In this document: in pieces, positions 1 through 64,000 of the stretch
How positions within the stretch are numbered: position 1 is the first letter of the stretch
Layout of the letters: the number at the start of each line of letters is the position of its first letter
NCBI RefSeq assembly: GCF_000024065.1
Contig: NC_013174.1
Coordinates: 248,001-312,000, forward strand
Origin: Jonesia denitrificans DSM 20603
GTDB taxonomy: Bacteria > Actinomycetota > Actinomycetes > Actinomycetales > Cellulomonadaceae
Direction: 5' to 3'
Length of the DNA: 64,000 nucleotides
Translations under genes and position numbers: made by a program
Notes under the pieces: generated by a model
Told to the model about the DNA's origin: nothing
The model's database searches: none
What the model saw: only the letters and a program-made list of their open reading frames with translations

Positions 1-1022
1 CCAAGAGCCGTGCCGACCTCGCACGCGCCACCGGGCTCACCCGTGTCACCGTCTCTGATGTCGTTGCTGACCTCCTCGACCGCAAACTCGTTGAGGAGGT
101 CGGCACCCGCCCTGGCACCCGGGTGGGGAAACCCGCCACCCTCGTCACCGTGGACTACACCTCACATGCGCTCGTATGCCTCGACCTCTCACGAGAAACA
201 GAGTTTCGCGGCGCCATCACCTCACTGGATGGTGACATCCTCTACCGCGACGCCATTGAACTCGGTGACGACCGCGGCGACACCGCCGTCACCAAAGTCA
301 CCCAGCTGGCTCATCGTCTCATTGACAACGCCACCGTGCCAGTGCTCGGGATCGGGGTAGGAACCCCCGGTATCGTCAGCGCAGAAGGCACCGTACGCAA
401 CGCCCCCAACCTCGGATGGCGTGACCTTGAACTCGCCCGCCACCTCCACGACGAACTCCACCTTCCCACCTACGTCGCCAACGACGCGGACACCGCAGTC
501 CTCGCTGAATCAACCTTCGGTGCTGGAGACGCCAACGGACTCATGCTCGTCCAAATCGGACTTGGTGTCGGTGCTGGAATCCTGTGCGACTCCCACCTCC
601 TGCGCGGCCCAGAGGGAACCGCCGGAGAAATCGGGCACGTCCGCGTCAGTGACGAACACATCGTCTGTTCCTGCGGCCGAACAGGCTGCCTCGAAACCTA
701 CCTTGCAGCCCCACGCCTCCGCGAACGCCTGGCAGGGCTCACCCCCGATCGTGCAACGCACGAACTCGAACGTGCAGGGCAACAACTCGGACAGGTCATC
801 GCACCCGTCGCCCAAACCCTGGGTGTCTTTGATGTTGCCCTGCTAGGCCCTGAGGACCTGCTCACTGAGCCGTTCCTCAGGGCGACACAGGAAGCTGTGA
901 ACGCCACGACGAGTCACTTCCTTGACCGGAACGTGACGACACGGCTTTCTGCGCTGGGCAGCGATGGCGTCCTCCACGGCGCTGCTGCCCACGTCCTAGC
1001 AGGTGAACTCGGACTGTCCTAA
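1..1022 (+). CDS. ROK-family transcriptional repressor, 5' truncated by the window edge
   Basis: The reading frame is open from base 3 and ends in TAA at 1020-1022, leaving 339 visible codons. The first codons encode a winged-helix segment (ADLARATGLTRVTVSDVV, then a wing ending GTRVGKPATL). This is followed by a ROK sugar-kinase fold with a zinc-type signature CSCGRTGCLE. Together these make it a ROK repressor (NagC/XylR/CsnR type) rather than a kinase, and only a short N-terminal piece can be missing. It lies 46 bp upstream of a lipoprotein gene of an amino-sugar transporter and probably controls that operon, with an amino sugar or its phosphate as inducer (inference). A possible later in-frame start near 123 would delete the DNA-binding domain, so I reject it. 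Confidence 0.9.
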   Translation, partial: KSRADLARATGLTRVTVSDVVADLLDRKLVEEVGTRPGTRVGKPATLVTVDYTSHALVCLDLSRETEFRGAITSLDGDILYRDAIELGDDRGDTAVTKVTQLAHRLIDNATVPVLGIGVGTPGIVSAEGTVRNAPNLGWRDLELARHLHDELHLPTYVANDADTAVLAESTFGAGDANGLMLVQIGLGVGAGILCDSHLLRGPEGTAGEIGHVRVSDEHIVCSCGRTGCLETYLAAPRLRERLAGLTPDRATHELERAGQQLGQVIAPVAQTLGVFDVALLGPEDLLTEPFLRATQEAVNATTSHFLDRNVTTRLSALGSDGVLHGAAAHVLAGELGLS

Positions 1023-1068
1023 ACCATGACTTCAACCATGGGACAGCCCATATGAAAGGATACCAACA

Positions 1069-2307
1069 ATGAAGTTGACCAAGCTCGCGGCCCTCGGGGC
1101 TGCAGCGGCACTTGCTCTCACAGCGTGCTCCAACTCAGATGCATCCCCCGACACATCACCAGACAACACCGCCGAGGTAGGCGGTGAAGTCACAGTATGG
1201 TTGGCAGGAGAAACCGACACCCCAGAAGACGCCGTCACCTGGCTAAAAGTCGAAGCCAAAGACCAATTTGACATTGATGTCACCGTCGAACGAATCGGCT
1301 GGGGCGACTTGCTGTCCAAGGTGACCACCTCCCTCGGTGACGAAAACCAAACCCCCGACATTGTCGAGTTGGGAAACACCCAGGTCCAAGCTTTCACCCA
1401 CGCCGGTGGCTTCGCTGACATCACCGATGTGTGGGAACGCGTCGGCGGAAACTCACTCATGCTGCAAGGCATGGTCGAAGGTGGCTCCGTTGACGGCGCC
1501 CTCTACGCGGCCCCCTACTACGCCGGTTCCCGTGTCGTGTTCTACGACACCGACAAGGTCAAAGAACCCCCAAAAACCCTCGCCGAACTCACCGACCTTG
1601 CCACCACACTCAACACAAAAGACAACTCAGGGTTCTACCTGGGTGGACAAGACTGGCGTAACGCAATCTCCTGGGTCTTCGTACACGGCGGAGAAATCGC
1701 CACCTACGAAGACGGCCAATGGGTAGGACAACTATCCAGCCCAGCCTCCATTGAAGGACTCACCGCAGTCCAAGAGCTCTACGCTCACGGCACCAACGCA
1801 CCCAAAGATGCCACAGACGCCGACACCTGGATCCCCTTCAACGAAGGCCGCGCATCGATGTTCATCGCACCCGGGTGGGCTGCCGGACTCATCGACCCCG
1901 ACCAATCACCCAACTGGTCAGCATTCGCGCTCCCCGGCGTTGACGGCGGCTCAGCCCCCGTCTTCCTCGGTGGTTCCAACATCGGTATCTCCGCTGCCTC
2001 ACAAAACCAGCCAGCATCCGAAAAAGTTCTCGAACTCATGCTCTCCGAGGAATACCAACTCATCCTCGCTGAAGCCGGTTTGACAACCATCTACCCACAA
2101 CACGCTGACCTCGCAGTAGGCGACCCAGTCAAAGAAGCCTCCGCCGCATCAGCAGTCAACGGGAAAATCACACCAGCATCACCCAACTGGGCCGCATTCG
2201 AAGAAACCAAAACCATGGAAGAACTCTTCTTCGAAATCGCTCAAGGCGGGGACGTCACCGACATCGCAGCGAAGTACGACGCGATCATCACCGACGCCCT
2301 GAACTAA
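1069..2307 (+). CDS. Sugar ABC transporter substrate-binding lipoprotein
   Basis: This 412-residue secreted lipoprotein captures a sugar outside the membrane for the two permeases that follow. The N-terminus is a short Lys-containing signal peptide with lipobox LTAC (Cys about residue 20), followed by a Ser/Asp/Pro-rich linker typical of lipoproteins. The body matches family 1 sugar-binding proteins (MalE/NgcE/DasA-like). AAAGGA at 1055-1060 sits at good spacing before the ATG. It is the first structural gene of an operon with permeases, nagB and a ROK kinase, so an amino sugar or a chitosan/chitin oligosaccharide is the likely ligand (inference from context). The exact ligand cannot be read from the sequence. 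Confidence 0.9.
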   Translation: MKLTKLAALGAAAALALTACSNSDASPDTSPDNTAEVGGEVTVWLAGETDTPEDAVTWLKVEAKDQFDIDVTVERIGWGDLLSKVTTSLGDENQTPDIVELGNTQVQAFTHAGGFADITDVWERVGGNSLMLQGMVEGGSVDGALYAAPYYAGSRVVFYDTDKVKEPPKTLAELTDLATTLNTKDNSGFYLGGQDWRNAISWVFVHGGEIATYEDGQWVGQLSSPASIEGLTAVQELYAHGTNAPKDATDADTWIPFNEGRASMFIAPGWAAGLIDPDQSPNWSAFALPGVDGGSAPVFLGGSNIGISAASQNQPASEKVLELMLSEEYQLILAEAGLTTIYPQHADLAVGDPVKEASAASAVNGKITPASPNWAAFEETKTMEELFFEIAQGGDVTDIAAKYDAIITDALN

Positions 2308-2393
2308 CCCACACACTCGGTGCGGGGTAGGGGACCGACCTCCCCCTGGATTGCTATCCCTACCCCGCACTGTGGCCTGCCCTTGGAGGAACC

Positions 2394-3386
2394 ATGCCGA
2401 AAACGCTGGGCGACGCACTCGCCCACCCGGCTGCCCCACCTCGCTCGCCCCAGCCCGTCCCGCCCGGGCACCGCAACGAGGAACTACCCGTACGACACCG
2501 GCGACGCAGCATCGCCCCCTACCTCTTACTCATCCCCGTCCTTGTCGCACTGATCCTGGCGCTCGCCTACCCCCTAGGCCGTCAAGTGATCATGTCATTC
2601 CAAGGATTCGGGTTAGCACAACAGCTCGGCACCAAACCACCCGAATGGGTCGGAGTCGACAACTATGTCACCCTCCTGACGGACAAAGCGATCTGGGCAG
2701 TCATCGCCCGATCCCTAGCATTCTGCTTCGTCAACGCCTCCCTCACCATGATCATCGGGACAGCCCTGGCCACCCTGATGACCAAAACGTCCACCACGTT
2801 CCGGCTCATCCTTTCCACCGCGCTCCTGTTCGCGTGGGCCATGCCCGTCATCGCGGCAATGACCGTGTGGGAATGGTTGTTCAACTCCGACTACGGGGTC
2901 ATCAACTGGATCCTCACCCGACTCGGCGGTGACTTCACCGGCCACTCCTGGCTGACCAACCCGCTGTCCTTCTTCTTTGTCGCCACCGTCGTGGTGGTGT
3001 GGATGTCAGTTCCGTTTGTGGTCTTCTCCGTCTACTCGGCGCTCACCCAAGTCAGTGAAGAAGTCCTCGAAGCAGCAGCCCTCGACGGGGCTGGCGGGTG
3101 GCAACGATTCCGCCACATCATCCTGCCCACAATCATGCCCGTGCTCTCCGTGGTCACCATGCTCCAAATCATTTGGGACCTGCGGGTCTTCACCCAAATC
3201 TTCTACCTCCAAGGAGCCGGCGGGCTCGCCTCCAAAACTGACCTACTCGGGACGTTCATCTACCGGCTCGGCATTTCCCAATCGGACTACGGTCTCGCCT
3301 CCGCAGTCGCACTCTTTGTTCTTATCCTCACCTTGATCGTCACCTCAGGGTACGTTCGCTCCCTCTTTAAGGAGGCCGACGCATGA
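2394..3386 (+). CDS. Sugar ABC transporter permease (MalF type)
   Basis: This 330-residue inner-membrane permease has about six hydrophobic segments and the cytoplasmic EAA loop (EAAALDGAGGWQRFRHIILP, near residue 225) that docks the ATPase. The first hydrophobic stretch begins near residue 40 after a polar N-terminus. GGAGGA just upstream of ATG 2394 supports the start. The stop overlaps the ATG of the next permease by 4 bp, which indicates translational coupling. No ATPase gene is in this operon, so the complex probably uses a shared MsiK-like ATPase encoded elsewhere, as is common for actinobacterial sugar importers. Codons are uniformly C-ending. Confidence 0.93.
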   Translation: MPKTLGDALAHPAAPPRSPQPVPPGHRNEELPVRHRRRSIAPYLLLIPVLVALILALAYPLGRQVIMSFQGFGLAQQLGTKPPEWVGVDNYVTLLTDKAIWAVIARSLAFCFVNASLTMIIGTALATLMTKTSTTFRLILSTALLFAWAMPVIAAMTVWEWLFNSDYGVINWILTRLGGDFTGHSWLTNPLSFFFVATVVVVWMSVPFVVFSVYSALTQVSEEVLEAAALDGAGGWQRFRHIILPTIMPVLSVVTMLQIIWDLRVFTQIFYLQGAGGLASKTDLLGTFIYRLGISQSDYGLASAVALFVLILTLIVTSGYVRSLFKEADA

Positions 3387-4198
3387 GCCGCCGTGCTGCC
3401 AACCTTGTTGCGGTCATCCTCGCACTGGTGTGGATCTTCCCCGTCTACTGGATGATCAACACCGCGCTACTCCCAGTCTCCCAGTCGCGCAGCTCCACCC
3501 CCACATTTTTCCCTGCCGGAGGCGACATCTCCGCGTTCACCCGGGTCCTCACCCCCGACTTTTGGAACTCAATGTTCCTCTCCTTGCGCGTCACCCTCCT
3601 CGTAGTCATCGTGGCGCTTCTGTTTGCGTTCCTTGCCGCGCTCGCGGTGTCTCGGTTCCGGTTTGCTGGCCGTAAGGGTTTCATTTTGACGATTTTGATC
3701 GTGCAGATGATCCCCGCTGAGGCGTTGTTTATTTCGCAGTACAAGATGCTGCAGGGGTGGGGTTTGCTCAACTCTGTTGCCGGGCTGTCGCTCCTGTATG
3801 TGGCTGCCGTGTTGCCGTTTACCGTGTGGATGCTGCGCGGGTTTGTTGACGGAATCCCTGCGGACCTGGAACAAGCAGCCATGATCGATGGGTGTTCACG
3901 AACCCGGGCGTTCTTCACGATTACGTTCCCTTTGTTGGCCCCTGGGTTGGTGGCCTCAGGGGTGTACGCGTTCTTGCAAGCGTGGAATGAGTTCACGCTC
4001 GCGACCGTCATGATGAGCCCGTCCAATAGGACGCTGCCGTTGTGGTTGCGAGGGCTTGCGATCCAGTCGAATCAGGCCACTGACTGGCCTGCGGTGATGG
4101 CTGGGTCTGTGCTCGTGGCTGTTCCCGTCATTGTGTTCTTCATGATTGTCCAGGGCCGCATGACATCTGGTTTGGTGTCAGGCGCGGTCAAGGGCTGA
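3383..4198 (+). CDS. Sugar ABC transporter permease (MalG type)
   Basis: This 271-residue membrane protein is the second half of the permease heterodimer. It has about six transmembrane segments and an EAA-loop motif (EQAAMIDGCSRTRAFF, near residue 165). The ATGA overlap with the upstream permease fixes the start. The gene is odd in composition. Roughly the first 85 codons use C-ending codons (Leu mainly ctc), whereas from about base 3640 onward codons end in G or T (Leu mainly ttg), and this style continues into the two genes downstream. The protein family is unchanged across the switch, so it is not a fusion of unrelated parts. Confidence 0.93.
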   Translation: MSRRAANLVAVILALVWIFPVYWMINTALLPVSQSRSSTPTFFPAGGDISAFTRVLTPDFWNSMFLSLRVTLLVVIVALLFAFLAALAVSRFRFAGRKGFILTILIVQMIPAEALFISQYKMLQGWGLLNSVAGLSLLYVAAVLPFTVWMLRGFVDGIPADLEQAAMIDGCSRTRAFFTITFPLLAPGLVASGVYAFLQAWNEFTLATVMMSPSNRTLPLWLRGLAIQSNQATDWPAVMAGSVLVAVPVIVFFMIVQGRMTSGLVSGAVKG

Positions 4199-4212
4199 GA
4201 AAGGCGAGTGTT

Positions 4213-4995
4213 GTGGAAGTTGTGATTGGCCAAAGCGCCGAGGAATTGGCGTTGTATGCGGCCTCGATGGTGCGTGACGTGGTGCGCAGCAAAGACCACC
4301 CCGTGTTGGGGTTGGCCACCGGGTCGTCCCCGTTGCCGCTCTACACTGAACTGATTCGCGCCCACCGTGACGAAGGTGTGTCGTTTGCGCACGTCAGTGC
4401 GGTGACGTTGGATGAGTATGTGGGGTTACCACCCGATCACCCGCAGTCGTACCACGAGGTGATTCGGCAGGAGTTCACTCGTCACGTTGATATCGACGAT
4501 GCGCGGGTGTTCTCCCCGGATGGGGACCCGGCGCGTGCCATGGACGCGGGGGAACGTTACGAGAAAGTCCTTTCCGAGTTGGGTGGAGTGGATGTGCAGA
4601 TCCTCGGGATCGGCACCGATGGCCATATTGCGTTTAATGAGCCTGGTTCCTCGTTGCAATCGCGGACCCGCATCAAAACTCTGACCGACCAAACACGTTC
4701 GGATAATGCCCGGTTCTTTGGGTCGCTTGATGAGGTCCCCATTCACGCGCTCACGCAAGGGTTGGACACAATCCTTGATGCGCGGCGGGTGGTGTTGATG
4801 GCAACAGGGCAAGCCAAAGCGCAAGCTATCGCTGCGATGGTGGAAGGGCCCATGTCAGCGTCGTGTCCGGCTTCTGTGTTGCAGTGGCACCCGCATGTCA
4901 CGGTCTGCGTTGATGAGGCGGCGGCGAGTTTGCTGGAGCATGCTGGGTACTATCGCACCTCCTTTGAGCGGAAACCGTCATGGCAGAAGTGGTAA
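4213..4995 (+). CDS. nagB: Glucosamine-6-phosphate deaminase
   Basis: This enzyme converts glucosamine-6-phosphate to fructose-6-phosphate and ammonia in the cytosol, feeding amino sugars into glycolysis. The 260-residue length is normal for the family. Visible motifs are the sugar-binding loop LATGSSP (about residue 35), the segment LDEYVGL (about 65) carrying the catalytic Asp, and GIGTDGHIAFNEPGSS (about 133-148) with the catalytic His and Glu region. GTG at 4213 is the first start codon after the permease stop and gives the typical N-terminus (MEVVIG). It overlaps the following kinase by 16 bp. No nagA deacetylase is visible in the window, so either deacetylation is encoded elsewhere or glucosamine itself is the substrate. 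Confidence 0.95.
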   Translation: MEVVIGQSAEELALYAASMVRDVVRSKDHPVLGLATGSSPLPLYTELIRAHRDEGVSFAHVSAVTLDEYVGLPPDHPQSYHEVIRQEFTRHVDIDDARVFSPDGDPARAMDAGERYEKVLSELGGVDVQILGIGTDGHIAFNEPGSSLQSRTRIKTLTDQTRSDNARFFGSLDEVPIHALTQGLDTILDARRVVLMATGQAKAQAIAAMVEGPMSASCPASVLQWHPHVTVCVDEAAASLLEHAGYYRTSFERKPSWQKW

Positions 4996-5951
4996 CGGAC
5001 ATTCTTGTCCTGGCACTCGATATTGGTGGCACCAACAGCCGTGGTGAAGTGCTGCGCTGGGGTTCAGGGACTCTGAGTGAACCACTCGCGCAGGCGTCGT
5101 TGCCGACCCCGTCTGGGGACGGCGACGGGGCCGTGAACACCATCATCACGTTGTGTCGCACGTTGCTAGGGGCACTTGACGAACCGACTCGCGCGCTTGT
5201 TGCAGGCATCGGGTTGGGTGTTCCTGGCGTGCTGGACACTGACCGTGGTGTGGTGACACTTGCGTCAAACGTGGGGTGGGTGAACCGACCTATTTGCGCT
5301 GACATTGAGGCAGCGGTGGGGCTCCCGGTGTATTTAACTCACGATGTGACCGCTGCGGGTGCAGCGGAGCAACGCTTAGGTGCCGGGCGTGGTTGTGATG
5401 ATGTCATTGCCGTGTTCTTAGGAACAGGTATTGCCGCGTCCATTACCTCTGGTGGTCATCTGGTCACTGGGGGTGTGCTCCCTGGTGGGGGCAGGCAACC
5501 AGCAGGGGAGATCGGGCACCTGCCCGTTGATGTGCATGGGCCGTTGTGTTCGTGTGGTCAGCGAGGGTGTTTGGAGTTGATGAGCTCCGCGCGTGCCATT
5601 GGACGCCGGTACAGTGTTGCCCGTGGTGTCGACCCGGATGGGCCAGATGCGTTGACGTCACGGGATGTGGTGGCTGCGTTGGGCACCGACCCGGTCGCGA
5701 AAGATGTGTGGGACGATGCCACCCGCTACCTTGCGCACGGGTTGTTGGCCGTGACAATTGCTGTGGGGGCCACCCGGATCATCATGGGGGGTGGTTTATC
5801 CCAGGCGGGCCGGGTGCTCACAGATTCAGTGCGTGCGCATTTGGTGGAGCAGACACGGGTCGCGTCCGTTCCAGAGATTGTGACTGCTCAACTGGGGCAA
5901 CGCGCCGGTGTGCTCGGGGTTGCCCTGCACGCCTTGGACCAGATTGTGTGA
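4980..5951 (+). CDS. ROK-family sugar kinase, probable glucosamine/N-acetylglucosamine kinase
   Basis: This 323-residue cytosolic kinase has the ATP-phosphate motif LALDIGGTNSRGE (about residue 13), no N-terminal DNA-binding domain, and the ROK zinc signature CSCGQRGCLE (about residue 190). The preceding EIGHLPV contains the conserved His and Glu. It overlaps nagB by 16 bases and is the last gene of the operon. A kinase directly coupled to nagB suggests phosphorylation of imported glucosamine or N-acetylglucosamine. The layout resembles the Streptomyces csnR-K chitosan-oligosaccharide operon, in which csnK is a ROK kinase (established example, applied here by inference). Glucokinase activity is a fair alternative. 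Confidence 0.88.
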   Translation: MAEVVTDILVLALDIGGTNSRGEVLRWGSGTLSEPLAQASLPTPSGDGDGAVNTIITLCRTLLGALDEPTRALVAGIGLGVPGVLDTDRGVVTLASNVGWVNRPICADIEAAVGLPVYLTHDVTAAGAAEQRLGAGRGCDDVIAVFLGTGIAASITSGGHLVTGGVLPGGGRQPAGEIGHLPVDVHGPLCSCGQRGCLELMSSARAIGRRYSVARGVDPDGPDALTSRDVVAALGTDPVAKDVWDDATRYLAHGLLAVTIAVGATRIIMGGGLSQAGRVLTDSVRAHLVEQTRVASVPEIVTAQLGQRAGVLGVALHALDQIV

Positions 5952-6048
5952 CGCATGATGCGCTGACACGGTGGGGCCAGAACCGGGTGTGGATGATGAC
6001 GACGAACTTCGACGAGCCACATCCGGGACTGGCCCCTATCGTAGGGGT

Positions 6049-6411
6049 ATGGCTGGGACATACCGACTCAAGCGGGTGTACGAGGCACCAGACCCCAATG
6101 ACGGGTTCAGGGTGCTCGTGGACCGGTTATGGCCACGCGGACTGTCCAAAAGTGACGCCCACATTGACATGTGGCCCAAAGACATAGCCCCCAGTACCCA
6201 GTTACGACAATGGTTCCATGATGAACCCCAAGACTTTGACGAATTTGCGCACCGGTATCGCCGGGAACTCGCCACGAACGCGGCCGTTCATGAGGTCACA
6301 GCCGCGCTGCGCGTGTACGACACGGTGACGTTGCTCTATGCGGCCAAAGACACCGAACACAACCACGCAGTGATTGTGCGTGACTATCTCACTAGCGTCG
6401 ACACGCCGTAG
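6049..6411 (+). CDS. DUF488 family protein
   Basis: This 120-residue cytosolic protein of the DUF488 (YeaO-like) family has unknown biochemical function. Recognisable segments are the N-terminal LKRVYEAP, the conserved VDRLWPRGLSK (about residue 26-36), WFHDEP, RYRRELA and TLLYAAKDTEHNHAVIV. The ATG at 6049 follows AGGGG. A GTG at 5971 in the same frame would add 26 residues that family members do not have, so I chose the later start. It lies 97 bp after the amino-sugar kinase and is convergent with hrpA, ending 9 bp from it. No functional link with either neighbour is evident. Confidence 0.88.
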   Translation: MAGTYRLKRVYEAPDPNDGFRVLVDRLWPRGLSKSDAHIDMWPKDIAPSTQLRQWFHDEPQDFDEFAHRYRRELATNAAVHEVTAALRVYDTVTLLYAAKDTEHNHAVIVRDYLTSVDTP

Positions 6412-6419
6412 CCGAGGTC

Positions 6420-9400
6420 TTACCGCGGGGGCGGAGCGGCTGCCGTGATCGCCTTAAGGACACGCTTCTCCGAGACAGTCCGTGCCGTGCCCAACTGCTG
6501 GGCATACATGGACACCCGCAACTCCTCAATCATCCAGCGCACATCCGCTAACTGCTCGGACACCCCGTGAGGGGAGGCGGACGCAGACGCGACAGCCGCA
6601 TCGTACATCCGGGTGACCTCCGCCAACCGCCAACTCACTTCCTGGTCGCGGTGCACAGAATCCACCGCCTTATCAAGGCGGTGAATCTGCGCTCGCACGT
6701 ATCGCACCAGGTGACGAACATGATCCGGGGGTGTGCGGGAAATGAAACCAGGGTAAATCAGAGCGTCCCGGATCGCACGAATGTCGTTGAGGGTCGCCAG
6801 GAGAGCCAACGACGTGTGCTGCTTAATCGCCGCATCCAAGTCCTTGACAGCGGTCAGAGCAGCAGCAACATCCCCAGCTATCCGGTACGTCTCATCCTCA
6901 ATACGCGCCCGCACCTGGACCACCCGCTCCCGGTACGTGTCCACATCACGAATGGTGCCAGCGTCAGGGAGCAACGAACGGATCGCGGCACGTTGCAGGT
7001 CAGTGATCAGCGCATCGGTTGTCGGGTAAGGACTCGTCGACATGACCAACGCTTGGCGCGGTGACCAGCGGGTACTGATCCGGCTCGTACTGAGAGCAGT
7101 CGCAGCGACCACAAGCTCCACCACAGCCTGCCCGTGAATGGTGGCCTGTTGAGCGTCATGGGCAAGCACATCCAACCGAACCCCATCAGGGTGGACCGCG
7201 AGCGCGGGATACCCGCGCACAGCGAATCCGCCGGGCCCGGTGCCGTCGAGGATAAGGGGGATGGTGGGGTAGGCGGTGGGCCAGTCGGTGACGATGTCGG
7301 AGCTGTCGGCAAGGGCCGGTGCGGGTGGTGGTGTGCTTGTCGATGCGTGGTGTTGTGCGCGAACAGGTGTGCGTGGGGTGGTGGTTGAGCCGGTCGGGAC
7401 TGGGGTGGGTGTGGCGGCGGCGCGGGCTTCGGCGAGGGCGGCGCTGACGGCGGTGTGCACAGCGGAGGCGACTGCTTCTTGCGCGTGGGAAGACAGTGTG
7501 CGTTGGAGGTGTTCCAGGCTGGGGGATTGGTCGAGTACTTCAGTGACTGTGCGACGCCCCCGGTTGACGGTGTGTTCCACGGAGAACATGATGCGCACGT
7601 GTGGGGGGAGGGTGTGCGGGGTGTAGGCGTCAGCGGGGATATCCACGGATCGTAGTGCGTAGGCCGCTTGGGTGAACTCGGCGTGGAATTGTGGGGCGTG
7701 GTTGCCGCCGCGGACAAGGTCAGCCCAGGATGGGTGGCGTTCGGTGAGCCAGGTGGCGATGGCTCGGGCAGTGTCGGGGGCGGGGACGAGTTGCCGTCGC
7801 CACGTTTTGGGTAGTGATTTGATGGTGGCGATGCACAGTTCGGTGAGGAGCCCGGGGACGAGCCAGTCGAATCCGCCGGCTTCTACCCGGTTGAGTACTT
7901 CAATCGGGATGTGAACGGTTAACCCGTCGGTGCTGTGGCCTGGGGTGTAGGAGTAGGTGATGGGGAATGTGAGGTCACCTTGTGGCCAGGAGGTGGGGTA
8001 GAGGGCGTCGACTTGTTCGTCATCGACTGCGGGGAGGAGGTCGTCGCGGTGGAGGTCTAACAGTGTGGGTTCTGTTTTTCGGGTGTCTTTCCACCAGCGG
8101 TCAAAGTGGGCGGCGGATACGACAGAGTCGGGGAGGCGGGCATCGTAAAACTCGTAGAGAACTGTGTCGTCAACCTCTAGTTGGGTGGCGCGGGTTCGGG
8201 CATAGAACTCTTCGACCTCTGCGATGACAGCTTTGTTGTGCCGCCAGAATGCGTGGTGGGTGGTCCATTGGCCGTCAACGAGTGCGTGGCGGATGAACAT
8301 GTCCCGTGCGGCGTCGCGGTCAACGTGGGAGTAGAGGATTGGCCGTTCGGTGACGATGGGAACCCCGTACAGCATGACCTTTTCTCGGACCATGGCTGCG
8401 CCTCGTTTGGTGGACCACGCTGGGTCTGAATACGTGCGTTTCACGATGCCTTGGGCGAGTTCTTCGGCCCATTCCGGTTCGATGGCCGCGACGTCGCGAG
8501 CCCACAGCCGGGACGTTTCCACTAATTGCGCAGCCATCACCCAGGTAGGGGGTTTGCGGGACAGTGAGGAACCAGGGAATATGGCGAATTTTGTGCCGCG
8601 TGAACCCAGATACTCGTTGCGAGCCATGCGTGCCGCCCGGCGGTCTTGGGCTGCGTCTTTGCCTTTGCGGGTCGCTGAAACGTCTGTGCTTTCCTGCATC
8701 CCAATCTGGGAGAGTAGCCCAGCTAAAATGGATCGGTGGATCGCTTCCCCGTCCCACACAAACCGGGTGTCCACTGATGTGTCTTCACTGGTGGTTAGTG
8801 CATCACCGACGGGTTGTGCGGACCGGTGTGTGACGGTGATCCCCAAGGGCCGGGCCATGTCCCGCAACTGGGAGACCACATCCTGCCATTCTCGGATGCG
8901 GAGAAAGTTCAGGTACTCGCGCCGACACATGCGGCGGAACGCCGAGGACGATAACGCTTTTTGTTGGGAGCGCACGTACTCCCACATGTTGAGGTAGGTG
9001 AGGAAATCAGAGCGCCCTTCCACAAAACGACGGTGACACGTATCGGCTTCGTCGCGCACCTCAGCGGGGCGTTCACGTGGGTCTTGAATGGACAGCGCTG
9101 CCGCAATAATGAGCACCTCACCGGCAACGCCACGGCGATTCGCTTCCACGATCATGCGTGCCAGGCGGGGGTCAATGGGGAGCGCCGCAAGTTGTCGGCC
9201 CACCGGGGTTAATGTTGTTCCCCGCTTCCCCGACGATAACGCTGACAGTTCCTGAAGCAACGCCACCCCATCACGCACTGCTTTGGTGTCTGGGGGGTCA
9301 ACAAACGGGAAGGAAGCAATGTCATCCGGTGTGCGCACCACCCCTACGGACACCATGTGCAAAATGACTGACGCCAACGATGTGCGCAAAATTTCGGGTT

Positions 9401-10727
9401 CCGTGAACTCGGGGCGAGCCTGGAAATCCTCCTGCGAGTACAACCGGATGGCAATACCTTCAGCCACACGACCACACCTGCCCGAGCGTTGATTGGCGCT
9501 CGCCTGTGAGATCGGTTCAATGGGGAGGCGTTGCACTTTTGTTGTTTTGGAGTACCGCGAAATACGGGCAGTTCCCGGGTCAATCACGTAACGAATACCC
9601 GGGACCGTCAACGAGGTTTCCGCAATATTTGTGGCCAAGACTATGCGTCGGTGACTATGCGACTGGAAAATGCGGTGCTGTTCTGCAGCAGACAACCGGG
9701 CGAACAACGGCACGATTTCGGTGTACCCAGGGTCACGCGGGTCAGTGGCACGCGCACCCAGGTGCGCGGTCAGTGCATCGTGCGCATCGTGAATATCGCG
9801 TTCCCCCGACAGAAACACCAAAATGTCCCCAGGGCCTTCGAGCATGAGTTCGTCAGTGGCCGCACACAGTGAGGTCATGAGATCAGGGTCGTCGTTGCTG
9901 CGGTTCCCTTGACCATCGGCTACACCAAGGGCCTCGCCATCCAACGGGCGGTACCGGATTTCAACCGGGTAGGTGCGCCCTGATACTTCAATGACCGGTG
10001 CTGGCGTTGCCAACCCAGACGCTACCGCGTCAGGGCCACGTTCACCATTCGGGCCAGGTGACGCAAAATGTTCAGCAAACCGGGCGGAATCAATGGTCGC
10101 GGACGTGATGATGACTTTCAGGTCCGGGCGCTGCGGAAGCAGGTTCGTCAGATACCCCAACAAGAAATCAATGTTCAATGATCGTTCATGTGCCTCATCA
10201 ATAATGAGCGTGTCGTATGCGAGTAACTGCGGGTCACGTTGGATTTGCGCGAGCAAAATCCCGTCCGTCATGACCTTGACGAGGGTGTCCTCGCTCGATT
10301 CGTCAGTGAACCGAACCTGATACCCCACGATCTTCCCGATCTGGGTGCCCAGCTCATCGGCGATCCGCTCTGCGACTGACCGTGCAGCGATACGGCGTGG
10401 CTGAGTGTGCCCAATCTGCCCGGCCCGACCCCGGCCTAATTCCAACGCAATTTTTGGGATCTGCGTGGTTTTTCCCGACCCGGTTTCCCCCGCCACAATG
10501 ATCACTTGATGCTCACGTAACGCCTGCGCGATTCGTTCCCGCTGCGCTGACACCGGTAACGACTCCGGGTAGGTGATCGTCCCCACGTCAACACGTGACC
10601 GCTTCTGCGCGCGTTCCGCCAACGCCGCAAGGTTCACGTGAGCGAACGAAGGGTGATCGGTGCGCGGACGCGGCGGGCGTCGGCGGCGAGGAGCGGAATG
10701 AGAACGCGGACTGGACATCATTCCCAT
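6420..10727 (-). CDS. hrpA: DEAH-box ATP-dependent RNA helicase HrpA
   Basis: This large helicase (1435 residues from ATG 10727) unwinds RNA and is implicated in mRNA processing and ribosome rescue in other bacteria. Order of domains: an Arg/Pro-rich N-terminus; the DExH core with Walker A GETGSGKTT (about 80-88) and DEAH (about 177-180); SAT motif; motif VI region NQRSGRCGR; HA2/OB-fold region; and a long DUF3418-type C-terminus. An Ala/Thr/Pro-rich linker lies near codons 1075-1120. A TTG at 10769 could add 14 residues but has no ribosome-binding site. The stretch encoded by about 7220-8600 uses C-ending codons, while both flanks use G/T-ending codons, which is unusual within one gene. Confidence 0.95.
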   Translation of the reverse strand: MGMMSSPRSHSAPRRRRPPRPRTDHPSFAHVNLAALAERAQKRSRVDVGTITYPESLPVSAQRERIAQALREHQVIIVAGETGSGKTTQIPKIALELGRGRAGQIGHTQPRRIAARSVAERIADELGTQIGKIVGYQVRFTDESSEDTLVKVMTDGILLAQIQRDPQLLAYDTLIIDEAHERSLNIDFLLGYLTNLLPQRPDLKVIITSATIDSARFAEHFASPGPNGERGPDAVASGLATPAPVIEVSGRTYPVEIRYRPLDGEALGVADGQGNRSNDDPDLMTSLCAATDELMLEGPGDILVFLSGERDIHDAHDALTAHLGARATDPRDPGYTEIVPLFARLSAAEQHRIFQSHSHRRIVLATNIAETSLTVPGIRYVIDPGTARISRYSKTTKVQRLPIEPISQASANQRSGRCGRVAEGIAIRLYSQEDFQARPEFTEPEILRTSLASVILHMVSVGVVRTPDDIASFPFVDPPDTKAVRDGVALLQELSALSSGKRGTTLTPVGRQLAALPIDPRLARMIVEANRRGVAGEVLIIAAALSIQDPRERPAEVRDEADTCHRRFVEGRSDFLTYLNMWEYVRSQQKALSSSAFRRMCRREYLNFLRIREWQDVVSQLRDMARPLGITVTHRSAQPVGDALTTSEDTSVDTRFVWDGEAIHRSILAGLLSQIGMQESTDVSATRKGKDAAQDRRAARMARNEYLGSRGTKFAIFPGSSLSRKPPTWVMAAQLVETSRLWARDVAAIEPEWAEELAQGIVKRTYSDPAWSTKRGAAMVREKVMLYGVPIVTERPILYSHVDRDAARDMFIRHALVDGQWTTHHAFWRHNKAVIAEVEEFYARTRATQLEVDDTVLYEFYDARLPDSVVSAAHFDRWWKDTRKTEPTLLDLHRDDLLPAVDDEQVDALYPTSWPQGDLTFPITYSYTPGHSTDGLTVHIPIEVLNRVEAGGFDWLVPGLLTELCIATIKSLPKTWRRQLVPAPDTARAIATWLTERHPSWADLVRGGNHAPQFHAEFTQAAYALRSVDIPADAYTPHTLPPHVRIMFSVEHTVNRGRRTVTEVLDQSPSLEHLQRTLSSHAQEAVASAVHTAVSAALAEARAAATPTPVPTGSTTTPRTPVRAQHHASTSTPPPAPALADSSDIVTDWPTAYPTIPLILDGTGPGGFAVRGYPALAVHPDGVRLDVLAHDAQQATIHGQAVVELVVAATALSTSRISTRWSPRQALVMSTSPYPTTDALITDLQRAAIRSLLPDAGTIRDVDTYRERVVQVRARIEDETYRIAGDVAAALTAVKDLDAAIKQHTSLALLATLNDIRAIRDALIYPGFISRTPPDHVRHLVRYVRAQIHRLDKAVDSVHRDQEVSWRLAEVTRMYDAAVASASASPHGVSEQLADVRWMIEELRVSMYAQQLGTARTVSEKRVLKAITAAAPPPR

Positions 10728-10902
10728 TGTCGCAGGGACCAACCACCTTGCGCATGGCCTTTTCGCCAACCGCAGATGTGAGGAGAACCTCTCTTTTCCC
10801 CCCTGCCCAGGACGTCCCCTTCCTGCCTAGGCTTGCTTCAGACGCACTGAATGGGGGAATCCCGCGCCCCCAGCGTGCACGACGAAGAATTGAGGAGTGT
10901 CC

Positions 10903-12558
10903 ATGGCTCGCCGCCGTGCCCGACTGATCCCCGCCGCCACCATCCTTGTTGGTGCCCTTCTCGCCGCCACCGGGTGCGCGGCTGATGCGCCCCCCGTCGA
11001 ACGTGACGTCGTGTTCGCGATCGCCGGTGGCAACCTCGAAAACGGGCACATGGACCCGCACTCCAGCCAACTTGACGTGTCCGCCTACGTGCAACGCAAC
11101 GTCTTCGATTCCCTTCTCGCGCTGGACCCCGACACCGGAGAGTTTGTGCCCTGGCTCGCCACCGCCTGGGACATTTCCGAGGACGGCCTTACTTACACGT
11201 TCACCCTGCGTGAGGACGTCACCTTCCATGATGGGGAACCGTTCAACGCTGACGCTGTTGTCGCAAACTTCGAGCACATCGCCGCACCCGAAACAGCTTC
11301 TGCCCAAGCACTTGCCATGATCGGTGGCGACCTGTTCACCGGAGCGAACGCCACCAGCGAGTTTGAGGTGGAACTGACCTTGAGTGAACCCTTCGCTCCT
11401 CTCCTGACCAACCTCACCACGGCGTTCACCGGGTTCTATTCACCCGCAGTGCTGCAGTCCGCCACCCAAGACGACATCAGCGCAGGCGGCCCCGAGGTAT
11501 CCGTGGGTACCGGCCCGTTTGTCCTTGCCCAATACACCCCACAACAAAAACTCGTGTTCACTCCCAACACCGACTACGCGTGGGGGCCACAACTGCGAGA
11601 CGTTGATGGAGAACCCCTAGCAGCACAACCCGACATTGACTCACTGACCGTGCGGATCTTGCCCGAAGAAGCAACCCGTGTTGGTGCGCTGCAATCCGGG
11701 CAAGCAGATGTGTCGGTGGACCTCACCGACAACGCCCTCACCCAACTTGGTGACCTCCCCGTCCACTCCGTCGCCAGCCCTGGCCTGCCCTACAGTGCAA
11801 TCCTCAACTGGTCCCATGGTCCCCTGTCTGACGGTAAAGTCCGTCAAGCCATGCAACTGGCCCTTGACCTTGATGCGGCAGTCCCCGCAGCCCTCGGTGA
11901 CTCCTACGAGCGCGTGTGGTCCATCCTCAGCCCCTCCACCGTCAACGCCTACGACCCTGCCCTCGAAGGCACCTGGGAACGTGACCTTGACCGCGCCAAC
12001 ACTCTCCTGGACGACGCAGGATGGGACACCTACGACGACGCCGGGTACCGCACAAAGGACGGGGAACGCCTCACCATTGAATGGCTGTCATGGCTGCCCT
12101 ACCCCGACGAACGCCGCGCCCTGGTCACCTTCCTCGTTGACGACCTCAAAGACGTCGGTATTGAACTCGTTCATGAAGTAGTCGAAGGACCCGAATACCA
12201 GGCCCGCTACTTCACCGAAGAAGACGGCATGATCCTCGACTTCGACGTCACCGACTGGGCATTCGCCTCTCTCGACGCCGACGTTCTTCGCCAACACCTC
12301 CACAGCCAGGGCTACCAAAACGCCACCACCGTTGCCGACGACAACCTCGACGCACTCCTTGTGGACGCCGCAACCGCCACCGACCCACGACAACGCGAGC
12401 AGGTGTACGCCACCATCCAACAGTGGAACGTCGACAACGTCGCCATGATCCCGCTGTACGCACCCCAGTTCACCACCGCGTGGAACACCACCATCACCGG
12501 AATCGCGTTCGACGGATACGGGTGGCCCCTGTTCCACGGGGTGAGCATCGCGGAGTAA
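10903..12558 (+). CDS. Peptide/nickel-type ABC transporter substrate-binding lipoprotein
   Basis: This 551-residue secreted lipoprotein belongs to the family 5 binding proteins (DppA/OppA type). The signal peptide begins MARRRARL and the lipobox is ATGC (Cys about residue 25). The mature part shows family landmarks such as DTGEFVPWLATAWD, LREDVTFHDGEPFNADAV and VGTGPFVLA. GAGGAG at 10892-10897 places the start at ATG 10903 rather than at the GTG six bases upstream, which overlaps that site. It is the first gene of a four-gene operon divergent from hrpA. The substrate could be peptides, opines, metals or other small solutes, and nothing in the operon narrows it. Confidence 0.93.
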   Translation: MARRRARLIPAATILVGALLAATGCAADAPPVERDVVFAIAGGNLENGHMDPHSSQLDVSAYVQRNVFDSLLALDPDTGEFVPWLATAWDISEDGLTYTFTLREDVTFHDGEPFNADAVVANFEHIAAPETASAQALAMIGGDLFTGANATSEFEVELTLSEPFAPLLTNLTTAFTGFYSPAVLQSATQDDISAGGPEVSVGTGPFVLAQYTPQQKLVFTPNTDYAWGPQLRDVDGEPLAAQPDIDSLTVRILPEEATRVGALQSGQADVSVDLTDNALTQLGDLPVHSVASPGLPYSAILNWSHGPLSDGKVRQAMQLALDLDAAVPAALGDSYERVWSILSPSTVNAYDPALEGTWERDLDRANTLLDDAGWDTYDDAGYRTKDGERLTIEWLSWLPYPDERRALVTFLVDDLKDVGIELVHEVVEGPEYQARYFTEEDGMILDFDVTDWAFASLDADVLRQHLHSQGYQNATTVADDNLDALLVDAATATDPRQREQVYATIQQWNVDNVAMIPLYAPQFTTAWNTTITGIAFDGYGWPLFHGVSIAE

Positions 12559-12563
12559 CCCCG

Positions 12564-13514
12564 GTGCGCACCCACGCCACCACAACCGCCTGGGTGATCG
12601 CCCGATACCTCGGCAACGCCGTAACAACCCTCCTCGGTGCGATCACCCTGGCATTTGTTGTCCTCACTGCCGTGCCCGGCGACCCCGTTGACGTGATGCT
12701 TGGCCCTCTGTCCTCAGCAACCCCCGAAGCCCGCGCCACCATCCGCGCTGACCTCGGACTCGACCAACCCCTCCACATCCAATACCTCACCTACATCAGC
12801 CGTGTGCTCACCGGCGACCTGGGGATGTCCTACCAACAACACCGACCCGTGGTTGCCATCATCACCGAACAACTCGGTGCCACCCTCGCCCTCGCCGCCG
12901 CAGCCCTCGCCCTCGCCGCCCTCGTCGTATTCGCGGCAGCGTTTGTCACCCGACGAGGCTGGATGCGACGCATCGCCGACACCAGCGAACTCCTCGCCGT
13001 GTCCGCACCAGTGTTTTGGACCTCCCTCATCCTGGCATCAGTGTTCTCCTACCAACTCGGGTGGTTTCCCATCGTGGGAGGAACCGACGCTCAACGCCTC
13101 ATCCTCCCCGCCGTTGCCCTCGCCCTCCCCCTCGCCGGAGTGATGGCTCAAATCCTGCGAACCGGCCTCGATACCGCCGCCACCCAACCCTTCGCACTGA
13201 CCGCCCTCGCGCGAGGCGCATCACCTCACCACCTCACCCGACACCACCTCATGCGCCACGGGTTCGCCGCCACCCTCACCATCACCGGGTACATTGTGGG
13301 CACGCTCATCGGTGGGGCCGTCATCGTGGAAACGATCTTCGCCCGCGGCGGAATAGGCAGGGTCACCCTCGACGCAATCAGCGGCCGCGACCTGCCTGTC
13401 ATCATGGGCGTCGTCATCCTCAGCGGAGTGGCGTTCATCGCCATCAACACCATGGTCGACATCATCGCCCGTATTGTTGACCCCCGCCTCCGTGCCCGGT
13501 CCGCCAATGCGTAA
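12564..13514 (+). CDS. ABC transporter permease, DppB type
   Basis: This 316-residue inner-membrane protein has six predicted transmembrane stretches. It begins with a helix right after RYLGNAVTTLL and has the family segment FVVLTAVPGDPVDVMLG followed by an extracytoplasmic loop containing LGLDQPLHIQYL. The EAA-type loop (TALARGASPHHLTRHHLMRHG) is near residue 220. The start is GTG 12564, 5 bp after the binding-protein stop, with GGAG at about 12552. An upstream extension would read a His/Arg-rich shadow of the previous gene and is rejected. The stop overlaps the next permease by 8 bp. Confidence 0.92.
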   Translation: MRTHATTTAWVIARYLGNAVTTLLGAITLAFVVLTAVPGDPVDVMLGPLSSATPEARATIRADLGLDQPLHIQYLTYISRVLTGDLGMSYQQHRPVVAIITEQLGATLALAAAALALAALVVFAAAFVTRRGWMRRIADTSELLAVSAPVFWTSLILASVFSYQLGWFPIVGGTDAQRLILPAVALALPLAGVMAQILRTGLDTAATQPFALTALARGASPHHLTRHHLMRHGFAATLTITGYIVGTLIGGAVIVETIFARGGIGRVTLDAISGRDLPVIMGVVILSGVAFIAINTMVDIIARIVDPRLRARSANA

Positions 13515-14313
13515 AGTTGGACTCCTCCTCGCCGCCCTCGTCATAGGCTGGGTTCTCCTCGCCATGATCGCCCCAACCCTTCTGACCAGTACCGACCCAC
13601 TTGCAACCGACCCCACCACCGTTCTTGCCCCACCCTCATCCGAGCACTGGTTTGGCACCGACCAATCCGGGCGCGACGTTTATGCGCGTGTTGTGCACGG
13701 CGCACGCGACTCCGTCCTGGTGGGGTTGCGTGCAGTCCTCATCGCCATGATCATCGGTGGTGTCCTGGGAACCGTGGCGGGGCTCGCCCCACGCTGGGTG
13801 GACCGTAGTGTCTCCCGCATCGTCACGATCCTGCTGGCCTTCCCCGAGTTTCTCCTTGCCTTACTCGTTGTTGCAATCCTCGGCAAAGGGCCCCTGCCGG
13901 TCGCACTGGGGGTCACCATCGCGATCATCCCCGCCTATGCGCGCCTCGCCCGCGTCACCGCCCACCAACACCGCACCTCACCCCTTCTTGATGCTGCCAC
14001 CACCCTCGGTGTCCCACGGGTCCGCGCCATCGTCCGCCACGTCCTCCCACCCGTCACCTCCGCGCTCCTTGGGCTCGCGATCATCGGGTTCGGATCAGCG
14101 ATTGTCACGGCCGCAGGGCTCAGCTTCCTCGGACTAGGAATCGCCCCACCAGCCCCCGAATGGGGTGTCATGATGTCCGAGGGGAAAAACCAACTCGCCA
14201 ACGGGTGGTGGATCACCTTCTTCCCCGGTCTTGTGCTTGCTGCGACAGTTGTTGCCATCACGGCACTTGCCCGACCACTGCAGCAAGCCCTTGCCGGGGG
14301 GAGCCCCTCATGA
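13507..14313 (+). CDS. ABC transporter permease, DppC type
   Basis: This 268-residue inner-membrane partner of the preceding permease has an N-terminal hydrophobic segment (VGLLLAALVIGWVLLAM) and the DppC landmark HWFGTDQSGRDVYARVVHGARDS cut as two parts, HWFGTDQSGRD and RVVHGARDS, near residue 45-65. An EAA-like loop (DAATTLGVPRVRAI) lies near residue 160. The start ATG 13507 overlaps the previous gene. Its own stop overlaps the ATG of the ATPase gene by 4 bp, so the three genes are probably translated in a coupled manner. Confidence 0.92.
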   Translation: MRKVGLLLAALVIGWVLLAMIAPTLLTSTDPLATDPTTVLAPPSSEHWFGTDQSGRDVYARVVHGARDSVLVGLRAVLIAMIIGGVLGTVAGLAPRWVDRSVSRIVTILLAFPEFLLALLVVAILGKGPLPVALGVTIAIIPAYARLARVTAHQHRTSPLLDAATTLGVPRVRAIVRHVLPPVTSALLGLAIIGFGSAIVTAAGLSFLGLGIAPPAPEWGVMMSEGKNQLANGWWITFFPGLVLAATVVAITALARPLQQALAGGSPS

Positions 14314-15905
14314 CCGCCACCCCGAACCACACCCCAGGTATCCCGACGCAGGCAGGCGCGACGACTCCTGCACTCACCGTCGAAAACCTCACCATCACAA
14401 GCTCAGACGGGTCCCTCGTAGACGATGTGAGTTTCACGCTGCACCCCGGGGAGTGTGTGGCCTTCATTGGTGAGTCCGGTGCCGGCAAGTCTCTCACCGC
14501 TAAGGCACTCATTGGTTTGCTTCCCACCCCACTTCAGGCACACGGCACCATCACGCTTGGTGACACTGTACTGTCCAACCCCACGCCTGCACCGCAACGA
14601 ACGTGGCGGACCGTCCGGGGGGCGCGCATCGGCTACATCGCTCAAGACGCTCTCGTGTCACTGGACCCGCTGCGCACACTACGCGAGGAAGTGTCCGAGG
14701 CCGCAGCCATCCACACCCCCCGCCGACTCACCCGTCGCGAGCGGGCCACCATTGCCACCGACGCCCTCACCGCTGCTGCATTCCCCACCCCCACCCACTA
14801 CCTCACGGCGCACAGCCACGAACTATCCGGCGGAATGAGACAGCGAGCCCTCATCGCCTCCGGGCTGTCCGCAACCCCTGACATTCTCATCGCTGACGAA
14901 CCTACCACCGCACTTGACCACACCACCCAACGCGCCATCATGGCCCTTTTGCGCACCATCGCTGCACAAGGAACCGCCGTGATCATTGTCAGTCATGACC
15001 TTTCCCTTGTTCGTGACCTCGCTGACACCACCCTCGTGTTCCACAATGGTCGTGTTGTCGAACAGGGACCCACACCCACAATTGCCACCCACCCGAGCAG
15101 TGCGCCGGGGGCAGCACTAGCGGCCGCATCGGCTGTGCCCACGCCACCCGCGCCACCAACGACTGATCCTCACCTCGCCCCCGTGCTCACCCTCACTGGT
15201 GTGAGCAAAACCTTCCATCGTGCCCACAGTGCCCCTACCCGTGCGGTCAACGATGTGTCCTTCACCCTGCGCAAAGGCGTCACCCACGGGCTGCTCGGCG
15301 AATCCGGGTCCGGCAAATCGACCCTCGCCCGCCTCATTTTGGGACTTGACGCCCCCGACCAGCCGCATCGCACTCCTCGGGGCGCTCTTCCAGATGCAGG
15401 CCCAGCCCCCATTGATATTCCTGCTGGAGTGCGGCTGGGCTGGGTGCCACAAGACCCCACCTCCACCATGAACCCGCGTTGGTCCGTGGCGCGGATCCTC
15501 GCTGAAGGCCACAACCCGCGTCGTCCGCGGACCGTACCAACACAGGCGCTGGAACAGTCACTTGCCGATGTGTCCCTCACCTCTGACCTGCTTACCCGTC
15601 GCCCCCATGAACTGTCGGGTGGGCAACGCCAACGTGTTGCGATCGCCCGTGCGTTAGCGGGCAACCCTGATCTTCTCATCTGTGATGAAGCAACATCGGC
15701 GCTTGATGTCACGGTGCAAGCACGCATCTTGGATCTTCTGGACCGGCTACGCACACAACGTGGTCTCGCGATACTGCTCATTACTCACGACATCCGGGTT
15801 GTGGCTCGTCTTGCACACACGGTGTCCGTGCTGCACCGCGGGTCAGTGGTCGATCAGGGTGCGACCGCAGACATTCTTGCCAGCACGCGCTACGCGAGCG
15901 CGTGA
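14310..15905 (+). CDS. Fused two-domain ABC transporter ATPase (DppD-DppF type)
   Basis: This single 531-residue polypeptide carries both nucleotide-binding domains that drive the DppBC-like permease. Domain 1 has Walker A GESGAGKS (about 53), signature LSGGMRQR (about 171) and Walker B ILIADEPTTALD. Domain 2 has Walker A GESGSGKST (about 329), signature LSGGQRQR (about 434) and Walker B LLICDEATSALD. An Ala/Pro/Thr-rich linker around residues 265-295 joins them. The ATG at 14310 overlaps the permease stop. Many peptide transporters encode DppD and DppF as two genes. Fused forms are well known in actinobacteria and proteobacteria (GsiA/YejF type). The operon ends here. Confidence 0.94.
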   Translation: MTATPNHTPGIPTQAGATTPALTVENLTITSSDGSLVDDVSFTLHPGECVAFIGESGAGKSLTAKALIGLLPTPLQAHGTITLGDTVLSNPTPAPQRTWRTVRGARIGYIAQDALVSLDPLRTLREEVSEAAAIHTPRRLTRRERATIATDALTAAAFPTPTHYLTAHSHELSGGMRQRALIASGLSATPDILIADEPTTALDHTTQRAIMALLRTIAAQGTAVIIVSHDLSLVRDLADTTLVFHNGRVVEQGPTPTIATHPSSAPGAALAAASAVPTPPAPPTTDPHLAPVLTLTGVSKTFHRAHSAPTRAVNDVSFTLRKGVTHGLLGESGSGKSTLARLILGLDAPDQPHRTPRGALPDAGPAPIDIPAGVRLGWVPQDPTSTMNPRWSVARILAEGHNPRRPRTVPTQALEQSLADVSLTSDLLTRRPHELSGGQRQRVAIARALAGNPDLLICDEATSALDVTVQARILDLLDRLRTQRGLAILLITHDIRVVARLAHTVSVLHRGSVVDQGATADILASTRYASA

Positions 15906-16020
15906 GCATACGCTCCTGAGTGAAGAGTTGTCAACGCCCCCAGCCCAGTTTGAACCCCCACAGCGTTGTTGACAGGGTGGAAGAGTCATACCACGTGACG
16001 CCACAACGAAGGAGGGAACG

Positions 16021-16674
16021 ATGACAACGGTCACTCAGACAATCACGGTCGATGTTCCACTGAGCCAGGCGTACAACCAGTGGACACAGCTGGAAGACTT
16101 CCCGACATTTATCGACCCTGTCGATGAAGTCATCCAACTCGATGACAAACACAATGAATGGGTCATATCCATTGGCGGAGTCGAACGACGCTACCAGACG
16201 GAAGTGATTCACCAAGAGCCAGATGCCAGGATCGTCTGGACGTCACTCGAGACCCCACGGCATACCGGTGTTGTGGAGTTTCAGGAACGCGCTCCAGAAC
16301 AAACCGAGGTGACGGTGGCATTGGAGTGGGAGCCTGAAGGAGTCATTGAAAACGTAGGTGCCATGTTCGGGCGCGACAGTGCAGCAGTGGACAAAGCACT
16401 CCACAACTTCAAAGACTTCATTGAGGGGCGAGGCGATGCAACTGGTTTATGGCGAGGCACTATCACCCCGAAGAAAGAGCACGCCATGTCTCAACCAACT
16501 AGCCCAGGTCCCGATTCCACCGAGGTTCACGAACCTGCTCAGCCAGAGCGGCCCGTTCACCCCGGACCTCCTGAAGAACCAATTCACCGTGAATTGGATC
16601 CTGAAACGGAAGATGCGCTCCGGGCACAACAAGAACGCCACCTTGATCAGTGGCGGGGTAACCAGCGCGTCTAG
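16021..16674 (+). CDS. SRPBCC family (polyketide cyclase/dehydrase-like) protein with acidic Pro-rich tail
   Basis: This 217-residue cytosolic protein has an AGGAGG-type ribosome-binding site at about 16009-16015. Residues 1 to about 145 look like an SRPBCC/cyclase fold (TITVDVPLSQAYNQWTQLEDFPTF at the N-terminus, read as TITVDVPLSQAYNQW then LEDFPTF, and the closing segment DKALHNFKDFIEGR). The last 60 residues are rich in Pro, Glu and His and look disordered. The ligand and function are unknown. Similar proteins in actinobacteria often sit among general-stress genes. The neighbouring SDR (17526-18431) fits that pattern, but this is inference. Confidence 0.8.
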   Translation: MTTVTQTITVDVPLSQAYNQWTQLEDFPTFIDPVDEVIQLDDKHNEWVISIGGVERRYQTEVIHQEPDARIVWTSLETPRHTGVVEFQERAPEQTEVTVALEWEPEGVIENVGAMFGRDSAAVDKALHNFKDFIEGRGDATGLWRGTITPKKEHAMSQPTSPGPDSTEVHEPAQPERPVHPGPPEEPIHRELDPETEDALRAQQERHLDQWRGNQRV

Positions 16675-16715
16675 AGGGTGTCGGCCACCACAAGACAACG
16701 CGTTTTGTCCCAGAA

Positions 16716-16751
16716 GCGGCGGGGGCGGGTCAGCGAGTTCGCCCCCGCTGC
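16716..16751. terminator. GC-rich stem-loop at the convergent end of the SRPBCC and DUF7882 genes
   Basis: A 12-bp stem (left arm 16716-16727, right arm 16740-16751, one mismatch) with a 12-nt loop lies between the plus-strand SRPBCC gene and the 3' end of a minus-strand gene, partly inside the latter. There is no T-run on either side, so factor-independent termination is plausible but not certain. Confidence 0.4.
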
Positions 16752-17053
16752 GGCTGGGTGGGGGTAGCCGGTGGTTCAGGGGTCACAATGAGCCCGCCAG
16801 CAGAGTTTGCTGTCTGCACAAGGATCCCAATCCAGTCACGATTCATAGCGTTGTCAGATAATCCGTCAAACTCGAACACCATGGGGATGGTATGAGCGAT
16901 CCACAAGGATCGTTCACTATCTCCCTCGCGCCAACTCATGAGAAAGTCCTCATTTCGCCGCATTTTTGCGGTGAGGACGACCCGAAGGTGGGTTAAAGTG
17001 CGGTCGTCAAATTCGTAGTCCAGCGGCGGTGTTCCGTAGCGGAAGCGACCCAT
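16730..17053 (-). CDS. DUF7882 family small protein, downstream copy of a tandem pair
   Basis: This 107-residue protein has no known enzymatic motif. It shares with its upstream neighbour the N-terminal pattern MG.(F/L).Y followed by a DYEF(D/E)DR.L.H segment, then K(M/L)RRNE.F...W and LWI....P..F.F, ending in a Gly-Gly-Leu-Ile turn. These features fit the small actinobacterial DUF7882 family. Members are sometimes mislabelled as DNA ligase-related, but no ligase motif is present. Its ATG directly abuts the TAA of the upstream copy, and GAGGAG lies inside the end of that gene, so the two are co-translated. The C-terminal tail is Pro/Gln/Arg-rich. Confidence 0.78.
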   Translation of the reverse strand: MGRFRYGTPPLDYEFDDRTLTHLRVVLTAKMRRNEDFLMSWREGDSERSLWIAHTIPMVFEFDGLSDNAMNRDWIGILVQTANSAGGLIVTPEPPATPTQPQRGRTR

Positions 17054-17443
17054 TTAGGGCTCCTCGGGGGATGAGGGGGCAGGAGTAAGTGGTGGTAACT
17101 CGTTGTGTGAAGGCAGGTTCGCTGTAGCGCGTTTTTGCGCTATTTGTGCGGCTTCGGCTTCCGTCATGATGATGAGGCCACCAGGAGTATGTGACTGTTC
17201 CGCCATGATTTCGAGCCATGTTTGATTCATTTCCGGTGGTCGTGACCCTGAGAACCGAAAGGTGAGCGGAATCGAGGGCGAGATCCACAAAGAAAAACGT
17301 CCCATACCTGCCGAGGGGTCAGCTTTCCAATTCAGGAAGAAACTCTCGTTTCGACGTAACTTGGAAGCCATGGCGATCTTCACGTGGGCCAATAACCGGT
17401 CCTCAAATTCGTAGTCTTCGCCAGCATATGTCAGATAACCCAT
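17054..17443 (-). CDS. DUF7882 family small protein, upstream copy of a tandem pair
   Basis: This 129-residue paralogue of the following gene starts at the ATG that gives the family N-terminus MGYLTYAGEDYEFEDR. A GTG 30 bp upstream lacks a ribosome-binding site and adds non-conserved residues. It keeps KLRRNESFFLNWK and SLWISPSIPLTFRFSG. After residue 100 it has a longer Ala/Glu/Gln-rich tail than its partner. The function is unknown. The tandem arrangement suggests a recent duplication or a hetero-oligomer. It is divergent from the SDR gene, leaving about 80 bp for promoters of both directions. Confidence 0.78.
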   Translation of the reverse strand: MGYLTYAGEDYEFEDRLLAHVKIAMASKLRRNESFFLNWKADPSAGMGRFSLWISPSIPLTFRFSGSRPPEMNQTWLEIMAEQSHTPGGLIIMTEAEAAQIAQKRATANLPSHNELPPLTPAPSSPEEP

Positions 17444-17525
17444 GGGGTCATTCAACCCCAGTTGTAGGTTCACAACAAGGTGAATTGTTCATGAGCAGCA
17501 ACACACGCAGGGAAGGTGATTGAGC

Positions 17526-18431
17526 ATGCCAGCAGGACACTCCAATCAAGAGGCACACCACGCCGCTCTCGAGGATCCACGCAGCCGGTTTTACTCAGCG
17601 AAGTTCCCCCAACAAGAACAAGACCAGCCTGCCACCACCGATGAGATGACACCTGCCCCCGACCATGGGGAGACAACCTACCGTGGTACCGGACGACTTG
17701 ACGGTCATGCAGCGCTGATTACCGGGGGTGACTCCGGCATCGGTCGTGCAGTTGCCATTGCCTACGCCCGTGAAGGTGCTGACGTTGCCATCATCTTCAC
17801 CCCCGAAGAAAAAGACGATGCAGAAGCAACCCGGCGCGCAGTTGTCGATGCGGGACGCACCTGTCTCCTGCTCGAAGGAGATGTGCGTGACGAGGAATTC
17901 TGTGCACGCAGTGTCGAAGAAACACGCAACACCCTCGGGAAACTCACGATCCTTGTGCTCAACGCCGGGTACCAAAAGGATCGCGAGGGAATTGATTCAC
18001 TCGAGACCGCAGAATTTCAGCGTGTTTTCGAAACAAACATTTACTCCATGTTCTGGATTGCGCGGGCAGCTGTCCCCCACATGCCACCAGGATCCTCCAT
18101 CATCTCCACCACATCGATCCAAGCATTCAATCCCTCACCCAACCTCATTGATTACGCGATGACAAAATCTGCACAGGTGGGATTCACCAAGGCACTTGCC
18201 CAAGAACTTGGCCCCAAGGGCATTCGGGTGAACGCGGTCGCTCCAGGGCCGATTTGGACGCCGCTGATCCCGGGTACCGAGTGGGACCTGACAGAGTTTG
18301 GAGCCGACACCCCACTAGGTCGTGCCGGTCAACCGGCCGAACTTGCCAGCGCCTACGTGTTCCTCGCAGAGAACAATGCGTCCTACATATCCGGGGCTAT
18401 CGTTCCGGTCACGGGAGGCAAAGGACTGTAG
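17526..18431 (+). CDS. SDR-family oxidoreductase (YghA/YdaD-like)
   Basis: This 301-residue NAD(P)-dependent short-chain dehydrogenase has a 55-residue polar N-terminal extension (PRSRFYSAKFPQQEQ, GTGRLDGH) characteristic of the YghA/YdaD/YhxC subgroup, which is often induced by general stress. Visible motifs are the cofactor glycine loop TGGDSGIG (about residue 68), NAG (about 143), the catalytic Ser in SIISTTS and YAMTKS with the catalytic Tyr and Lys (about 212-216). ATG 17526 follows GGAAGG. TTG 17520 is possible but would leave the Shine-Dalgarno too close. The substrate is unknown. Confidence 0.92.
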   Translation: MPAGHSNQEAHHAALEDPRSRFYSAKFPQQEQDQPATTDEMTPAPDHGETTYRGTGRLDGHAALITGGDSGIGRAVAIAYAREGADVAIIFTPEEKDDAEATRRAVVDAGRTCLLLEGDVRDEEFCARSVEETRNTLGKLTILVLNAGYQKDREGIDSLETAEFQRVFETNIYSMFWIARAAVPHMPPGSSIISTTSIQAFNPSPNLIDYAMTKSAQVGFTKALAQELGPKGIRVNAVAPGPIWTPLIPGTEWDLTEFGADTPLGRAGQPAELASAYVFLAENNASYISGAIVPVTGGKGL

Positions 18432-18487
18432 TCACGCTATAGTCACAAGAAGATCGTTTTTATGTGACGAACCACAGGAGGGGCACC

Positions 18488-19024
18488 GTGAGCAACACAC
18501 CCGCGCACCAACTCAACGACACCAAAGACTGGACGTGGGTCACCACCACACGGTGCCCCGACTGCGGTTTCAACCCCAGCGACATCACCACAGACAACCT
18601 GCCCCACCACATCACCGGGTCAGTCACCACCTGGCCAACCCTCCTTCAGCGCCCCAATGCCGCACACCGCCCCAACGCGCACACCTGGTCCACCCTCGAA
18701 TACGCAGGACACCTCAACGACGTGTTCGACGTCATGGACACGCGACTCACCCTCATCCTCAGCACCGACCACCCCACCTTCCCCAACTGGGACCAAGACG
18801 AAGCCGCCACAACAGGCGCCTACCACCTCAACAACCCAGTGACCCTCGCATCGGCACTCACCACAAAAGCCGACCACGCAGCCACCCGATACGCCCAACT
18901 CAGCGCATCACAACACGCCCGCACCGGGCAGAGATCAGACGGAGCAGAATTCACCGCCACCACACTCGGGCTCTACCTCCTCCACGAACTCGTCCACCAC
19001 CACTGGGACGTCACCCGCTACTGA
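18488..19024 (+). CDS. DinB family protein
   Basis: This 178-residue four-helix-bundle protein of the DinB/YfiT superfamily uses three His to bind a metal ion. Candidates are the His in TWSTLEYAGHLNDVF (about residue 73) and those in LHELVHHHWD near the C-terminus. The N-terminal TRCPDCGF motif is typical of the actinobacterial subgroup, some members of which act with mycothiol or similar thiols (family knowledge; not shown here). The GTG start is set by AGGAGG at 18477-18482. Its stop overlaps the convergent lipoprotein gene by 7 bp. Confidence 0.85.
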   Translation: MSNTPAHQLNDTKDWTWVTTTRCPDCGFNPSDITTDNLPHHITGSVTTWPTLLQRPNAAHRPNAHTWSTLEYAGHLNDVFDVMDTRLTLILSTDHPTFPNWDQDEAATTGAYHLNNPVTLASALTTKADHAATRYAQLSASQHARTGQRSDGAEFTATTLGLYLLHELVHHHWDVTRY

Positions 19025-19467
19025 GCCGCCTCCACATCAGCCTTCAACTGCTCCAATAACGCAGCCACCCGATCCCGTTCCGCCTCCAACTGAGCCAACT
19101 CCTCAGGGGTCGCCTGCTGTGCAAGCTCCTCCAAACGGGCCTGAGCCTCCTCAACCGCGCCCCGCGCCGCATCAACCTGCTGCTGAGCATCGGCATGCCC
19201 CTGCTCCACCGCATCCAACGCTTTCGACACCGAATCCGCCGCCGCAGACGCATCCTTCGACGCCGCAGACGCCGCCTGTTGAACCTGATCACTCAACCCC
19301 TGAGCCTGCTCCCACAACCCCTCCGATTGGGAACGCACATCATCCACGTGCTCCGATGCTTGCTCGCGCAACCGATCCAACTCCGCGCTCGTTTCCGCGC
19401 ACCCAGCAAGCGCACCAGAAATCACCACTGCTGCCATGACACCCCACACCCCAACACGGTGAGACAT
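19018..19467 (-). CDS. Coiled-coil lipoprotein of unknown function
   Basis: This 149-residue exported lipoprotein has the signal peptide MSHRVGVWGVMAAVVI and lipobox LAGC (Cys about residue 23). The rest is almost entirely Ala/Glu/Gln/Asp with heptad-like spacing (LDRLREQASEHVDDV, VQQAASAASKDASAAADS, EEAQARLEELAQQATPEEL), so a long helical coiled coil is expected on the outer face of the membrane. The ATG at 19467 is preceded by GAGGAGGGG; longer in-frame extensions have no such site. It may bridge membrane and cell wall, but nothing here identifies a partner. Confidence 0.82.
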   Translation of the reverse strand: MSHRVGVWGVMAAVVISGALAGCAETSAELDRLREQASEHVDDVRSQSEGLWEQAQGLSDQVQQAASAASKDASAAADSVSKALDAVEQGHADAQQQVDAARGAVEEAQARLEELAQQATPEELAQLEAERDRVAALLEQLKADVEAAQ

Positions 19468-19633
19468 AACCCCTCCTCGATCGTGTGCCGCTTTCTCACA
19501 CCCATCATCCCCCACGGAACTGAAGAGACACTGGCAACTGCCAGAAAAACATGAGACACCACTCGCCAACTAGTGAGAACAGACTTACCGTGTAACTCAT
19601 CGGATGCGCACAACCGCAGGTGCAGGAGGCGAC

Positions 19634-21208
19634 ATGACACACCATCACGGCCACAAACGAGAACAATGGTCTGGACAAGCCGGATTTATCCTCGCCGCAA
19701 TTGGCTCCGCCGTCGGGTTAGGAAACATTTGGCGGTTTCCCGGAGTCGCCTACGAAAACGGGGGAGGCGCCTTCCTCCTGCCCTACCTCATCGCGCTCAT
19801 CACCGCAGGCATCCCCATCCTCTTTGTCGACTACGCGCTCGGACACCGATACAAAGGAACCCCACCCGCAGTCTTCCGCCGCATCCGCCGCAAAGCAGAA
19901 CTCCTCGGCTGGTTCCAAGTCGCCATCTGCTTTGTCATCATCCTGTACTACTCCGTGATCATCGCGTGGGCAGCCTCCTACGCCGTGTTCTCACTCAACA
20001 CAGCATGGGGAGACGACGCAGCAGGATTCTTCGTGGGAGAGTTCATCCAACTCCCCGACAACCCCACCCTCAACATTGACATCGTGTGGAACGTCGCCCT
20101 CCCGCTCATCGCCGTGTGGGTTGTCGCCCTCGTCATCCTTGCACTTGGAGTACAACGAGGGTTAGAAAAAGCCAACCTCGTCTTCATTCCCCTCCTCGGA
20201 ATCCTCTTCCTCGCCCTCGTGATCCGATCCTTGTTCCTGGACGGCGCCATTGACGGCCTCAACGCCTTCTTCACCCCCAACTGGTCGGCGCTCGCCGACC
20301 CAGGTGTTTGGCTGGCCGCGTACGCGCAGATCTTCTTCTCCCTGTCCATCGCGTTCGGGATCATGATCACCTACTCGTCCTACCTCAAACGACGCTCCAA
20401 CCTCACCGGCACCGGACTGGTCGTCGCATTCTCCAACTCATCCTTTGAACTACTCGCCGGAATTGGGGTGTTCTCCACCCTCGGTTTCATGGCCCAAGCC
20501 CAAGGTGTGACCATCGCCGAACTCGATGGCATCACCGGGGTGCTCCTCTCCTTTGTCACCTTCCCCACCATCGTCGCCTCAATGCCAGGCGGACCACTGT
20601 TCGGGTTCCTCTTCTTTGCATCCCTCACCGTGGCAGGGCTCACCTCCCTGCTCTCACTCCTCCAGGTGGTGTCCGGAGCGCTCCAAGACAAATTCGGTGT
20701 CACCGCACGTCAAGCAGCGATCCGCCTTGGGCTTGTTGCTGCCGTGTTGTCCGTGCTGTTCTTCGCCCGCTCTGATGGGCTCCACACCCTCGACGTTGTG
20801 GACAAATGGGCCAACGAAGTCGGCATCGTGGGATCCGCGATCATCATGCTCGTGCTCCTGCTGAGCACCCGCCAACTCACCAACCTCACCCACCACATCA
20901 ACGCTCACTCCAGCTTCACAGTGGGTGCGATCTGGCGGGCCCTTGTCGGCGTTGTCGTCCCCATCGTGTTGGTGTGGATGTTTATTTCCGGGGTGATCGG
21001 AGTGATCCGCGAACCCTACGAAGGCTACCCCATCTGGTACAACACCCTGTTTGGATGGGGAGCGGTCATCCTCATGGTTGTCGCAGCTGCGATCGTCACA
21101 GCCCTGCGATGGCGCAAACCAGTCGACGACTTCACCCCCGAACCAGCCCTGCCCGGTGAGCGCATCGAAGCCACACCGGTTGGACGCCACCAGCAAGGAG
21201 ACCACTGA
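19634..21208 (+). CDS. metP: Neurotransmitter:sodium symporter family transporter, MetP-like
   Basis: This 524-residue membrane protein of the NSS family takes up an amino acid with sodium. The N-terminal NSS signature is clear (GSAVGLGNIWRFPGVAYENG near residue 25) and about 12 hydrophobic helices follow. ATG 19634 has AGGAGG six bases upstream; ATG 19604 does not. The very next gene encodes a MetS-type small subunit that starts inside its stop codon. In Corynebacterium glutamicum MetP-MetS imports methionine and alanine, which is the basis for the name. Substrate assignment for this copy is inference. Confidence 0.9.
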   Translation: MTHHHGHKREQWSGQAGFILAAIGSAVGLGNIWRFPGVAYENGGGAFLLPYLIALITAGIPILFVDYALGHRYKGTPPAVFRRIRRKAELLGWFQVAICFVIILYYSVIIAWAASYAVFSLNTAWGDDAAGFFVGEFIQLPDNPTLNIDIVWNVALPLIAVWVVALVILALGVQRGLEKANLVFIPLLGILFLALVIRSLFLDGAIDGLNAFFTPNWSALADPGVWLAAYAQIFFSLSIAFGIMITYSSYLKRRSNLTGTGLVVAFSNSSFELLAGIGVFSTLGFMAQAQGVTIAELDGITGVLLSFVTFPTIVASMPGGPLFGFLFFASLTVAGLTSLLSLLQVVSGALQDKFGVTARQAAIRLGLVAAVLSVLFFARSDGLHTLDVVDKWANEVGIVGSAIIMLVLLLSTRQLTNLTHHINAHSSFTVGAIWRALVGVVVPIVLVWMFISGVIGVIREPYEGYPIWYNTLFGWGAVILMVVAAAIVTALRWRKPVDDFTPEPALPGERIEATPVGRHQQGDH

Positions 21209-21378
21209 TGAACACCTGGGCTATCGTCCTCATGCTTGTGTCATTCCTCGTCATCTGGGGTGGCCTCATCGCCTCCATCATCCACCTCAAAGCAGCGCCC
21301 CTCCCCGACGGAGAACACCGTCCCGGCGACGAAGACAGCTACCCACACGGGCCGTTCATCGCACCCCGCGACCTCTAA
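21208..21378 (+). CDS. metS: MetS-like small subunit of an NSS methionine/alanine importer
   Basis: This 56-residue protein starts MNTWAIVLMLVSFLVIWGGL, has one transmembrane helix and ends in a Pro/Asp-rich cytosolic tail (DEDSYPHGPFIAPRDL). The ATG overlaps the stop of the transporter gene by one base (TGATG), which implies coupled translation. MetS-type small subunits next to NSS transporters have this size, topology and position. The gene is short enough to be missed by length-filtered gene calling. It is followed at once by a strong inverted repeat that should end the operon. Confidence 0.88.
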   Translation: MNTWAIVLMLVSFLVIWGGLIASIIHLKAAPLPDGEHRPGDEDSYPHGPFIAPRDL

Positions 21379-21400
21379 CAACACTGGCGCAACGACAACA

Positions 21401-21452
21401 CACGGTTCCCTCCGGTCAACGACCTACACCCCGTTCACCGGAGGGAACCGTG
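21401..21452. terminator. Perfect 16-bp inverted repeat between convergent metS and MazG-like genes
   Basis: Arms 21401-21416 and 21437-21452 are exactly complementary (16 bp) around a 20-nt loop. The right arm forms the last codons of the minus-strand MazG-like gene, so the element serves both directions. No T-run follows, but the length and position support a bidirectional terminator or transcript-end stabiliser. Confidence 0.7.
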
Positions 21453-21819
21453 TCTCATTACGAGCCAACTTCTCCCACGCTGCATCCGCAAGGTCCACAT
21501 CAAGCACATCAGCAAGTCGAACAAGATAAAGAAACACATCAGCGAGTTCATCACGAATCCGCTGTGCCCCATCACCCGAACCCAACTCAACGGCCACCGC
21601 CCCCTCACGGGTCCACTGCATCAACTCCGCGACCTCACCCACCTCACCCACCAACGCGAGCAGCAAGGACTTGGGGTCATGGAACTGACCCCAATTGCGG
21701 CGTGCCGCAAAATCACTGACCGCATCGGTCAAAGCAGACACACTGTCGAGGCGGTCAGCAGGCGGACACGGGACAGCAGATGCGGTGTGCAGCACCTCTG
21801 GGGACTCCGGTTGATCCAT
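21424..21819 (-). CDS. MazG-like nucleotide pyrophosphohydrolase
   Basis: This 131-residue cytosolic all-alpha NTP pyrophosphatase resembles the RS21-C6/MazG-like dCTP pyrophosphatases and would cleave non-canonical nucleoside triphosphates. Metal-binding motifs are the EVGEVAELMQW segment (EExxE type, about residue 56-66) and DELADVFLYLVRLAD (ExxD type, about 88-102). Start choice is uncertain: ATG 21819 is used, while GTG 21852 would add 11 residues, and neither has a strong ribosome-binding site. The 3' end forms half of a terminator-like inverted repeat. Confidence 0.87.
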   Translation of the reverse strand: MDQPESPEVLHTASAVPCPPADRLDSVSALTDAVSDFAARRNWGQFHDPKSLLLALVGEVGEVAELMQWTREGAVAVELGSGDGAQRIRDELADVFLYLVRLADVLDVDLADAAWEKLARNETRFPPVNGV

Positions 21820-21913
21820 CACACCAGAGTGCCACACCAATGTGCGGGGCACCGAAACTCACCATTCGCACACCCGGGACACCCCTCGCCGTATCACGTG
21901 GCACACTGACAGC

Positions 21914-23047
21914 ATGCCGAGTGACCCACACCCAACCGCCTCATCACCAACTTCACCGGGACCCGACACCAGTCTCCAGCCGCAACCCCCCACGCCGCAG
22001 CAGCGACGCCGGTGGCGGCGGTACCTCGCGGACGAACAAGCTGAGGGTGCGGTTTACCGGGAACTCGCGCAACGCAAAGACGGGGAAGAACGGGCCATTC
22101 TCCTCGGCCTTGCCGATGCAGAAAAACGCCACGAACAACATTGGCGGAACCTCCTGGGTGACCACGCGGGAAAACCTCGGCGAGGCTCGTGGCGCAGCCG
22201 ACTCCTCGGGCAACTTGCCCGCAGATTCGGCGGTGTGTTTGTTCTTGCCCTTGCCCAACAAGCAGAAGCCCGCAGCACCTACGACCGGGACGATGATGCC
22301 CCAGCCCACATGGCCGCAGACGAACGCATCCACGGCGAAGTGGTCAGAGCATTGGCAACACGAGGACGCCAACGCCTCTCCGGAACCTTCCGTGCCGCCG
22401 TGTTCGGAGCAAATGACGGTCTGGTGTCCAACTTGGCGCTCATCTTAGGTGTGGGGGCATCTGGTGTCTCCCACTCCTACATACTCCTCGCTGGACTCAG
22501 TGGTCTACTTGCTGGGGCACTGTCCATGGGAGCTGGAGAGTTTGTGTCGGTTCGCTCCCAGCGCGAACTGCTGGACGCGGAAAACCCTTCCCCACATGCT
22601 CACCGCGCCATAGGAGACCTTGACGTCAACGCGAACGAACTCGCCTTGGTGTACCGTGCCCGGGGGATGAACGAAACCGATGCTCACGCCCATGCTGAGT
22701 TAGTCCTCTCAAACTACTCAGAGACAACGCGCCTTGCCGAGGATATTGACGCCGACAAACACGAAACACTAGGCACCGCGTGGGGTGCCGCAGGGTCATC
22801 GTTTGCGTTCTTCGCTTCCGGGGCGATCATCCCCCTGGTCCCTTACCTGTTCGGAATAGACGGGTACGCGGCGATGGCTGTCGCCGTGTCACTGACCGGG
22901 CTCGCGCTGTGTGCAACCGGCGCAGCGGTGGGGGTGCTGTCAGGTGCTTCCCCACTGAGGCGTGCTGCACGACAACTTGCCATCGGGCTTGGAGCCGCAC
23001 TAGCCACCTATGCTCTTGGGCTGATCTTCGGTGTGACAGTGGGCTAA
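21914..23047 (+). CDS. VIT1/CCC1-family iron/manganese transporter with ferritin-like N-terminus
   Basis: This 377-residue protein has a cytosolic N-terminal half (residues about 30-150) with ferritin/rubrerythrin-like helices (DEQAEGAVYRELAQ, LGLADAEKRHEQHW, ADERIHGEVVRAL), each with Glu/His typical of di-metal binding. The C-terminal half is a VIT1/CCC1 membrane domain starting at FRAAVFGANDGLVSNLALILG and containing SMGAGEFVSVRSQ. VIT proteins export or compartmentalise Fe(II)/Mn(II). The fused ferritin-like part probably delivers or senses the metal (inference from MbfA-type proteins). The start is ATG 21914; upstream codons look like shadow sequence. There is no clear ribosome-binding site, so the mRNA may be leaderless. 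Confidence 0.9.
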   Translation: MPSDPHPTASSPTSPGPDTSLQPQPPTPQQRRRWRRYLADEQAEGAVYRELAQRKDGEERAILLGLADAEKRHEQHWRNLLGDHAGKPRRGSWRSRLLGQLARRFGGVFVLALAQQAEARSTYDRDDDAPAHMAADERIHGEVVRALATRGRQRLSGTFRAAVFGANDGLVSNLALILGVGASGVSHSYILLAGLSGLLAGALSMGAGEFVSVRSQRELLDAENPSPHAHRAIGDLDVNANELALVYRARGMNETDAHAHAELVLSNYSETTRLAEDIDADKHETLGTAWGAAGSSFAFFASGAIIPLVPYLFGIDGYAAMAVAVSLTGLALCATGAAVGVLSGASPLRRAARQLAIGLGAALATYALGLIFGVTVG

Positions 23048-23066
23048 CCACCACCGTGAACAACAA

Positions 23067-23098
23067 CGGGCGCACAGGCTGTGATGCCTGTGCGCCCG
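23067..23098. terminator. Strong stem-loop after the VIT-family gene
   Basis: A perfect 13-bp GC-rich stem (23067-23079 with 23086-23098) encloses a 6-nt loop. It lies 20 bp after the VIT gene stop and 18 bp before the end of the convergent DivIVA-like gene. It probably terminates both. Confidence 0.75.
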
Positions 23099-23116
23099 TC
23101 AAAGGCGAAGGGTCAA

Positions 23117-24040
23117 TCAGTAGGTTTGCAAAATGATCTGGCCGTCTTCCCCCATAAGGACACCAGTCACTGTCACCGTTCCATGCGGGGTCGCAGCTTT
23201 AATCGTCAGATCATGGGTAAGGCGGTGTGGAGCGTTCTGAGCGATCTCAGCGCGAGCGTGCATCGCCCGGCCAATATCATGCGCCAACTCGGCGCCACTG
23301 AGGCCACGCGGGCCAGCGAACGGTGCCTGCGGTGCAGCAGGAAGTTCACCGGTCATGGGGGCAAGCTGAGGTACCTGCACGGTGTGTGAGGGTGCAGTGG
23401 ATGCCACCGCAGGGGATTGCGCCGACGACGGAGACGGCGGGGTGTGATGACGCACGGGTTCCGCATTCACTGGCACGGGGCTTGCTGGTGCGGCGGTGTG
23501 GGAAGGAATGGCGGGGGCAGGGCTGCCAGTCAACGTCGCCAAGTCAGCTGGCATGACATCGGTGTCGATGACAGCGGGCGAGGAAGGGGACAACGGGATG
23601 TCGTTGCGCAACCGTTGGGGAATGTGGTGAATGGTTGCCGAAGTGGGGCGAGCGCTTGCCCCTTGAGTGGCGTGTGGTTGGTTCAACGATGTGTGTGGGG
23701 TGAGCTGCTTGACCCGGTTGATGCGTGTCAACGCCGGGCGCTGCTCAGGTGCAGGGGATGCCATGTTGCCCTCGTAGTATCGCAATGTCGCTTCTGCTTC
23801 TTGACGTACCGCATCGACTGCACTCATGGCATACCCTTGGTGGCCACGGGCAGGCCGGAACGTAATGTTGAGGACTTCGTCGGCGGTGTAGCCGTCGGGG
23901 TGGAGCCGACCAGTGTGTTCATAGTGGCGAAGGGTGCCAATGAGTCGGTTCATGAAGGCATCGACTTGTTCGATGTCGATGGCATGACGCAGCGAAAGGT
24001 TGAAGAACCGCGCGTGTGACGCCTCCTGTGAAGTCAACAT
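23117..24040 (-). CDS. DivIVA-domain-like protein with Pro/Ala-rich middle
   Basis: I do not recognise this 307-residue protein with certainty. Two N-terminal segments resemble the short DivIVA (DivI1A) repeat: ARFFNLSLRHAIDIEQVDAF at residues 10-29 and ITFRPARGHQGYAMSAVDAV at about 59-78. Both have the F...R..GY...VD.F/V pattern seen in polar-growth and cell-division scaffold proteins. The central 120 residues are rich in Pro, Ala, Ser and Thr and probably disordered. The last 60 residues form a compact domain (AELAHDIGRAMHARAEIAQN, then VTVTGVLMGEDGQIILQTY). There is no signal peptide. It may be a small coiled-coil or septum-associated factor (inference). Confidence 0.6.
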   Translation of the reverse strand: MLTSQEASHARFFNLSLRHAIDIEQVDAFMNRLIGTLRHYEHTGRLHPDGYTADEVLNITFRPARGHQGYAMSAVDAVRQEAEATLRYYEGNMASPAPEQRPALTRINRVKQLTPHTSLNQPHATQGASARPTSATIHHIPQRLRNDIPLSPSSPAVIDTDVMPADLATLTGSPAPAIPSHTAAPASPVPVNAEPVRHHTPPSPSSAQSPAVASTAPSHTVQVPQLAPMTGELPAAPQAPFAGPRGLSGAELAHDIGRAMHARAEIAQNAPHRLTHDLTIKAATPHGTVTVTGVLMGEDGQIILQTY

Positions 24041-24114
24041 GCTGTCAGCGTATGGCTGGGGACCATGGTTTCCCTATGGGGAGGTTTCCCCGTTCGGCAC
24101 GGTGGGCGCGGAAC

Positions 24115-25461
24115 TTAAGGGGCGGGTGCGCTGTTTTTTCCAGCTTCTGCGTCAGGACCGCCATCCAGCTGTGTGGTGTTGATCTCCTCAAGGAGGTCGT
24201 CTTCGGTGAGTTCGTCAATGATCCGCTCTGGGGCCATGGTGCGCGTGCGAATGGTGGAGAGGGCTGCGATGGCGACCACCACGGACAGGGCTGCCGATGC
24301 GATGACCACGGTGAAACCGGCATGGGCGTCGCCAGCGTCGATGCGCGCACCGGCCAGTGACGAACCGGCGGCTACCCCGACCCCCAGTGCCGTAGACACC
24401 CAGGTGAGTCCCTCGGTGAGTTGCCGCGGCGTGACCACAAGCCGAACCATGTTGTTGACGTTGATGAGGGTGGGAGAAATGGTCAGCCCGGTCACGAACA
24501 TGATGGCGGCGAGTGCCCACACAGTGGTGGCGAAGAAGAACATGGTGGCACCGATGGCTAACCCGATGATGCCAATGAGGAAACGTAACCAGACAGGGGA
24601 GGCCCATTGCCGGGCGCCGTAGGCGAGCCCTGAGATGCAGGACCCCAGCGCAAAGATCCCAAGGATGATCCCGGCGAGCGCTTTGTCTCCTTGTTCTTCT
24701 GCAAATGCGAGGGTGGCGACGTCAGTAGCACCGAAGAGTCCTCCTACCCCAATGAACACACCGATGAGGGCGAGCATCGCAGGGTTGGTGAGGACCGAGG
24801 TGGCCGGGCTGGTGGGGTCGGGGGCGAGGACGGGCGGTTCAGTGGCGCGTTGGCTGAGGAACCAGAGCCCACCGGTCAGGACGAGAACGATGGGAACAAG
24901 GAGACCGGCGTAGTAGCTGACACCGGTGGCAAGGAAGGTCGCGATGATGGGGCCGATGACGAAGATCATTTCGTCGATCGCTGCTTCCAAGGAGTAAGCG
25001 GTGTGTAGTTCGCGGGGGTTGGTGATGAGGTGGGTCCAGCGTGCCCGAACCATGGCGCCTACTGACCCGATGCTCATCCCTGTGGTGATGGCGAAGAGGA
25101 ACGCTAAGGCAATGGGGGCGCCTATGACTGTGGTGGCCACCAGGAGGGTGAGTGAGGTTGCTGTGGCGATCACGGCGGGCCGCATGACACGTGCTTGCCC
25201 GTGTGCATCAACGAGGCGGGCTAGCTGGGGGGAGCAGATCGCTTGGGCGATGATGTACGCCGCAGAGACTTGTCCGCCGAGGGCGTAGGAGTTGTGGGCG
25301 GCTTTGATCATGAGGACGATGCCGATTCCGACCATAGACATGGGTGAACGGGCGAGTGCTCCGGCGAGGGAGAAGCGTGCTGCTCCGGGGTGGGAAAGCA
25401 CGGTGGCGTAGGGGTTGCGTGAGGTACGGGTGGCCTCAGGCTGGGAGGGTGGGTGTGTCAC
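24115..25461 (-). CDS. MFS transporter
   Basis: This 448-residue polytopic membrane protein has about 12 hydrophobic segments and a short polar N-terminus (MTHPPSQPEATRTSRNPYAT). The loop between the early helices (SPQLARLVDAHGQARVMRP) is the usual MFS loop 2-3 region with Asp and Arg. The C-terminal 35 residues are acidic and cytosolic. Similar actinobacterial proteins are annotated only as MFS exporters, so the substrate is unknown. The start is GTG 25461, and upstream AAGAAG is a weak ribosome-binding site. It is divergent from the GNAT gene with only about 90 bp between them. Confidence 0.88.
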   Translation of the reverse strand: MTHPPSQPEATRTSRNPYATVLSHPGAARFSLAGALARSPMSMVGIGIVLMIKAAHNSYALGGQVSAAYIIAQAICSPQLARLVDAHGQARVMRPAVIATATSLTLLVATTVIGAPIALAFLFAITTGMSIGSVGAMVRARWTHLITNPRELHTAYSLEAAIDEMIFVIGPIIATFLATGVSYYAGLLVPIVLVLTGGLWFLSQRATEPPVLAPDPTSPATSVLTNPAMLALIGVFIGVGGLFGATDVATLAFAEEQGDKALAGIILGIFALGSCISGLAYGARQWASPVWLRFLIGIIGLAIGATMFFFATTVWALAAIMFVTGLTISPTLINVNNMVRLVVTPRQLTEGLTWVSTALGVGVAAGSSLAGARIDAGDAHAGFTVVIASAALSVVVAIAALSTIRTRTMAPERIIDELTEDDLLEEINTTQLDGGPDAEAGKNSAPAP

Positions 25462-25549
25462 CTTCTTAGTGTGCCACCGGCGGCGGTGGTGGGCTGTGTG
25501 ATCTGCGGCGGGGTGCGGTGGGTGTGGGGTGTTTGGCAGTATGGAGGGT

Positions 25550-25882
25550 ATGGCTGATGTGAGTGGTGACGTTGACGTTGTTCAGGTAGCTGAAATGAAC
25601 CGGTTTGAGGCGTGGATGCCGGATGGTTCAGTGGCTGGTTTTTTGGAGTACCGCCTGGAAGGGCAGGGCCTGTTTCAGAAGGTGTTGGTGATGCCGCACA
25701 CGGTGGTTAACCCGCAGTACGAAGGCCGGGGTGTGGGGTCTGCGTTGGTGCGGGAAGCATTGTCGTGGGCTCGTAAGATCGGGGCCCAGGTGGATCCGCA
25801 GTGTTCGTTTGTGGCGGCGTATTTGCGGCGGCATCCGGTGTATTCGGATGTGTGGGATGGTGCCGGTTCGGCCTCTGAGTAG
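25550..25882 (+). CDS. GNAT-fold N-acetyltransferase (COG2388/NATD1-like)
   Basis: This small acetyltransferase has 110 residues from ATG 25550; ATG 25541 or GTG 25529 would add 3 or 7 residues. The core shows FEAWMPDGSVAGFLEYR, then TVVNPQYEGRGVGSALVREALSWAR. The EGRGVGSALV segment is the acetyl-CoA pyrophosphate-binding loop (R/Q-x-x-G-x-G/A). It ends with CSFVAAYLRRHPVY, the hallmark of the short NATD1/YidJ-like group. The substrate is unknown. The Shine-Dalgarno region is ambiguous, so the exact start is uncertain. Confidence 0.85.
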   Translation: MADVSGDVDVVQVAEMNRFEAWMPDGSVAGFLEYRLEGQGLFQKVLVMPHTVVNPQYEGRGVGSALVREALSWARKIGAQVDPQCSFVAAYLRRHPVYSDVWDGAGSASE

Positions 25883-26192
25883 CCTGCGCGTGGGTTCCAG
25901 CAGCGTGGTTGGTGGGGACCATCAATGTGGTGGTCTGGACACCGTGTAAGCCGTACTGGTCAGGTCGGTTGTGTGCCCTGGTTTTGCGGGTGTGGTGCCG
26001 CTAGTTTTGGTTGTGGGCGGTGACGTCACTGGCTGAGAACCCACACCGCGGTTTGCGAGATCCGGCGGTGGTTGCACCGGCGTATGGGGCACTGGTGCGC
26101 AGGGGATACGAAGACCATGCAGATGCCAGTGTGATGTCGCCGCCCACCAGGTGTAGCAGGCCATGGGAGCGGCTTGCTGTGGCCGAAAATAG
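25883..26192. other. Intergenic stretch without a recognisable gene
   Basis: The roughly 310 bases between the GNAT stop and the pgm terminator contain short open frames on both strands, but none has a ribosome-binding site, codon bias or a protein family I recognise. The composition is G/T-rich on the plus strand. No tRNA, riboswitch or clear repeat is visible. Confidence 0.6.
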
Positions 26193-26224
26193 GGAAGGGC
26201 CCGTGCGTATGCACGGGCCCTTCC
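26193..26224 (-). terminator. Rho-independent terminator of pgm
   Basis: A perfect 14-bp stem (26193-26206 with 26211-26224) has a 4-nt loop and lies 13 bp after the pgm stop. On the minus strand the stem is followed by CTATTTTC, a T-rich tract. It may also act on read-through from the plus strand. Confidence 0.85.
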
Positions 26225-26237
26225 TTGCCTGTTGTGG

Positions 26238-27911
26238 TTAGTTGTTCAGTGCGTCGCTGACGACGTTTTTCGCTTCAGTTTGCACGGTGGCGAGGTGGTC
26301 GGCGGAGACGAATGATTCAGCATAGATTTTGTAGACGTCTTCGGTGCCGGAGGGGCGTGCCGCGAACCAGGCGTTGTCGGTGGTGACTTTGAGTCCTCCG
26401 ATGGCGGCGTTGTTGCCGGGCGCGGTGGTGAGGCGTTCTGTGATGGGGTCACCGGCGAGGGTTGTGGCGGTGACTTGGTCGGGTGAGAGCTGGGCCAGGG
26501 TGGATTTTTGTTCCCGGGTTGCGGGTGCATCGATGCGCGCATACCAGGAGGATCCCAGTTCGTTGGTGAGGTCGGTGTGGTGTTGGGAGGGGCTCTTCCC
26601 GGTGACTGCGGTGATTTCTGATGCGAGGAGAGCCAGGAGGATACCGTCTTTGTCGGTGGTCCACACGGTGCCGTCAGCGCGGAGGAAGGATGCTCCTGCG
26701 GATTCTTCGCCACCAAACCCAACGGTTCCGTTGATGAGACCGGGGACGAACCATTTGAAACCGACGGGAACTTCGAGGAGTTGGCGTTGCAGGCCGTGGG
26801 CGACCCGGTCAATGAGAGCTGAGGAGACAAGGGTTTTCCCGATAGCAACGTTCGTGCCCCATTGTGGGCGAGCCCCGGAGAACAGGTAGTGGATGGCCAC
26901 GGCGAGGTAGTGGTTGGGGTTCATGAGACCAGCGTCGGGGGTGACGATCCCATGACGGTCGGCGTCAGCGTCATTTCCGGTGGCGATGTCGTAGGCGGCG
27001 TTGCCGCTCATGGTGTCAACGAGTGAAGCCATGGCGTAGGGGGATGAGCAGTCCATCCGGATCTTTGCGTCCCAGTCGAGGGTCATGAACCCCCACCGTG
27101 GATCAACTTGCGGGTTGACGACGGTGAGGTTGAGCCCATAGCGCTCGCCGATTGCCCCCCAGTATTCCACTGCGGCTCCACCGAGTGGGTCGGCGCCGAT
27201 GTGGAGCCCTGATTCTCGGATCGCGTCGAGGTTGAGAACGGAGGCAAGGTCGTCGACGTAGGCGGAGAGGTAGTCGTGTTTACCGAGGTTGGGGGCATTG
27301 AGCGCACGGTCGAGTGGGATGCGTGCGATGTGAGAGACCCCGGCCCGGAGGATGTCATTGGCGCGGTTGGCGATCCAGGTGGTTGCGTCGGAATCTGCGG
27401 GGCCGCCGTGGGGTGGGTTGTATTTGAATCCGCCGTCACGGGGTGGGTTATGTGAGGGTGTGACCACGATGCCGTCGGCAAGTTCGGGACCTGAGGTGCG
27501 CACCCCGTCTGCTGTGGTGGCTCCGTTGTGCAACAAGATGGCGTGGGAGACCGCTGGGGTGGGGGTGTAGGAGTCGCGTGCATCGACCATGACGTGAACG
27601 TCAGCGGCGATGAGGACTTCGAGGGCTGTTTGCCAGGCAGGGAGGGACAGGGCGTGGGTGTCGCGACCAATATAGAGGGGACCGTCGATGCCTTGGTTGC
27701 GCCGGTACTCGACGATCGCGGCGGTTGTGGCAATGATGTGCGCTTCGTTGAATGCCCGATCGAGTGAGGATCCTCGGTGCCCTGAGGTGCCGAATGTGAC
27801 CCGTTCAGCGATGTTTTCTGGGTCGGGCGTCTGGTCGTAGTAGGCGCTGACCAGCGCGTCAACGTCGATGAGGTCTTCTGCTGTGGCTCGCATGCCAGCT
27901 CGTGGGTCCAT
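26238..27911 (-). CDS. pgm: Alpha-D-glucose phosphoglucomutase
   Basis: This 557-residue cytosolic enzyme interconverts glucose-1-phosphate and glucose-6-phosphate, linking glycolysis with glycogen and cell-envelope sugar nucleotide synthesis. Conserved landmarks are TFGTSGHRG (about residue 40), the active-site phosphoserine loop TPSHNP (about 143) and the Mg-binding loop DADADRHG (about 303-310). GEESAG (about 393) contributes to sugar specificity. The start gives the family N-terminus MDPRAG...DLIDVDALVSAYYD. A frame extension of 90 further codons overlaps the promoter and the divergent DUF5926 gene and is rejected. Confidence 0.96.
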   Translation of the reverse strand: MDPRAGMRATAEDLIDVDALVSAYYDQTPDPENIAERVTFGTSGHRGSSLDRAFNEAHIIATTAAIVEYRRNQGIDGPLYIGRDTHALSLPAWQTALEVLIAADVHVMVDARDSYTPTPAVSHAILLHNGATTADGVRTSGPELADGIVVTPSHNPPRDGGFKYNPPHGGPADSDATTWIANRANDILRAGVSHIARIPLDRALNAPNLGKHDYLSAYVDDLASVLNLDAIRESGLHIGADPLGGAAVEYWGAIGERYGLNLTVVNPQVDPRWGFMTLDWDAKIRMDCSSPYAMASLVDTMSGNAAYDIATGNDADADRHGIVTPDAGLMNPNHYLAVAIHYLFSGARPQWGTNVAIGKTLVSSALIDRVAHGLQRQLLEVPVGFKWFVPGLINGTVGFGGEESAGASFLRADGTVWTTDKDGILLALLASEITAVTGKSPSQHHTDLTNELGSSWYARIDAPATREQKSTLAQLSPDQVTATTLAGDPITERLTTAPGNNAAIGGLKVTTDNAWFAARPSGTEDVYKIYAESFVSADHLATVQTEAKNVVSDALNN

Positions 27912-27992
27912 GTCTTTATCTTGGCAGAGATCGTGTGGCGATGCGGTGTGGACAGGGTGAGAGTTGGGGTGGGAGGACGGTAGGCTTGGGGC

Positions 27993-28817
27993 ATGGCGAA
28001 GAACACTGTTGAGTATGTTGCCCGGCCCTTTGAGGGAATCTCGGTGGAAGCTGACCTTGTCGCAATGCGTGAGGTTGTCCCTGCCGCAACGATTGCTGTG
28101 CGCACGACCGAGGAGTACGGCAGCCGTGACGTGATCATCACGACGTTTCTCCCTGACTCGTGGCCTGCGTTGCACCGGCAAGATGGCACCGTGTTGTTAG
28201 CAATGCAAACGCTGGCTGGTTCAGGTGACCTGTCGCGAGATATTGCCGCGAATTTGCTGGAAGCGCTGGACAGTGAACCGGGGACACCGGTGGTCCGTTC
28301 GGGACTGCCTGGGCCTGGACCCCGCCTGCAGGACGTTATTGACTGGTCGGGTGACCTTACCGTTGAGGTACACGACAACGTGGACTTTTGGGTTGACCCT
28401 TCCACGGACATGACCGAGGAAGTGCGCGCCAGCCTTGATGACGCCGCTGAATCGATGATTGACACTGTGAAGTTAAGTTCGGTGGATTCCGCGTACTGGA
28501 ACCGTATTGGCGCGAAAGAGTTCCTGCGCTGGTCAATGCCGCGTGATGAGGATCAGGTCATGAACGCCATTGCCCGGCTTCACGCCCGCCGTGAGTCCGC
28601 GATTGGTGAGGCCAGGTTCCTGGGGGCATTCCGTTCGTGTGGAATCGTCATTCCCGTGTGGGAGTTGCCGCGCGGTAGTGAAGCTGAAGACATTGACGGC
28701 GCAGTGGGTGAGTACTGGCCGCGCCTCGCAGCGGAACTCGATAATGATGCGCCACTCACATCAGATGAGCGCCGCGCAAAAGCGGGACTTGTCTCCCGTC
28801 AGGTGACATTGCGCTAA
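27993..28817 (+). CDS. DUF5926 family protein
   Basis: This 274-residue cytosolic protein has no known activity. The N-terminus (EYVARPFEGISVEADLVAMREVVPAATI) shows the family patterns VARPFEG and LVAMREVVPAA. The middle carries DVIITTFLPDSWPAL and LQTLAGSGDLSRDIA-like segments, and the end has FLGAFRSCGIVIPVW. The family is restricted to actinobacteria and is sometimes mis-annotated as SecA-related because members next to secretion genes end in a similar motif. There is no transmembrane segment or nucleotide motif. It is divergent from pgm, 81 bp apart, and is followed by a strong terminator. Confidence 0.85.
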   Translation: MAKNTVEYVARPFEGISVEADLVAMREVVPAATIAVRTTEEYGSRDVIITTFLPDSWPALHRQDGTVLLAMQTLAGSGDLSRDIAANLLEALDSEPGTPVVRSGLPGPGPRLQDVIDWSGDLTVEVHDNVDFWVDPSTDMTEEVRASLDDAAESMIDTVKLSSVDSAYWNRIGAKEFLRWSMPRDEDQVMNAIARLHARRESAIGEARFLGAFRSCGIVIPVWELPRGSEAEDIDGAVGEYWPRLAAELDNDAPLTSDERRAKAGLVSRQVTLR

Positions 28818-28837
28818 CACCCAACCGCGCATCATCT

Positions 28838-28871
28838 GGCACAAGGTGAGGGTGTGGCCTCACCTTGTGCC
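28838..28871 (+). terminator. Stem-loop terminator after the DUF5926 gene
   Basis: A perfect 14-bp stem (28838-28851 with 28858-28871) has a 6-nt loop. Flanking bases (GCATCAT on the left, ATGATGTGC on the right) can extend it with small bulges. It is 21 bp after the stop. No U-tract follows. Confidence 0.7.
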
Positions 28872-28964
28872 CATGATGTGCCGATACGAGTGGCAGGCGT
28901 TCGCGCAGGGAACTACCTTGGATAAAGACCAAGGTTTTTCCATGATCAAGGCAAGGAATCACAA

Positions 28965-29786
28965 GTGTCAGGTATGCAGCCGACTGAACCAAGCAACGCG
29001 GAGCCCACTGCGGCGCGTACCCGCCGCGCCAAATCCCAATCGTCCCAAGCTGATGAACGCGACCTTCAACGCCAACGTGTTGCCGTTGTCATCCCCGCGA
29101 AAGACGAAGCTCGACGCATTGCCCAAACAGTCCGTGCAGCCAAAGCCATCCCGCACGTTGATCTTGTCCTCGTGGTTGACGACGGAAGCGAAGACAACAC
29201 CCAAGACGTTGCCCGTGACGCAGGGGCCGTGGTAGTCCGCCACTCCCACAACCGCGGAAAAGCCGCAGCAATGGAAACGGGGGCTGCTGTTGTCGCGATG
29301 CGTGATGCACCAGGGCGCCTACCACGCTTACTCCTTTTCATTGATGGTGACCTCGCAGAAACAGCCGTGAACACGGCACCGCTGATCGACCCCGTCCTCA
29401 CTGGGAACGCGGACCTTGCCATCGCGTTGCTCCCCCCACAGCCGGGTGCAGGCGGGCGCGGCTTCGTGGTCGGTGCCGCACGCAAAGCCATCAGTTCCCT
29501 GACCGGGTGGGCCCCCACCCAACCTCTGTCCGGTATGCGCTGCCTGACCCGAGAAGCATTCGAAGCAGCCACCCCACTCGCTCGCGGTTGGGGTGTTGAA
29601 ACCGGGATGACCATTGACCTCCTCAGCCAAGGGTATGTGGCCGTGGAAGTGCCGTGCGACCTCAAACACCGCCCCTCCGGTAAAGACTGGAAAGGTCAAC
29701 TTCACCGAGCCGCGCAGTACCGAGACGTGAAAATGGCGATTGGCGCACGCAGGCTTCGGCGGGTGGGTGCACAGAAGAAGAACTAG
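28965..29786 (+). CDS. Family 2 glycosyltransferase
   Basis: This 273-residue cytosolic or membrane-associated enzyme has the GT-A fold: VVIPAKDEARRI (about residue 40), the nucleotide-binding VVDDGSEDNT (about 68) and the metal-binding FIDGDL (about 124) in place of the classic DxD. The acceptor-side segment SLTGWAPTQPLSGMRCLTREAF (two parts, GWAPTQPLSG and MRCLTREAF) resembles GpgS/polyprenol-phosphate transferases. There is no transmembrane helix. GTG 28965 has AAGGA eight bases upstream; ATG 28974 is possible. The substrate is unknown; sugar transfer to a lipid or glycerate acceptor is plausible. It overlaps the convergent hydrolase by 4 bp. Confidence 0.88.
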   Translation: MSGMQPTEPSNAEPTAARTRRAKSQSSQADERDLQRQRVAVVIPAKDEARRIAQTVRAAKAIPHVDLVLVVDDGSEDNTQDVARDAGAVVVRHSHNRGKAAAMETGAAVVAMRDAPGRLPRLLLFIDGDLAETAVNTAPLIDPVLTGNADLAIALLPPQPGAGGRGFVVGAARKAISSLTGWAPTQPLSGMRCLTREAFEAATPLARGWGVETGMTIDLLSQGYVAVEVPCDLKHRPSGKDWKGQLHRAAQYRDVKMAIGARRLRRVGAQKKN

Positions 29787-30628
29787 TTCCCCAGAGCGTT
29801 AAGCAGCGCACTATTCACCTCGTGCCGGTGCGTCCACAACAAGCCGTGGGGCGCATCGGTGATGTCAGTGATCGTGGCGCGCTGTACCCACTGTGGAACA
29901 CGTTGCGCTGTTGCGGTGAACGGCAAAATCTGGTCTGCGGTGCCGTGAATGACGGTCACAGGCACGGTGTACCCGTTGATCACCTCAAGGTCGTTGCGGA
30001 AATCCTCCACCCACGAAAATGGAGCGTGAACAGCGCCGTGAGCGCTCGCGGCGTTCGCCACATGGTGGTGGTGGGCGAGAGCCTCGGGGGAGAGCCGCTC
30101 AGGCATAGTCTGGTCAGTGTTGAAGAAATTCTCTAGAAAACCTGTCATATGGGCGAACCGGTCGCGACGCACGGACGTAGAGAAGTCCTCAATGAATGCC
30201 ATGTCCACTGCACCGTCGGGGTTGTCCTCAGTGTTCAGCAAGTATGGTTGCAGGCACCCAATGAGCACAGCGTGGGCGACTCGTTCTTCCCCGTACCGCG
30301 CCAAGTAGCGAGTCACTTCACCTGACCCCATGGAGAACCCCACAAGGACAGTGTCGGTGAGTTCAAGGGTGGTGAGGACAGTGTTGAGATCCGAGGCGAA
30401 CGTGGTGTAGTTATACCCGGTTGGGGTCGCAGTAGACCGCCCAAAACCGCGCCGGTCGTAGGTGATGACCCGGTACCCGGCGTCAAGGAGCGCAGCGCTT
30501 TGGTGCTCCCAACTGGTTCCGTCTAACGGGTAGCCGTGGATGAGTACGACCGGTTGTCCGTGGCCTTCGTCGGTATAGTACAGCCCGACTGGTGTGCTGT
30601 TGTGCTGGTCAACGGTGATGAAACCCAT
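29783..30628 (-). CDS. Alpha/beta-fold hydrolase (cofactor-free haloperoxidase-like)
   Basis: This 281-residue cytosolic alpha/beta hydrolase has the oxyanion segment LIHGYPLDGTSWEHQ (about residue 29), the nucleophile elbow GFSMGSGEV (Ser about 99), a catalytic Asp in HGTADQILPF (about 230) and His in DAPHGLLWTH (about 260). The overall pattern (YDRRGFGRS, FSMGSGEVTRYL) is that of the non-heme chloroperoxidase/arylesterase group. AGGGGG precedes the ATG. The natural substrate is unknown. It is followed by the small Rho-N-like gene on the same strand upstream, 22 bp away. Confidence 0.9.
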   Translation of the reverse strand: MGFITVDQHNSTPVGLYYTDEGHGQPVVLIHGYPLDGTSWEHQSAALLDAGYRVITYDRRGFGRSTATPTGYNYTTFASDLNTVLTTLELTDTVLVGFSMGSGEVTRYLARYGEERVAHAVLIGCLQPYLLNTEDNPDGAVDMAFIEDFSTSVRRDRFAHMTGFLENFFNTDQTMPERLSPEALAHHHHVANAASAHGAVHAPFSWVEDFRNDLEVINGYTVPVTVIHGTADQILPFTATAQRVPQWVQRATITDITDAPHGLLWTHRHEVNSALLNALGN

Positions 30629-30649
30629 GTGTCCCCCTGGAGTGTGTGG

Positions 30650-30931
30650 TCAGTGGTTGCGGAGTGCGTCAATGAGTTCAGCTTTTCGCATGCGCGAATA
30701 ACCGCTCATCCCCAACTCCTTTGCGCGGTTGTGGAGTTCGGTGACTGTCCAGTCCTCGTAGCTGCCTGAGGATCCCCCACGCGTGGAGATCGTGCTGTGC
30801 CCATCGCGTGCGGCGGCGTTAGAGATGCGGGCTGCCTTTTCTTTCGATGCGCCTTGGTCCCGTAGATCGTCGTACAGGTCCGGGTTCTTGATGCTGGGGT
30901 TATCCGATTCGTTCGATGTCGATGCTGGCAT
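30650..30931 (-). CDS. Small Rho-N-domain-like protein (DUF7218 type)
   Basis: This 93-residue cytosolic protein has an N-terminal segment KNPDLYDDLRDQGASKEKAAR followed by the C-terminal EDWTVTELHNRAKELG and MRKAELIDALRNH, a SAP/Rho-N-like helix pair that could bind nucleic acid. Such small proteins are common in actinobacteria with no known role. The ATG 30931 is preceded by AAGGGAG; the frame is open further upstream but without a site. It lies in the same orientation and 21 bp upstream of the hydrolase gene, so the two may be co-transcribed. Confidence 0.8.
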   Translation of the reverse strand: MPASTSNESDNPSIKNPDLYDDLRDQGASKEKAARISNAAARDGHSTISTRGGSSGSYEDWTVTELHNRAKELGMSGYSRMRKAELIDALRNH

Positions 30932-30992
30932 CAGTGCTCCCTTCGTGGCGTCCGTATCGGTCCACGATCCACGGTAGCGAGCCGACGAGTTT

Positions 30993-33347
30993 TTAGCGCG
31001 TTGACCGATCAATGGGGGTGGTCAGCCCTGCTTGTTTGATGCGGGTGGTGATGGACAAAATCCACCGGGCATAGGTGGCAATGAGCAGTGGGACCAGCAC
31101 CGCAAGGCCAATGGCAACGATGACAACGCCAGAATCGTTGACTGCGGTGCCAATAGCGAGCGCAACGTAGACCGCGTACACGGTGGGGAGGAACAGCGGG
31201 GTGTCAGTGGCGATCTGTTTGAGTGGTACGCCACCGGTCAACCAATGGTAGGGAGCCAGTTGGCCTGAGTCTTTGGCAGCGAGGCGCACGGGACGGCCCA
31301 GAACAATGAGGAGCACCAAAATCGCGGTAATTGCCACTAACGCTAGCGGGTTGGTGAAGGTGGAGAAGTTCGCTGCAAGTTTGCGACCCACAACATCAAG
31401 CAGACCACCGTCAAGGACTGTATCGACAAAACGACCCAGATGGGTGCGGTCTTCTTCCGGGCGCAACCAGTCAACCACCGCAAATGACGAGACAACTGCG
31501 ACTGCAGCGAGCAGGACCCCGATGACGCGTTTGACTGTGATGCGAATACCAGCGGCCCATAGGGTCAGCAGCGCGAATGCAGGGAACAAGGCGGGTGGCC
31601 CGCCAAAGTCAGCCCCCAGGGACGGCATCCCGTTGAGGAGGATCGCAGCTGTCCCAAGGAGCGCGACAGTCACAGCAGCGAGGCGTCGCTTTCCCGCAAC
31701 AACAAGTGTGTTCGCGAGCGCCCCAGCGAGTAACAGCGATGTTGTGGCGAACAGGGCAAATGACTGGTTGTTGAAACCGTAAAAGCGCCCGCCGACCATG
31801 GGTTGCACACCCATGAGCGCGGACACTTGGAGGCGTGCCCCTGTGGCGACGTCGATTGCGAGCACAGTGACGGTGATTGCGGAGACTACGGCAATAGGTC
31901 CAAACCGCCAGCCGCGCCACAGTGGAGACATCGCAATGGTGGCGATGAGCCCAATGATGATCACCGTGAGTGCTGCCAGCGTCAGGGTGGGGAGGGGGGA
32001 GCGCCACCAGGGGATGAGGTTGGCAAGGAGGGTGGCAACGGGGAGTGTGGCAATCGCGATCCCTGCGATTTGGCAACCGACAAGAAGCCCTCGGGAGTGG
32101 GCGGTTACCCAGGTAGCCCCTTTGGACATGCGCCGTAAGGACCGGCCCGAGAATACGTAAGACACCACGGCAAACAACGCAATGTTGACCACGCAGAACA
32201 GCAGGAAGAACGGTTCCACTATGGGGCGGGTTGCCAGTGTGTGGGTTTCGGCGTCAATAAGGACGTTGATGCGGTCTGTTGTGGATCCGGCCACGGTGTG
32301 TGCCCGCAGTGGTGACCCAACGAACTGAGCGGTGCGGGGCACATCGAGAAGAGACAGGACCGTGGTGGGGATGTCGGATGACTGGTTGAAACCTTGTTGT
32401 TTGGTGGAGGGCGAGGTAAGGAAGTTGCCTTGAACGCCTGCGCCGTCCATGGCGACGATGGATAGTCTGGGAGCCCCGGTGGGGTCAGACAGTGACGCAA
32501 GAATGATGGTGGTGTGTTCAAGGTCGGGGTCAACGGCACGAATGGCGCGGAGTGCGGCGTCCACGCGGGCATCAATTTCGGTGAGTTGCGCGGCAACAGA
32601 CGGGTCGTTGGCGGAGGTGGTGCGGCTGATGCGAAGGTGCCCGACGTCCGCGATGACGAGTCGTTGTGGTCCGGTGACGGTGTTGAGGGCGGCACGCATT
32701 TGTCCTGACAGTGCCGATGTGGTGGAGAGGCGGGAGAAAAACGTTCCGGTGACCTGTCCGTCGCTGTTAGCCAACGCGATGGCGGCGCCTGGCCCTACTG
32801 CGGCTGTGGAGACCCCGGCGTCGGTGAGGGTGGTGGCGAAGGTGCCGAGTTGGGCGGAGTATTTTTGGCTAGCCACCGCATCGGTTAGCGCTTGCCAGTG
32901 GGGGACGGTTGCGGTGGTGATTCCGCTGGGATCACCGGCGGATTCGGGGGGTTCTTCAAGGTAACGGCATGGTCCGGCAGCTCCGTTGATGGCATCCCCG
33001 GCGCGGTTACCGGCGTTGAGTGCGAGCCACCCGTCTGCAGGGCAGGTGGAGGGACGGACGTTGCGAACAACGAGGTTCCCGATGGCTGCGGAGCGGGCGA
33101 ACTGGAAGAGTGCGGGGGTTGTGTCTGCGGTGACGTCGCTCCACCGGATGCCGCCTGTGCCCAGGACGACGACTTGTTGTTCTGGTGGGGTGGTGTCCGC
33201 TGTGTGTGGTGTGGCGTGAGCAGCGGTTGGGTGGAGTAGGCCGCTGAGGAGAGCAACGCAGGCGAGGACCATCAGTGCACCCCACCGGCGGGTAGCACGG
33301 GTGGGGTTGCGGGCGGGGGTCACGGCGGGGTGAGGCGTGAAGGGCAC
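30993..33347 (-). CDS. Membrane protein with secreted alkaline-phosphatase-like N-terminal domain
   Basis: This 784-residue protein does not match a characterised family I can name. A signal peptide (WGALMVLACVALLSGLLHP, ending near Ala 44) is followed by a 340-residue extracytoplasmic domain. That domain begins QQVVVLGTGGIRWSDV, with TPALFQFARSAAIGNL and CPADGWLALNAGNRA, an arrangement like the N-terminus of sulfatase/alkaline-phosphatase folds. The C-terminal 400 residues contain about nine hydrophobic helices. A polar basic tail ends in the cytosol. It may act on cell-wall polymers or lipid-linked sugars (inference). The start is GTG 33347 with AGGGG upstream. The downstream neighbour on the same strand encodes the Rho-N-like protein. 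Confidence 0.75.
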   Translation of the reverse strand: MPFTPHPAVTPARNPTRATRRWGALMVLACVALLSGLLHPTAAHATPHTADTTPPEQQVVVLGTGGIRWSDVTADTTPALFQFARSAAIGNLVVRNVRPSTCPADGWLALNAGNRAGDAINGAAGPCRYLEEPPESAGDPSGITTATVPHWQALTDAVASQKYSAQLGTFATTLTDAGVSTAAVGPGAAIALANSDGQVTGTFFSRLSTTSALSGQMRAALNTVTGPQRLVIADVGHLRISRTTSANDPSVAAQLTEIDARVDAALRAIRAVDPDLEHTTIILASLSDPTGAPRLSIVAMDGAGVQGNFLTSPSTKQQGFNQSSDIPTTVLSLLDVPRTAQFVGSPLRAHTVAGSTTDRINVLIDAETHTLATRPIVEPFFLLFCVVNIALFAVVSYVFSGRSLRRMSKGATWVTAHSRGLLVGCQIAGIAIATLPVATLLANLIPWWRSPLPTLTLAALTVIIIGLIATIAMSPLWRGWRFGPIAVVSAITVTVLAIDVATGARLQVSALMGVQPMVGGRFYGFNNQSFALFATTSLLLAGALANTLVVAGKRRLAAVTVALLGTAAILLNGMPSLGADFGGPPALFPAFALLTLWAAGIRITVKRVIGVLLAAVAVVSSFAVVDWLRPEEDRTHLGRFVDTVLDGGLLDVVGRKLAANFSTFTNPLALVAITAILVLLIVLGRPVRLAAKDSGQLAPYHWLTGGVPLKQIATDTPLFLPTVYAVYVALAIGTAVNDSGVVIVAIGLAVLVPLLIATYARWILSITTRIKQAGLTTPIDRSTR

Positions 33348-33371
33348 CCCCTAAGCCTACGTGACGCGGTG

Positions 33372-34592
33372 TTATTGGAGCCGGGGGAGAGGTGAACGTA
33401 CCGTGAGCGCCTGTGGGTCAACCCATGTGCGCACTGTGCGGGCGCGGCCAATCACGTCACCGTCGACTTGGGCTTGTGCCCCTTGTTCGACCTCGATGAG
33501 CGATGTGTGGGCTCGGGTGTGGTCGATGCGTCCCACTTTGCGTTCGAGGACGGTGGTGAATCCGAAGCCTTGCATGACGACTTCACCAAAGAGTTGCACC
33601 CACCCGGCAAGTCCGCCGCGAGTGTCGATGGCAGCGATGTCGTGGATGCCGTCGTCAATGACAGCGTCGGGGATGAGGGTGATCCCGCCGGGTAATCGGC
33701 CACAGTTACCGACCATCAGGGTGCGCAATTGTGTGGTGAAGACCCGGTCATCGTCCAGGGTGATGCGGACTCTGAGGCGTTGCCCGTGCAGGTGTCGGAC
33801 CCCAGCGACGAAGTAGGCAACCCACCCCATTTTCGCTTTGAGTTCGTTGTCAGCGTCAGCGATCATTGCGGCGTCAAACCCGACTCCAGCGATGACAAGG
33901 AAGAGGTGCTTGGCCGTGTCAGCTGGCACTGCTTCTGAGGAGTTAGCACGGTGTGCTGCACGTTCACGTGCACCTTTTGTCCGCGCTGTTTGTGCGTCGC
34001 GTAGTGCTTGGAGATGGAGTGAGTCATCAGGGTCGACGACTTCCAACCAGCCCACATCAATCCGACGATCCACACCGGTGAGGAGCACATCGAACGCCTC
34101 TTCCCGGTTGGCCACGGGAATGTCGAGGTTGCGGGCGAGTAAGTTTCCGGTACCGAGCGGCAAAATGCCCATGGGGGTGGTCGTTCCCGTCAGGGCGGTG
34201 GCCACAGCACGTACGGTACCGTCACCGCCCACGGCAACAACGAGGTCAGCGCCGCGTGCGATCGCTTCACGGGCCTGACCGGTGCCGGGATCCTCGACGG
34301 TGGTTTCAAGCCACAACGGTTCGGGTAACTCTTCAGCAGCGCACCGCAACAACAACGCTGTTTTCAGGTCGGAAACCCCAGGTTTGGATGGGTTCGCAAT
34401 GAAAGCAACGTGCGGTTGTGATAGTTCCTCCACTAGTGGGGACTCTTCCCCGCGACGGTGGGAGAACAGGGCAGACAGCATGTCCTTGACTCCGCGAAGT
34501 TCACGGCTATGCACAAAAAGGACCACACTCATGGCAACGGCAGCGATCATCACAACGATCGCAGCGGTCAACAGCCACTGTTCTGCACTCAT
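33372..34592 (-). CDS. Diacylglycerol kinase/lipid kinase family protein
   Basis: This 406-residue protein has an N-terminal transmembrane helix (LLTAAIVVMIAAVAMSVVLF) and a DAGK catalytic domain. Motifs are FIANPSKPG (about residue 65), the nucleotide-binding VVAVGGDGTVRAVA (about 120) and LPLGTGNLLARN (about 145). The C-terminal half carries the typical beta-domain (VGNCGRLPGGITLIPDA). It probably phosphorylates a membrane lipid such as diacylglycerol, in salvage or phosphatidylinositol-type lipid synthesis. ATG 34592 starts the protein; longer upstream frames overlap the divergent serS gene and are rejected. No strong ribosome-binding site is visible, so the mRNA may be leaderless. Confidence 0.9.
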   Translation of the reverse strand: MSAEQWLLTAAIVVMIAAVAMSVVLFVHSRELRGVKDMLSALFSHRRGEESPLVEELSQPHVAFIANPSKPGVSDLKTALLLRCAAEELPEPLWLETTVEDPGTGQAREAIARGADLVVAVGGDGTVRAVATALTGTTTPMGILPLGTGNLLARNLDIPVANREEAFDVLLTGVDRRIDVGWLEVVDPDDSLHLQALRDAQTARTKGARERAAHRANSSEAVPADTAKHLFLVIAGVGFDAAMIADADNELKAKMGWVAYFVAGVRHLHGQRLRVRITLDDDRVFTTQLRTLMVGNCGRLPGGITLIPDAVIDDGIHDIAAIDTRGGLAGWVQLFGEVVMQGFGFTTVLERKVGRIDHTRAHTSLIEVEQGAQAQVDGDVIGRARTVRTWVDPQALTVRSPLPRLQ

Positions 34593-34647
34593 GGCATAAC
34601 GGTATCCGCTTTCGCGACCAGGTGCCTTTCCTCGGTACTCTTGGAGA

Positions 34648-35928
34648 GTGATTGATCTACGCACCCTCCGCGAGAACCCAGACCTTGTCCGACAAAGCCA
34701 AATTGCCCGGGGTGACGACCCCGGAATCGTCGACACCATCCTCGAAGCCGACGTGCGCCGACGCACCGCGTTGTCCGAGTTTGAAGCCCTTCGGGCACGG
34801 CAAAAGAGCATCGGGAAGGACGTGGCGCGCGCATCGGGAAGCGAGAAAGACGCACTCCTCACGGAAACAAAACAGATCGCCGCAAAGGTCAAAGAACTCA
34901 ACCAGGTGCAGCAAGACGCCAACGAGGAACTCAACACATTGTTGCTCCAGGTGGCCAACATCGTTGAGGGCGCCCCTGTTGGTGGCGAGGAGGACTACAT
35001 TGTCCTGCGCCACGAAGGGCAACCCCGCGACTTCACCGCCGAAGGCATGTCACCCAAAGACCACCTTGCTATCGGTGAAGGGTTGCGCGCTATTGACACG
35101 GAGCGCGGTGCAAAAGTGTCCGGTTCGCGGTTTTACTACCTCACCGGCATTGGTGCCCGCCTCGAACTGGCCTTGCTCAACGCGGCCGTTGACCAAGCAG
35201 TTGCCGCCGGGTTTACACCCATGATTACCCCCACAATTGTGAACCCTGACGTCATGCGTGGCACCGGGTTCCTTGGGGCCCATGCCGACGAAATCTACTA
35301 CCTCGGTGCTGATGATCAATACCTTGTTGGGACCTCGGAAGTTGCACTCGCCGGGTATCACTCCAAGGAAATTGTTGACCTATCCAACGGTCCACTGCGG
35401 TACGCCGGGTGGAGCGCCTGCTACCGGCGTGAAGCCGGATCACACGGTAAAGATGTGCGTGGCATCATCCGTGTGCACCAGTTCCACAAGGTAGAAATGT
35501 TCTCCTACTGCACCCCGGCTGACGCTGAGGCGGAACATGCGCGCCTGCTTGCCTGGGAAGAGGAGATGCTCAAAAAATGCGAGCTACCCTACCGTGTTAT
35601 TGACACCGCAGCCGGGGACCTGGGGTCCTCTGCCGCACGCAAGTTTGACTGTGAAGCCTGGCTCCCCAGCCAAGAGCGCTACCTTGAACTCACCTCAACC
35701 TCGAACTGCACAACGTTCCAAGCCCGCCGGTTGGGTGTGCGCGAACGTGTCGAGGTTGATGGAAAATCTGAAACCCAAACCGTGGCTACCCTCAACGGAA
35801 CGCTTGCCACCACCCGGTGGATCGTCGCCTTGCTAGAAAACCACCAACAAGCTGACGGATCCGTGTATGTACCGGTTGCGTTGCGCCCATACCTTGGTGG
35901 ACTTGAGGTGCTGGAGCCCAGCGCGTGA
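34648..35928 (+). CDS. serS: Serine--tRNA ligase
   Basis: This 426-residue class II aminoacyl-tRNA synthetase charges tRNA-Ser and is essential. The N-terminal 110 residues form the long antiparallel coiled coil that holds the tRNA variable arm ([38 protein letters not shown]). Motif 2 is seen in [18 protein letters not shown] (about residue 255-270), and motif 3 near [20 protein letters not shown] (about 380). GTG 34648 follows GGAGA. The stop overlaps the start of the HAD gene by 4 bp. Both tRNA-Ser genes in the window (47561 and 60995) are its substrates. Confidence 0.97.
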
Positions 35929-36725
35929 CACCCGCCCCCATGCTTATCGGCCTCGACATCGATGGGACCATCATGACCGCCGACGAATTCATTTCGTCGG
36001 CGGTCCGTGAGGCAATCACCGAACTACGGTTACGTGGCCACCACGTGGTCCTCGCCACGGGTCGGCCACTGGTTGCGGTCCTTCCAGTGCTTAAAGACTT
36101 AGGCATCGACTCTGGGTGGGCGGTGTGCTCGAACGGGTCAGTCACTGCCCGCCTTGATGCCTCCGGTCCAGGCGCCTATGAACTTGATGATGTTGTTGAG
36201 TTCCCCGCCGGGCCAGCAGTCGATGCGCTTGACGCGCATCTGCCGCACGCTGTCATCGGGTTGGAGAACATTGGGGTGGGTTACTCGATCTCCGCTGATT
36301 TTGGTTCCCCACGGTTGCATGGCAGTCACATCATCACACCAGTGGCGGCACTGCGCGCCATGCGCACCCCACGAGTTGTTGTGGCCCGTGCACAACATCC
36401 GCCCGCACAGTTCCGTGCTGATGTTGCTGCTGTGGACTTGGCGGACTCGTACTATTCCATTGCGGACGAACACTGGATGGATCTTGCACCAGCAGGGATC
36501 ACCAAAGCCTATGGGCTAGACCGTCTTCGCGCCCGTTTGGGGATCCCCACCAGCGCTACCGTCGCGGTGGGTGACGCCGACAATGACATCGACATGCTTC
36601 AGTGGGCTGGGCATGGTGTCGCCATGGGGCACGCGGCCGCTGACGTCATCGCCGCTGCGGATGACGTGACCTGGCCGATCACGGATGACGGACTTGCCCC
36701 AGTGCTGCAATCACTGCTGAGCTGA
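35925..36725 (+). CDS. HAD-superfamily (Cof-type) hydrolase
   Basis: This 266-residue cytosolic phosphatase has HAD motif I LDIDGTIM (nucleophile Asp about residue 9), motif II in VLATGRP (about 46) and motif IV in [13 protein letters not shown] (about 213-225). The cap between about 80 and 180 is of the C2B type found in Cof/YbdA proteins. The substrate is probably a small phosphorylated metabolite. The start GTG overlaps the serS stop, and coupling of a HAD phosphatase to serS is common in Micrococcales. No strong terminator is visible after it. Confidence 0.9.
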
Positions 36726-37050
36726 CCTGCGCCCGGTCCGCCCACTCGTCGCTGCGCATCAGACGACCAATCGCACCCTACCGTTCGGTCTGACCAGGAA
36801 AAATAACCCCCCACTGCAATCAAATCGCAACCATATGCAACATGGCGGCCGACAACGTTATCGTCAGCGACATCATGCGGAAAAGTGATGCCCCTCGCCG
36901 CCCGTGCATGCCCACGGTGACCCAATCGTTACCTCCTGTCACCCGCTTTCGACTTGCACAAACACTCCCACCTCGATTCGATGATGGTGATGGCACACGT
37001 CACACTGCGTCGTGTGCTCCGCACTTCAACGAAGACGTGAGGGAGAGACC
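36726..37050. other. 325-bp intergenic region before the alpha-glucoside transporter
   Basis: No gene is visible. The first 80 bp are a plain 3' region of the serS-HAD unit. The rest holds the presumed promoter of the sugar transporter and a near-palindrome centred on AACGTT (listed separately). An open frame from about 36842 has no ribosome-binding site and is not called. Confidence 0.6.
36850..36863. promoter_or_regulatory. Candidate LacI-family operator upstream of the alpha-glucoside transporter
   Basis: CGACAACGTTATCG is palindromic at 12 of 14 positions around AACGTT, the central half-site arrangement used by LacI-type sugar repressors. It lies about 190 bp before the binding-protein start. 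No repressor gene is adjacent, so assignment rests on sequence and position only. Confidence 0.35.
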
Positions 37051-38439
37051 ATGACAACGATCCGGCGGCGCTCGCTGGTCACCTTGGCGACAGGGATGAC
37101 CCTGGCGCTCACACTCGCAGCCTGTGGCGGAGGCGGCGACAATGACAACAACGCGGCAGCACCAGGGGGAGACGGCGACACAGACTGTGCAGCCTTCGAA
37201 AAGTACGGTGACCTCTCCGGCACCACAGTGTCGGTCTACACCTCAATCATCGCCCCCGAAGACCAACCCCACATTGATTCCTACAAGCCATTCGAGGAAT
37301 GCACCGGGGCGACTATCAACTACGAAGGCTCCAAAGAATTTGAAGCCCAGTTGCTCGTGAAACTTCAATCAGGTGCAGCCCCAGACATTGCCTACATCCC
37401 TCAGCCTGGTTTGCTGAAAACCATTGTTGAGTCCTACCCGGACAGTATCGTTCCAGCCTCCGAGGGAACCCAGGCGAACGTCGACGAATACTTCGCGGCG
37501 TCTTGGAAAGAGTACGGATCAGTTGACGGAACGTTCTACGCAGCACCACTTGGTGCCAATGTGAAGTCATTCGTGTGGTACTCACCAAAGATGTTCGCCG
37601 ACTCCGGCTACGAAATCCCCACCACCTGGGATGACCTGCTTGCCCTTTCCGACCAGATCGTAGCCGACCACGGTGCCGAAGGTGTGAAGCCATGGTGTGC
37701 TGGAATCGGTTCAGGTGACGCAACTGGATGGCCAGCAACCGACTGGCTCGAAGACATCATGCTTCGTACCGCCGGGTTCGAGACCTACGACGCCTGGAGC
37801 AAGGGTGAAGTGAAGTTCTCCGACCCAGAGGTCAAAACGGCACTGGCTGAAGTAGGCAAGATCCTCAAGAACCCTGACTACGTCAACGGTGGCTTGGGTG
37901 ACGTCAGCTCGATCGCCACCACAGAGTTCCAAGACGGTGGTCTCCCCATCCTCGAGACTGGACTGTGCTACATGCACCGGCAAGCATCGTTCTACGCTGC
38001 GAACTGGCCAGAAGGCACCGACGTTTCTGCAGATGGCGACGTGTTCGCGTTCTACTTCCCTGGCACAAGCGAAGACTCACGCCCCATCCTTGGTGGTGGA
38101 GAATTCGTTGCAGCCTTTGACGACCGACCAGAGGTCGCCGCATTCCAGGAATTCCTTGCCAGCCCAGAGTGGGCAAACGCCAAAGCGATCGCCACACCAA
38201 GCGGTGGCTGGGTTTCCGCGAACTCAGGACTTGACCCCAACAACCTCGTCTCTGAGATCGACAAGCTGTCCTTCGAACTGCTCTCCGACACGAGCCAGGA
38301 GTTCGGGTTCGACGCATCCGACCTCATGCCCGCAGCAGTTGGTCAAGGTGCGTTCTGGACAGAAATGACCGCCTGGATCGCTGAGGACAAGTCCGACGAC
38401 GCCGTTCTCACCGCGATTGACTCGGCGTGGCCAAACTGA
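37051..38439 (+). CDS. Sugar ABC transporter substrate-binding lipoprotein (AglE-like)
   Basis: This 462-residue lipoprotein has signal peptide MTTIRRRSLVTLATG and lipobox LAAC (Cys about residue 29), then a Gly/Asp/Asn-rich linker. The mature domain matches large family 1 binding proteins of the alpha-glucoside (AglE/ThuE) group: SVYTSIIAPEDQP, PDIAYIPQPGLL and DWLEDIMLRTAGF. ATG 37051 follows GGGAGA. Two hairpins separate it from the permease genes, which would keep binding-protein mRNA in excess. It probably binds an alpha-linked disaccharide such as maltose, trehalose or sucrose, but this is inference. Confidence 0.9.
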   Translation: MTTIRRRSLVTLATGMTLALTLAACGGGGDNDNNAAAPGGDGDTDCAAFEKYGDLSGTTVSVYTSIIAPEDQPHIDSYKPFEECTGATINYEGSKEFEAQLLVKLQSGAAPDIAYIPQPGLLKTIVESYPDSIVPASEGTQANVDEYFAASWKEYGSVDGTFYAAPLGANVKSFVWYSPKMFADSGYEIPTTWDDLLALSDQIVADHGAEGVKPWCAGIGSGDATGWPATDWLEDIMLRTAGFETYDAWSKGEVKFSDPEVKTALAEVGKILKNPDYVNGGLGDVSSIATTEFQDGGLPILETGLCYMHRQASFYAANWPEGTDVSADGDVFAFYFPGTSEDSRPILGGGEFVAAFDDRPEVAAFQEFLASPEWANAKAIATPSGGWVSANSGLDPNNLVSEIDKLSFELLSDTSQEFGFDASDLMPAAVGQGAFWTEMTAWIAEDKSDDAVLTAIDSAWPN

Positions 38440-38470
38440 CCCGCTGACGACACCACAGCGGTCACGGTGA

Positions 38471-38498
38471 CGGTGGCATCACGACGGTGATGCCACCG
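38471..38498 (+). terminator. First intercistronic stem-loop after the AglE-like gene
   Basis: A perfect 12-bp stem (38471-38482 with 38487-38498) has a 4-nt loop and sits 31 bp after the stop. No U-tract follows, so it probably acts as an attenuator or 3'-end stabiliser rather than a full stop. Confidence 0.6.
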
Positions 38499-38514
38499 CC
38501 CCACCAACACCACC

Positions 38515-38546
38515 TGATGGGGGTCCACATGTGTGGGCCCCCATCA
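38515..38546 (+). terminator. Second intercistronic stem-loop before the permease genes
   Basis: A 15-bp stem (38515-38529 with 38532-38546) has one G-T wobble and a very short turn. Together with the hairpin 16 bp upstream it forms a tandem structure between the binding-protein and permease genes. Confidence 0.6.
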
Positions 38547-38607
38547 TCGGCTCACCACACCGCGTGTGGGAGCTGTGTCACTATCCCGCCAACCATGGAG
38601 GCTCGCC

Positions 38608-39612
38608 ATGGATCTGCTGTACGCCGACACAACCGGCGGCAAGCTACTCCTCATGGTCATTGCTATTGCGATGTTCGTCGCAGTGATGGCTCTTATTCTG
38701 TTTGCCGTGGAACGTATTCCCCGGGCGCCGCGTTGGGTGGTTGTTGCCGCCTTTACCGGCCCTGCATTGTTGGGTATTTCCTTTGGGTTGATTTACCCCG
38801 CAATCCTCACCGCACGAAGCTCGCTTTATGATGCCCGTGGCCAAAACTTCATTGGGGTCGACAACTACGTCACCGCCTTTACCCGCCCCGAGTTTCAACA
38901 GGTGCTTCTCAACACCATTGCCTGGACCATTATTGTCCCGGTGTTGTCCACTGCGATCGGTCTCATCTACGCGGTCCTCGTCGACCGGGCTCGGTTTGAA
39001 AAGATCGCAAAAACCTTGCTGTTCATGCCCATGGCGATCTCCCTTGTGGGCGCTTCGATCATCTGGAAGTTCGTCTACGAATACCGGCCTGTCCTTGAGG
39101 GGGTCGCCCCAGACCGGCAACCCGCACAAATTGGGTTACTCAACCAAATCCTGGTGTGGATGGGTCTAGAACCGGTTCAGTTCCTGCTCAATGGACCGTG
39201 GAATAACTTATTCCTCATGATCGTCATGATCTGGATTCAAGCAGGTTTCGCCATGACAATTTTGTCCGCGGCGATCAAGGCGATCCCCACAGAAACCAAC
39301 GAGGCAGCCACCCTGGATGGGGTCAATGGACCGCAGTTGTTCTTCTACGTCACCGTCCCCAGTGTGCGACCAGCATTGGTCGTTGTGCTCACCACCATCG
39401 CAATGGGCACTCTCAAAGTGTTCGACATTGTCCGGACAATGACGGGTGGAAACTACGGCACCCAAGTGGTGGCAAACGAGTTCTACACCCAGTCCTTTCG
39501 GCAACAAAACCAAGGGATGGGTGCAGCGCTGGCGGTATTGCTCTTCGCTTTCGTGGTGCCACTCATCATTTACAACGTCCGCCAAATGAAGAAGTCGGAG
39601 GAGGTCCGATGA
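38608..39612 (+). CDS. Sugar ABC transporter permease (AglF/MalF-like)
   Basis: This 334-residue membrane protein has about eight hydrophobic segments, including two before the permease core (MVIAIAMFVAVMALILFAV and FTGPALLGISFGLIYPAIL). The EAA loop NEAATLDGVNGPQLFFY lies near residue 230. The start is ATG 38608 with GGAGG upstream. Its stop overlaps the next permease by 4 bp. The longer N-terminus and the segment IYAVLVDRARFEKIAKTLLFMP are typical of AglF-type permeases. No ATPase gene is present in the locus. Confidence 0.92.
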   Translation: MDLLYADTTGGKLLLMVIAIAMFVAVMALILFAVERIPRAPRWVVVAAFTGPALLGISFGLIYPAILTARSSLYDARGQNFIGVDNYVTAFTRPEFQQVLLNTIAWTIIVPVLSTAIGLIYAVLVDRARFEKIAKTLLFMPMAISLVGASIIWKFVYEYRPVLEGVAPDRQPAQIGLLNQILVWMGLEPVQFLLNGPWNNLFLMIVMIWIQAGFAMTILSAAIKAIPTETNEAATLDGVNGPQLFFYVTVPSVRPALVVVLTTIAMGTLKVFDIVRTMTGGNYGTQVVANEFYTQSFRQQNQGMGAALAVLLFAFVVPLIIYNVRQMKKSEEVR

Positions 39613-40532
39613 GCTCCACAACACCCCAGGCCCCCCTACCGGCGAAGCCAGCGAACTTAGTGGACCGCCTCGATGCTCGCGCTGGTCGCACAAAATCAAC
39701 GTTATCCACCAAAATTGCCTCCGGCATCGCGCTCCTCATTGCGTTTGTGTGGACCGTCCCCACCGTGGGACTGCTCATCACCTCATTCCGACCCGATGGG
39801 GACATTAAAACCTCAGGGTGGTGGACGTGGTTCACAAACCCGACGTTCACATTGGAGAACTACGACCAGGTCCTATCTGGGTCACGTTTTCAACTGTCCA
39901 CATTCTTTGTGAACTCCTTTGTTATCACGATCCCTGCCGTCATCATTCCGATTACGTTGGCGTTGCTGGCGGCTTACGCTTTTGCGTGGATTGATTTCAA
40001 GGGCCGCAACATCTTGTTTGTCGCCGTGTTTGCGTTGCAGGTTGTGCCTATCCAGGTCACGCTCATTCCGTTGCTCACCCAGTATGTGAAGTGGGGGCTC
40101 AACCAAACATTTTGGACCGTGTGGTTGTCGCACTCAATTTTTGCGTTGCCACTGGCCATTTTCTTGTTGCACAACTTCATGAAAGACATTCCCCGGGAAT
40201 TGGTGGAAGCAGCTCGAGTCGACGGTGCGGGGCACGTGAAGATCTTCTTCCGCGTGCTCATGCCGTTGCTGGTGCCTGCGATCGCGTCGTTCGCGATCTT
40301 CCAGTTCTTGTGGGTGTGGAATGACCTGCTTGTTGCGTTGACGTTTGCGGGTGGACAACAAAATGTCGCGCCGTTGACTGTGCGTCTTGCTGATCTTGCC
40401 GGGACCCGCGGCCAGGACTGGTACCTGCTGGCAGCGGGGGCGTTCGTGTCGATGATTGTGCCAGTCATCGTGTTCTTGACGCTGCAACGCTACTTTGTGC
40501 GCGGCCTGCTGGCTGGGTCTGTGAAGGGGTAG
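39609..40532 (+). CDS. Sugar ABC transporter permease (AglG/MalG-like)
   Basis: This 307-residue membrane protein has six transmembrane segments and the EAA loop VEAARVDGAGHVKIFFRVLMP near residue 200 (read as VEAARVDGAG then HVKIFFRV). The ATGA overlap with the previous gene fixes the start. The N-terminus is a 30-residue polar stretch (TPQAPLPAKPANLVDRLDA) followed by a first helix with IALLIAFVWTVPTVGLLI. It completes the permease pair with the preceding gene. The operon appears to end here, convergent with a quinone oxidoreductase gene 9 bp away. Confidence 0.92.
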   Translation: MSSTTPQAPLPAKPANLVDRLDARAGRTKSTLSTKIASGIALLIAFVWTVPTVGLLITSFRPDGDIKTSGWWTWFTNPTFTLENYDQVLSGSRFQLSTFFVNSFVITIPAVIIPITLALLAAYAFAWIDFKGRNILFVAVFALQVVPIQVTLIPLLTQYVKWGLNQTFWTVWLSHSIFALPLAIFLLHNFMKDIPRELVEAARVDGAGHVKIFFRVLMPLLVPAIASFAIFQFLWVWNDLLVALTFAGGQQNVAPLTVRLADLAGTRGQDWYLLAAGAFVSMIVPVIVFLTLQRYFVRGLLAGSVKG

Positions 40533-40541
40533 TAGTCCATC

Positions 40542-41573
40542 TCACCAGCGCGGCTCGAGAACGAGTTTGCCGAACACGTCACCACCAAGAAGCTGCTCGT
40601 GTGCACGGGCAGCTTCTTGCATGTCCCAGACCTCATGGACCACAGGGCGGATGCGCCCGGCTGCCAGCAGTGGCAGGAGGTCTGTTGTGACTCCCTTGAC
40701 GATGCGCGCCCGTTCTTCTCGCGGGCGTGACCGTAGGGTAGTTCCGTGAATACTGGCTCGCTTTGCCAGGAGCGGGCCAAGAGGAAGGGTCCCGGTTGCT
40801 CCTTTTTGCATCCCGATGACGATGAGCCGACCGCCTGTTGCCAGGCTGTGAACATTGGCACCAAGTAACGATGCACCAGTGACGTCGAGGATGATGTCGC
40901 AGCCACGCTGGTTGGTTGCTTGGGCAACGAGCGTGGGCAGCGCATCGGCAAACGTGGATTTCCCGTGCGCGTCCACGTGTTCGCCATACGCCCAGGCCGT
41001 GTGTGCCCCAAGATCCGTGCACCGCGCGGCACGCTCCGGCGTGCGCGCGGTGGTGAGGACGGTGGCTCCTAACGCTGAGGTGATCTGAAGGGCGAGTGAG
41101 CCCACTCCACCGGAGCCACCATGGATCAAGACGGTCTCACCAGACGTGAAGTGCGCCACATCAAAGAGGTTGGACCAGATGGTGCAGGCGGCTTCCACAA
41201 ATGCCGCGGCATCGACCATGCTGATGTTTTCCGGGATGACCATGACGGAAGCCGCATCCGCTACCACAAACTCCCCGTATCCGCCTGCGGTCACAAGAGC
41301 CATGACGCGGTCGCCTTGTCGGATATGTCTGACATGAGAACCGCACTCGCGGACAACTCCTGCCACCTCCAAGCCAGGAATATCGGAACTTCCCGCAGGT
41401 GGGGCGTAGTGCCCATGTGTTTGGAGAATATCCGCCCGGTTGACGCCCGCCGCAGCGACCTCAATGAGAACTTCACCCGCTCCAGGAATGGGATTAGTGA
41501 CCATACAGGGTTGAAGCAATGGCCCTGCGGGTGAAAGTATCTGAAAGGAGTTCGGAGCCCGAAGCGCATGCAT
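40542..41573 (-). CDS. NAD(P)H:quinone oxidoreductase, zinc-independent MDR family
   Basis: This 343-residue cytosolic medium-chain oxidoreductase of the PIG3/quinone oxidoreductase group has GVNRADILQTHGHY (about residue 48), the cofactor loop HGGSGGVGSLALQI (about 156) and no catalytic zinc Cys or His ligands. It would reduce quinones or enoyl-type acceptors with NADPH. The start ATG 41573 gives MHALRAPNSFQIL; earlier in-frame codons run through the intergenic region. Its upstream region carries the palindrome GGCAACGTTGCC, whose AACGTT centre resembles the site before the AglE-like gene. Confidence 0.9.
   Translation of the reverse strand: MHALRAPNSFQILSPAGPLLQPCMVTNPIPGAGEVLIEVAAAGVNRADILQTHGHYAPPAGSSDIPGLEVAGVVRECGSHVRHIRQGDRVMALVTAGGYGEFVVADAASVMVIPENISMVDAAAFVEAACTIWSNLFDVAHFTSGETVLIHGGSGGVGSLALQITSALGATVLTTARTPERAARCTDLGAHTAWAYGEHVDAHGKSTFADALPTLVAQATNQRGCDIILDVTGASLLGANVHSLATGGRLIVIGMQKGATGTLPLGPLLAKRASIHGTTLRSRPREERARIVKGVTTDLLPLLAAGRIRPVVHEVWDMQEAARAHEQLLGGDVFGKLVLEPRW
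40589..40616 (+). terminator. Possible terminator of the AglEFG operon, inside the convergent gene end
   Basis: Left arm 40589-40601 and right arm 40604-40616 can form a 13-bp stem with one G-T wobble and a minimal loop, 57 bp after the AglG-like stop. It lies within the 3' end of the minus-strand oxidoreductase, which weakens the call. Confidence 0.35.
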
Positions 41574-41590
41574 ACCTCGAACAATACCGA

Positions 41591-41602
41591 GGCAACGTTG
41601 CC
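41591..41602. promoter_or_regulatory. Perfect AACGTT-centred palindrome upstream of the quinone oxidoreductase
   Basis: GGCAACGTTGCC is a perfect 12-bp palindrome 18 bp upstream of the minus-strand oxidoreductase start, in the divergent region shared with the conservon. It matches the LacI-type operator layout and shares CAACGTT with 36850-36863. Confidence 0.35.
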
Positions 41603-41743
41603 CCTGTGGGTGAAAAAAACATAGTCTTAGGCGTTGAACTCTATTGGACCCGCTCAAGGGCCGGCATCTACCTGCCGATGACCCGGTAGCGGAAAGCACG
41701 CGGACTCGCCGTGATGCAGACAAGAATGTGGGAGGGATCAGGG

Positions 41744-44700
41744 ATGCTCAAGCGCTTAAACGTGCAGAATAAGATCCTTGCGACCCTGGCTGTTCCGATC
41801 CTCGTGATTCTCGTTGCGGCAACGGTCTTTGCTGGACAGTCAATTTCTGCGTGGCGTGAAGCCCAGCAGACGAAGAACGTTGTGGACCTGGTTGATTCTG
41901 GGCAAACGTTCATCGAGATCATCCAGAACGAACGGTATTGGGCAATTGAGTATCGTCGAGGGGCAGCAGGTGCGGGCGAAGAATGGCAGAAGGCTATTGC
42001 CTTGCGTAATCAAGCGCTTGACGAAGTAGGGTCGGCACTTCGCGACATTGATACGTCACGGATGTCCCCTGAAGTTCAGCGTGCCATTGACCTCGCGCTG
42101 AAAAATACGCGTGCCTTCCTCGAGGCGGCTGAAGGCCAAGCATCACGTGGTGCGGCAACCACTCAAGTGGTGTCGAAGGCGTACACCGACGCGATCGACA
42201 ACATTTTGCGCGTGGCCTCCCAGCTAGGAAACACGGTCGGTGACCGGCGTGTTGGTAACGCAGCGCTTGCTTACGTGACCACAACGAACTACCTCGACGA
42301 CACGATCTCTGAAATCCCGCTGATTTCTGAAGCACTCACCGTGTCGCGCAGCAACGACGGTGTGAACCGTGTGTACCGAGAACTCGCCACCACAGTGCGG
42401 TTGACCAACGCAAGCCGTGACGACACCCGAAACACGTTGAACCGACTCGTTGGTGTCGACTTCCCCAGCTTGAAGATCGCATCCGCTCAATACACCGCGA
42501 TCCGCCAGTATTTGGCCAACGGGAACATCGGCGCGATTTCTGGTCCACTCGCGGAACAATGGGGCGAACTTGCCCAGGTTGAGGTCGAAGCAGTTGACCC
42601 CATCGTGAAAGCGATGATGGCCGAGATGAAAGACGCTGCAAACGACCAGCTCAACGCGGCGCGAACCAACTCCATCCTGACAATCATTGCCGTGCTGGTC
42701 GTCTTCGCCGCCTCACTGGCCATCGCGTACGTCACCTCTCGATCCATCACCCGACCGCTGCGTCGACTCACCGAGTCCGCAGAGCGAGTGAAGGAAGAAC
42801 TGCCACGCCTGGTAGAACAGGTGGCGATCCCTGGTCAAGGACCAGACCTCGACCTCGAAGAGATCGACATTGACTCTCGAGACGAAGTGGGACAGCTCGC
42901 CGCAGCGTTCAACTCTGTGAACCACACCACCGTAGAAGTTGCCCGTGAACAGGCAGCGCTTCGTGGCTCCATCGCGGAAATGTTCGTCAACGTGGCCCGT
43001 CGTGACCACGTCCTCCTCAACCGTCAGCTTGGGTTCCTTGACGAACTCGAACGCGCGGAAGAAGACCCGAACATCCTTGCAAACCTCTTTAGGCTCGACC
43101 ACCTTGCAACACGTATGCGTCGTAACTCCGAGTCACTCCTGGTGCTCGCTGGTATCGACTCTGGTCGTCGAGTGCGCCAACCCATGCCGATGTCGGACGT
43201 GGTCCGTACCGCGTCATCTGAGATTGAGCTGTATGACCGGATCCAACTGAACCTGCAATCCGACCCGGCCATGCTCGGTCACAATGCGCTGAACGCCGCG
43301 CACCTCATTGCAGAACTCTTGGAAAACGCAACAAACTTCTCCGAACCAAACACACCTGTTGAGGTGACCACGGATGCGGGACGAAACTTCGTCACCGTCA
43401 CCATCCGTGACTACGGTTTGGGCATGTCTGATGACGACATCGCTGAAGCGAACCGTAAAGTCGCGTCACGGTCAGCAACTGACGTGATCGGTGTGCAGCG
43501 TGTGGGTCTGTTCGTGGTTGGTCGTCTCGCAGACCGTCTCGGTGTGCACGTGGCGTTTGCCCGCCCCAATGATGGCTCCACCGGAACCGTGGCCACACTG
43601 TCCTTCCCCTGGAACCTCTTTACTGATGCTGCCTACCAGGACTACCAAGGCCGTGCACCACAAGCAGGTAGCCAAACCTACCAGCAGCCTCAAGCACCTC
43701 AACCATCAAGCCAGTTCGCGCAACCACAACAACCTGCGCAACAGGCCAATCAGTTCGGTCAGCCGCAACAGCCGCAGCAACAGCAACCCCAACCGCAGCA
43801 ACCCATTCAGCAGCCCGCTGGCTACCCGGTGGAAGAGCCACCGGTTGTATCCGAAGTGGACCTGAATGCGTTAACTGATGGTCAAACAAACACCGGTATG
43901 CCACGTCGGCGGGTGTCCAACGCACCCACCGGACAAAACCAGGCGTTTGCGCCGCAGCAAGACTTCTCCGGTGCGCCACTTGGTGGAGGACGCCCTGCGG
44001 CGCCAGCACCGCAAGCACCAGCCCAGCAGGCGCCAGCACAAGGCCTACCAAGCCGTGGGGGCGCACAGCAACAATTCGCGCCACAGCAGTCGGCCGCTAG
44101 CGCTCTGCCATCACGGGGCGGCAACGGCAACCAAGGTGTGGGGCTCTCCCCAGACTTTGGTGATGACTCACCTGAGATTGTGTTGCCACCACTGGCAACC
44201 CCGACACGGACAGTCAGCTTTGATGATGACTCCGCGCCGTGGCAGCCAGAAGTCATCCAAGAAGCTCGCCCACTGGTGACCCGCCGTCCAGCGGTGAAAG
44301 AACACGTGGAAGAGACGCCGCTTGGTCCTGACGCCTCGTTGGCGGCGCAACCAGAACGCCGTTCTGCGATGTTCTCGAACTTCCGCTCCTTCTCAGCACC
44401 ACAAGAAGGTACAGAAGCCCAAGCGCCATCAGCTGGCTCGCCATTTGCTCAGCCTGCAGACGACGATGACTCAACGCAGGTCATTGACCGTGTGGCTGAC
44501 TCGCCGCGTGCTGAAGAAGTCGCTGAACCGTGGCGGGGTCAGCAGGACACTGTGACTCATTCTGATCACGGTCAGCATGGTGCATCCGATGCGCCGCAGT
44601 CCCGAGCTGATCTGGCGAAGTTCGCCCACCTGCCTACCCGCGCATCACGTGCCCGGGCCCAGTCAGACACGGCCCATCCCGCACCTCAAGCTGCAAGCCA

Positions 44701-45952
44701 CTCCGTCGCAGCTGATGCGGCACTGCCTCAAGAACCACGCGGATACCAACCCAACCCGGACATGGTGATCCCAGGGCTTGTTGATGAAGCACGCGACCCA
44801 GGTCACCAGGGTGGGTTCCCGCAGCAGACACCAGCTCAGTACTACCGGTCCGCCGCGAGCGCTTTCAGCGCGCAAAGTGCACACGAAGCGCACGAACCTG
44901 AGGAGGACCGCAGCTATGGGATGCCGCTTCCTCCGCAGCGTCCAGAGTCAGTGTACGAAGCGACTCAAGGACCTGTTGACGAGCAGCACAACTACGGTCA
45001 ACCAGCATCAGCACCTTCCTGGCAAAACAACGCAGCCCAGGAACAACCGATGCGACCACAGTTCGCCCCGATCTTTGGTGACGGTGCCAGCGAACCAGCA
45101 GCACCAGCAGCTCCCAACTTCGCTGACGTCGTGTCTGACCTGCCACAGGAAGACACCAAATCAAAGAAGAACGGCCTACGTGGCTGGTTGCGTAAAGGAA
45201 AGTCAACAGACACCTCCGCGCATGAAACAGTTGCTGAGCCCACGGCACCTCAGGGCTCGTACGGGCAACCACAGTTTGGACAGTTCAGTGGTGGCCAACA
45301 GTTCCAACCAGCTCAGTCCCAAGGTCAACAGCCTTTCCGCCAACCCACTGCGCCATCAGCAGCTGAACCTTATGTGCCTCAGGTACCACAACGGGTGTCA
45401 AGCTATGGTGCAGGGTCGGCGTCTCACGCCGCCTCAGCCCCATACGCTGCCTCGGCCCCTGCCGCCCCAGCTGCATACAGCGGCGGCACCTCACAGTCGT
45501 GGGAACCCACGTATGCTCCTTCCGCTCAGGAACCAGCAGTACGAGAGTTTCCGCAAGGTGGATCAGGTGTCACCCAGTGGCAACCACCCACCGACCTGAC
45601 CGTTGACGTCAACTCAGCTTTTGCGTTGAAGTCAACAATCCAGGAGCAGGCACTTGCTGAACTCAGCCAGCTGTCCGCGTACCGCCCAAGCGAGGTTGAC
45701 ACCAACGCTGCCGGGTCACTGACCCGCCGTGTTCGGAGCACAGCCGCGCCTCAGGCACTCACTGATGACCCGACCACGCAGAAGATCAGTCGCGACGCGG
45801 CCGAACTTCGGGCACGCCTCTCCGCGTTCCAATCTGCAACCAGCAGAGGACGCCGAGATGGTGCATCTGAGGGTCCACCTCAGAATGAGCACGGGAATGA
45901 CCGAAATGGCCAGTCGCAACTACGTGTGCCAGACTCTGCCACTCGATACTGA
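41744..45952 (+). CDS. Conservon sensor histidine kinase-like protein (CvnA type) with very long low-complexity tail
   Basis: This 1402-residue membrane sensor has a first transmembrane helix at about 12-32, an extracytoplasmic helical sensor of about 275 residues (nitrate/nitrite-sensor type), a second helix at about 309-330 and a HAMP linker. A DHp-like helix follows (ARRDHVLLNRQL, then RLDHLATRMRRNSESLLVL) and an ATPase domain with N-box ELLENATNFSE (about 524) and DYGLGMSDDD (about 556). From about residue 632 to 1280 the chain is Gln/Pro/Ala-rich and probably disordered. The last 110 residues look conserved (LTVDVNSAFALKSTIQEQALAELSQL). GGAGGG at 41731-41736 sets the start. It heads the four-gene conservon; no response regulator is nearby. 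Confidence 0.92.
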   Translation: MLKRLNVQNKILATLAVPILVILVAATVFAGQSISAWREAQQTKNVVDLVDSGQTFIEIIQNERYWAIEYRRGAAGAGEEWQKAIALRNQALDEVGSALRDIDTSRMSPEVQRAIDLALKNTRAFLEAAEGQASRGAATTQVVSKAYTDAIDNILRVASQLGNTVGDRRVGNAALAYVTTTNYLDDTISEIPLISEALTVSRSNDGVNRVYRELATTVRLTNASRDDTRNTLNRLVGVDFPSLKIASAQYTAIRQYLANGNIGAISGPLAEQWGELAQVEVEAVDPIVKAMMAEMKDAANDQLNAARTNSILTIIAVLVVFAASLAIAYVTSRSITRPLRRLTESAERVKEELPRLVEQVAIPGQGPDLDLEEIDIDSRDEVGQLAAAFNSVNHTTVEVAREQAALRGSIAEMFVNVARRDHVLLNRQLGFLDELERAEEDPNILANLFRLDHLATRMRRNSESLLVLAGIDSGRRVRQPMPMSDVVRTASSEIELYDRIQLNLQSDPAMLGHNALNAAHLIAELLENATNFSEPNTPVEVTTDAGRNFVTVTIRDYGLGMSDDDIAEANRKVASRSATDVIGVQRVGLFVVGRLADRLGVHVAFARPNDGSTGTVATLSFPWNLFTDAAYQDYQGRAPQAGSQTYQQPQAPQPSSQFAQPQQPAQQANQFGQPQQPQQQQPQPQQPIQQPAGYPVEEPPVVSEVDLNALTDGQTNTGMPRRRVSNAPTGQNQAFAPQQDFSGAPLGGGRPAAPAPQAPAQQAPAQGLPSRGGAQQQFAPQQSAASALPSRGGNGNQGVGLSPDFGDDSPEIVLPPLATPTRTVSFDDDSAPWQPEVIQEARPLVTRRPAVKEHVEETPLGPDASLAAQPERRSAMFSNFRSFSAPQEGTEAQAPSAGSPFAQPADDDDSTQVIDRVADSPRAEEVAEPWRGQQDTVTHSDHGQHGASDAPQSRADLAKFAHLPTRASRARAQSDTAHPAPQAASHSVAADAALPQEPRGYQPNPDMVIPGLVDEARDPGHQGGFPQQTPAQYYRSAASAFSAQSAHEAHEPEEDRSYGMPLPPQRPESVYEATQGPVDEQHNYGQPASAPSWQNNAAQEQPMRPQFAPIFGDGASEPAAPAAPNFADVVSDLPQEDTKSKKNGLRGWLRKGKSTDTSAHETVAEPTAPQGSYGQPQFGQFSGGQQFQPAQSQGQQPFRQPTAPSAAEPYVPQVPQRVSSYGAGSASHAASAPYAASAPAAPAAYSGGTSQSWEPTYAPSAQEPAVREFPQGGSGVTQWQPPTDLTVDVNSAFALKSTIQEQALAELSQLSAYRPSEVDTNAAGSLTRRVRSTAAPQALTDDPTTQKISRDAAELRARLSAFQSATSRGRRDGASEGPPQNEHGNDRNGQSQLRVPDSATRY

Positions 45953-45992
45953 GTGCATTGTTAGCCGTTGACACACCTTTGAAGGAGAAAGC

Positions 45993-46442
45993 ATGAGCAC
46001 GCTCAGCACCGAGGCAACGAACTTCGGTTGGTTGCTGGACAACTTTGTGCGGACAGTTCCGGCCACACGCCACACCCTTGTGGTCTCGGCTGACGGCCTG
46101 TTAATGGCGATGTCCGATAACCTCGACCGGACCAGCGGTGACCAGCTCGCCGCAATCGTGTCCGGCATGTCAAGCCTCACCCGTGGGGCCTCACGCCAAC
46201 TCAACGGTGGGGCGGTTCGCCAGGCCATCGTGGAAATGGACAATGGCTTCCTCTTCTTGATGAACGTCTCGAACGGATCAGTTCTTGCCGTCGTCGCTGA
46301 TTCCTCATGCGACGTTGGTCTGATCGGATATGAGATGGCTATGCTCGTATCACGAACTGAAGCAACTCTCACACCACAACTGATCTCAGAGATGCGCGGC
46401 TCGCTGCCGGTAGACGGAGCTACACGCGCGCAAATGGGATAG
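45993..46442 (+). CDS. Roadblock/LC7 domain protein (CvnB type)
   Basis: This 149-residue small cytosolic protein of the Roadblock/LC7 family is a regulatory partner of bacterial Ras-like GTPases. Characteristic parts are NFGWLLDNFVRTVPATRHTL at the N-terminus and VVSADGLLMAMSDNLDR, then QLAAIVSGMSSLTRGA. It follows the sensor kinase by 40 bp with AAGGAG upstream and precedes a DUF742 gene, the canonical conservon order. It probably senses or transmits the state of the kinase to the GTPase (established model for conservons, role inferred here). Confidence 0.93.
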   Translation: MSTLSTEATNFGWLLDNFVRTVPATRHTLVVSADGLLMAMSDNLDRTSGDQLAAIVSGMSSLTRGASRQLNGGAVRQAIVEMDNGFLFLMNVSNGSVLAVVADSSCDVGLIGYEMAMLVSRTEATLTPQLISEMRGSLPVDGATRAQMG

Positions 46443-46455
46443 ATCAAGGATAGTC

Positions 46456-46863
46456 ATGACTCGTCATTCGCTGAGATTGCCCGATGACGGCAATCACTAC
46501 GAGGCTGCGACGGTGCGGCCTTACGCGGTTACCGGCGGGCGTGTACGATCAGCTACGTCCAACCTGCCGCTAGAGACCTTAATTGAGGTCACTCCAGGCG
46601 CCGTAGACTCGAGCGGACTCACCCCCGAAAAACGCGCGATCTTGGACCATGCGGCACGGAACTACGTGTCGATCGCTGAGGTGTCTGCACTTTTGCGGAT
46701 GCCACTCGGAGTGGTCCGAATCCTTATCTCAGACCTGGCGGACGAAGGATATTTGAAGATCCACACGTCGACGCCTGTTAACGTTCATACTGGTCACGGT
46801 CAGAACCCGGCCATGTCCTTGAGTGTGTTGGAGAGTGTTCTCAATGGTATATCAGCCCTCTGA
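46456..46863 (+). CDS. DUF742 family protein (CvnC type)
   Basis: This 135-residue cytosolic protein shows the DUF742 pattern: an N-terminal VRPYAVTGGRVRS, then ETLIEVTPGA, LTPEKRAILDHAARNYVSIAEVSALLRMPLGVVRILISDLADEGYL. The last piece reads as a winged helix, cut here for length as SIAEVSALLRMPLGVVRIL and SDLADEGYL. It may bind DNA or a protein partner. It sits 13 bp after the Roadblock gene and overlaps the GTPase gene by 20 bp, so all three are co-translated. Confidence 0.93.
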   Translation: MTRHSLRLPDDGNHYEAATVRPYAVTGGRVRSATSNLPLETLIEVTPGAVDSSGLTPEKRAILDHAARNYVSIAEVSALLRMPLGVVRILISDLADEGYLKIHTSTPVNVHTGHGQNPAMSLSVLESVLNGISAL

Positions 46864-47461
46864 GACGACAGTGGGGCAGGACACGGCGAAAGCCACGACC
46901 GCCCCAACCGTCGTCAAGATTGTCGTGGCGGGTGGGTTCGCTGTCGGTAAGACAACATTTATCGGATCAATCTCAGACATCGAACCGCTCAACACTGAAG
47001 CGGCGATGACCGAGCACTCCGTGGGTGTTGACGATGCCGGTGGCGTCACCGACCGCAAAACCACAACAACCGTCGCAATGGACTTCGGTCGTATCGAACT
47101 ACCAGGGTCCTTGTGGCTCTACCTGTTCGGTACCCCAGGACAGGACCGCTTCCTCTTCATGTGGGACGACCTGGTTCGCGGTGCTATTGGTGCCGTCGTT
47201 CTGGTGGACACGGAACGTCTTGAGCAGTGCTTCCCCGCGATCGACTACTTCGAGTCACGAGGTGTCCCGTTCGTTGTGGGGATCAACTGCTTTGACGGTG
47301 TAGCCAAGCACCGCATCGAAGATGTGCGTGAAGCACTTCAGGTGCCCGCTCACGTCCCCATGCTGTACACGGACGCGCGTTCCCGTGCAGCAACCAAGCA
47401 AACGCTCATCCAACTCGTCCAGCACGCCATGGAACGGCTCCAGGCAGCAGCTCGAGGCTGA
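46844..47461 (+). CDS. Ras-like GTP/ATP-binding protein (CvnD type)
   Basis: This 205-residue cytosolic small GTPase-like protein closes the conservon. Walker A is GGFAVGKTT (residues 30-38). The switch-II region FGTPGQDRFLFMW (about 103-115) replaces the usual DxxG with a bulky FGTPGQ, as in other CvnD proteins. A guanine-specificity NKxD motif is replaced by NCFD (VGINCFDG), so nucleotide preference is uncertain. ATG 46844 with GGAGAG upstream is the best start. In Streptomyces such GTPases cycle with their Roadblock partner and report the sensor state to unknown targets. Confidence 0.93.
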   Translation: MVYQPSETTVGQDTAKATTAPTVVKIVVAGGFAVGKTTFIGSISDIEPLNTEAAMTEHSVGVDDAGGVTDRKTTTTVAMDFGRIELPGSLWLYLFGTPGQDRFLFMWDDLVRGAIGAVVLVDTERLEQCFPAIDYFESRGVPFVVGINCFDGVAKHRIEDVREALQVPAHVPMLYTDARSRAATKQTLIQLVQHAMERLQAAARG

Positions 47462-47560
47462 TCCTCTTCGCTGCTCGGGCAGCACAGTGAGAGCACCAGG
47501 ACACGATTTCGTATTCTTGTCCTGAGCGTGGCACAATGGTCAGGCGCCTTCGGGCGTTAA

Positions 47561-47648
47561 GGAAGTGTGGCAGAGCGGCCGAATGCGCCGGTCTTGAAAA
47601 CCGGTAGACGGTGACCCCGTCTCGCGGGTTCAAATCCCGCCGCTTCCG
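47561..47648 (+). tRNA. tRNA-Ser (anticodon TGA)
   Basis: This is an 88-nt cloverleaf with the 7-bp acceptor stem GGAAGTG paired to CGCTTCC (one G-T wobble), a T-arm GCGGGTTCAAATCCCGC and the long variable arm of serine tRNAs. The anticodon stem is 47588-47592 with 47600-47604, and the anticodon is TGA at 47595-47597, reading UCN codons. CCA is not encoded in full. Gene order is conservon, tRNA, LacI regulator. Confidence 0.97.
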
Positions 47649-47655
47649 CAGTGCG

Positions 47656-47697
47656 ATGGCCTCCGTGCGCAAACATCTGTTTGCTCACGGAGGCCAT
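47656..47697 (+). terminator. Strong terminator after tRNA-Ser(TGA)
   Basis: Arms 47656-47675 and 47678-47697 pair over 20 bp with a single mismatch around a 2-nt turn, starting 7 bp after the tRNA and ending about 65 bp before the LacI gene. The long GC-rich hairpin is followed by TGGTGTTTCT. It should prevent tRNA read-through into the transporter locus. Confidence 0.85.
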
Positions 47698-47762
47698 TGG
47701 TGTTTCTGCAGGTGTGCGTGCACTATAGGAGTGAACGGAGGCGCCCGACGCAGGAAGGACGC

Positions 47763-48791
47763 ATGGTGTCAGAGAAGCCACCAGGGACAAAACCCAATAT
47801 TCGGCAGGTTGCTGCCGCTGCTGGGGTGTCCCATATGACGGTGTCGCGGGTGTTGAATGACCACCCGAACATTAAGGACTCAACGCGGCGCAAGGTGTTG
47901 CGCGTTATTGAGGAACTGAACTATCGGCCGAATGGTGCGGCACGTGCATTAGCAACGCAGCGGAGCCAGCGCATCGGCGTCATGATTGAAAGTGCGCGCG
48001 AGTTTGGTCCGTTGTACACGTTGCGGGCGGTGGAGGATGCGGCGCGTGCGGCGGGGTTTGGCGTGACGTCGGTGCCGTTGGCTGAGCATGGGGCGTTTGC
48101 GGCGCGTGATGCCATGGATTATTTGGTGAGCCAGGGTGTTGATGCGGTGTGTGTGATTGCGCCTCGGTCGTCGTCGTTGGCTGCGTTACGGCAGGTGTCG
48201 GTGGACGTGCCGATGTTGGTGGTGAAGAGCAGTGGTGATCCGCATTATTTGACGGTGGGTGTGGACCAGCAGTTGGGTGCGGAGCTGGTTGTGGATCATG
48301 TGGCGGGGTTGGGGCATCGTGATGTGTTGCATCTTGCGGGCCCGTTGGATTGGTTGGATGCGCGTGCCCGTGAGCGGGCTTTTCATGCACGGTCACGGCA
48401 GTGGGGGTTGAAGGAGCGGCCCATTGTTGTGGGGGATTGGAGTGCGGACTTTGGGTATGACTTTGTGAAGAGTATGAAGCGAAAACCTGATTACACAGCG
48501 ATCTTCGCAGCGAATGATGCGATGGCGATGGGGTTGTTGCATGGGTTTGCGGAGTGGGGTGTGGAGGTTCCCGCGCAGATGTCAGTGGTGGGGTTCGATG
48601 ATGTGCCATTGAGTCGTCATGCGATTCCGCCATTGACGACGGTACGGCAGGATTTCGATGTGGTGGGGTTGAAGGTGGTGGAGGTGTTGACGGCGGCGGT
48701 TCGAGGTGGTGAGGTCCCGGCCCGAACGACTGTGGGTGTTGAGGTGGTGGTTCGGGAATCGTCGGCGCCGGTGGGCGGTGTGGCGTTGTGA
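47763..48791 (+). CDS. LacI-family transcriptional regulator
   Basis: This 342-residue repressor has an N-terminal HTH (IRQVAAAAGVSHMTVSRVLN, residues 14-33), hinge helix (YRPNGAARALATQRS) and periplasmic-binding-protein-like sugar-sensing domain (RIGVMIESAREFGPLYTLRA at the start). GGAAGGA precedes ATG 47763. Its stop overlaps the next gene's GTG by 4 bp, so the repressor is co-translated with an ABC ATPase. It probably controls the locus through the palindrome at 50496-50513 and its own promoter. Codons are strongly G/T-ending. Confidence 0.92.
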   Translation: MVSEKPPGTKPNIRQVAAAAGVSHMTVSRVLNDHPNIKDSTRRKVLRVIEELNYRPNGAARALATQRSQRIGVMIESAREFGPLYTLRAVEDAARAAGFGVTSVPLAEHGAFAARDAMDYLVSQGVDAVCVIAPRSSSLAALRQVSVDVPMLVVKSSGDPHYLTVGVDQQLGAELVVDHVAGLGHRDVLHLAGPLDWLDARARERAFHARSRQWGLKERPIVVGDWSADFGYDFVKSMKRKPDYTAIFAANDAMAMGLLHGFAEWGVEVPAQMSVVGFDDVPLSRHAIPPLTTVRQDFDVVGLKVVEVLTAAVRGGEVPARTTVGVEVVVRESSAPVGGVAL

Positions 48792-50323
48792 GTGGTGGTG
48801 TTGAGCCTTTGGTGCAGTTGCGGTCGGTGACTGTGTCGTTTGATGGGCATGTGGCGTTGGATGACGTGTCGTTGGATCTGTTTCCTGGCGAGATTCATGC
48901 GTTGATGGGGCAGAACGGTGCGGGGAAGTCAACGTTGGTTCAGGTGCTCAATGGGGTGATTCAGCCTGATCGTGGGTCGATTGTGGTTGATGGGTGTGAG
49001 CGGGTGTTTCGGTCCCCGTCGGATGCGTTGGCGGTGGGTGTGGCCATGGTGTTTCAGGACATTCATCTGGGTCCCACGTTGACGGTGGCGGAGAACGTCA
49101 TGTTGGGGCGTGAGGTGCGGTCTCGCTGGGGTATTGACTGGGCTGGAACGAAGGCTCGGGCGGTTGAGCAACTCAGTGAGCTTGGTTTGGGTGATTTAGA
49201 TGTGGATACGCGGTTGTCGTTGTTGTCACCGCCTACGCAACAGTTGGTGGCGATTGCTCGGGCGATGGTGGCTCGGCCGCGGGTGTTGTTGCTTGATGAG
49301 CCGACGTCAAGCTTAGAAATTGCCGATGTGAAACGCCTCTTTGGTGTGTTGCGTACGTTGCGTGAGCGCGGTGTTGCGATCGTGTTTATTTCGCATTTTT
49401 TGGAGCAGGTGTGTGCTGTTTCTGACCGGGTGTCGGTGTTGCGTGATGGTCGGCATGTGGAGGTGTGCCGGACGCAGGAGGTGGACCGCACGACGCTGAT
49501 TTCGTTGATGTTGGGTGAGGATGTGGAGAGTTTACGGCGCTTGGGTGCTGAGCGTCGGGATCATCAGCATGATGCGGAGGGGCCGCGGGTGTTGGATGCG
49601 GTTGGGGTGGGGCGTCGCGGTGTCATTGAGTCAACTGATGTTGTGGTGCATGCGGGGGAGATTGTGGGGTTTGCTGGGTTGCGTGGTTCGGGGCGTACCG
49701 AGTTGGCGCACGTGTTGGCTGGTGTGTTGTCTGCCGACAGCGGTGTGGTGCTGATGTCGGGGGAGCGGGTGCAGTTCCGTGGGCCTGGTAGTGGTGTTCG
49801 TCATGGGGTGGCGTTGTCGTCGGAGTTGCGCAGTGATGATGGGATCATTGCGGGCATGTCTGTTCGGGACAACATGTTGCTTGCGTTGCAGGCGATGCGT
49901 GGGTGGCGGTTCCCGATTTCTCGTGCGGAAGGCGACAGTGTGGTGGGGTACTACATGTCACTGTTTCGGATGGAGGGTGTGGATCCGGGGGCTTGTGCGG
50001 GGGTGCAGTCGGGTGGGACTCAGCAGAAGATCGTGTTGGCGCGTTGGCTGGCGATCCATCCGAGGGTGTTGATCCTTGATGAACCGACGCGTGGCATTGA
50101 TGTCGGCACGACGGTGGAGATTCAACGTCGGATTGCTCAGCTCGCTGTGGAGGGGATGGCGATCATTTTCATTTCTTCTGATTTGGAGGAAGTGGTGCGG
50201 CTGAGTGATCGGATTGTTGTGTTGAAGGATCGGATGAAGATTGGGGAGCTTCATAACGGTCCGGGGGTGACAGTGGACACGGTGGTGGAATTGATTGCTG
50301 CGTGTGAGGATGAATCGCTGTAG
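48788..50323 (+). CDS. Sugar ABC transporter ATPase, RbsA/YtfR type (first of two)
   Basis: This 511-residue protein has two nucleotide-binding domains in one chain. Domain 1 has Walker A GQNGAGKST (about 37-45) and Walker B VLLLDEPTSSLEIADV, with Glu where most paralogues have Asp after TSSL. Domain 2 has a degenerate P-loop GLRGSGRTEL, as usual for this family, and signature QSGGTQQK instead of the consensus LSGGNQQK. GTG start overlaps the LacI stop. It is followed by an intergenic region, not by permease genes, whereas a second, better-conserved ATPase lies 1.4 kb on. It may be a diverged duplicate or serve another permease. Codons match LacI. Confidence 0.92.
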   Translation: MSGGVEPLVQLRSVTVSFDGHVALDDVSLDLFPGEIHALMGQNGAGKSTLVQVLNGVIQPDRGSIVVDGCERVFRSPSDALAVGVAMVFQDIHLGPTLTVAENVMLGREVRSRWGIDWAGTKARAVEQLSELGLGDLDVDTRLSLLSPPTQQLVAIARAMVARPRVLLLDEPTSSLEIADVKRLFGVLRTLRERGVAIVFISHFLEQVCAVSDRVSVLRDGRHVEVCRTQEVDRTTLISLMLGEDVESLRRLGAERRDHQHDAEGPRVLDAVGVGRRGVIESTDVVVHAGEIVGFAGLRGSGRTELAHVLAGVLSADSGVVLMSGERVQFRGPGSGVRHGVALSSELRSDDGIIAGMSVRDNMLLALQAMRGWRFPISRAEGDSVVGYYMSLFRMEGVDPGACAGVQSGGTQQKIVLARWLAIHPRVLILDEPTRGIDVGTTVEIQRRIAQLAVEGMAIIFISSDLEEVVRLSDRIVVLKDRMKIGELHNGPGVTVDTVVELIAACEDESL

Positions 50324-50482
50324 CAATCTCACATTGTGATGCGTGTTCCACGGAACTTTTTGCATGTTCCAACCGTGAGCGTTGAGTGTCAGGCGTGTGT
50401 CACCACCTCGCTCATCGCCAAAAATGGGCTCTGACCTGCGGAACAATTAACCATTTCGTGATCACTTCTTCGTTGACTTGTC

Positions 50483-50512
50483 TTGTGTCAGCAAAAATGT
50501 TCCCGGTAACAT
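50483..50512 (+). promoter_or_regulatory. Candidate promoter for the sugar-binding protein gene
   Basis: A -35-like TTGTGT (50483-50488) and a -10-like TAACAT (50507-50512) are 18 bp apart. An alternative uses TTGACT (50473-50478) with AATGTT (50496-50501) at 17 bp spacing. Both options overlap the operator palindrome. Confidence 0.35.
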
Positions 50513-50513
50513 T
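50496..50513. promoter_or_regulatory. Candidate LacI-family operator
   Basis: AATGTTCCCGGTAACATT is palindromic at 16 of 18 positions around a central CG, the classic LacI-operator shape, and it overlaps both possible promoters. The adjacent LacI gene makes it the best operator candidate in the window. Confidence 0.6.
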
Positions 50514-50642
50514 CTCGGCAAGCGCTCACAAGGGGTCGCAGAGAAGCATCCCCACGTCGTCCAATGCGCAGCAGTGTGTGTGACAGGAGGCCGCGCACAC
50601 CGGTCACATCAATCAGAAATTCAGCGTTCTCAAGGAGGAGAA

Positions 50643-51629
50643 ATGTCTGTCCGTACCCGTGCAATCCGCTTCGCAGGAATCGCCCTCGCCGGCACTCTTG
50701 CACTGAGTGTGTCCGCGTGCTCTGACAATGGCGAAGGTGGCGGTGACGAACTTGTCACTGTCGGTTTTGTCGCCGTTGGTCCTGAAGGGGCCTGGCGTCA
50801 AGCCAACGAAACCAACATCCAAGAGTCATTCACGGAGGAAGCAGGCTTCAACTTGAAGTACGCTCCCGCCACGAACCTTGACCAGAAATCCCAAATCGAT
50901 GCGTTCACATCATTTGTTGATGAAGGGGTGGACGTCATTCTCCTGTCGGCCACTGAAGGGTCTGGGTGGGAAGACTCCCTGTCCCGTGCCCAAGAAGCCG
51001 AGATCCCGGTCATCCTCATCGACCGCGGAATTGAGCCTGACAACACTGACCTTTACGTCACCCGTATCGCCCCCGACAATATCGCGGTGTCCACGTCGGT
51101 TGCGGAATGGGCAAAAACTGCCCTGCCAGAAGGTGGCAACTACTTTGTCCTTGAGGGGCCAGCAGGTGTGTCTGTGGTCAACGAACGCAACGAAGGGTGG
51201 GACGCTGTCATTGGCGCGGAATCATCGTTCACAAAACTCGGTGCACAAACCGCGAACTGGTCCACAGAAGAAGCGAAAAGCGTCTTCGAAACAGTGCTGA
51301 AGTCGAACAACAACGATGTTCAGCTTGTCTTCGCCCAGAACGATGAAATGGGTCTTGGCGCTGCGCAAGCTATTGAAGAAGCCGGTCTCACCCCAGGTGA
51401 AGACGTCAAAATTGCCACCATTGACGGCACGAAGGGTGCGCTCGAAGCTTTAGCCGCGGGTCGTCTCAGCTTCGTTGCCGAATACAACCCACTGTTTGGT
51501 GACGTGGCTGTCGACGTGGTGAACAAGGTGCTCGATGGGGAAAGCGTTGAACCATACATCATCGCTGAGTCGTTGACGTTTGACTCCCCAGAAGCGGCAC
51601 AGGAAGCGTTGCCTGACCGCAAGTTCTAG
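50643..51629 (+). CDS. Galactofuranose/ribose-type sugar-binding lipoprotein (YtfQ-like)
   Basis: This 328-residue lipoprotein has signal peptide MSVRTRAIRFAGIALAG and lipobox VSAC (Cys about residue 25), followed by an acidic linker. The body belongs to the periplasmic-binding-protein-like family 4 and shows the YtfQ-type pattern VGFVAVGPEGAWRQANETNI, then DAFTSFVDEGVDVILLSATEG. The Trp in GPEGAWR and the loop near VILIDRGIE fit sugar contacts. AAGGAGG precedes ATG 50643. It probably delivers galactofuranose, ribose or a related sugar, but the specificity cannot be read from the sequence. Confidence 0.92.
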   Translation: MSVRTRAIRFAGIALAGTLALSVSACSDNGEGGGDELVTVGFVAVGPEGAWRQANETNIQESFTEEAGFNLKYAPATNLDQKSQIDAFTSFVDEGVDVILLSATEGSGWEDSLSRAQEAEIPVILIDRGIEPDNTDLYVTRIAPDNIAVSTSVAEWAKTALPEGGNYFVLEGPAGVSVVNERNEGWDAVIGAESSFTKLGAQTANWSTEEAKSVFETVLKSNNNDVQLVFAQNDEMGLGAAQAIEEAGLTPGEDVKIATIDGTKGALEALAAGRLSFVAEYNPLFGDVAVDVVNKVLDGESVEPYIIAESLTFDSPEAAQEALPDRKF

Positions 51630-51649
51630 GTCCCGTTCCCTCACACACC

Positions 51650-51690
51650 GTGGGGTCTTGCTTTCAGCCTCACCGCGGGCAAGACCCCAC
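51650..51690 (+). terminator. Intercistronic stem-loop after the binding-protein gene
   Basis: A perfect 12-bp stem (51650-51661 with 51679-51690) with a 17-nt loop lies 21 bp after the binding-protein stop and 54 bp before the ATPase start. It resembles the attenuating hairpins seen in other binding-protein operons, including the AglE-like one at 38471-38546. Confidence 0.6.
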
Positions 51691-51743
51691 ACCAATGACG
51701 TGGTTGCGCAGGAATGAAACCTGCGCCGAAGAAGGAGCGAACA

Positions 51744-53324
51744 ATGTCGCAACCTACACCCCTTGTCCACATGACTGGGATCTCGATCAGTTTCCCCGGC
51801 GTGAAAGCCCTCGACAACGTCAATTTTCGGCTCTTCCCCGGTGAAGTCCACACACTGATGGGCGAAAACGGTGCCGGAAAGTCGACACTTATTAAAGCCC
51901 TCACCGGGGTTTACCGGATCGATGACGGTGAGATCACGGTGGAAGGTGCACCGATTCGGTTTCATGGAACCGCTGACGCTCAAGCGGCCGGTATTTCGAC
52001 CGTCTACCAAGAAGTGAACCTGTGTACGAATCTCAGTATCGGCGAGAATGTCATGCTCGGCCATGAAGTGCGTCGTGGTGGTTCGATCAATTGGAAAGCA
52101 ACCCATGCTGCTGCCCGCGTTCACTTGACCGCTCTTGGTCTTGGGCATCTGAACCCACGTGCACCATTGTCGAGCTTGTCCATTGCGATGCAACAGTTAG
52201 TGGCGATTTCCCGGTCGATGGTGACTGAGACAAAAGTATTGATCCTTGACGAACCGACGTCTTCGCTTGATGCCGCGGAGGTGGATCGTCTGTTCACGGT
52301 CATCCGCCAGCTCCGCGACCAAGGTGTGGCGATCTTGTTTGTTTCCCACTTCCTTGACCAGGTGTACGCCATCAGTGACCGTCTCACTGTGCTTCGTAAC
52401 GGTGCGTTGGTGGGGGAGTGGCTCACCGCTGATCTTCCTCGCACCGAGCTCATCAGCCACATGATTGGCCAAGACCTTGACACGTTGCGCACCTTGGATC
52501 GTGCTGCTGCACGCCAGCACGCTGAGGGTGGCGCATCACCGATTTACCAGGCGAAGGGTCTGACAAAACAAGGAACGATTGACCCAGTGGATCTGACTCT
52601 CTACCCAGGGGAGGTGGTTGGTTTCGCGGGGTTACTTGGGTCAGGCCGAACTGAACTTGCCCGACTTGTGTATGGCGCTGACAAACCAGACCGCGGTGAG
52701 ATCACCATGGGTGGGGGCCCTGTGACGATTCATTCACCAGCACAGGCGCTCTCCAAAAAGATCGCGTTTTCGAGTGAGAACCGGCGTGATGAAGGAATCA
52801 TTAAGGACTTAAGTGTCCGCGAGAACCTTATCCTTGCCGTTCAGGCGCAACGTGGTTGGGCAAAACCTCTTGGCCGTAAAGAAACCGACACGATTGTGTC
52901 TACCTATCTCACCCAACTGAAGGTTCGCCCTCCTGACCCTGACCGGCCCATCAGCCAATTGTCTGGTGGGAACCAACAAAAAGTTCTTCTTGGCCGTTGG
53001 CTTGCCACCCACCCAGACATCCTCATCCTTGATGAACCGACTCGCGGGATTGATATCGGTGCGAAAGCAGAAATCCAGGAACGGGTCATTGCCTTGGCAG
53101 GTCAAGGGGTGTCGGTGGTGTTTATTTCCTCGGAACTGGAGGAAGTTGTGCGCCTGAGTGACCGCATTGTGGTGCTGAAAGATCACAAGAAAATCGCTGA
53201 GTTTGTCAATGATGAGTCAGTGTCAGCGGAGTCGATCGTGACAACAATTGCGCGTGACGGCGAGCATGACAGCAAAACCAACGGTGACCGTGGCGATCAC
53301 GGTGAGGAGGTGCGTGATGCGTGA
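51744..53324 (+). CDS. Sugar ABC transporter ATPase, YtfR/RbsA type (second of two)
   Basis: This 526-residue, two-domain ATPase is encoded directly before the two permeases. Domain 1 has Walker A GENGAGKST (about 40-48), the signature-like LSIAMQQLVAI and Walker B VLILDEPTSSLDAAEV. Domain 2 has GLLGSGRTEL, signature LSGGNQQK (about 415) and ILILDEPTRGIDIG. AAGGAG precedes ATG 51744. It has all consensus motifs, unlike the ATPase at 48788, so it is the likely engine of this transporter. The stop overlaps the next permease by 8 bp. Confidence 0.93.
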   Translation: MSQPTPLVHMTGISISFPGVKALDNVNFRLFPGEVHTLMGENGAGKSTLIKALTGVYRIDDGEITVEGAPIRFHGTADAQAAGISTVYQEVNLCTNLSIGENVMLGHEVRRGGSINWKATHAAARVHLTALGLGHLNPRAPLSSLSIAMQQLVAISRSMVTETKVLILDEPTSSLDAAEVDRLFTVIRQLRDQGVAILFVSHFLDQVYAISDRLTVLRNGALVGEWLTADLPRTELISHMIGQDLDTLRTLDRAAARQHAEGGASPIYQAKGLTKQGTIDPVDLTLYPGEVVGFAGLLGSGRTELARLVYGADKPDRGEITMGGGPVTIHSPAQALSKKIAFSSENRRDEGIIKDLSVRENLILAVQAQRGWAKPLGRKETDTIVSTYLTQLKVRPPDPDRPISQLSGGNQQKVLLGRWLATHPDILILDEPTRGIDIGAKAEIQERVIALAGQGVSVVFISSELEEVVRLSDRIVVLKDHKKIAEFVNDESVSAESIVTTIARDGEHDSKTNGDRGDHGEEVRDA

Positions 53325-54390
53325 TCTTGGAGCCCGTGTGTCACAGGGCGTGAAGGACGTGCTGAAGAAACAGTATGTCTGGGGTGTGCTTGCCATTGTG
53401 TTGTTGTTGGCGATCAACCTGGCCAAGGACCCCACGTATTTGTCCATTACGGTGAGTGAGTCCAACGGGCACCTGGTGGGGAACGTCATTGATATTTTGC
53501 GTGCTGCCGCGCCCATCATGATGATCGCGATTGGGATGTGCTTGGTGGTGGCAACCTCAGGTATCGACCTGTCGGTTGGTTCACTCATGGTGGTTGCTGG
53601 TGCAGTGTCTATGGAGTTGTTGAACGGTGCTGACAACACGGTGGGTGCAGCAGCGCAAGCACTTGTGTTGGCGTTAGCGATTGCAACGGCGTTGGGTTTC
53701 CTCAACGGGTTTCTTGTGTCTGTGGTGGGGTTGCAACCCTTTATTTCTACGCTTGTCATGATGTTGGCGGGCCGTGGTTTGGCCAAGGTCATCACCGGTG
53801 GGCAGAACACATCGTCAACAAATGACACGTTCCGGTGGCTTGCCAATGGCTATGTGCTTGGTGTCCCGGTGGTGTTTATTTTGGCGGTCCTTGTTGCTGT
53901 TGTTGTTGCCTTTGTGGTTCGACGGAGCGCGTTAGGGCTCATGATTGAAGCTATTGGTATGGACCCGCAGGCAGCACGGTTGGCGGGGATTAACCGGCGT
54001 GGGTTGTTACTCATGGTGTATGCCACATCAGGGGTGCTTGCTGGGATCGCTGGTGTGTTTGCGACCGCGTCTGTCATGACTGTTGATGTGTCCCGGACCG
54101 GGTATCAGATGGAACTCGACGCGATTTTGGCGGTGGTGATTGGCGGGACGTCGTTGGCTGGTGGAAAGTTCCACTTGTCGGGGGCGTTTGTGGGGTCGCT
54201 GCTGATCGCGACGCTAGATAAAACGGTTGTGTTTCTTGGGGTGTCCTCGTCAGCGACGCCTGCGTTTAAAGCCATTGTCATTGTGGTGTTGTGTTTGCTG
54301 CAGTCGCAGCGGGTGCGGTCAGTGTTCCGTCGGCGCCGGCGCGCCCAGACGGGTGCGGTATCTGAATCGAAGGAGTTGGTGGGAGTATGA
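53317..54390 (+). CDS. Sugar ABC transporter permease (YtfT-like)
   Basis: This 357-residue permease of the RbsC/BPD_transp_2 family has 8-10 hydrophobic helices, including VWGVLAIVLLLAINLA and the family marker ATSGIDLSVGSLMVVAGA (residue about 80). The core ends with FVGSLLIATLDKTVVFLG. ATG 53317 follows GAGGAGG and overlaps the ATPase end. The C-terminal residues are basic and cytosolic. It overlaps the second permease by 4 bp. Codons are G/T-ending, unlike the binding protein and second ATPase upstream, which are mixed. Confidence 0.93.
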   Translation: MRDLGARVSQGVKDVLKKQYVWGVLAIVLLLAINLAKDPTYLSITVSESNGHLVGNVIDILRAAAPIMMIAIGMCLVVATSGIDLSVGSLMVVAGAVSMELLNGADNTVGAAAQALVLALAIATALGFLNGFLVSVVGLQPFISTLVMMLAGRGLAKVITGGQNTSSTNDTFRWLANGYVLGVPVVFILAVLVAVVVAFVVRRSALGLMIEAIGMDPQAARLAGINRRGLLLMVYATSGVLAGIAGVFATASVMTVDVSRTGYQMELDAILAVVIGGTSLAGGKFHLSGAFVGSLLIATLDKTVVFLGVSSSATPAFKAIVIVVLCLLQSQRVRSVFRRRRRAQTGAVSESKELVGV

Positions 54391-55421
54391 GCGCGTCAAT
54401 TGCTCCGGTTCGTTCGCGTACTGCGTCCGCGCAGTCACTGTCATCGTGGGTGCGGACCCGGTTGGATACGTTACCCACGTGGGCTGCTGTGGCGATTTTT
54501 GTTGTCATGGTTGTGTATGGGGAAGTTGCGTACGGCCGTATTGTGCAAATGAATACGGTCACGAACCTGCTGATTAATAACGCACCGCTCATCATTATTG
54601 CTGTGGGAATGACGTTCGTCATTATCACTGGTGGCATTGATTTGTCGGTGGGTGCGGTGATCGCCTTGACGTCGGTGTCGGGGGTGATGCTCATTAATGC
54701 AGGGTGGAATGACTGGGTTGTTGTTGCCTTGATGATCCTGATGGGGTCAACATTTGGGCTCATGTCGGGGGTGCTGGTGCAGTACTTTTCGGTGCAACCG
54801 TTCATTGCCACGTTAGCGATGATGTTCCTTGCCCGCGGGTTAGCGTCCATGCTCAGCACAGTCCCTGAACGGCTACCCGACAACGCCTCCATGTCGTTGC
54901 TCGCAACGAAGTTCAAAATTATCGATGGCCCGAAAGTGAATGACTTTGTCATCACGCCAGGTGTCATCATTGCGATCATTGTGGTGTTGGGTGCGTGGTT
55001 TGTGTTGCATCGAACCCGTATGGGGCGCACCGTGTATGCCATTGGTGGTTCGGAACAGTCAGCCTTGCTCATGGGGTTGCCTGTGCACCGGACAAAAATG
55101 TGGGTGTATGTGATCAGTGGTTCCCTGTCAGGGCTTGCCGCGGTGGTGTACACGTCCCGGTTGGGGATTGCCCAAAACATTACGGGCATTGGGTGGGAAC
55201 TTGATGCGATTGCGGCCACGGTCATTGGTGGCACGTTGCTCACTGGGGGAGTGGGTTACGTTTTCGGCTCCGTTATTGGGGCGCTGGTGCTGGGGTTGAT
55301 GAATGTGCTCATCACCCGTGACGGTGGGGTGTCACCTGCCGCAACCACCATCATCACCGGTGGCATTTTGTTGATCTTTGTCCTCCTCCAGCGGGCTGTG
55401 TACGCACGGCAGCGGGAGTGA
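54387..55421 (+). CDS. yjfF: Sugar ABC transporter permease (YjfF-like)
   Basis: This 344-residue partner permease has the RbsC-family marker ITGGIDLSVGAVIALTSVSG (residue about 73) and about ten hydrophobic segments. Its extra N-terminal helix and the segment VQYFSVQPFIATLAMMFLARG fit the YjfF group of galactofuranose transporters. The ATGA overlap fixes the start. It is the last gene of the locus and is followed after 22 bp by a strong terminator. The symbol reflects family resemblance, and the substrate remains inferred. Confidence 0.88.
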   Translation: MSASIAPVRSRTASAQSLSSWVRTRLDTLPTWAAVAIFVVMVVYGEVAYGRIVQMNTVTNLLINNAPLIIIAVGMTFVIITGGIDLSVGAVIALTSVSGVMLINAGWNDWVVVALMILMGSTFGLMSGVLVQYFSVQPFIATLAMMFLARGLASMLSTVPERLPDNASMSLLATKFKIIDGPKVNDFVITPGVIIAIIVVLGAWFVLHRTRMGRTVYAIGGSEQSALLMGLPVHRTKMWVYVISGSLSGLAAVVYTSRLGIAQNITGIGWELDAIAATVIGGTLLTGGVGYVFGSVIGALVLGLMNVLITRDGGVSPAATTIITGGILLIFVLLQRAVYARQRE

Positions 55422-55443
55422 GGGCAAGGCACAGGGTTGGGGG

Positions 55444-55480
55444 TGTCCCCGAAGCCATGTCACGCATGGTTTCGGGGACA
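55444..55480 (+). terminator. Terminator of the LacI-controlled sugar transporter locus
   Basis: Arms 55444-55459 and 55465-55480 pair over 16 bp with one G-T wobble around a 5-nt loop. It lies 22 bp after the last permease stop and 64 bp before the end of the convergent metallopeptidase gene, so it can serve both directions. Confidence 0.8.
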
Positions 55481-55544
55481 TGTGCGTTCTTAGCAAGGTT
55501 TGTGCCAGCGCGGCCGAGTGCACTGGTTGGTGGCGCATCGGTTG

Positions 55545-57848
55545 TTATTTTTTGACGCGCAGAGTCACGGTTTTTTTCGCGGCCGTACGGGTGGAGGTCG
55601 ACTTAATGACCACACGATACTGCACTGTCTTTGTGGTTTTCGCGCGATGTTTCAGCACGTGTTTGCCTGCTTTGAGAGTCTTCACGGTGCTCCAGGATCC
55701 GGTGGTGCGCCGTTGCAAGCTCGCGGTGTGGGTGACCGTGAACGTGTCTTTGTACACGCGCCCCCGGGTGACAGTTCGGGTGCCACCTTTCAACCCGGAA
55801 ATCGCGGCGGGCTGTTTGGTAACCGTGTAGGTGCGGCGCAGTATGGAACTCGTGTGGTTCTTGTCGCCCTTGTAGATGACCGCAATTTTTTGCTTACCGA
55901 TGCGCGTCCCCCGTGGCAAAGTCACGGTTGCGCGCCCTTTCGTTAAGGTCAATGTGCGGTACTTTTTACCCCCCACGTTGACTTGCACCTTGCCGGTGGG
56001 CACCGCGTTCGCAGCGACCCGGATCGCAAGGGTAGGTTTCTTCTTGATATGCGCATTTTTCACCGCTGTTTTCACAACAACGGGGGCCTTGCTCACGGTG
56101 ACAGTCACCTTGCGGGTGGACGCGTAGACACGTGAGGAACCGGTGTACTTCAACTCAACGGTGTGCTTCCCCACGGCAAGGGTGCGCGGAAGGTTAAGAG
56201 TCGTGCGCCGCACCCCACTGGTGGGCAGCGCCTTAGACGCCACTTTTTTCCCACCCACATACGCTTCCACCGTTCCTGTGGCAGGGATAATCGAGTCCAC
56301 CCCCACACTCACTTTTGGTGTGGACCCATAGTGGGCTTTGCTGTTCGCCGACACAATCGAGGAACGAGACTTCCCCGGCGTGATCGTGACATTCGCGGTC
56401 GTCTCCGTGTGAGAGTTCACCTGTACCGTGTAGCCGCCACCCCACCCAACGAGGGTGTTCCGCACCGGACCCGGCACCCCCTTGGTGAGCAGCGCTGCGT
56501 ACCGCGGAGTCGTGGGGGACGTGAACGTGATGACGTCATTGCTGTGCGGGTCAAGAAGAGACACGCGAACCCCAGCACCCAGAACAGTGTTCACATACGA
56601 CGTGAGCCCCTCGGGTTCAACAGCGTAAAACGCCTGCCTATCCACCCCGAGGCCGCTTCGATACTCCACGTAAGCCCGGTACCCCGAATGCGGGTCAACA
56701 AACGTGGCCCCCTGCACCCCACTCGCCGACCCCACCGCAGTGAGCGTGACCGTCTTCCCAACAGAAGGGACCGTCGTGAGACGCCCAGCCGGGGCAACCT
56801 TCAGCAGATGCTGATAGGCGGTATCTAACGCCGGAGTCGCGTACACATCACCCACACCACCAGCCATCGGGCTGTAAAAACCCAAATACTCATACGACGG
56901 AAACCGGGTGGAACCAGAGCTCGTCGAGTGCTCACCAGCTAAATTCGAGTGACCAAGCGAAAAATTATGCCCCATCTCGTGGATCAACGTCTCCGATGAG
57001 GGCCCATAAATCGCCAGCAAACCACCCGTCGACAACCCCGCGCCAATAGTTCCCACCCCCAGTGTTTCCCCAGAACACTCAGGCCCCACCACAACAAGGT
57101 GATGACGCGCCAAGGAACCATCAAAACCACTCACAGACATCGCCTGATCCCACAGGCTCCACGGAGACGCCGAACAATACCCGTTGTACGTCAACGAATA
57201 AGAACCCGTGACACGCAACTCACGCACCACTCCACTCGTCGCGGTCGACCAATAACGCGACGCATCAGAAATAGTGCCCCGCACCAGCGAATCAGAAGGA
57301 CGCTTCCCATCAGAACGCACCGTCACCAACGTGACATGATGAGCAGCAGCCGTGATCGACGCCGACACCACAGGACGCTCAGCATCCACCACCACCGCAT
57401 CCAACGGAACCGCGTTCGTCGCCTTAGTCAACGCCGACACATCCTGCGCCCGAGTTAACTCACCAGTGTCCTCCACCGCAGGAGCCGCATCGGCAAGTAC
57501 ATCAACCGGAACATCCACATCAACAGTGACCTCACCACCCACCTGCGCAGGATCCGGCTCATCAACCACCGGCGTGATCGGCAACAACGCGCCATCAACC
57601 TCAACCGCATAATCCACACCCGTGCGGGCACCCTCACCCAACACATGCGTGGACACCTCACCACGGTCCTCATCATGGACCACCATCGCCCGCAACGTGC
57701 CCGCAACCGTCACCGTCGTCGTCGCCGAATCAGACTCCCGATGCGCACCACCAGCAGCACCCGCAGGAACCGCCACCCCCACTGTGGACACAACACACGC
57801 AACAAGCACCGACACAAACAATCGACGCATCTCAACCGGGCGGGCCAT
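55545..57848 (-). CDS. Secreted zinc metallopeptidase with C-terminal Ig-like repeats
   Basis: This 767-residue exported protein has signal peptide MARPVEMRRLFVSVLVACVV, with a cleavage site near AGA. A propeptide-like acidic region follows, then a metzincin catalytic domain with HEMGHNFSLGHS (about 288-299: three zinc His, catalytic Glu) and a Met-turn YSPMAGG (about 327). The C-terminal half has two bacterial Ig-like repeats with the pattern GTVEAYVGGKKV and GKVQVNVGGKKY, then a third basic domain rich in Thr, Lys and Arg that could bind the cell wall. No LPXTG-type anchor is seen. ATG 57848 is preferred over GTG 57869. It is divergent from the sortase gene. Confidence 0.88.
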   Translation of the reverse strand: MARPVEMRRLFVSVLVACVVSTVGVAVPAGAAGGAHRESDSATTTVTVAGTLRAMVVHDEDRGEVSTHVLGEGARTGVDYAVEVDGALLPITPVVDEPDPAQVGGEVTVDVDVPVDVLADAAPAVEDTGELTRAQDVSALTKATNAVPLDAVVVDAERPVVSASITAAAHHVTLVTVRSDGKRPSDSLVRGTISDASRYWSTATSGVVRELRVTGSYSLTYNGYCSASPWSLWDQAMSVSGFDGSLARHHLVVVGPECSGETLGVGTIGAGLSTGGLLAIYGPSSETLIHEMGHNFSLGHSNLAGEHSTSSGSTRFPSYEYLGFYSPMAGGVGDVYATPALDTAYQHLLKVAPAGRLTTVPSVGKTVTLTAVGSASGVQGATFVDPHSGYRAYVEYRSGLGVDRQAFYAVEPEGLTSYVNTVLGAGVRVSLLDPHSNDVITFTSPTTPRYAALLTKGVPGPVRNTLVGWGGGYTVQVNSHTETTANVTITPGKSRSSIVSANSKAHYGSTPKVSVGVDSIIPATGTVEAYVGGKKVASKALPTSGVRRTTLNLPRTLAVGKHTVELKYTGSSRVYASTRKVTVTVSKAPVVVKTAVKNAHIKKKPTLAIRVAANAVPTGKVQVNVGGKKYRTLTLTKGRATVTLPRGTRIGKQKIAVIYKGDKNHTSSILRRTYTVTKQPAAISGLKGGTRTVTRGRVYKDTFTVTHTASLQRRTTGSWSTVKTLKAGKHVLKHRAKTTKTVQYRVVIKSTSTRTAAKKTVTLRVKK

Positions 57849-57915
57849 AGCCACCACATCCCTCAACACCCAAGCGGCACCGCCGCGCTCACTATCCTGA
57901 CCTCACTATCGGCAC

Positions 57916-58740
57916 ATGGCGCGACCACTCGAGAATAACCCCAAAAAACCCCCCGATGTTATGCTGAGCGCACGAAATCCCCCATCACAGCGCAGGTCGG
58001 TGAGGAACACAGTGGCACGGTTCATACTCGGGTTCATCGGAGTCCTCGGTGAACTCATGATCACAGTAGGTCTCCTCCTGGGCGGATACGTCCTATGGAA
58101 CGTGTGGTGGGACTCCAACCAATCCGCCGCAGTCGCCCAACAAGGCGTCGACGACTTCTACGAAAACCTCGACGAAGCCCCCCGCGTCCCCGGCGAACTC
58201 AACACCGAAGACCCACCCCCCATCGACCCGCCCCCCGCCGACGGCGACACCATCGGTGTCCTCATCGTCCCCGCATGGTACGACCTCACCAACAACACCA
58301 TGCCCATCAAACAAGGCACCTCAAACGCCGTCCTCGACAACGCCGCAGCAGGCCACTACGACGGCACAGCAATGCCAGGGAACCTTGGCAACTTCGCGCT
58401 CGCAGGACATCGGCGCACCCACGGGAACTCATTCCGTTTCGTGGACCGCCTCGAACCGGGTGACCACATTGTGGTGGAAACAGAAACCACCTGGTACGTC
58501 TACTCTGTCACCCAGGATTACGTGGTCACCCCAGACCAAGTCGATGTGATTGCCCCGGTACCCAACGACCCCGGTGCCCGTCCAGAAGAACGGATCCTCA
58601 CCTTCACCACCTGCCACTCACCGAGCCTCGGCGAGTGGGGTAACAGCCACCGGTGGATCACCCACGCCACCTTTGTTGGGTGGATGCCCCGGTCTGAAGG
58701 TATGCCCGAACAAGTCCTCAACGACCCAGGGGTTCAATAA
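57916..58740 (+). CDS. Class E sortase
   Basis: This 274-residue membrane transpeptidase has an N-terminal transmembrane helix (LGFIGVLGELMITVGLLLGGY, about residue 37-58), a Pro/Asp-rich linker and a sortase catalytic domain. His is in AGHRRTHG (about 165), Cys in TTCHS (about 232, TLxTC type) and Arg in NSHRWIT (about 245). Class E sortases attach proteins with LAxTG signals in actinobacteria, often housekeeping substrates. The start is tentative: ATG 57916 has no ribosome-binding site, and starts at 57961 or 58012 would still keep the membrane helix. The neighbouring peptidase has no sorting signal. Confidence 0.9.
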   Translation: MARPLENNPKKPPDVMLSARNPPSQRRSVRNTVARFILGFIGVLGELMITVGLLLGGYVLWNVWWDSNQSAAVAQQGVDDFYENLDEAPRVPGELNTEDPPPIDPPPADGDTIGVLIVPAWYDLTNNTMPIKQGTSNAVLDNAAAGHYDGTAMPGNLGNFALAGHRRTHGNSFRFVDRLEPGDHIVVETETTWYVYSVTQDYVVTPDQVDVIAPVPNDPGARPEERILTFTTCHSPSLGEWGNSHRWITHATFVGWMPRSEGMPEQVLNDPGVQ

Positions 58741-58895
58741 TGTACGCGCTCATCTGGAAAGCTCTGCCCGGCCCCACCTGGTTCAAAATTATTGAAGCCC
58801 TCATCCTCGTCGGGCTCGTGGTGTACGCACTGTTCACCTGGGTGTACCCATGGATCTCCGACACTTTCGTTGGCACCGACCCTAACCTCGGATAA
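58740..58895 (+). CDS. Small single-pass membrane protein downstream of the sortase
   Basis: This 51-residue protein begins MYALIWKALPGPTWFKIIEA, followed by a hydrophobic helix (ALILVGLVVYALFTWVY) and a short acidic extracellular tail (PWISDTFVGTDPNLG). The ATG overlaps the sortase stop by one base (TAATG), which implies translational coupling. Similar tiny membrane proteins occur next to class E sortases in many actinobacteria, but none has a known function that I can cite. It may be a sortase partner (inference). Confidence 0.75.
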   Translation: MYALIWKALPGPTWFKIIEALILVGLVVYALFTWVYPWISDTFVGTDPNLG

Positions 58896-58908
58896 CGAAG
58901 CAACCACC

Positions 58909-59313
58909 ATGGACAGTGACACTCTCCTGGCCTTGTGTCTCAGCTACAACGGCACCTACGAAGACCACCCGTTCGGGGAAGACACCACTGTCATCAAAGT
59001 CCGCGCCACACCCACAAGCGCCAGCAAAATGTTTGCGCTGTTGTGGATCACCCCGAACACCACCCGCATCAACCTCAAATGTGAACCAGCGCTTGCCACG
59101 CAGTTGCGCAGGACTCACCCATGGATCACCCCCGGGTACCACATGAACAAAACTCACTGGAACACCCTGACAATCCGTACCGGTGAACCAGTTGACGACC
59201 GGCTTATTCACGACCTCATTGAGGACTCCTATGATCTTGTTGTCGCGTCCCTACCGCGCCGTGACCAACGACTCCTCAGTTGGCCGCCATCTGAAGAAAA
59301 CGTGGGCAAATAG
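58909..59313 (+). CDS. MmcQ/YjbR family protein
   Basis: This 134-residue cytosolic protein of the MmcQ/YjbR (CyaY-like fold) family shows LALCLSYNGTYEDHPFGED (N-terminal helix and strand), VIKVRATPTSASKMFALLWI, then LKCEPALATQLRRTHPWITPGYHMNKTHWNTLTI. Each is characteristic of the family, and the protein may bind nucleic acid. The ATG 58909 gives the family length, while an earlier frame start at 58792 would overlap the small membrane gene. It has weak Shine-Dalgarno support. It follows the small gene by 13 bp, so it may be part of a sortase transcript. The biological role is unknown. Confidence 0.85.
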   Translation: MDSDTLLALCLSYNGTYEDHPFGEDTTVIKVRATPTSASKMFALLWITPNTTRINLKCEPALATQLRRTHPWITPGYHMNKTHWNTLTIRTGEPVDDRLIHDLIEDSYDLVVASLPRRDQRLLSWPPSEENVGK

Positions 59314-59391
59314 TGGGGGTTCACGGCTGGTGAGGTCGTCTGGGTATGAAGTCTCATGTGCCACGTAACAACAGCAGATAGTCTCAACGTA

Positions 59392-59499
59392 GTGGACGGT
59401 GCAGTCATCAGACGCGGAAGACAACACCAGTCCTCCTCACTTGCCATACCGTTGGTGTGGTGTGCAGCCACCACGGTCTCCATGGGCCGCGGTGTCTAA
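59392..59499 (+). CDS. Candidate leader peptide upstream of the threonine/serine exporter
   Basis: A 35-codon frame begins GTG at 59392 and ends TAA at 59497, six bases before a strong hairpin. Its product ends with a hydrophobic stretch LVWCAATTVS containing two adjacent Thr codons (acc acg at 59470-59475). Such an arrangement would suit attenuation by threonyl-tRNA, but there is no clear ribosome-binding site and an alternative antiterminator is not obvious. The call is speculative. Confidence 0.25.
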   Translation: MDGAVIRRGRQHQSSSLAIPLVWCAATTVSMGRGV

Positions 59500-59504
59500 G
59501 AAAC

Positions 59505-59532
59505 TGCGCGGAGGTGCTTGCACCTCCGCGCA
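59505..59532 (+). terminator. Rho-independent terminator or attenuator before the threonine exporter
   Basis: Arms 59505-59516 and 59521-59532 form a perfect 12-bp stem with a 4-nt loop, followed by TTCTTTTG. It lies 190 bp after the MmcQ gene and 61 bp before the exporter start. It may end the sortase transcript or attenuate exporter expression. Confidence 0.8.
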
Positions 59533-59593
59533 TTCTTTTGTCAAAACACCCACCACGGGACTGTTGTCCCGACAATTTGTCACGTCACCGGGC

Positions 59594-60919
59594 ATGATGG
59601 TGTACGTGGATGGGGTATTTACAGACGAAGCCAAGTACGAACCCGTTGAACTGATCCGTGCATCGCGCACAGTCGTTCGTGTGGGTCTCATGCTCCTTAC
59701 GGCCGGGAGCGGCAGCTACCGAGTAAAAAGCGCAATGGCCCAAGTGGGGGCCGCACTGGGGATGACCTCCGTGCAAGCACAAGTCACCGTCAACGAAGTG
59801 ACGGTCACCTGCCACCGCGGGCCAATCTACCGCACCGAAATCGCGCAAACCCGAACCATCGGGGTGAACTCGCAACGCATCAAACACTTACAAAACTACT
59901 GCGAATTGCTGACCCCGCTCGGTGAGCACGCCGAACAACCTGTCGTTGACCAGCGGCTCGCTGACATCGAAAAGGAACTCGACCGCATCGAAAGTCGAGG
60001 CCTGCTGTACTCAGCATGGCCCAACGCGTTCTTCGCCGCGGTCGCCTGTGCAGCATTCGCGTTTCTCAACAACGGCGGCCCCGTCGTAATCAGCGCAGTG
60101 TTCCTCGCCGCTGGCCTCGGGCAACTCACCCGGCGCGCCTTCCTGCACAAAGGGTTCAACCAACTCGCAGTCACCATGATGTCCGCAGCTGTCGCATCCG
60201 GGGTGTACCTTGCCCTATCCAACCTGCTGTTTTCACTCGGTGTCGTCGAAACGCTCCACGACTCTGGGTACGTCTCAGCCGTGTTGTTCCTTGTGCCTGG
60301 ATTCCCGCTCATGTCCGCGTCCCTGGACCTGTCCCGCCTCGACTTCTCCGCAGGACTTTCCCGGCTCGCCTACGCACTCCTCATCATGATCTCCGCAGCC
60401 CTGTCCGTGTGGGCTGTGTCCGCAACCTTCGGGCTTGAACCTACCCCCACTGAACCCATCACCCTGTCTGTCTTCGCGCTGTTCGCGTTCCGGTGCCTCG
60501 CATCAGCTGCCGGTGTGTGGGGGTTCGCCATGATCTTCAACTCACCATGGAAAATCGCACTGTGGGCGGCGTTCATTGGGATGGTTGCCAACGTTGTGCG
60601 ACTCCTCCTTGTTGACAACGGTTTTGTGGTCCAAGGAGCCGCATTTTTCGCCGGACTGATCGTGGGGGTGCTCGCAAACATCATTGCCCCCCGCATCCGC
60701 GTACCGCGACTCACCCTGTCCGTCCCCGCCGTGGTCATCATGGTTCCAGGAGCCGCAGGGTACCGCGCTATTCACTACCTCAACTCAGGCGACACGCTCC
60801 AAGCGCTCGCCTATGGTGTGGAGGCCGTGTTCATCGTCATTGCCATCGCCATTGGTCTCACCCTCGCCCGGTCAGTCACTGACATCAACTGGTTGAGGCT
60901 CGGCCGCGAAACACAATAA
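59594..60919 (+). CDS. thrE: Threonine/serine exporter family protein (ThrE-like)
   Basis: This 441-residue protein from ATG 59594 exports threonine and serine. The N-terminal cytosolic domain (residues 1 to about 160, ThrE_1/DUF1212) contains LLTAGSGSYRVKSAMAQVGAAL and a Thr/Ile-rich strand region. The C-terminal half has about ten transmembrane helices (ThrE_2), with VPGFPLMSASLDLSRLDFSAG (read as VPGFPLMSASLDL and SRLDFSAG) and VPGAAGYRAIHYL. A longer frame back to 59399 contains a terminator hairpin and is rejected. A hairpin and possible leader peptide precede it. There is no clear ribosome-binding site. Confidence 0.85.
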   Translation: MMVYVDGVFTDEAKYEPVELIRASRTVVRVGLMLLTAGSGSYRVKSAMAQVGAALGMTSVQAQVTVNEVTVTCHRGPIYRTEIAQTRTIGVNSQRIKHLQNYCELLTPLGEHAEQPVVDQRLADIEKELDRIESRGLLYSAWPNAFFAAVACAAFAFLNNGGPVVISAVFLAAGLGQLTRRAFLHKGFNQLAVTMMSAAVASGVYLALSNLLFSLGVVETLHDSGYVSAVLFLVPGFPLMSASLDLSRLDFSAGLSRLAYALLIMISAALSVWAVSATFGLEPTPTEPITLSVFALFAFRCLASAAGVWGFAMIFNSPWKIALWAAFIGMVANVVRLLLVDNGFVVQGAAFFAGLIVGVLANIIAPRIRVPRLTLSVPAVVIMVPGAAGYRAIHYLNSGDTLQALAYGVEAVFIVIAIAIGLTLARSVTDINWLRLGRETQ

Positions 60920-60940
60920 CCACGACTGCCGGTGGCCATT

Positions 60941-60970
60941 TTGCAAAAAGCGCCACCAAGCCGGTAGTCT
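60941..60970 (+). promoter_or_regulatory. Candidate promoter of tRNA-Ser(GCT)
   Basis: A -35-like TTGCAA (60941-60946) and a -10-like TAGTCT (60965-60970) are 18 bp apart, putting the start of transcription near 60977, about 18 bp before the mature tRNA 5' end. Confidence 0.45.
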
Positions 60971-60994
60971 TGACACGCCTGCTACAGCAGGTGA

Positions 60995-61084
60995 GGAGAC
61001 GTGCGAGAGTGGCCGATTCGGGCACCCTGCTAAGGTGTTAGGGGGGCAACCCCCTCGAGGGTTCGAATCCCTCCGTCTCCGCCA
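60995..61084 (+). tRNA. tRNA-Ser (anticodon GCT)
   Basis: This 90-nt cloverleaf has acceptor stem GGAGACG paired to CGTCTCC, the long class II variable arm (AGGGGGGCAACCCCCT) and T-arm GAGGGTTCGAATCCCTC. The anticodon GCT at 61029-61031 lies in the loop CTGCTAA between stems 61022-61026 and 61034-61038 and reads AGC/AGU. The 3' CCA is encoded at 61082-61084. It is followed by a clear terminator. Confidence 0.97.
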
Positions 61085-61097
61085 CCAAGGAACACTC

Positions 61098-61144
61098 AAG
61101 CCCTGATCAGCAAAATTATTCTTGCTGGCAGGGCTTTCCTTTTT
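61098..61144 (+). terminator. Rho-independent terminator of tRNA-Ser(GCT)
   Basis: A two-part stem (61098-61105 with 61129-61136, and 61108-61113 with 61122-61127) has small internal bulges and an 8-nt loop. It is followed by TCCTTTTTG, a good U-tract. It lies 14 bp after the tRNA. Confidence 0.9.
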
Positions 61145-61288
61145 GTTGATCCCTTTCGCGGATGCCGCCCCGCATGATGTGTCCAGTGAACCTGCGAACA
61201 GATCTTCTGCGCCATACGGTAGTAAGACGCCCACGTTCTCCGTGCTGCTTGGGCTGATCCGGCAGTACCACTGAGAAGGAGAAACCCT

Positions 61289-61894
61289 ATGGCTGAGATG
61301 GAACACGACAAGTCCAAGAATGACACCAGCAAGGACATGCAAGTCCAACACACGTGGGCCATGTATGTGCGTTTCGGGGCGATGATCGTCACTGGAATGG
61401 TTGTCATGTACTTCGTCATGTTTGTTGGCTCCTGGGAATGGGACCATGTGCGATTCAGCGAAAGCCGGTTGTTCATGGCGTTGACCATGGGAGGGACCAT
61501 GGGGCTCATCATGCTCGCCTGGATGCTCAACATGTACCGGAACACGAAAGCAAATGTGATGATTGTTGCGGCAAGTCTTGTCCTGCTTGGTGGGGGCGCG
61601 TACTTAGATCGAAGTCAAACCACAGTTCAGGATGAGGCCTTCATGAACGGGATGATCCCTCACCATTCCTTAGCGATCACCCGTTCTGAACGCGCAGAAC
61701 TCACCGATGTGCGTGTGTGTGATCTGGCCGTGGAGATCAGCGAAGCTCAACGCCGCGAAATCTTCGAAATGGAATGGCTGATCGAGGACATCGCTCACAA
61801 CGGGGCGGCTGCCACTCGTCAAGAGGCCGACGCCCGACCAGTACCCTCTTATGACGAGCCGGCAGAACGCCACTGCCCTGAAGCCACAAAATAA
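61289..61894 (+). CDS. DUF305 domain membrane protein
   Basis: This 201-residue protein has a polar N-terminus (MAEMEHDKSKNDTSKD), three hydrophobic helices (FGAMIVTGMVVMYFVMFVG, LTMGGTMGLIMLAWML and VMIVAASLVLLGGGAYL) and a C-terminal DUF305 domain. The domain motif DEAFMNGMIPHHSLAITRSER (about residue 115-135) places the His-His pair in helix 1, with RREIFEMEWLIEDI in helix 2. DUF305 proteins such as CopM bind copper through Met and His, and here the His pair is kept but the motif is not Met-rich. AAGGAG precedes ATG 61289. A metal-stress role is inference. Confidence 0.85.
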   Translation: MAEMEHDKSKNDTSKDMQVQHTWAMYVRFGAMIVTGMVVMYFVMFVGSWEWDHVRFSESRLFMALTMGGTMGLIMLAWMLNMYRNTKANVMIVAASLVLLGGGAYLDRSQTTVQDEAFMNGMIPHHSLAITRSERAELTDVRVCDLAVEISEAQRREIFEMEWLIEDIAHNGAAATRQEADARPVPSYDEPAERHCPEATK

Positions 61895-61960
61895 TACGGC
61901 CGCAGGTGTCTCCTGCCTGACCGGGGAATAGCGCGGGGGTAGATGCGGTTGGGGGTGGGT

Positions 61961-62884
61961 ATGAAAACATGGACTTATTCCGCTTTTGGTGGACCTGACA
62001 ACCTTGAACTCACTCACCAAGACCTTCCTGAACCAGGGCCGGGGACGGTCCGTATCAAAGTGCGTGCGGCTGCCGTGAACCCGGTGGACTGGAAAATCAT
62101 GGCCGGAGGGCTTTCCGACGTTCTCCCAGTACTGTTCCCCGCCACGATCGGGTGGGACGTAGCCGGTGTGGTGGACGCTGTGGGGTATGGCGTCCAGGAG
62201 TTCGCGGTGGGTGATGAAATCCTCGCTGACAACATGCAAGACTTTGTGTCCCGTGGCTCCATGGCCGAATACACGATCGTGCCGGTTCGGGTAGCAGCGA
62301 AAAAACCGCAGGCGTTGAGTTTTGTTGAGGCTGCGTCATTGCCGCTGGCAGGGCAAACCGCCCTTCAAGGTGTTGACCACCTTGGGTTGTCTAAGGGGGA
62401 CACCCTCCTCATCCACAACGCGTCAGGTGGGGTAGGTCGTGTTGCGGTTCAATACGCCGTCCACCAGGGTATTCGTGTCATTGGTTCAGCCTCTGAGTCG
62501 AACCATGACGCGTTGCGCGCCATGGGCGCTGAGCCTGTGTCCTACGGTGACGGGCTTGCTGATGCGGTCCGCGCGTTGGCGCCGGACGGCGTCGATGGGG
62601 TGTATGACGCAGTAGGAGGGGTCACCGACGTGTCAGCTGCCCTCATGGCAACAGGCGCATCAATCATCTCGATCGCAGACCCCAGCGTCATCGCGCTGGG
62701 CGGAACCTGGCTGTGGGTCAACCCGAACTCCGCTGACACGGCACGACTGGCGGACCTGGCAGCACAAGGCATCATCACCCCGCACATCGACAAGATCTTT
62801 TCCTTTGACCAAGTGCCAGCCGCCTACCAACACAACATGGACGGGCACACGCGCGGGAAAGTCGTAGTCGACGTCACAGCATAG
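61961..62884 (+). CDS. NADP-dependent oxidoreductase, zinc-type alcohol dehydrogenase-like MDR
   Basis: This 307-residue cytosolic medium-chain reductase has an N-terminal GroES fold (TYSAFGGPDNLEL, AAAVNPVDWKIMAGG, GWDVAGVVDAVG) and a Rossmann cofactor loop LIHNASGGVGRVAVQYA (about residue 148). No catalytic-zinc ligands are visible, so it is a quinone oxidoreductase-type or enoyl-reductase-like enzyme. ATG 61961 follows GGGGTGGG and gives the family start MKTWTYSAFGG; ATG 61943 would add 6 residues. It is a paralogue-level relative of the enzyme at 40542. Confidence 0.9.
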   Translation: MKTWTYSAFGGPDNLELTHQDLPEPGPGTVRIKVRAAAVNPVDWKIMAGGLSDVLPVLFPATIGWDVAGVVDAVGYGVQEFAVGDEILADNMQDFVSRGSMAEYTIVPVRVAAKKPQALSFVEAASLPLAGQTALQGVDHLGLSKGDTLLIHNASGGVGRVAVQYAVHQGIRVIGSASESNHDALRAMGAEPVSYGDGLADAVRALAPDGVDGVYDAVGGVTDVSAALMATGASIISIADPSVIALGGTWLWVNPNSADTARLADLAAQGIITPHIDKIFSFDQVPAAYQHNMDGHTRGKVVVDVTA

Positions 62885-62922
62885 TCCCAGAAAAGACCGG
62901 CGCGCTCTGTAGGATCATACGT

Positions 62923-64000
62923 ATGAGTAACACTGCCCCCACCGGGTTATCACGTGAGGTCCGCAGGGCGCGCCTCGCGGTCAGCGCCTTCTTCTTCACC
63001 AACGGGCTCATGATCGCCACCCTTGTCCCGCACTTCCCCGGCATCAAAGCCGAACTCGGACTGTCTAACACCCTCTACGGTGTGGCTATCGCCGCGATCC
63101 CCACCGGAGCGATCATCGCTGGCCCCTTCGCTGGGGCGGTCATCCGAAAACTCGGATCCGCAGGCACCGGACTACTCTTCACCATCATCGCCGCCTGCGC
63201 TCTCGTCACCGTCCCACTCGCCAACCACGTCGGGGCACTCATGGGTATCTTCCTCATCCTCGGTGCCAGCGACGCCATCACCGACGTCGGCCAAAACGCA
63301 CACGGGTTACGCGTCCAACGCGCCTACGGCAGATCTATCATCAACACCTTCCACGCCATCTGGTCCATTGGCGCAGTCACCGGAGGCGCACTCGCCGGAG
63401 CGTCCATCGCCCTCAACATCCCACGCACCACCCACATCGCCGTCGCCGCAACCCTTGTTGTGATCACCTTCCTGTGGGCCTACACCAACAGGCTCCCAGG
63501 AAATGACACCACCGCCACCACCACAAACCACACCCCTACCGAACCACAACCCGCCACCCAACAACTCACCACCCACACCGCCCTCATCCTCCTCGCCCTC
63601 GTCGCGATTGGTATTACCGGCGCCCTCGTCGAAGACACCGGAAGCACCTGGACCGCCCTCTACCTCCGTGAATCCCTTGGCACCACAGCAGCGACCGCCT
63701 CACTCGGGTACATCGCACTCATCGGCGCACAATTCATCGGCCGCATCCTGGGAGACCGAGCAGTCGACGCATGGGGTTTGCGCACAGTCAACCGGACCGG
63801 AGCGCTCCTCATCGTCACCGGCATGACCCTCGCACTCGCTATCCCCAGCCTCACCACAGCCATCATCGGGTTCGCACTCGCAGGCTACGGGTCAGCAACA
63901 CTTGTACCAGCCGCGATGCAAGCCGCCGACGAACTTCCCGGTCTCAAACCAGGAACAGGCCTCACCATCGTGTCGTGGCTGATGCGCCTCGGGTTCCTCG
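62923..64000 (+). CDS. MFS transporter, 3' truncated by the window end
   Basis: The frame opens at ATG 62923 (AGGA about 10 bases upstream) and runs 359 codons to the window edge without a stop. The product starts MSNTAPTGLSREVRRARLAV and has about ten hydrophobic helices so far. The MFS loop 2-3 pattern GAVIRKLGSAG follows helix 2, and a Thr-rich linker around residues 195-215 lies between the two halves. The pattern VEDTGSTWTALYL and GDRAVDAWG resembles the YbjJ/fucose-permease-like group. The substrate is unknown. The end and any C-terminal part lie outside. Confidence 0.85.
   Translation, partial: MSNTAPTGLSREVRRARLAVSAFFFTNGLMIATLVPHFPGIKAELGLSNTLYGVAIAAIPTGAIIAGPFAGAVIRKLGSAGTGLLFTIIAACALVTVPLANHVGALMGIFLILGASDAITDVGQNAHGLRVQRAYGRSIINTFHAIWSIGAVTGGALAGASIALNIPRTTHIAVAATLVVITFLWAYTNRLPGNDTTATTTNHTPTEPQPATQQLTTHTALILLALVAIGITGALVEDTGSTWTALYLRESLGTTAATASLGYIALIGAQFIGRILGDRAVDAWGLRTVNRTGALLIVTGMTLALAIPSLTTAIIGFALAGYGSATLVPAAMQAADELPGLKPGTGLTIVSWLMRLGFL

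Follow-up and report, generated by a model that had tools for sequence, protein, structure and literature searches.

The long tail of the conservon kinase CvnA ends in a two-part motif conserved across Actinomycetota

The window, a stretch of 64,000 nucleotides from Jonesia denitrificans DSM 20603 (NC_013174.1, positions 248,001 to 312,000), contains a cvnA gene followed on the same strand by genes for a Roadblock/LC7 protein, a DUF742 protein and a GTPase-like P-loop protein (45993-47461), which is the layout of a conservon operon. The open reading frame of cvnA spans 41711-45952, with the ATG at 41744 as the likely start. The genes and the parts of the kinase, in window coordinates, are:

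41744..45952, + strand: cvnA, conservon sensor kinase, 1402 aa (open reading frame and translation; HAMP and HATPase_c domains; the single strong CvnA of the genome)
42734..42916, + strand: HAMP domain, residues 331-391 (Pfam PF00672, E 5.8e-10)
43295..43609, + strand: HATPase_c domain, residues 518-622 (Pfam PF02518, E 4.3e-10)
43628..45949, + strand: CvnA tail, residues 629-1402 (composition and conservation profile; no Pfam family over cut-off)
45993..46442, + strand: cvnB, Roadblock/LC7 protein (Pfam PF03259, E 8.7e-22)
46456..46863, + strand: cvnC, DUF742 protein (Pfam PF05331, E 5.9e-26)
46823..47461, + strand: cvnD, small GTPase (Pfam PF03029, E 2.4e-28; other GTPase families weaker)

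CvnA of Jonesia has the histidine-kinase-like ATPase domain (PF02518) expected of a conservon kinase, and in its N-terminal half the translation reads as hydrophobic around residues 10-30 and 307-328. Unlike the HAMP domain, a NIT domain was not detected with Pfam at E <= 0.1. Autophosphorylation or ATPase activity is reported for CvnA8 and CvnA9 in passages of two papers (PMC13343842, PMC8510531).

The tail extends for 774 residues beyond the ATPase domain. The earlier note had described some 650 low-complexity residues followed by a final 110 that look structured. Indeed, the stretch of about 647 residues from 629 to about 1275 is rich in Gln, Pro, Ala, Ser and Gly; these make up a fraction of 0.80-0.88 per 40 residues in the poorest stretches, and many other segments of that length are ordinary. 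Four conserved islands lie inside this region, so that it is not uniformly featureless. In an alignment of 79 proteins from close relatives (L141, L122 and L160 (frameshifted), contig-cut sequences and identical copies were left out), mean column information was 3.09 bits for the kinase, 0.81 bits for residues 641-1280 and 1.97 bits for residues 1281-1375, and reached 2.7-3.1 bits at about residues 1346-1370. The final 110-130 residues do differ from the rest, but the conserved end covers about residues 1276-1372, conservation being lost over the final 30. The same picture emerged from dN/dS between G000 and J. quinghaiensis, which was 0.02 for residues 1344-1372 vs 0.05 for the kinase, 0.59 for the final 30 residues, and 0.11-0.30 for the remaining tail regions where computable, the value being undefined in three saturated regions. 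The tail thus carries conserved islands, the strongest of which is at its tip. Upstream of the tip motif these are:

43829..43915, + strand: island 1, residues 696-724 (VDLNALTDGQ...GMPRRRVS), 15-column means up to 2.8 bits
44144..44293, + strand: island 2, residues 801-850 (EIVLPPL...APWQP...RPLVTRRPA), 15-column means mostly 1.0-1.65 bits
44339..44398, + strand: island 3, residues 866-885 (ERRSAMFSNFRSF), up to 2.4 bits
45089..45199, + strand: island 4, residues 1116-1152 (FADVVSDLP...GLRGWLRKGK), up to 2.3 bits
45569..45703, + strand: island 5, residues 1276-1320 (LTVDVNSAFALKSTIQEQALAELSQLSAYRP), order-level only (79-protein alignment)

Island 5 is assigned to the order level because its counterpart could not be traced through the phylum: a third phylum-wide element upstream of the tip motif was sought by motif finding and rejected, as it was recovered in only 1/24 and 2/33 held-out proteins.

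The tip itself is one end bearing an Actinomycetota-wide two-part motif, in which a basic GLPRR-type peptide (motif A, also of the form GLPRR/LTRR) is followed by 10-30 variable residues and then by a helix, R-x-P-E-x-V-R-x-x-L-S-x-F-Q-x-G-x-x-R-G-R (motif B, also written RDxxxLRxRLSxFQxxTxRGR):

45710..45745, + strand: motif A, residues 1323-1334, Jonesia form AGSLTRRVRSTA (alignment, seedless motif finding, profile search)
45779..45856, + strand: motif B, terminal helix, residues 1346-1371, QKISRDAAELRARLSAFQSATSRGRR (alignment, seedless motif finding, profile, dN/dS)

In the alignment both halves are arginine-rich, and the near-invariant residues of the helix are R, L, R, F, Q, G and R. From the end of motif B to the C-terminus there is a median of 24-27 residues. 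A Pfam search of the tip gave no family over cut-off, and a search of solved structures found none with the motif; its top match, apolipoprotein E (E 0.0041), was taken as chance.

Hand-written bipartite patterns matched 32/60 proteins, and shuffled tails at 0.0003; they were superseded by seedless motif finding, which recovered both halves and transferred between lineages, with 20/27 and 24/33 held-out proteins scoring over the 99% shuffle level. Among 59 distinct complete CvnA proteins of the phylum survey, motif A was scored in 56 and motif B in 51; 49 had the pair and 58 at least one half. These counts come from a PSSM trained on the same set and include at least one false pair, L224, whose motif B match falls outside the tip. 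A profile built without close relatives found the Jonesia tip out of sample at E = 8e-7, and 149/296 genomes of the class have a match at E <= 1e-5. Within 23 genomes, all 39 profile matches at E <= 1e-4 were CvnA (36 checked by script, the remaining three being G000, G001 and G025), and at that threshold the motif was found in no other protein. The disordered stretch between kinase and motif varies widely, as the tail lengths show: for the order set their median is 708 residues (range 407-1243), for the phylum set 223 (range 67-703), so that the Jonesia tail (774) is longer than typical of the phylum set. We conclude that the two-part module is phylum-wide, under strongly purifying selection, placed beside the C-terminus and confined to CvnA. 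Conservation of the terminal segment in other CvnA proteins, as the earlier note had it, is therefore borne out by seedless motifs, PSSM, out-of-sample profile and class genomes, and more strongly than proposed; the opposite outcome, an unconserved tip, falls away because conservation extends across the phylum.

The tip of a homologue, CvnA of locus L186, stood in for that of Jonesia in AlphaFold2 runs. Without partners, the tail was predicted to form a helix at 51-71 with a pLDDT of 85-86 and the remainder low, so that in this homologue a disordered linker is followed by an autonomous C-terminal helix. When tail, CvnB and CvnC were joined into a single chain, the helix had a pLDDT of 83 and motif A was below 50. 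The joint chain was dropped as evidence for docking, since the tail-alone control gave equal helix confidence; when the joint model was compared with known structures, the only part matched was the Roadblock domain (3kye, Z 20.6, rmsd 1.4, 119 aligned), a match that does not bear on the tip. An amphipathic character of the helix was likewise rejected, its hydrophobic moments being not unusual vs shuffles.

Docking of the tip to a Roadblock or GTPase partner, also put forward in the earlier note, is only plausible. Mutual information over 196 paired operons (effective number 63) ranked the covariation of the tip as CvnB > CvnC > CvnD (32, 8 and 0 of 40 bootstraps), but the signal was weak: z-scores were low, and the control pair CvnB-CvnD, expected to bind, did no better. 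Nor does gene neighbourhood single out one partner. At motif-first loci cvnB lies just downstream in 75/78 and cvnC in 76/78. The full motif is nevertheless kept at L217, L218, the second unit of L233, L332 and L338, where no cvnB or cvnD was found nearby, and its presence therefore does not depend on either gene being adjacent. The A-C-only loci are themselves divided. L217, L218 and the second unit of L233 keep the full motif, L238 is frameshifted, and L215, L224 and L225 lack motif B by eye with an intact kinase frame; the PSSM scored both motifs in L224 and motif B in L225, but the printed tails show no motif B and these scores were not counted.

As for mechanism, we give roughly even chances to an arrangement in which CvnA is a flexible, putatively membrane-anchored line whose tip holds a soluble module of CvnB and CvnC, and possibly CvnD, much as the RomR helix holds MglC. 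The N-terminal half of the kinase would anchor a long, disordered tail to the membrane; the tip would be a two-part docking module of basic peptide, short variable linker and autonomous helix. We infer that it may bind one or more of the soluble proteins encoded in its own operon, CvnB and/or CvnC being the likeliest, so that the GTPase switch CvnD could be acted on at the membrane beside the kinase. The reach might be set, and further weak contacts added, by the length of the tail together with its repeated LPxR-type peptides. Interaction among CvnA9, B9, C9 and D9 in two-hybrid work is reported in a passage of PMC8510531. Against docking, besides the AlphaFold2 and covariation results, stand the helix, which is not significantly amphipathic, and the loci that keep the motif with no cvnB or cvnD found nearby, one of which, L336, has none of the three partner genes. 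Residues 81-505 of CvnA8 were, in addition, used for stable complex formation with the accessory CvnF8, according to part of PMC13343842, and binding of CvnF8 therefore needs nothing beyond residue 505, if CvnA8 extends there.

A narrower form of docking, which we regard as improbable, has the tip dock CvnC, with CvnB joined only via CvnC. CvnC is the sole partner found at the full-motif A-C-only loci L217, L218, L233, L332 and L338, and part of a preprint (PMC13015309) names two features as particular to Actinobacteria, mfpC (cvnC) and a longer C-terminal region. CvnC is, however, present by construction in the phylum survey because loci were located via DUF742; the motif-first locus L348 has cvnB without cvnC, and the tip covaries with CvnC no more strongly than with CvnB. 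It is similarly unlikely that the tip binds a target outside the conservon, such as lipids of the membrane, nucleic acid or a scaffold at the pole or in the cell wall, and localises the kinase rather than recruiting CvnB-D. The arginine-rich halves would suit such a target, as would the full motif at L336, where none of cvnB, cvnC and cvnD was found nearby, and at A-C-only loci; yet generic binders are usually shared among proteins, whereas this motif occurred in no other protein of the 23 genomes, and the strict helix signature is more specific than charge alone requires. Intramolecular control, with motif A and helix binding the kinase's own ATPase/dimerisation domain to hold it off, or with the tip as the kinase's phosphorylation target, freed by a signal or partner, is, taking both variants together, slightly less likely still: confinement of the motif to CvnA kinases, its retention without cvnB and cvnD, and the constitutively active sensor encoded by a cvnA fragment (rarA; the lost end is unstated in the passage of PMC8510531) agree with it, but the disordered spacer is very variable in length and more than a control peptide needs, and L215, L224 and L225 lack motif B with the kinase reading frame intact.

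Returning to a tip that docks products of its own operon, a tentative and rather doubtful extension is that the bipartite tip supplies the coupling step missing from conservon signalling, as an actinobacterial adaptor peptide that lets the kinase control the switch formed by the Roadblock, DUF742 and GTPase proteins. CvnB and CvnC might then be held at the membrane and released or repositioned upon kinase activity, in which case the main output would be something other than phosphoryl transfer to a response regulator; the phosphorylation target of CvnA is called unknown in part of a 2026 mBio paper (PMC13343842). The tip is a peptide of roughly 50 residues, open to direct testing, and its motif can serve as an annotation marker for conservon kinases.

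The present results correct a published impression. The CvnA C-terminus is treated as unstructured in a passage of PMC13343842, and a passage of a 2026 preprint describes the C-terminal region of CvnA/MfpE as without notable sequence conservation (PMC13015309), whereas Jonesia CvnA ends in a conserved two-part motif. Given that statement, and as no description of the tip element was found in open-licence literature, it looks undescribed. In mycobacteria, MfpE is likewise a histidine-kinase-like protein whose gene stands ahead of LC7, DUF742 and GTPase genes. The mfp-type locus L207 bears the same tip, as does L210 by eye; at L207 an MfpA-like gene follows cvnD (NCBIfam MfpA model, E 1.2e-102; 341 bits, below the cut-off of 360). 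The closest parallel in working principle, and in that only, is RomR of Myxococcus xanthus, a response regulator, whereas CvnA is a putative membrane kinase. According to passages of PMC12719032, RomR carries its C-terminal helix after an extended disordered stretch, and this helix binds MglC, a roadblock protein, with a KD of 2.6 nM. Binding by the CvnA tip is only proposed; the CvnA helix is, in addition, preceded by a basic GLPRR-type peptide, and none is described for RomR in those passages. Both proteins nevertheless belong to Ras-like GTPase/Roadblock systems, and in both a folded signalling domain is followed by a long disordered region and a C-terminal helix (PMC12719032, in part).

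The conservon kinase gene of Jonesia denitrificans belongs to a four-gene unit in a 2.75 Mb genome and is followed by the Roadblock/LC7, DUF742 and then GTPase genes. Its features along the window are:

41744 (likely start), plus strand: cvnA, 1402 aa (ORF and translation)
CvnA residues 331-391: HAMP domain
CvnA residues 518-622: HATPase_c domain
43829-43915, 44144-44398 (two islands) and 45089-45199: four conserved islands within the low-complexity tail (conservation profile)

A minus-strand ORF at 40542-41723 appears quinone-oxidoreductase-like by eye. The ATG start at 41744 is favoured because this ORF overlaps the GTG-start version of cvnA (41711-41723) and not the ATG version. The genome has one strong CvnA only (runner-up match, E 3.6e-4). 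Within its known system this kinase is an ordinary representative; what is new is the tip, the conserved end of its tail.

The earlier note had claimed a conserved-looking CvnA end, and this was borne out, and extended, by alignment of close relatives and by phylum-wide motifs. With the last 130 residues as the sole query, 28 of 39 relative genomes gave a match (E ≤ 0.01); the kinase half matched in 31 of 39 (E ≤ 1e-10). The nearest named relative in the scan, Jonesia quinghaiensis, shows 77% identity in the core. We aligned 79 full-length proteins, dropping contig-cut sequences, identical copies and three frameshifted-looking loci (L141, L122 and L160). Residues 1346-1370, the last part of the tip, were conserved as strongly as the kinase, with R1350, R1356 and R1370 at 100% and L1359, F1362, Q1363, R1368 and G1369 at 93-98%. 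A comparison of the two Jonesia genomes put dN/dS at 0.02 in residues 1344-1372 and at 0.05 in the kinase. Values were higher in the linkers, 0.30 (725-800) and 0.19 (886-1115), and in the final 30 residues (0.59); three regions gave no value, their synonymous sites being saturated. In L122, L141, L160 and L238 the cvnA frame seems to be shifted or truncated, within either the tail or the kinase, through sequencing error or decay.

Across the phylum, DUF742 scored above cut-off in 20 of 149 genomes, at 67 places. We retrieved 65 of these loci (the remaining two lie in the window's own genome, G000, and in G025) and obtained a kinase ORF from 60. Seedless motif finding on the last 170 residues was run in both directions between the 33 proteins of three large genomes and the 27 others. 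Training on the 33 gave GLPRRVprAnL, and 20 of the 27 held-out proteins then exceeded the 99% shuffle level, where 0.3 were expected. Training on the 27 gave, at width 20, dPeaVR..LSshq.GvRrGR, with 24 of 33 above that level (0.3 expected), and at width 12 only 8 of 33. When whole-set matrices were applied to the 59 CvnA that are distinct and complete, motif A (the basic GLPRR-type peptide, Jonesia residues 1323-1334) scored in 56, motif B (the terminal helix, 1346-1371) in 51, both in 49 and either in 58. A preceded B in 48 of the 49, mostly 24-43 positions apart; at least one of the 49 pairs, that of L224, is false, its tail being without motif B by eye.

In the order-level set, motif B scored in 84 of 90 proteins. 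Of the six misses, three have shifted or truncated frames (L141, L122 and L160) and three are distant paralogues (L096, L097 and L098). The phylum form of motif A scored in 34 of the 90, because the order has LTRR/LARR variants. A profile of 30 rows (A3), excluding all members of the window's family, recovered the Jonesia CvnA with E 8e-7, at window positions 45719-45853. Its 39 matches at E ≤ 1e-4 across 23 genomes were all CvnA (36 identified by script, three lying at known CvnA places in G000, G001 and G025); in six conservon-less genomes of the order its best E was only 0.027. A tip match at E ≤ 1e-5 was found in 149 of 296 class genomes.

The same tip occurs in the mycobacterial counterpart, MfpE. 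One retrieved locus carries:

L207:7418-7972: MfpA-like pentapeptide gene immediately downstream of cvnD (scoring 341 bits, E 1.2e-102, with the NCBIfam MfpA model, below its cut-off of 360)

This gene marks L207 as an mfp-type conservon; L210 has a similar reading frame by eye. The MfpE tail of L207 holds GLPVRKPGARLVPG/GLPVRDPGARLVPG, and that of L210 RDPEAVRASFSSHFGGVRTGR/RDPDAVRSSFSSHFGGVRAAR. A 2026 preprint reports 'no notable sequence conservation' in the longer actinobacterial MfpE C-terminal region (PMC13015309), and the terminal regions are termed unstructured in another article (mBio 2026, PMC13343842). In the literature open to search, the tip element looks undescribed.

The tail as a whole, from about residue 629 to 1402, is uneven in composition, with Gln/Pro-rich runs in which Q, P, A, S and G reach 0.88 of a 40-residue stretch. 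The 79-protein alignment resolves five islands plus the tip, and sequences among the four inner islands include VDLNALTDGQ-GMPRR, RRSAMFSNFRSF and a basic GLRGWLRKGK. LPxR-type peptides average 5.0 per tail in the order set (79) versus 0.75 in shuffled tails, and 2.1 versus 0.35 in the phylum set (60); by the same pattern the Jonesia tail has five, plus the GMPRRR of island 1.

Of 78 loci located through the tip motif and having at least 1.4 kb downstream, cvnB, cvnC and cvnD followed in 69, B and C in five, C only in two (L332 and L338), B only in one and none in one. The motif-bearing tail of L348 is followed by cvnB only, and downstream of that of L336 no cvnB, C or D was detected. In mini-conservons, cvnC (DUF742) directly follows cvnA, and no Roadblock or GTPase gene was found nearby:

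L215:2501-5134: mini-conservon
L224:869-3370: mini-conservon
L225:2501-5311: mini-conservon
L217:2498-5320: mini-conservon
L218:3684-6836: mini-conservon
L233:6083-8959: mini-conservon

The phylum survey held seven such A-C-only units: L215, L224 and L225 are without motif B by eye, L217, L218 and the second unit of L233 have both motifs, and L238 is frameshifted. L332 and L338, from the loci located through the motif, are two further mini-conservons. Given this mixed motif retention and these downstream gene sets, adjacency does not name the partner.

Docking by the tip is plausible, and its layout is that of a docking peptide carried on a long line. Mutual information over 196 paired operons weakly ranked B over C over D, in an analysis whose positive control did not work. 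In the L186 homologue a single frame encodes the tail, CvnB and CvnC. AlphaFold2 gave its tip helix a pLDDT of 83 in the joint chain and of 85-86 in the tail alone; by this equal confidence the modelled helix stands by itself. The nearest working precedent is RomR, which likewise has a C-terminal helix after a disordered region; that helix binds the roadblock protein MglC with a KD of 2.6 nM (PMC12719032).
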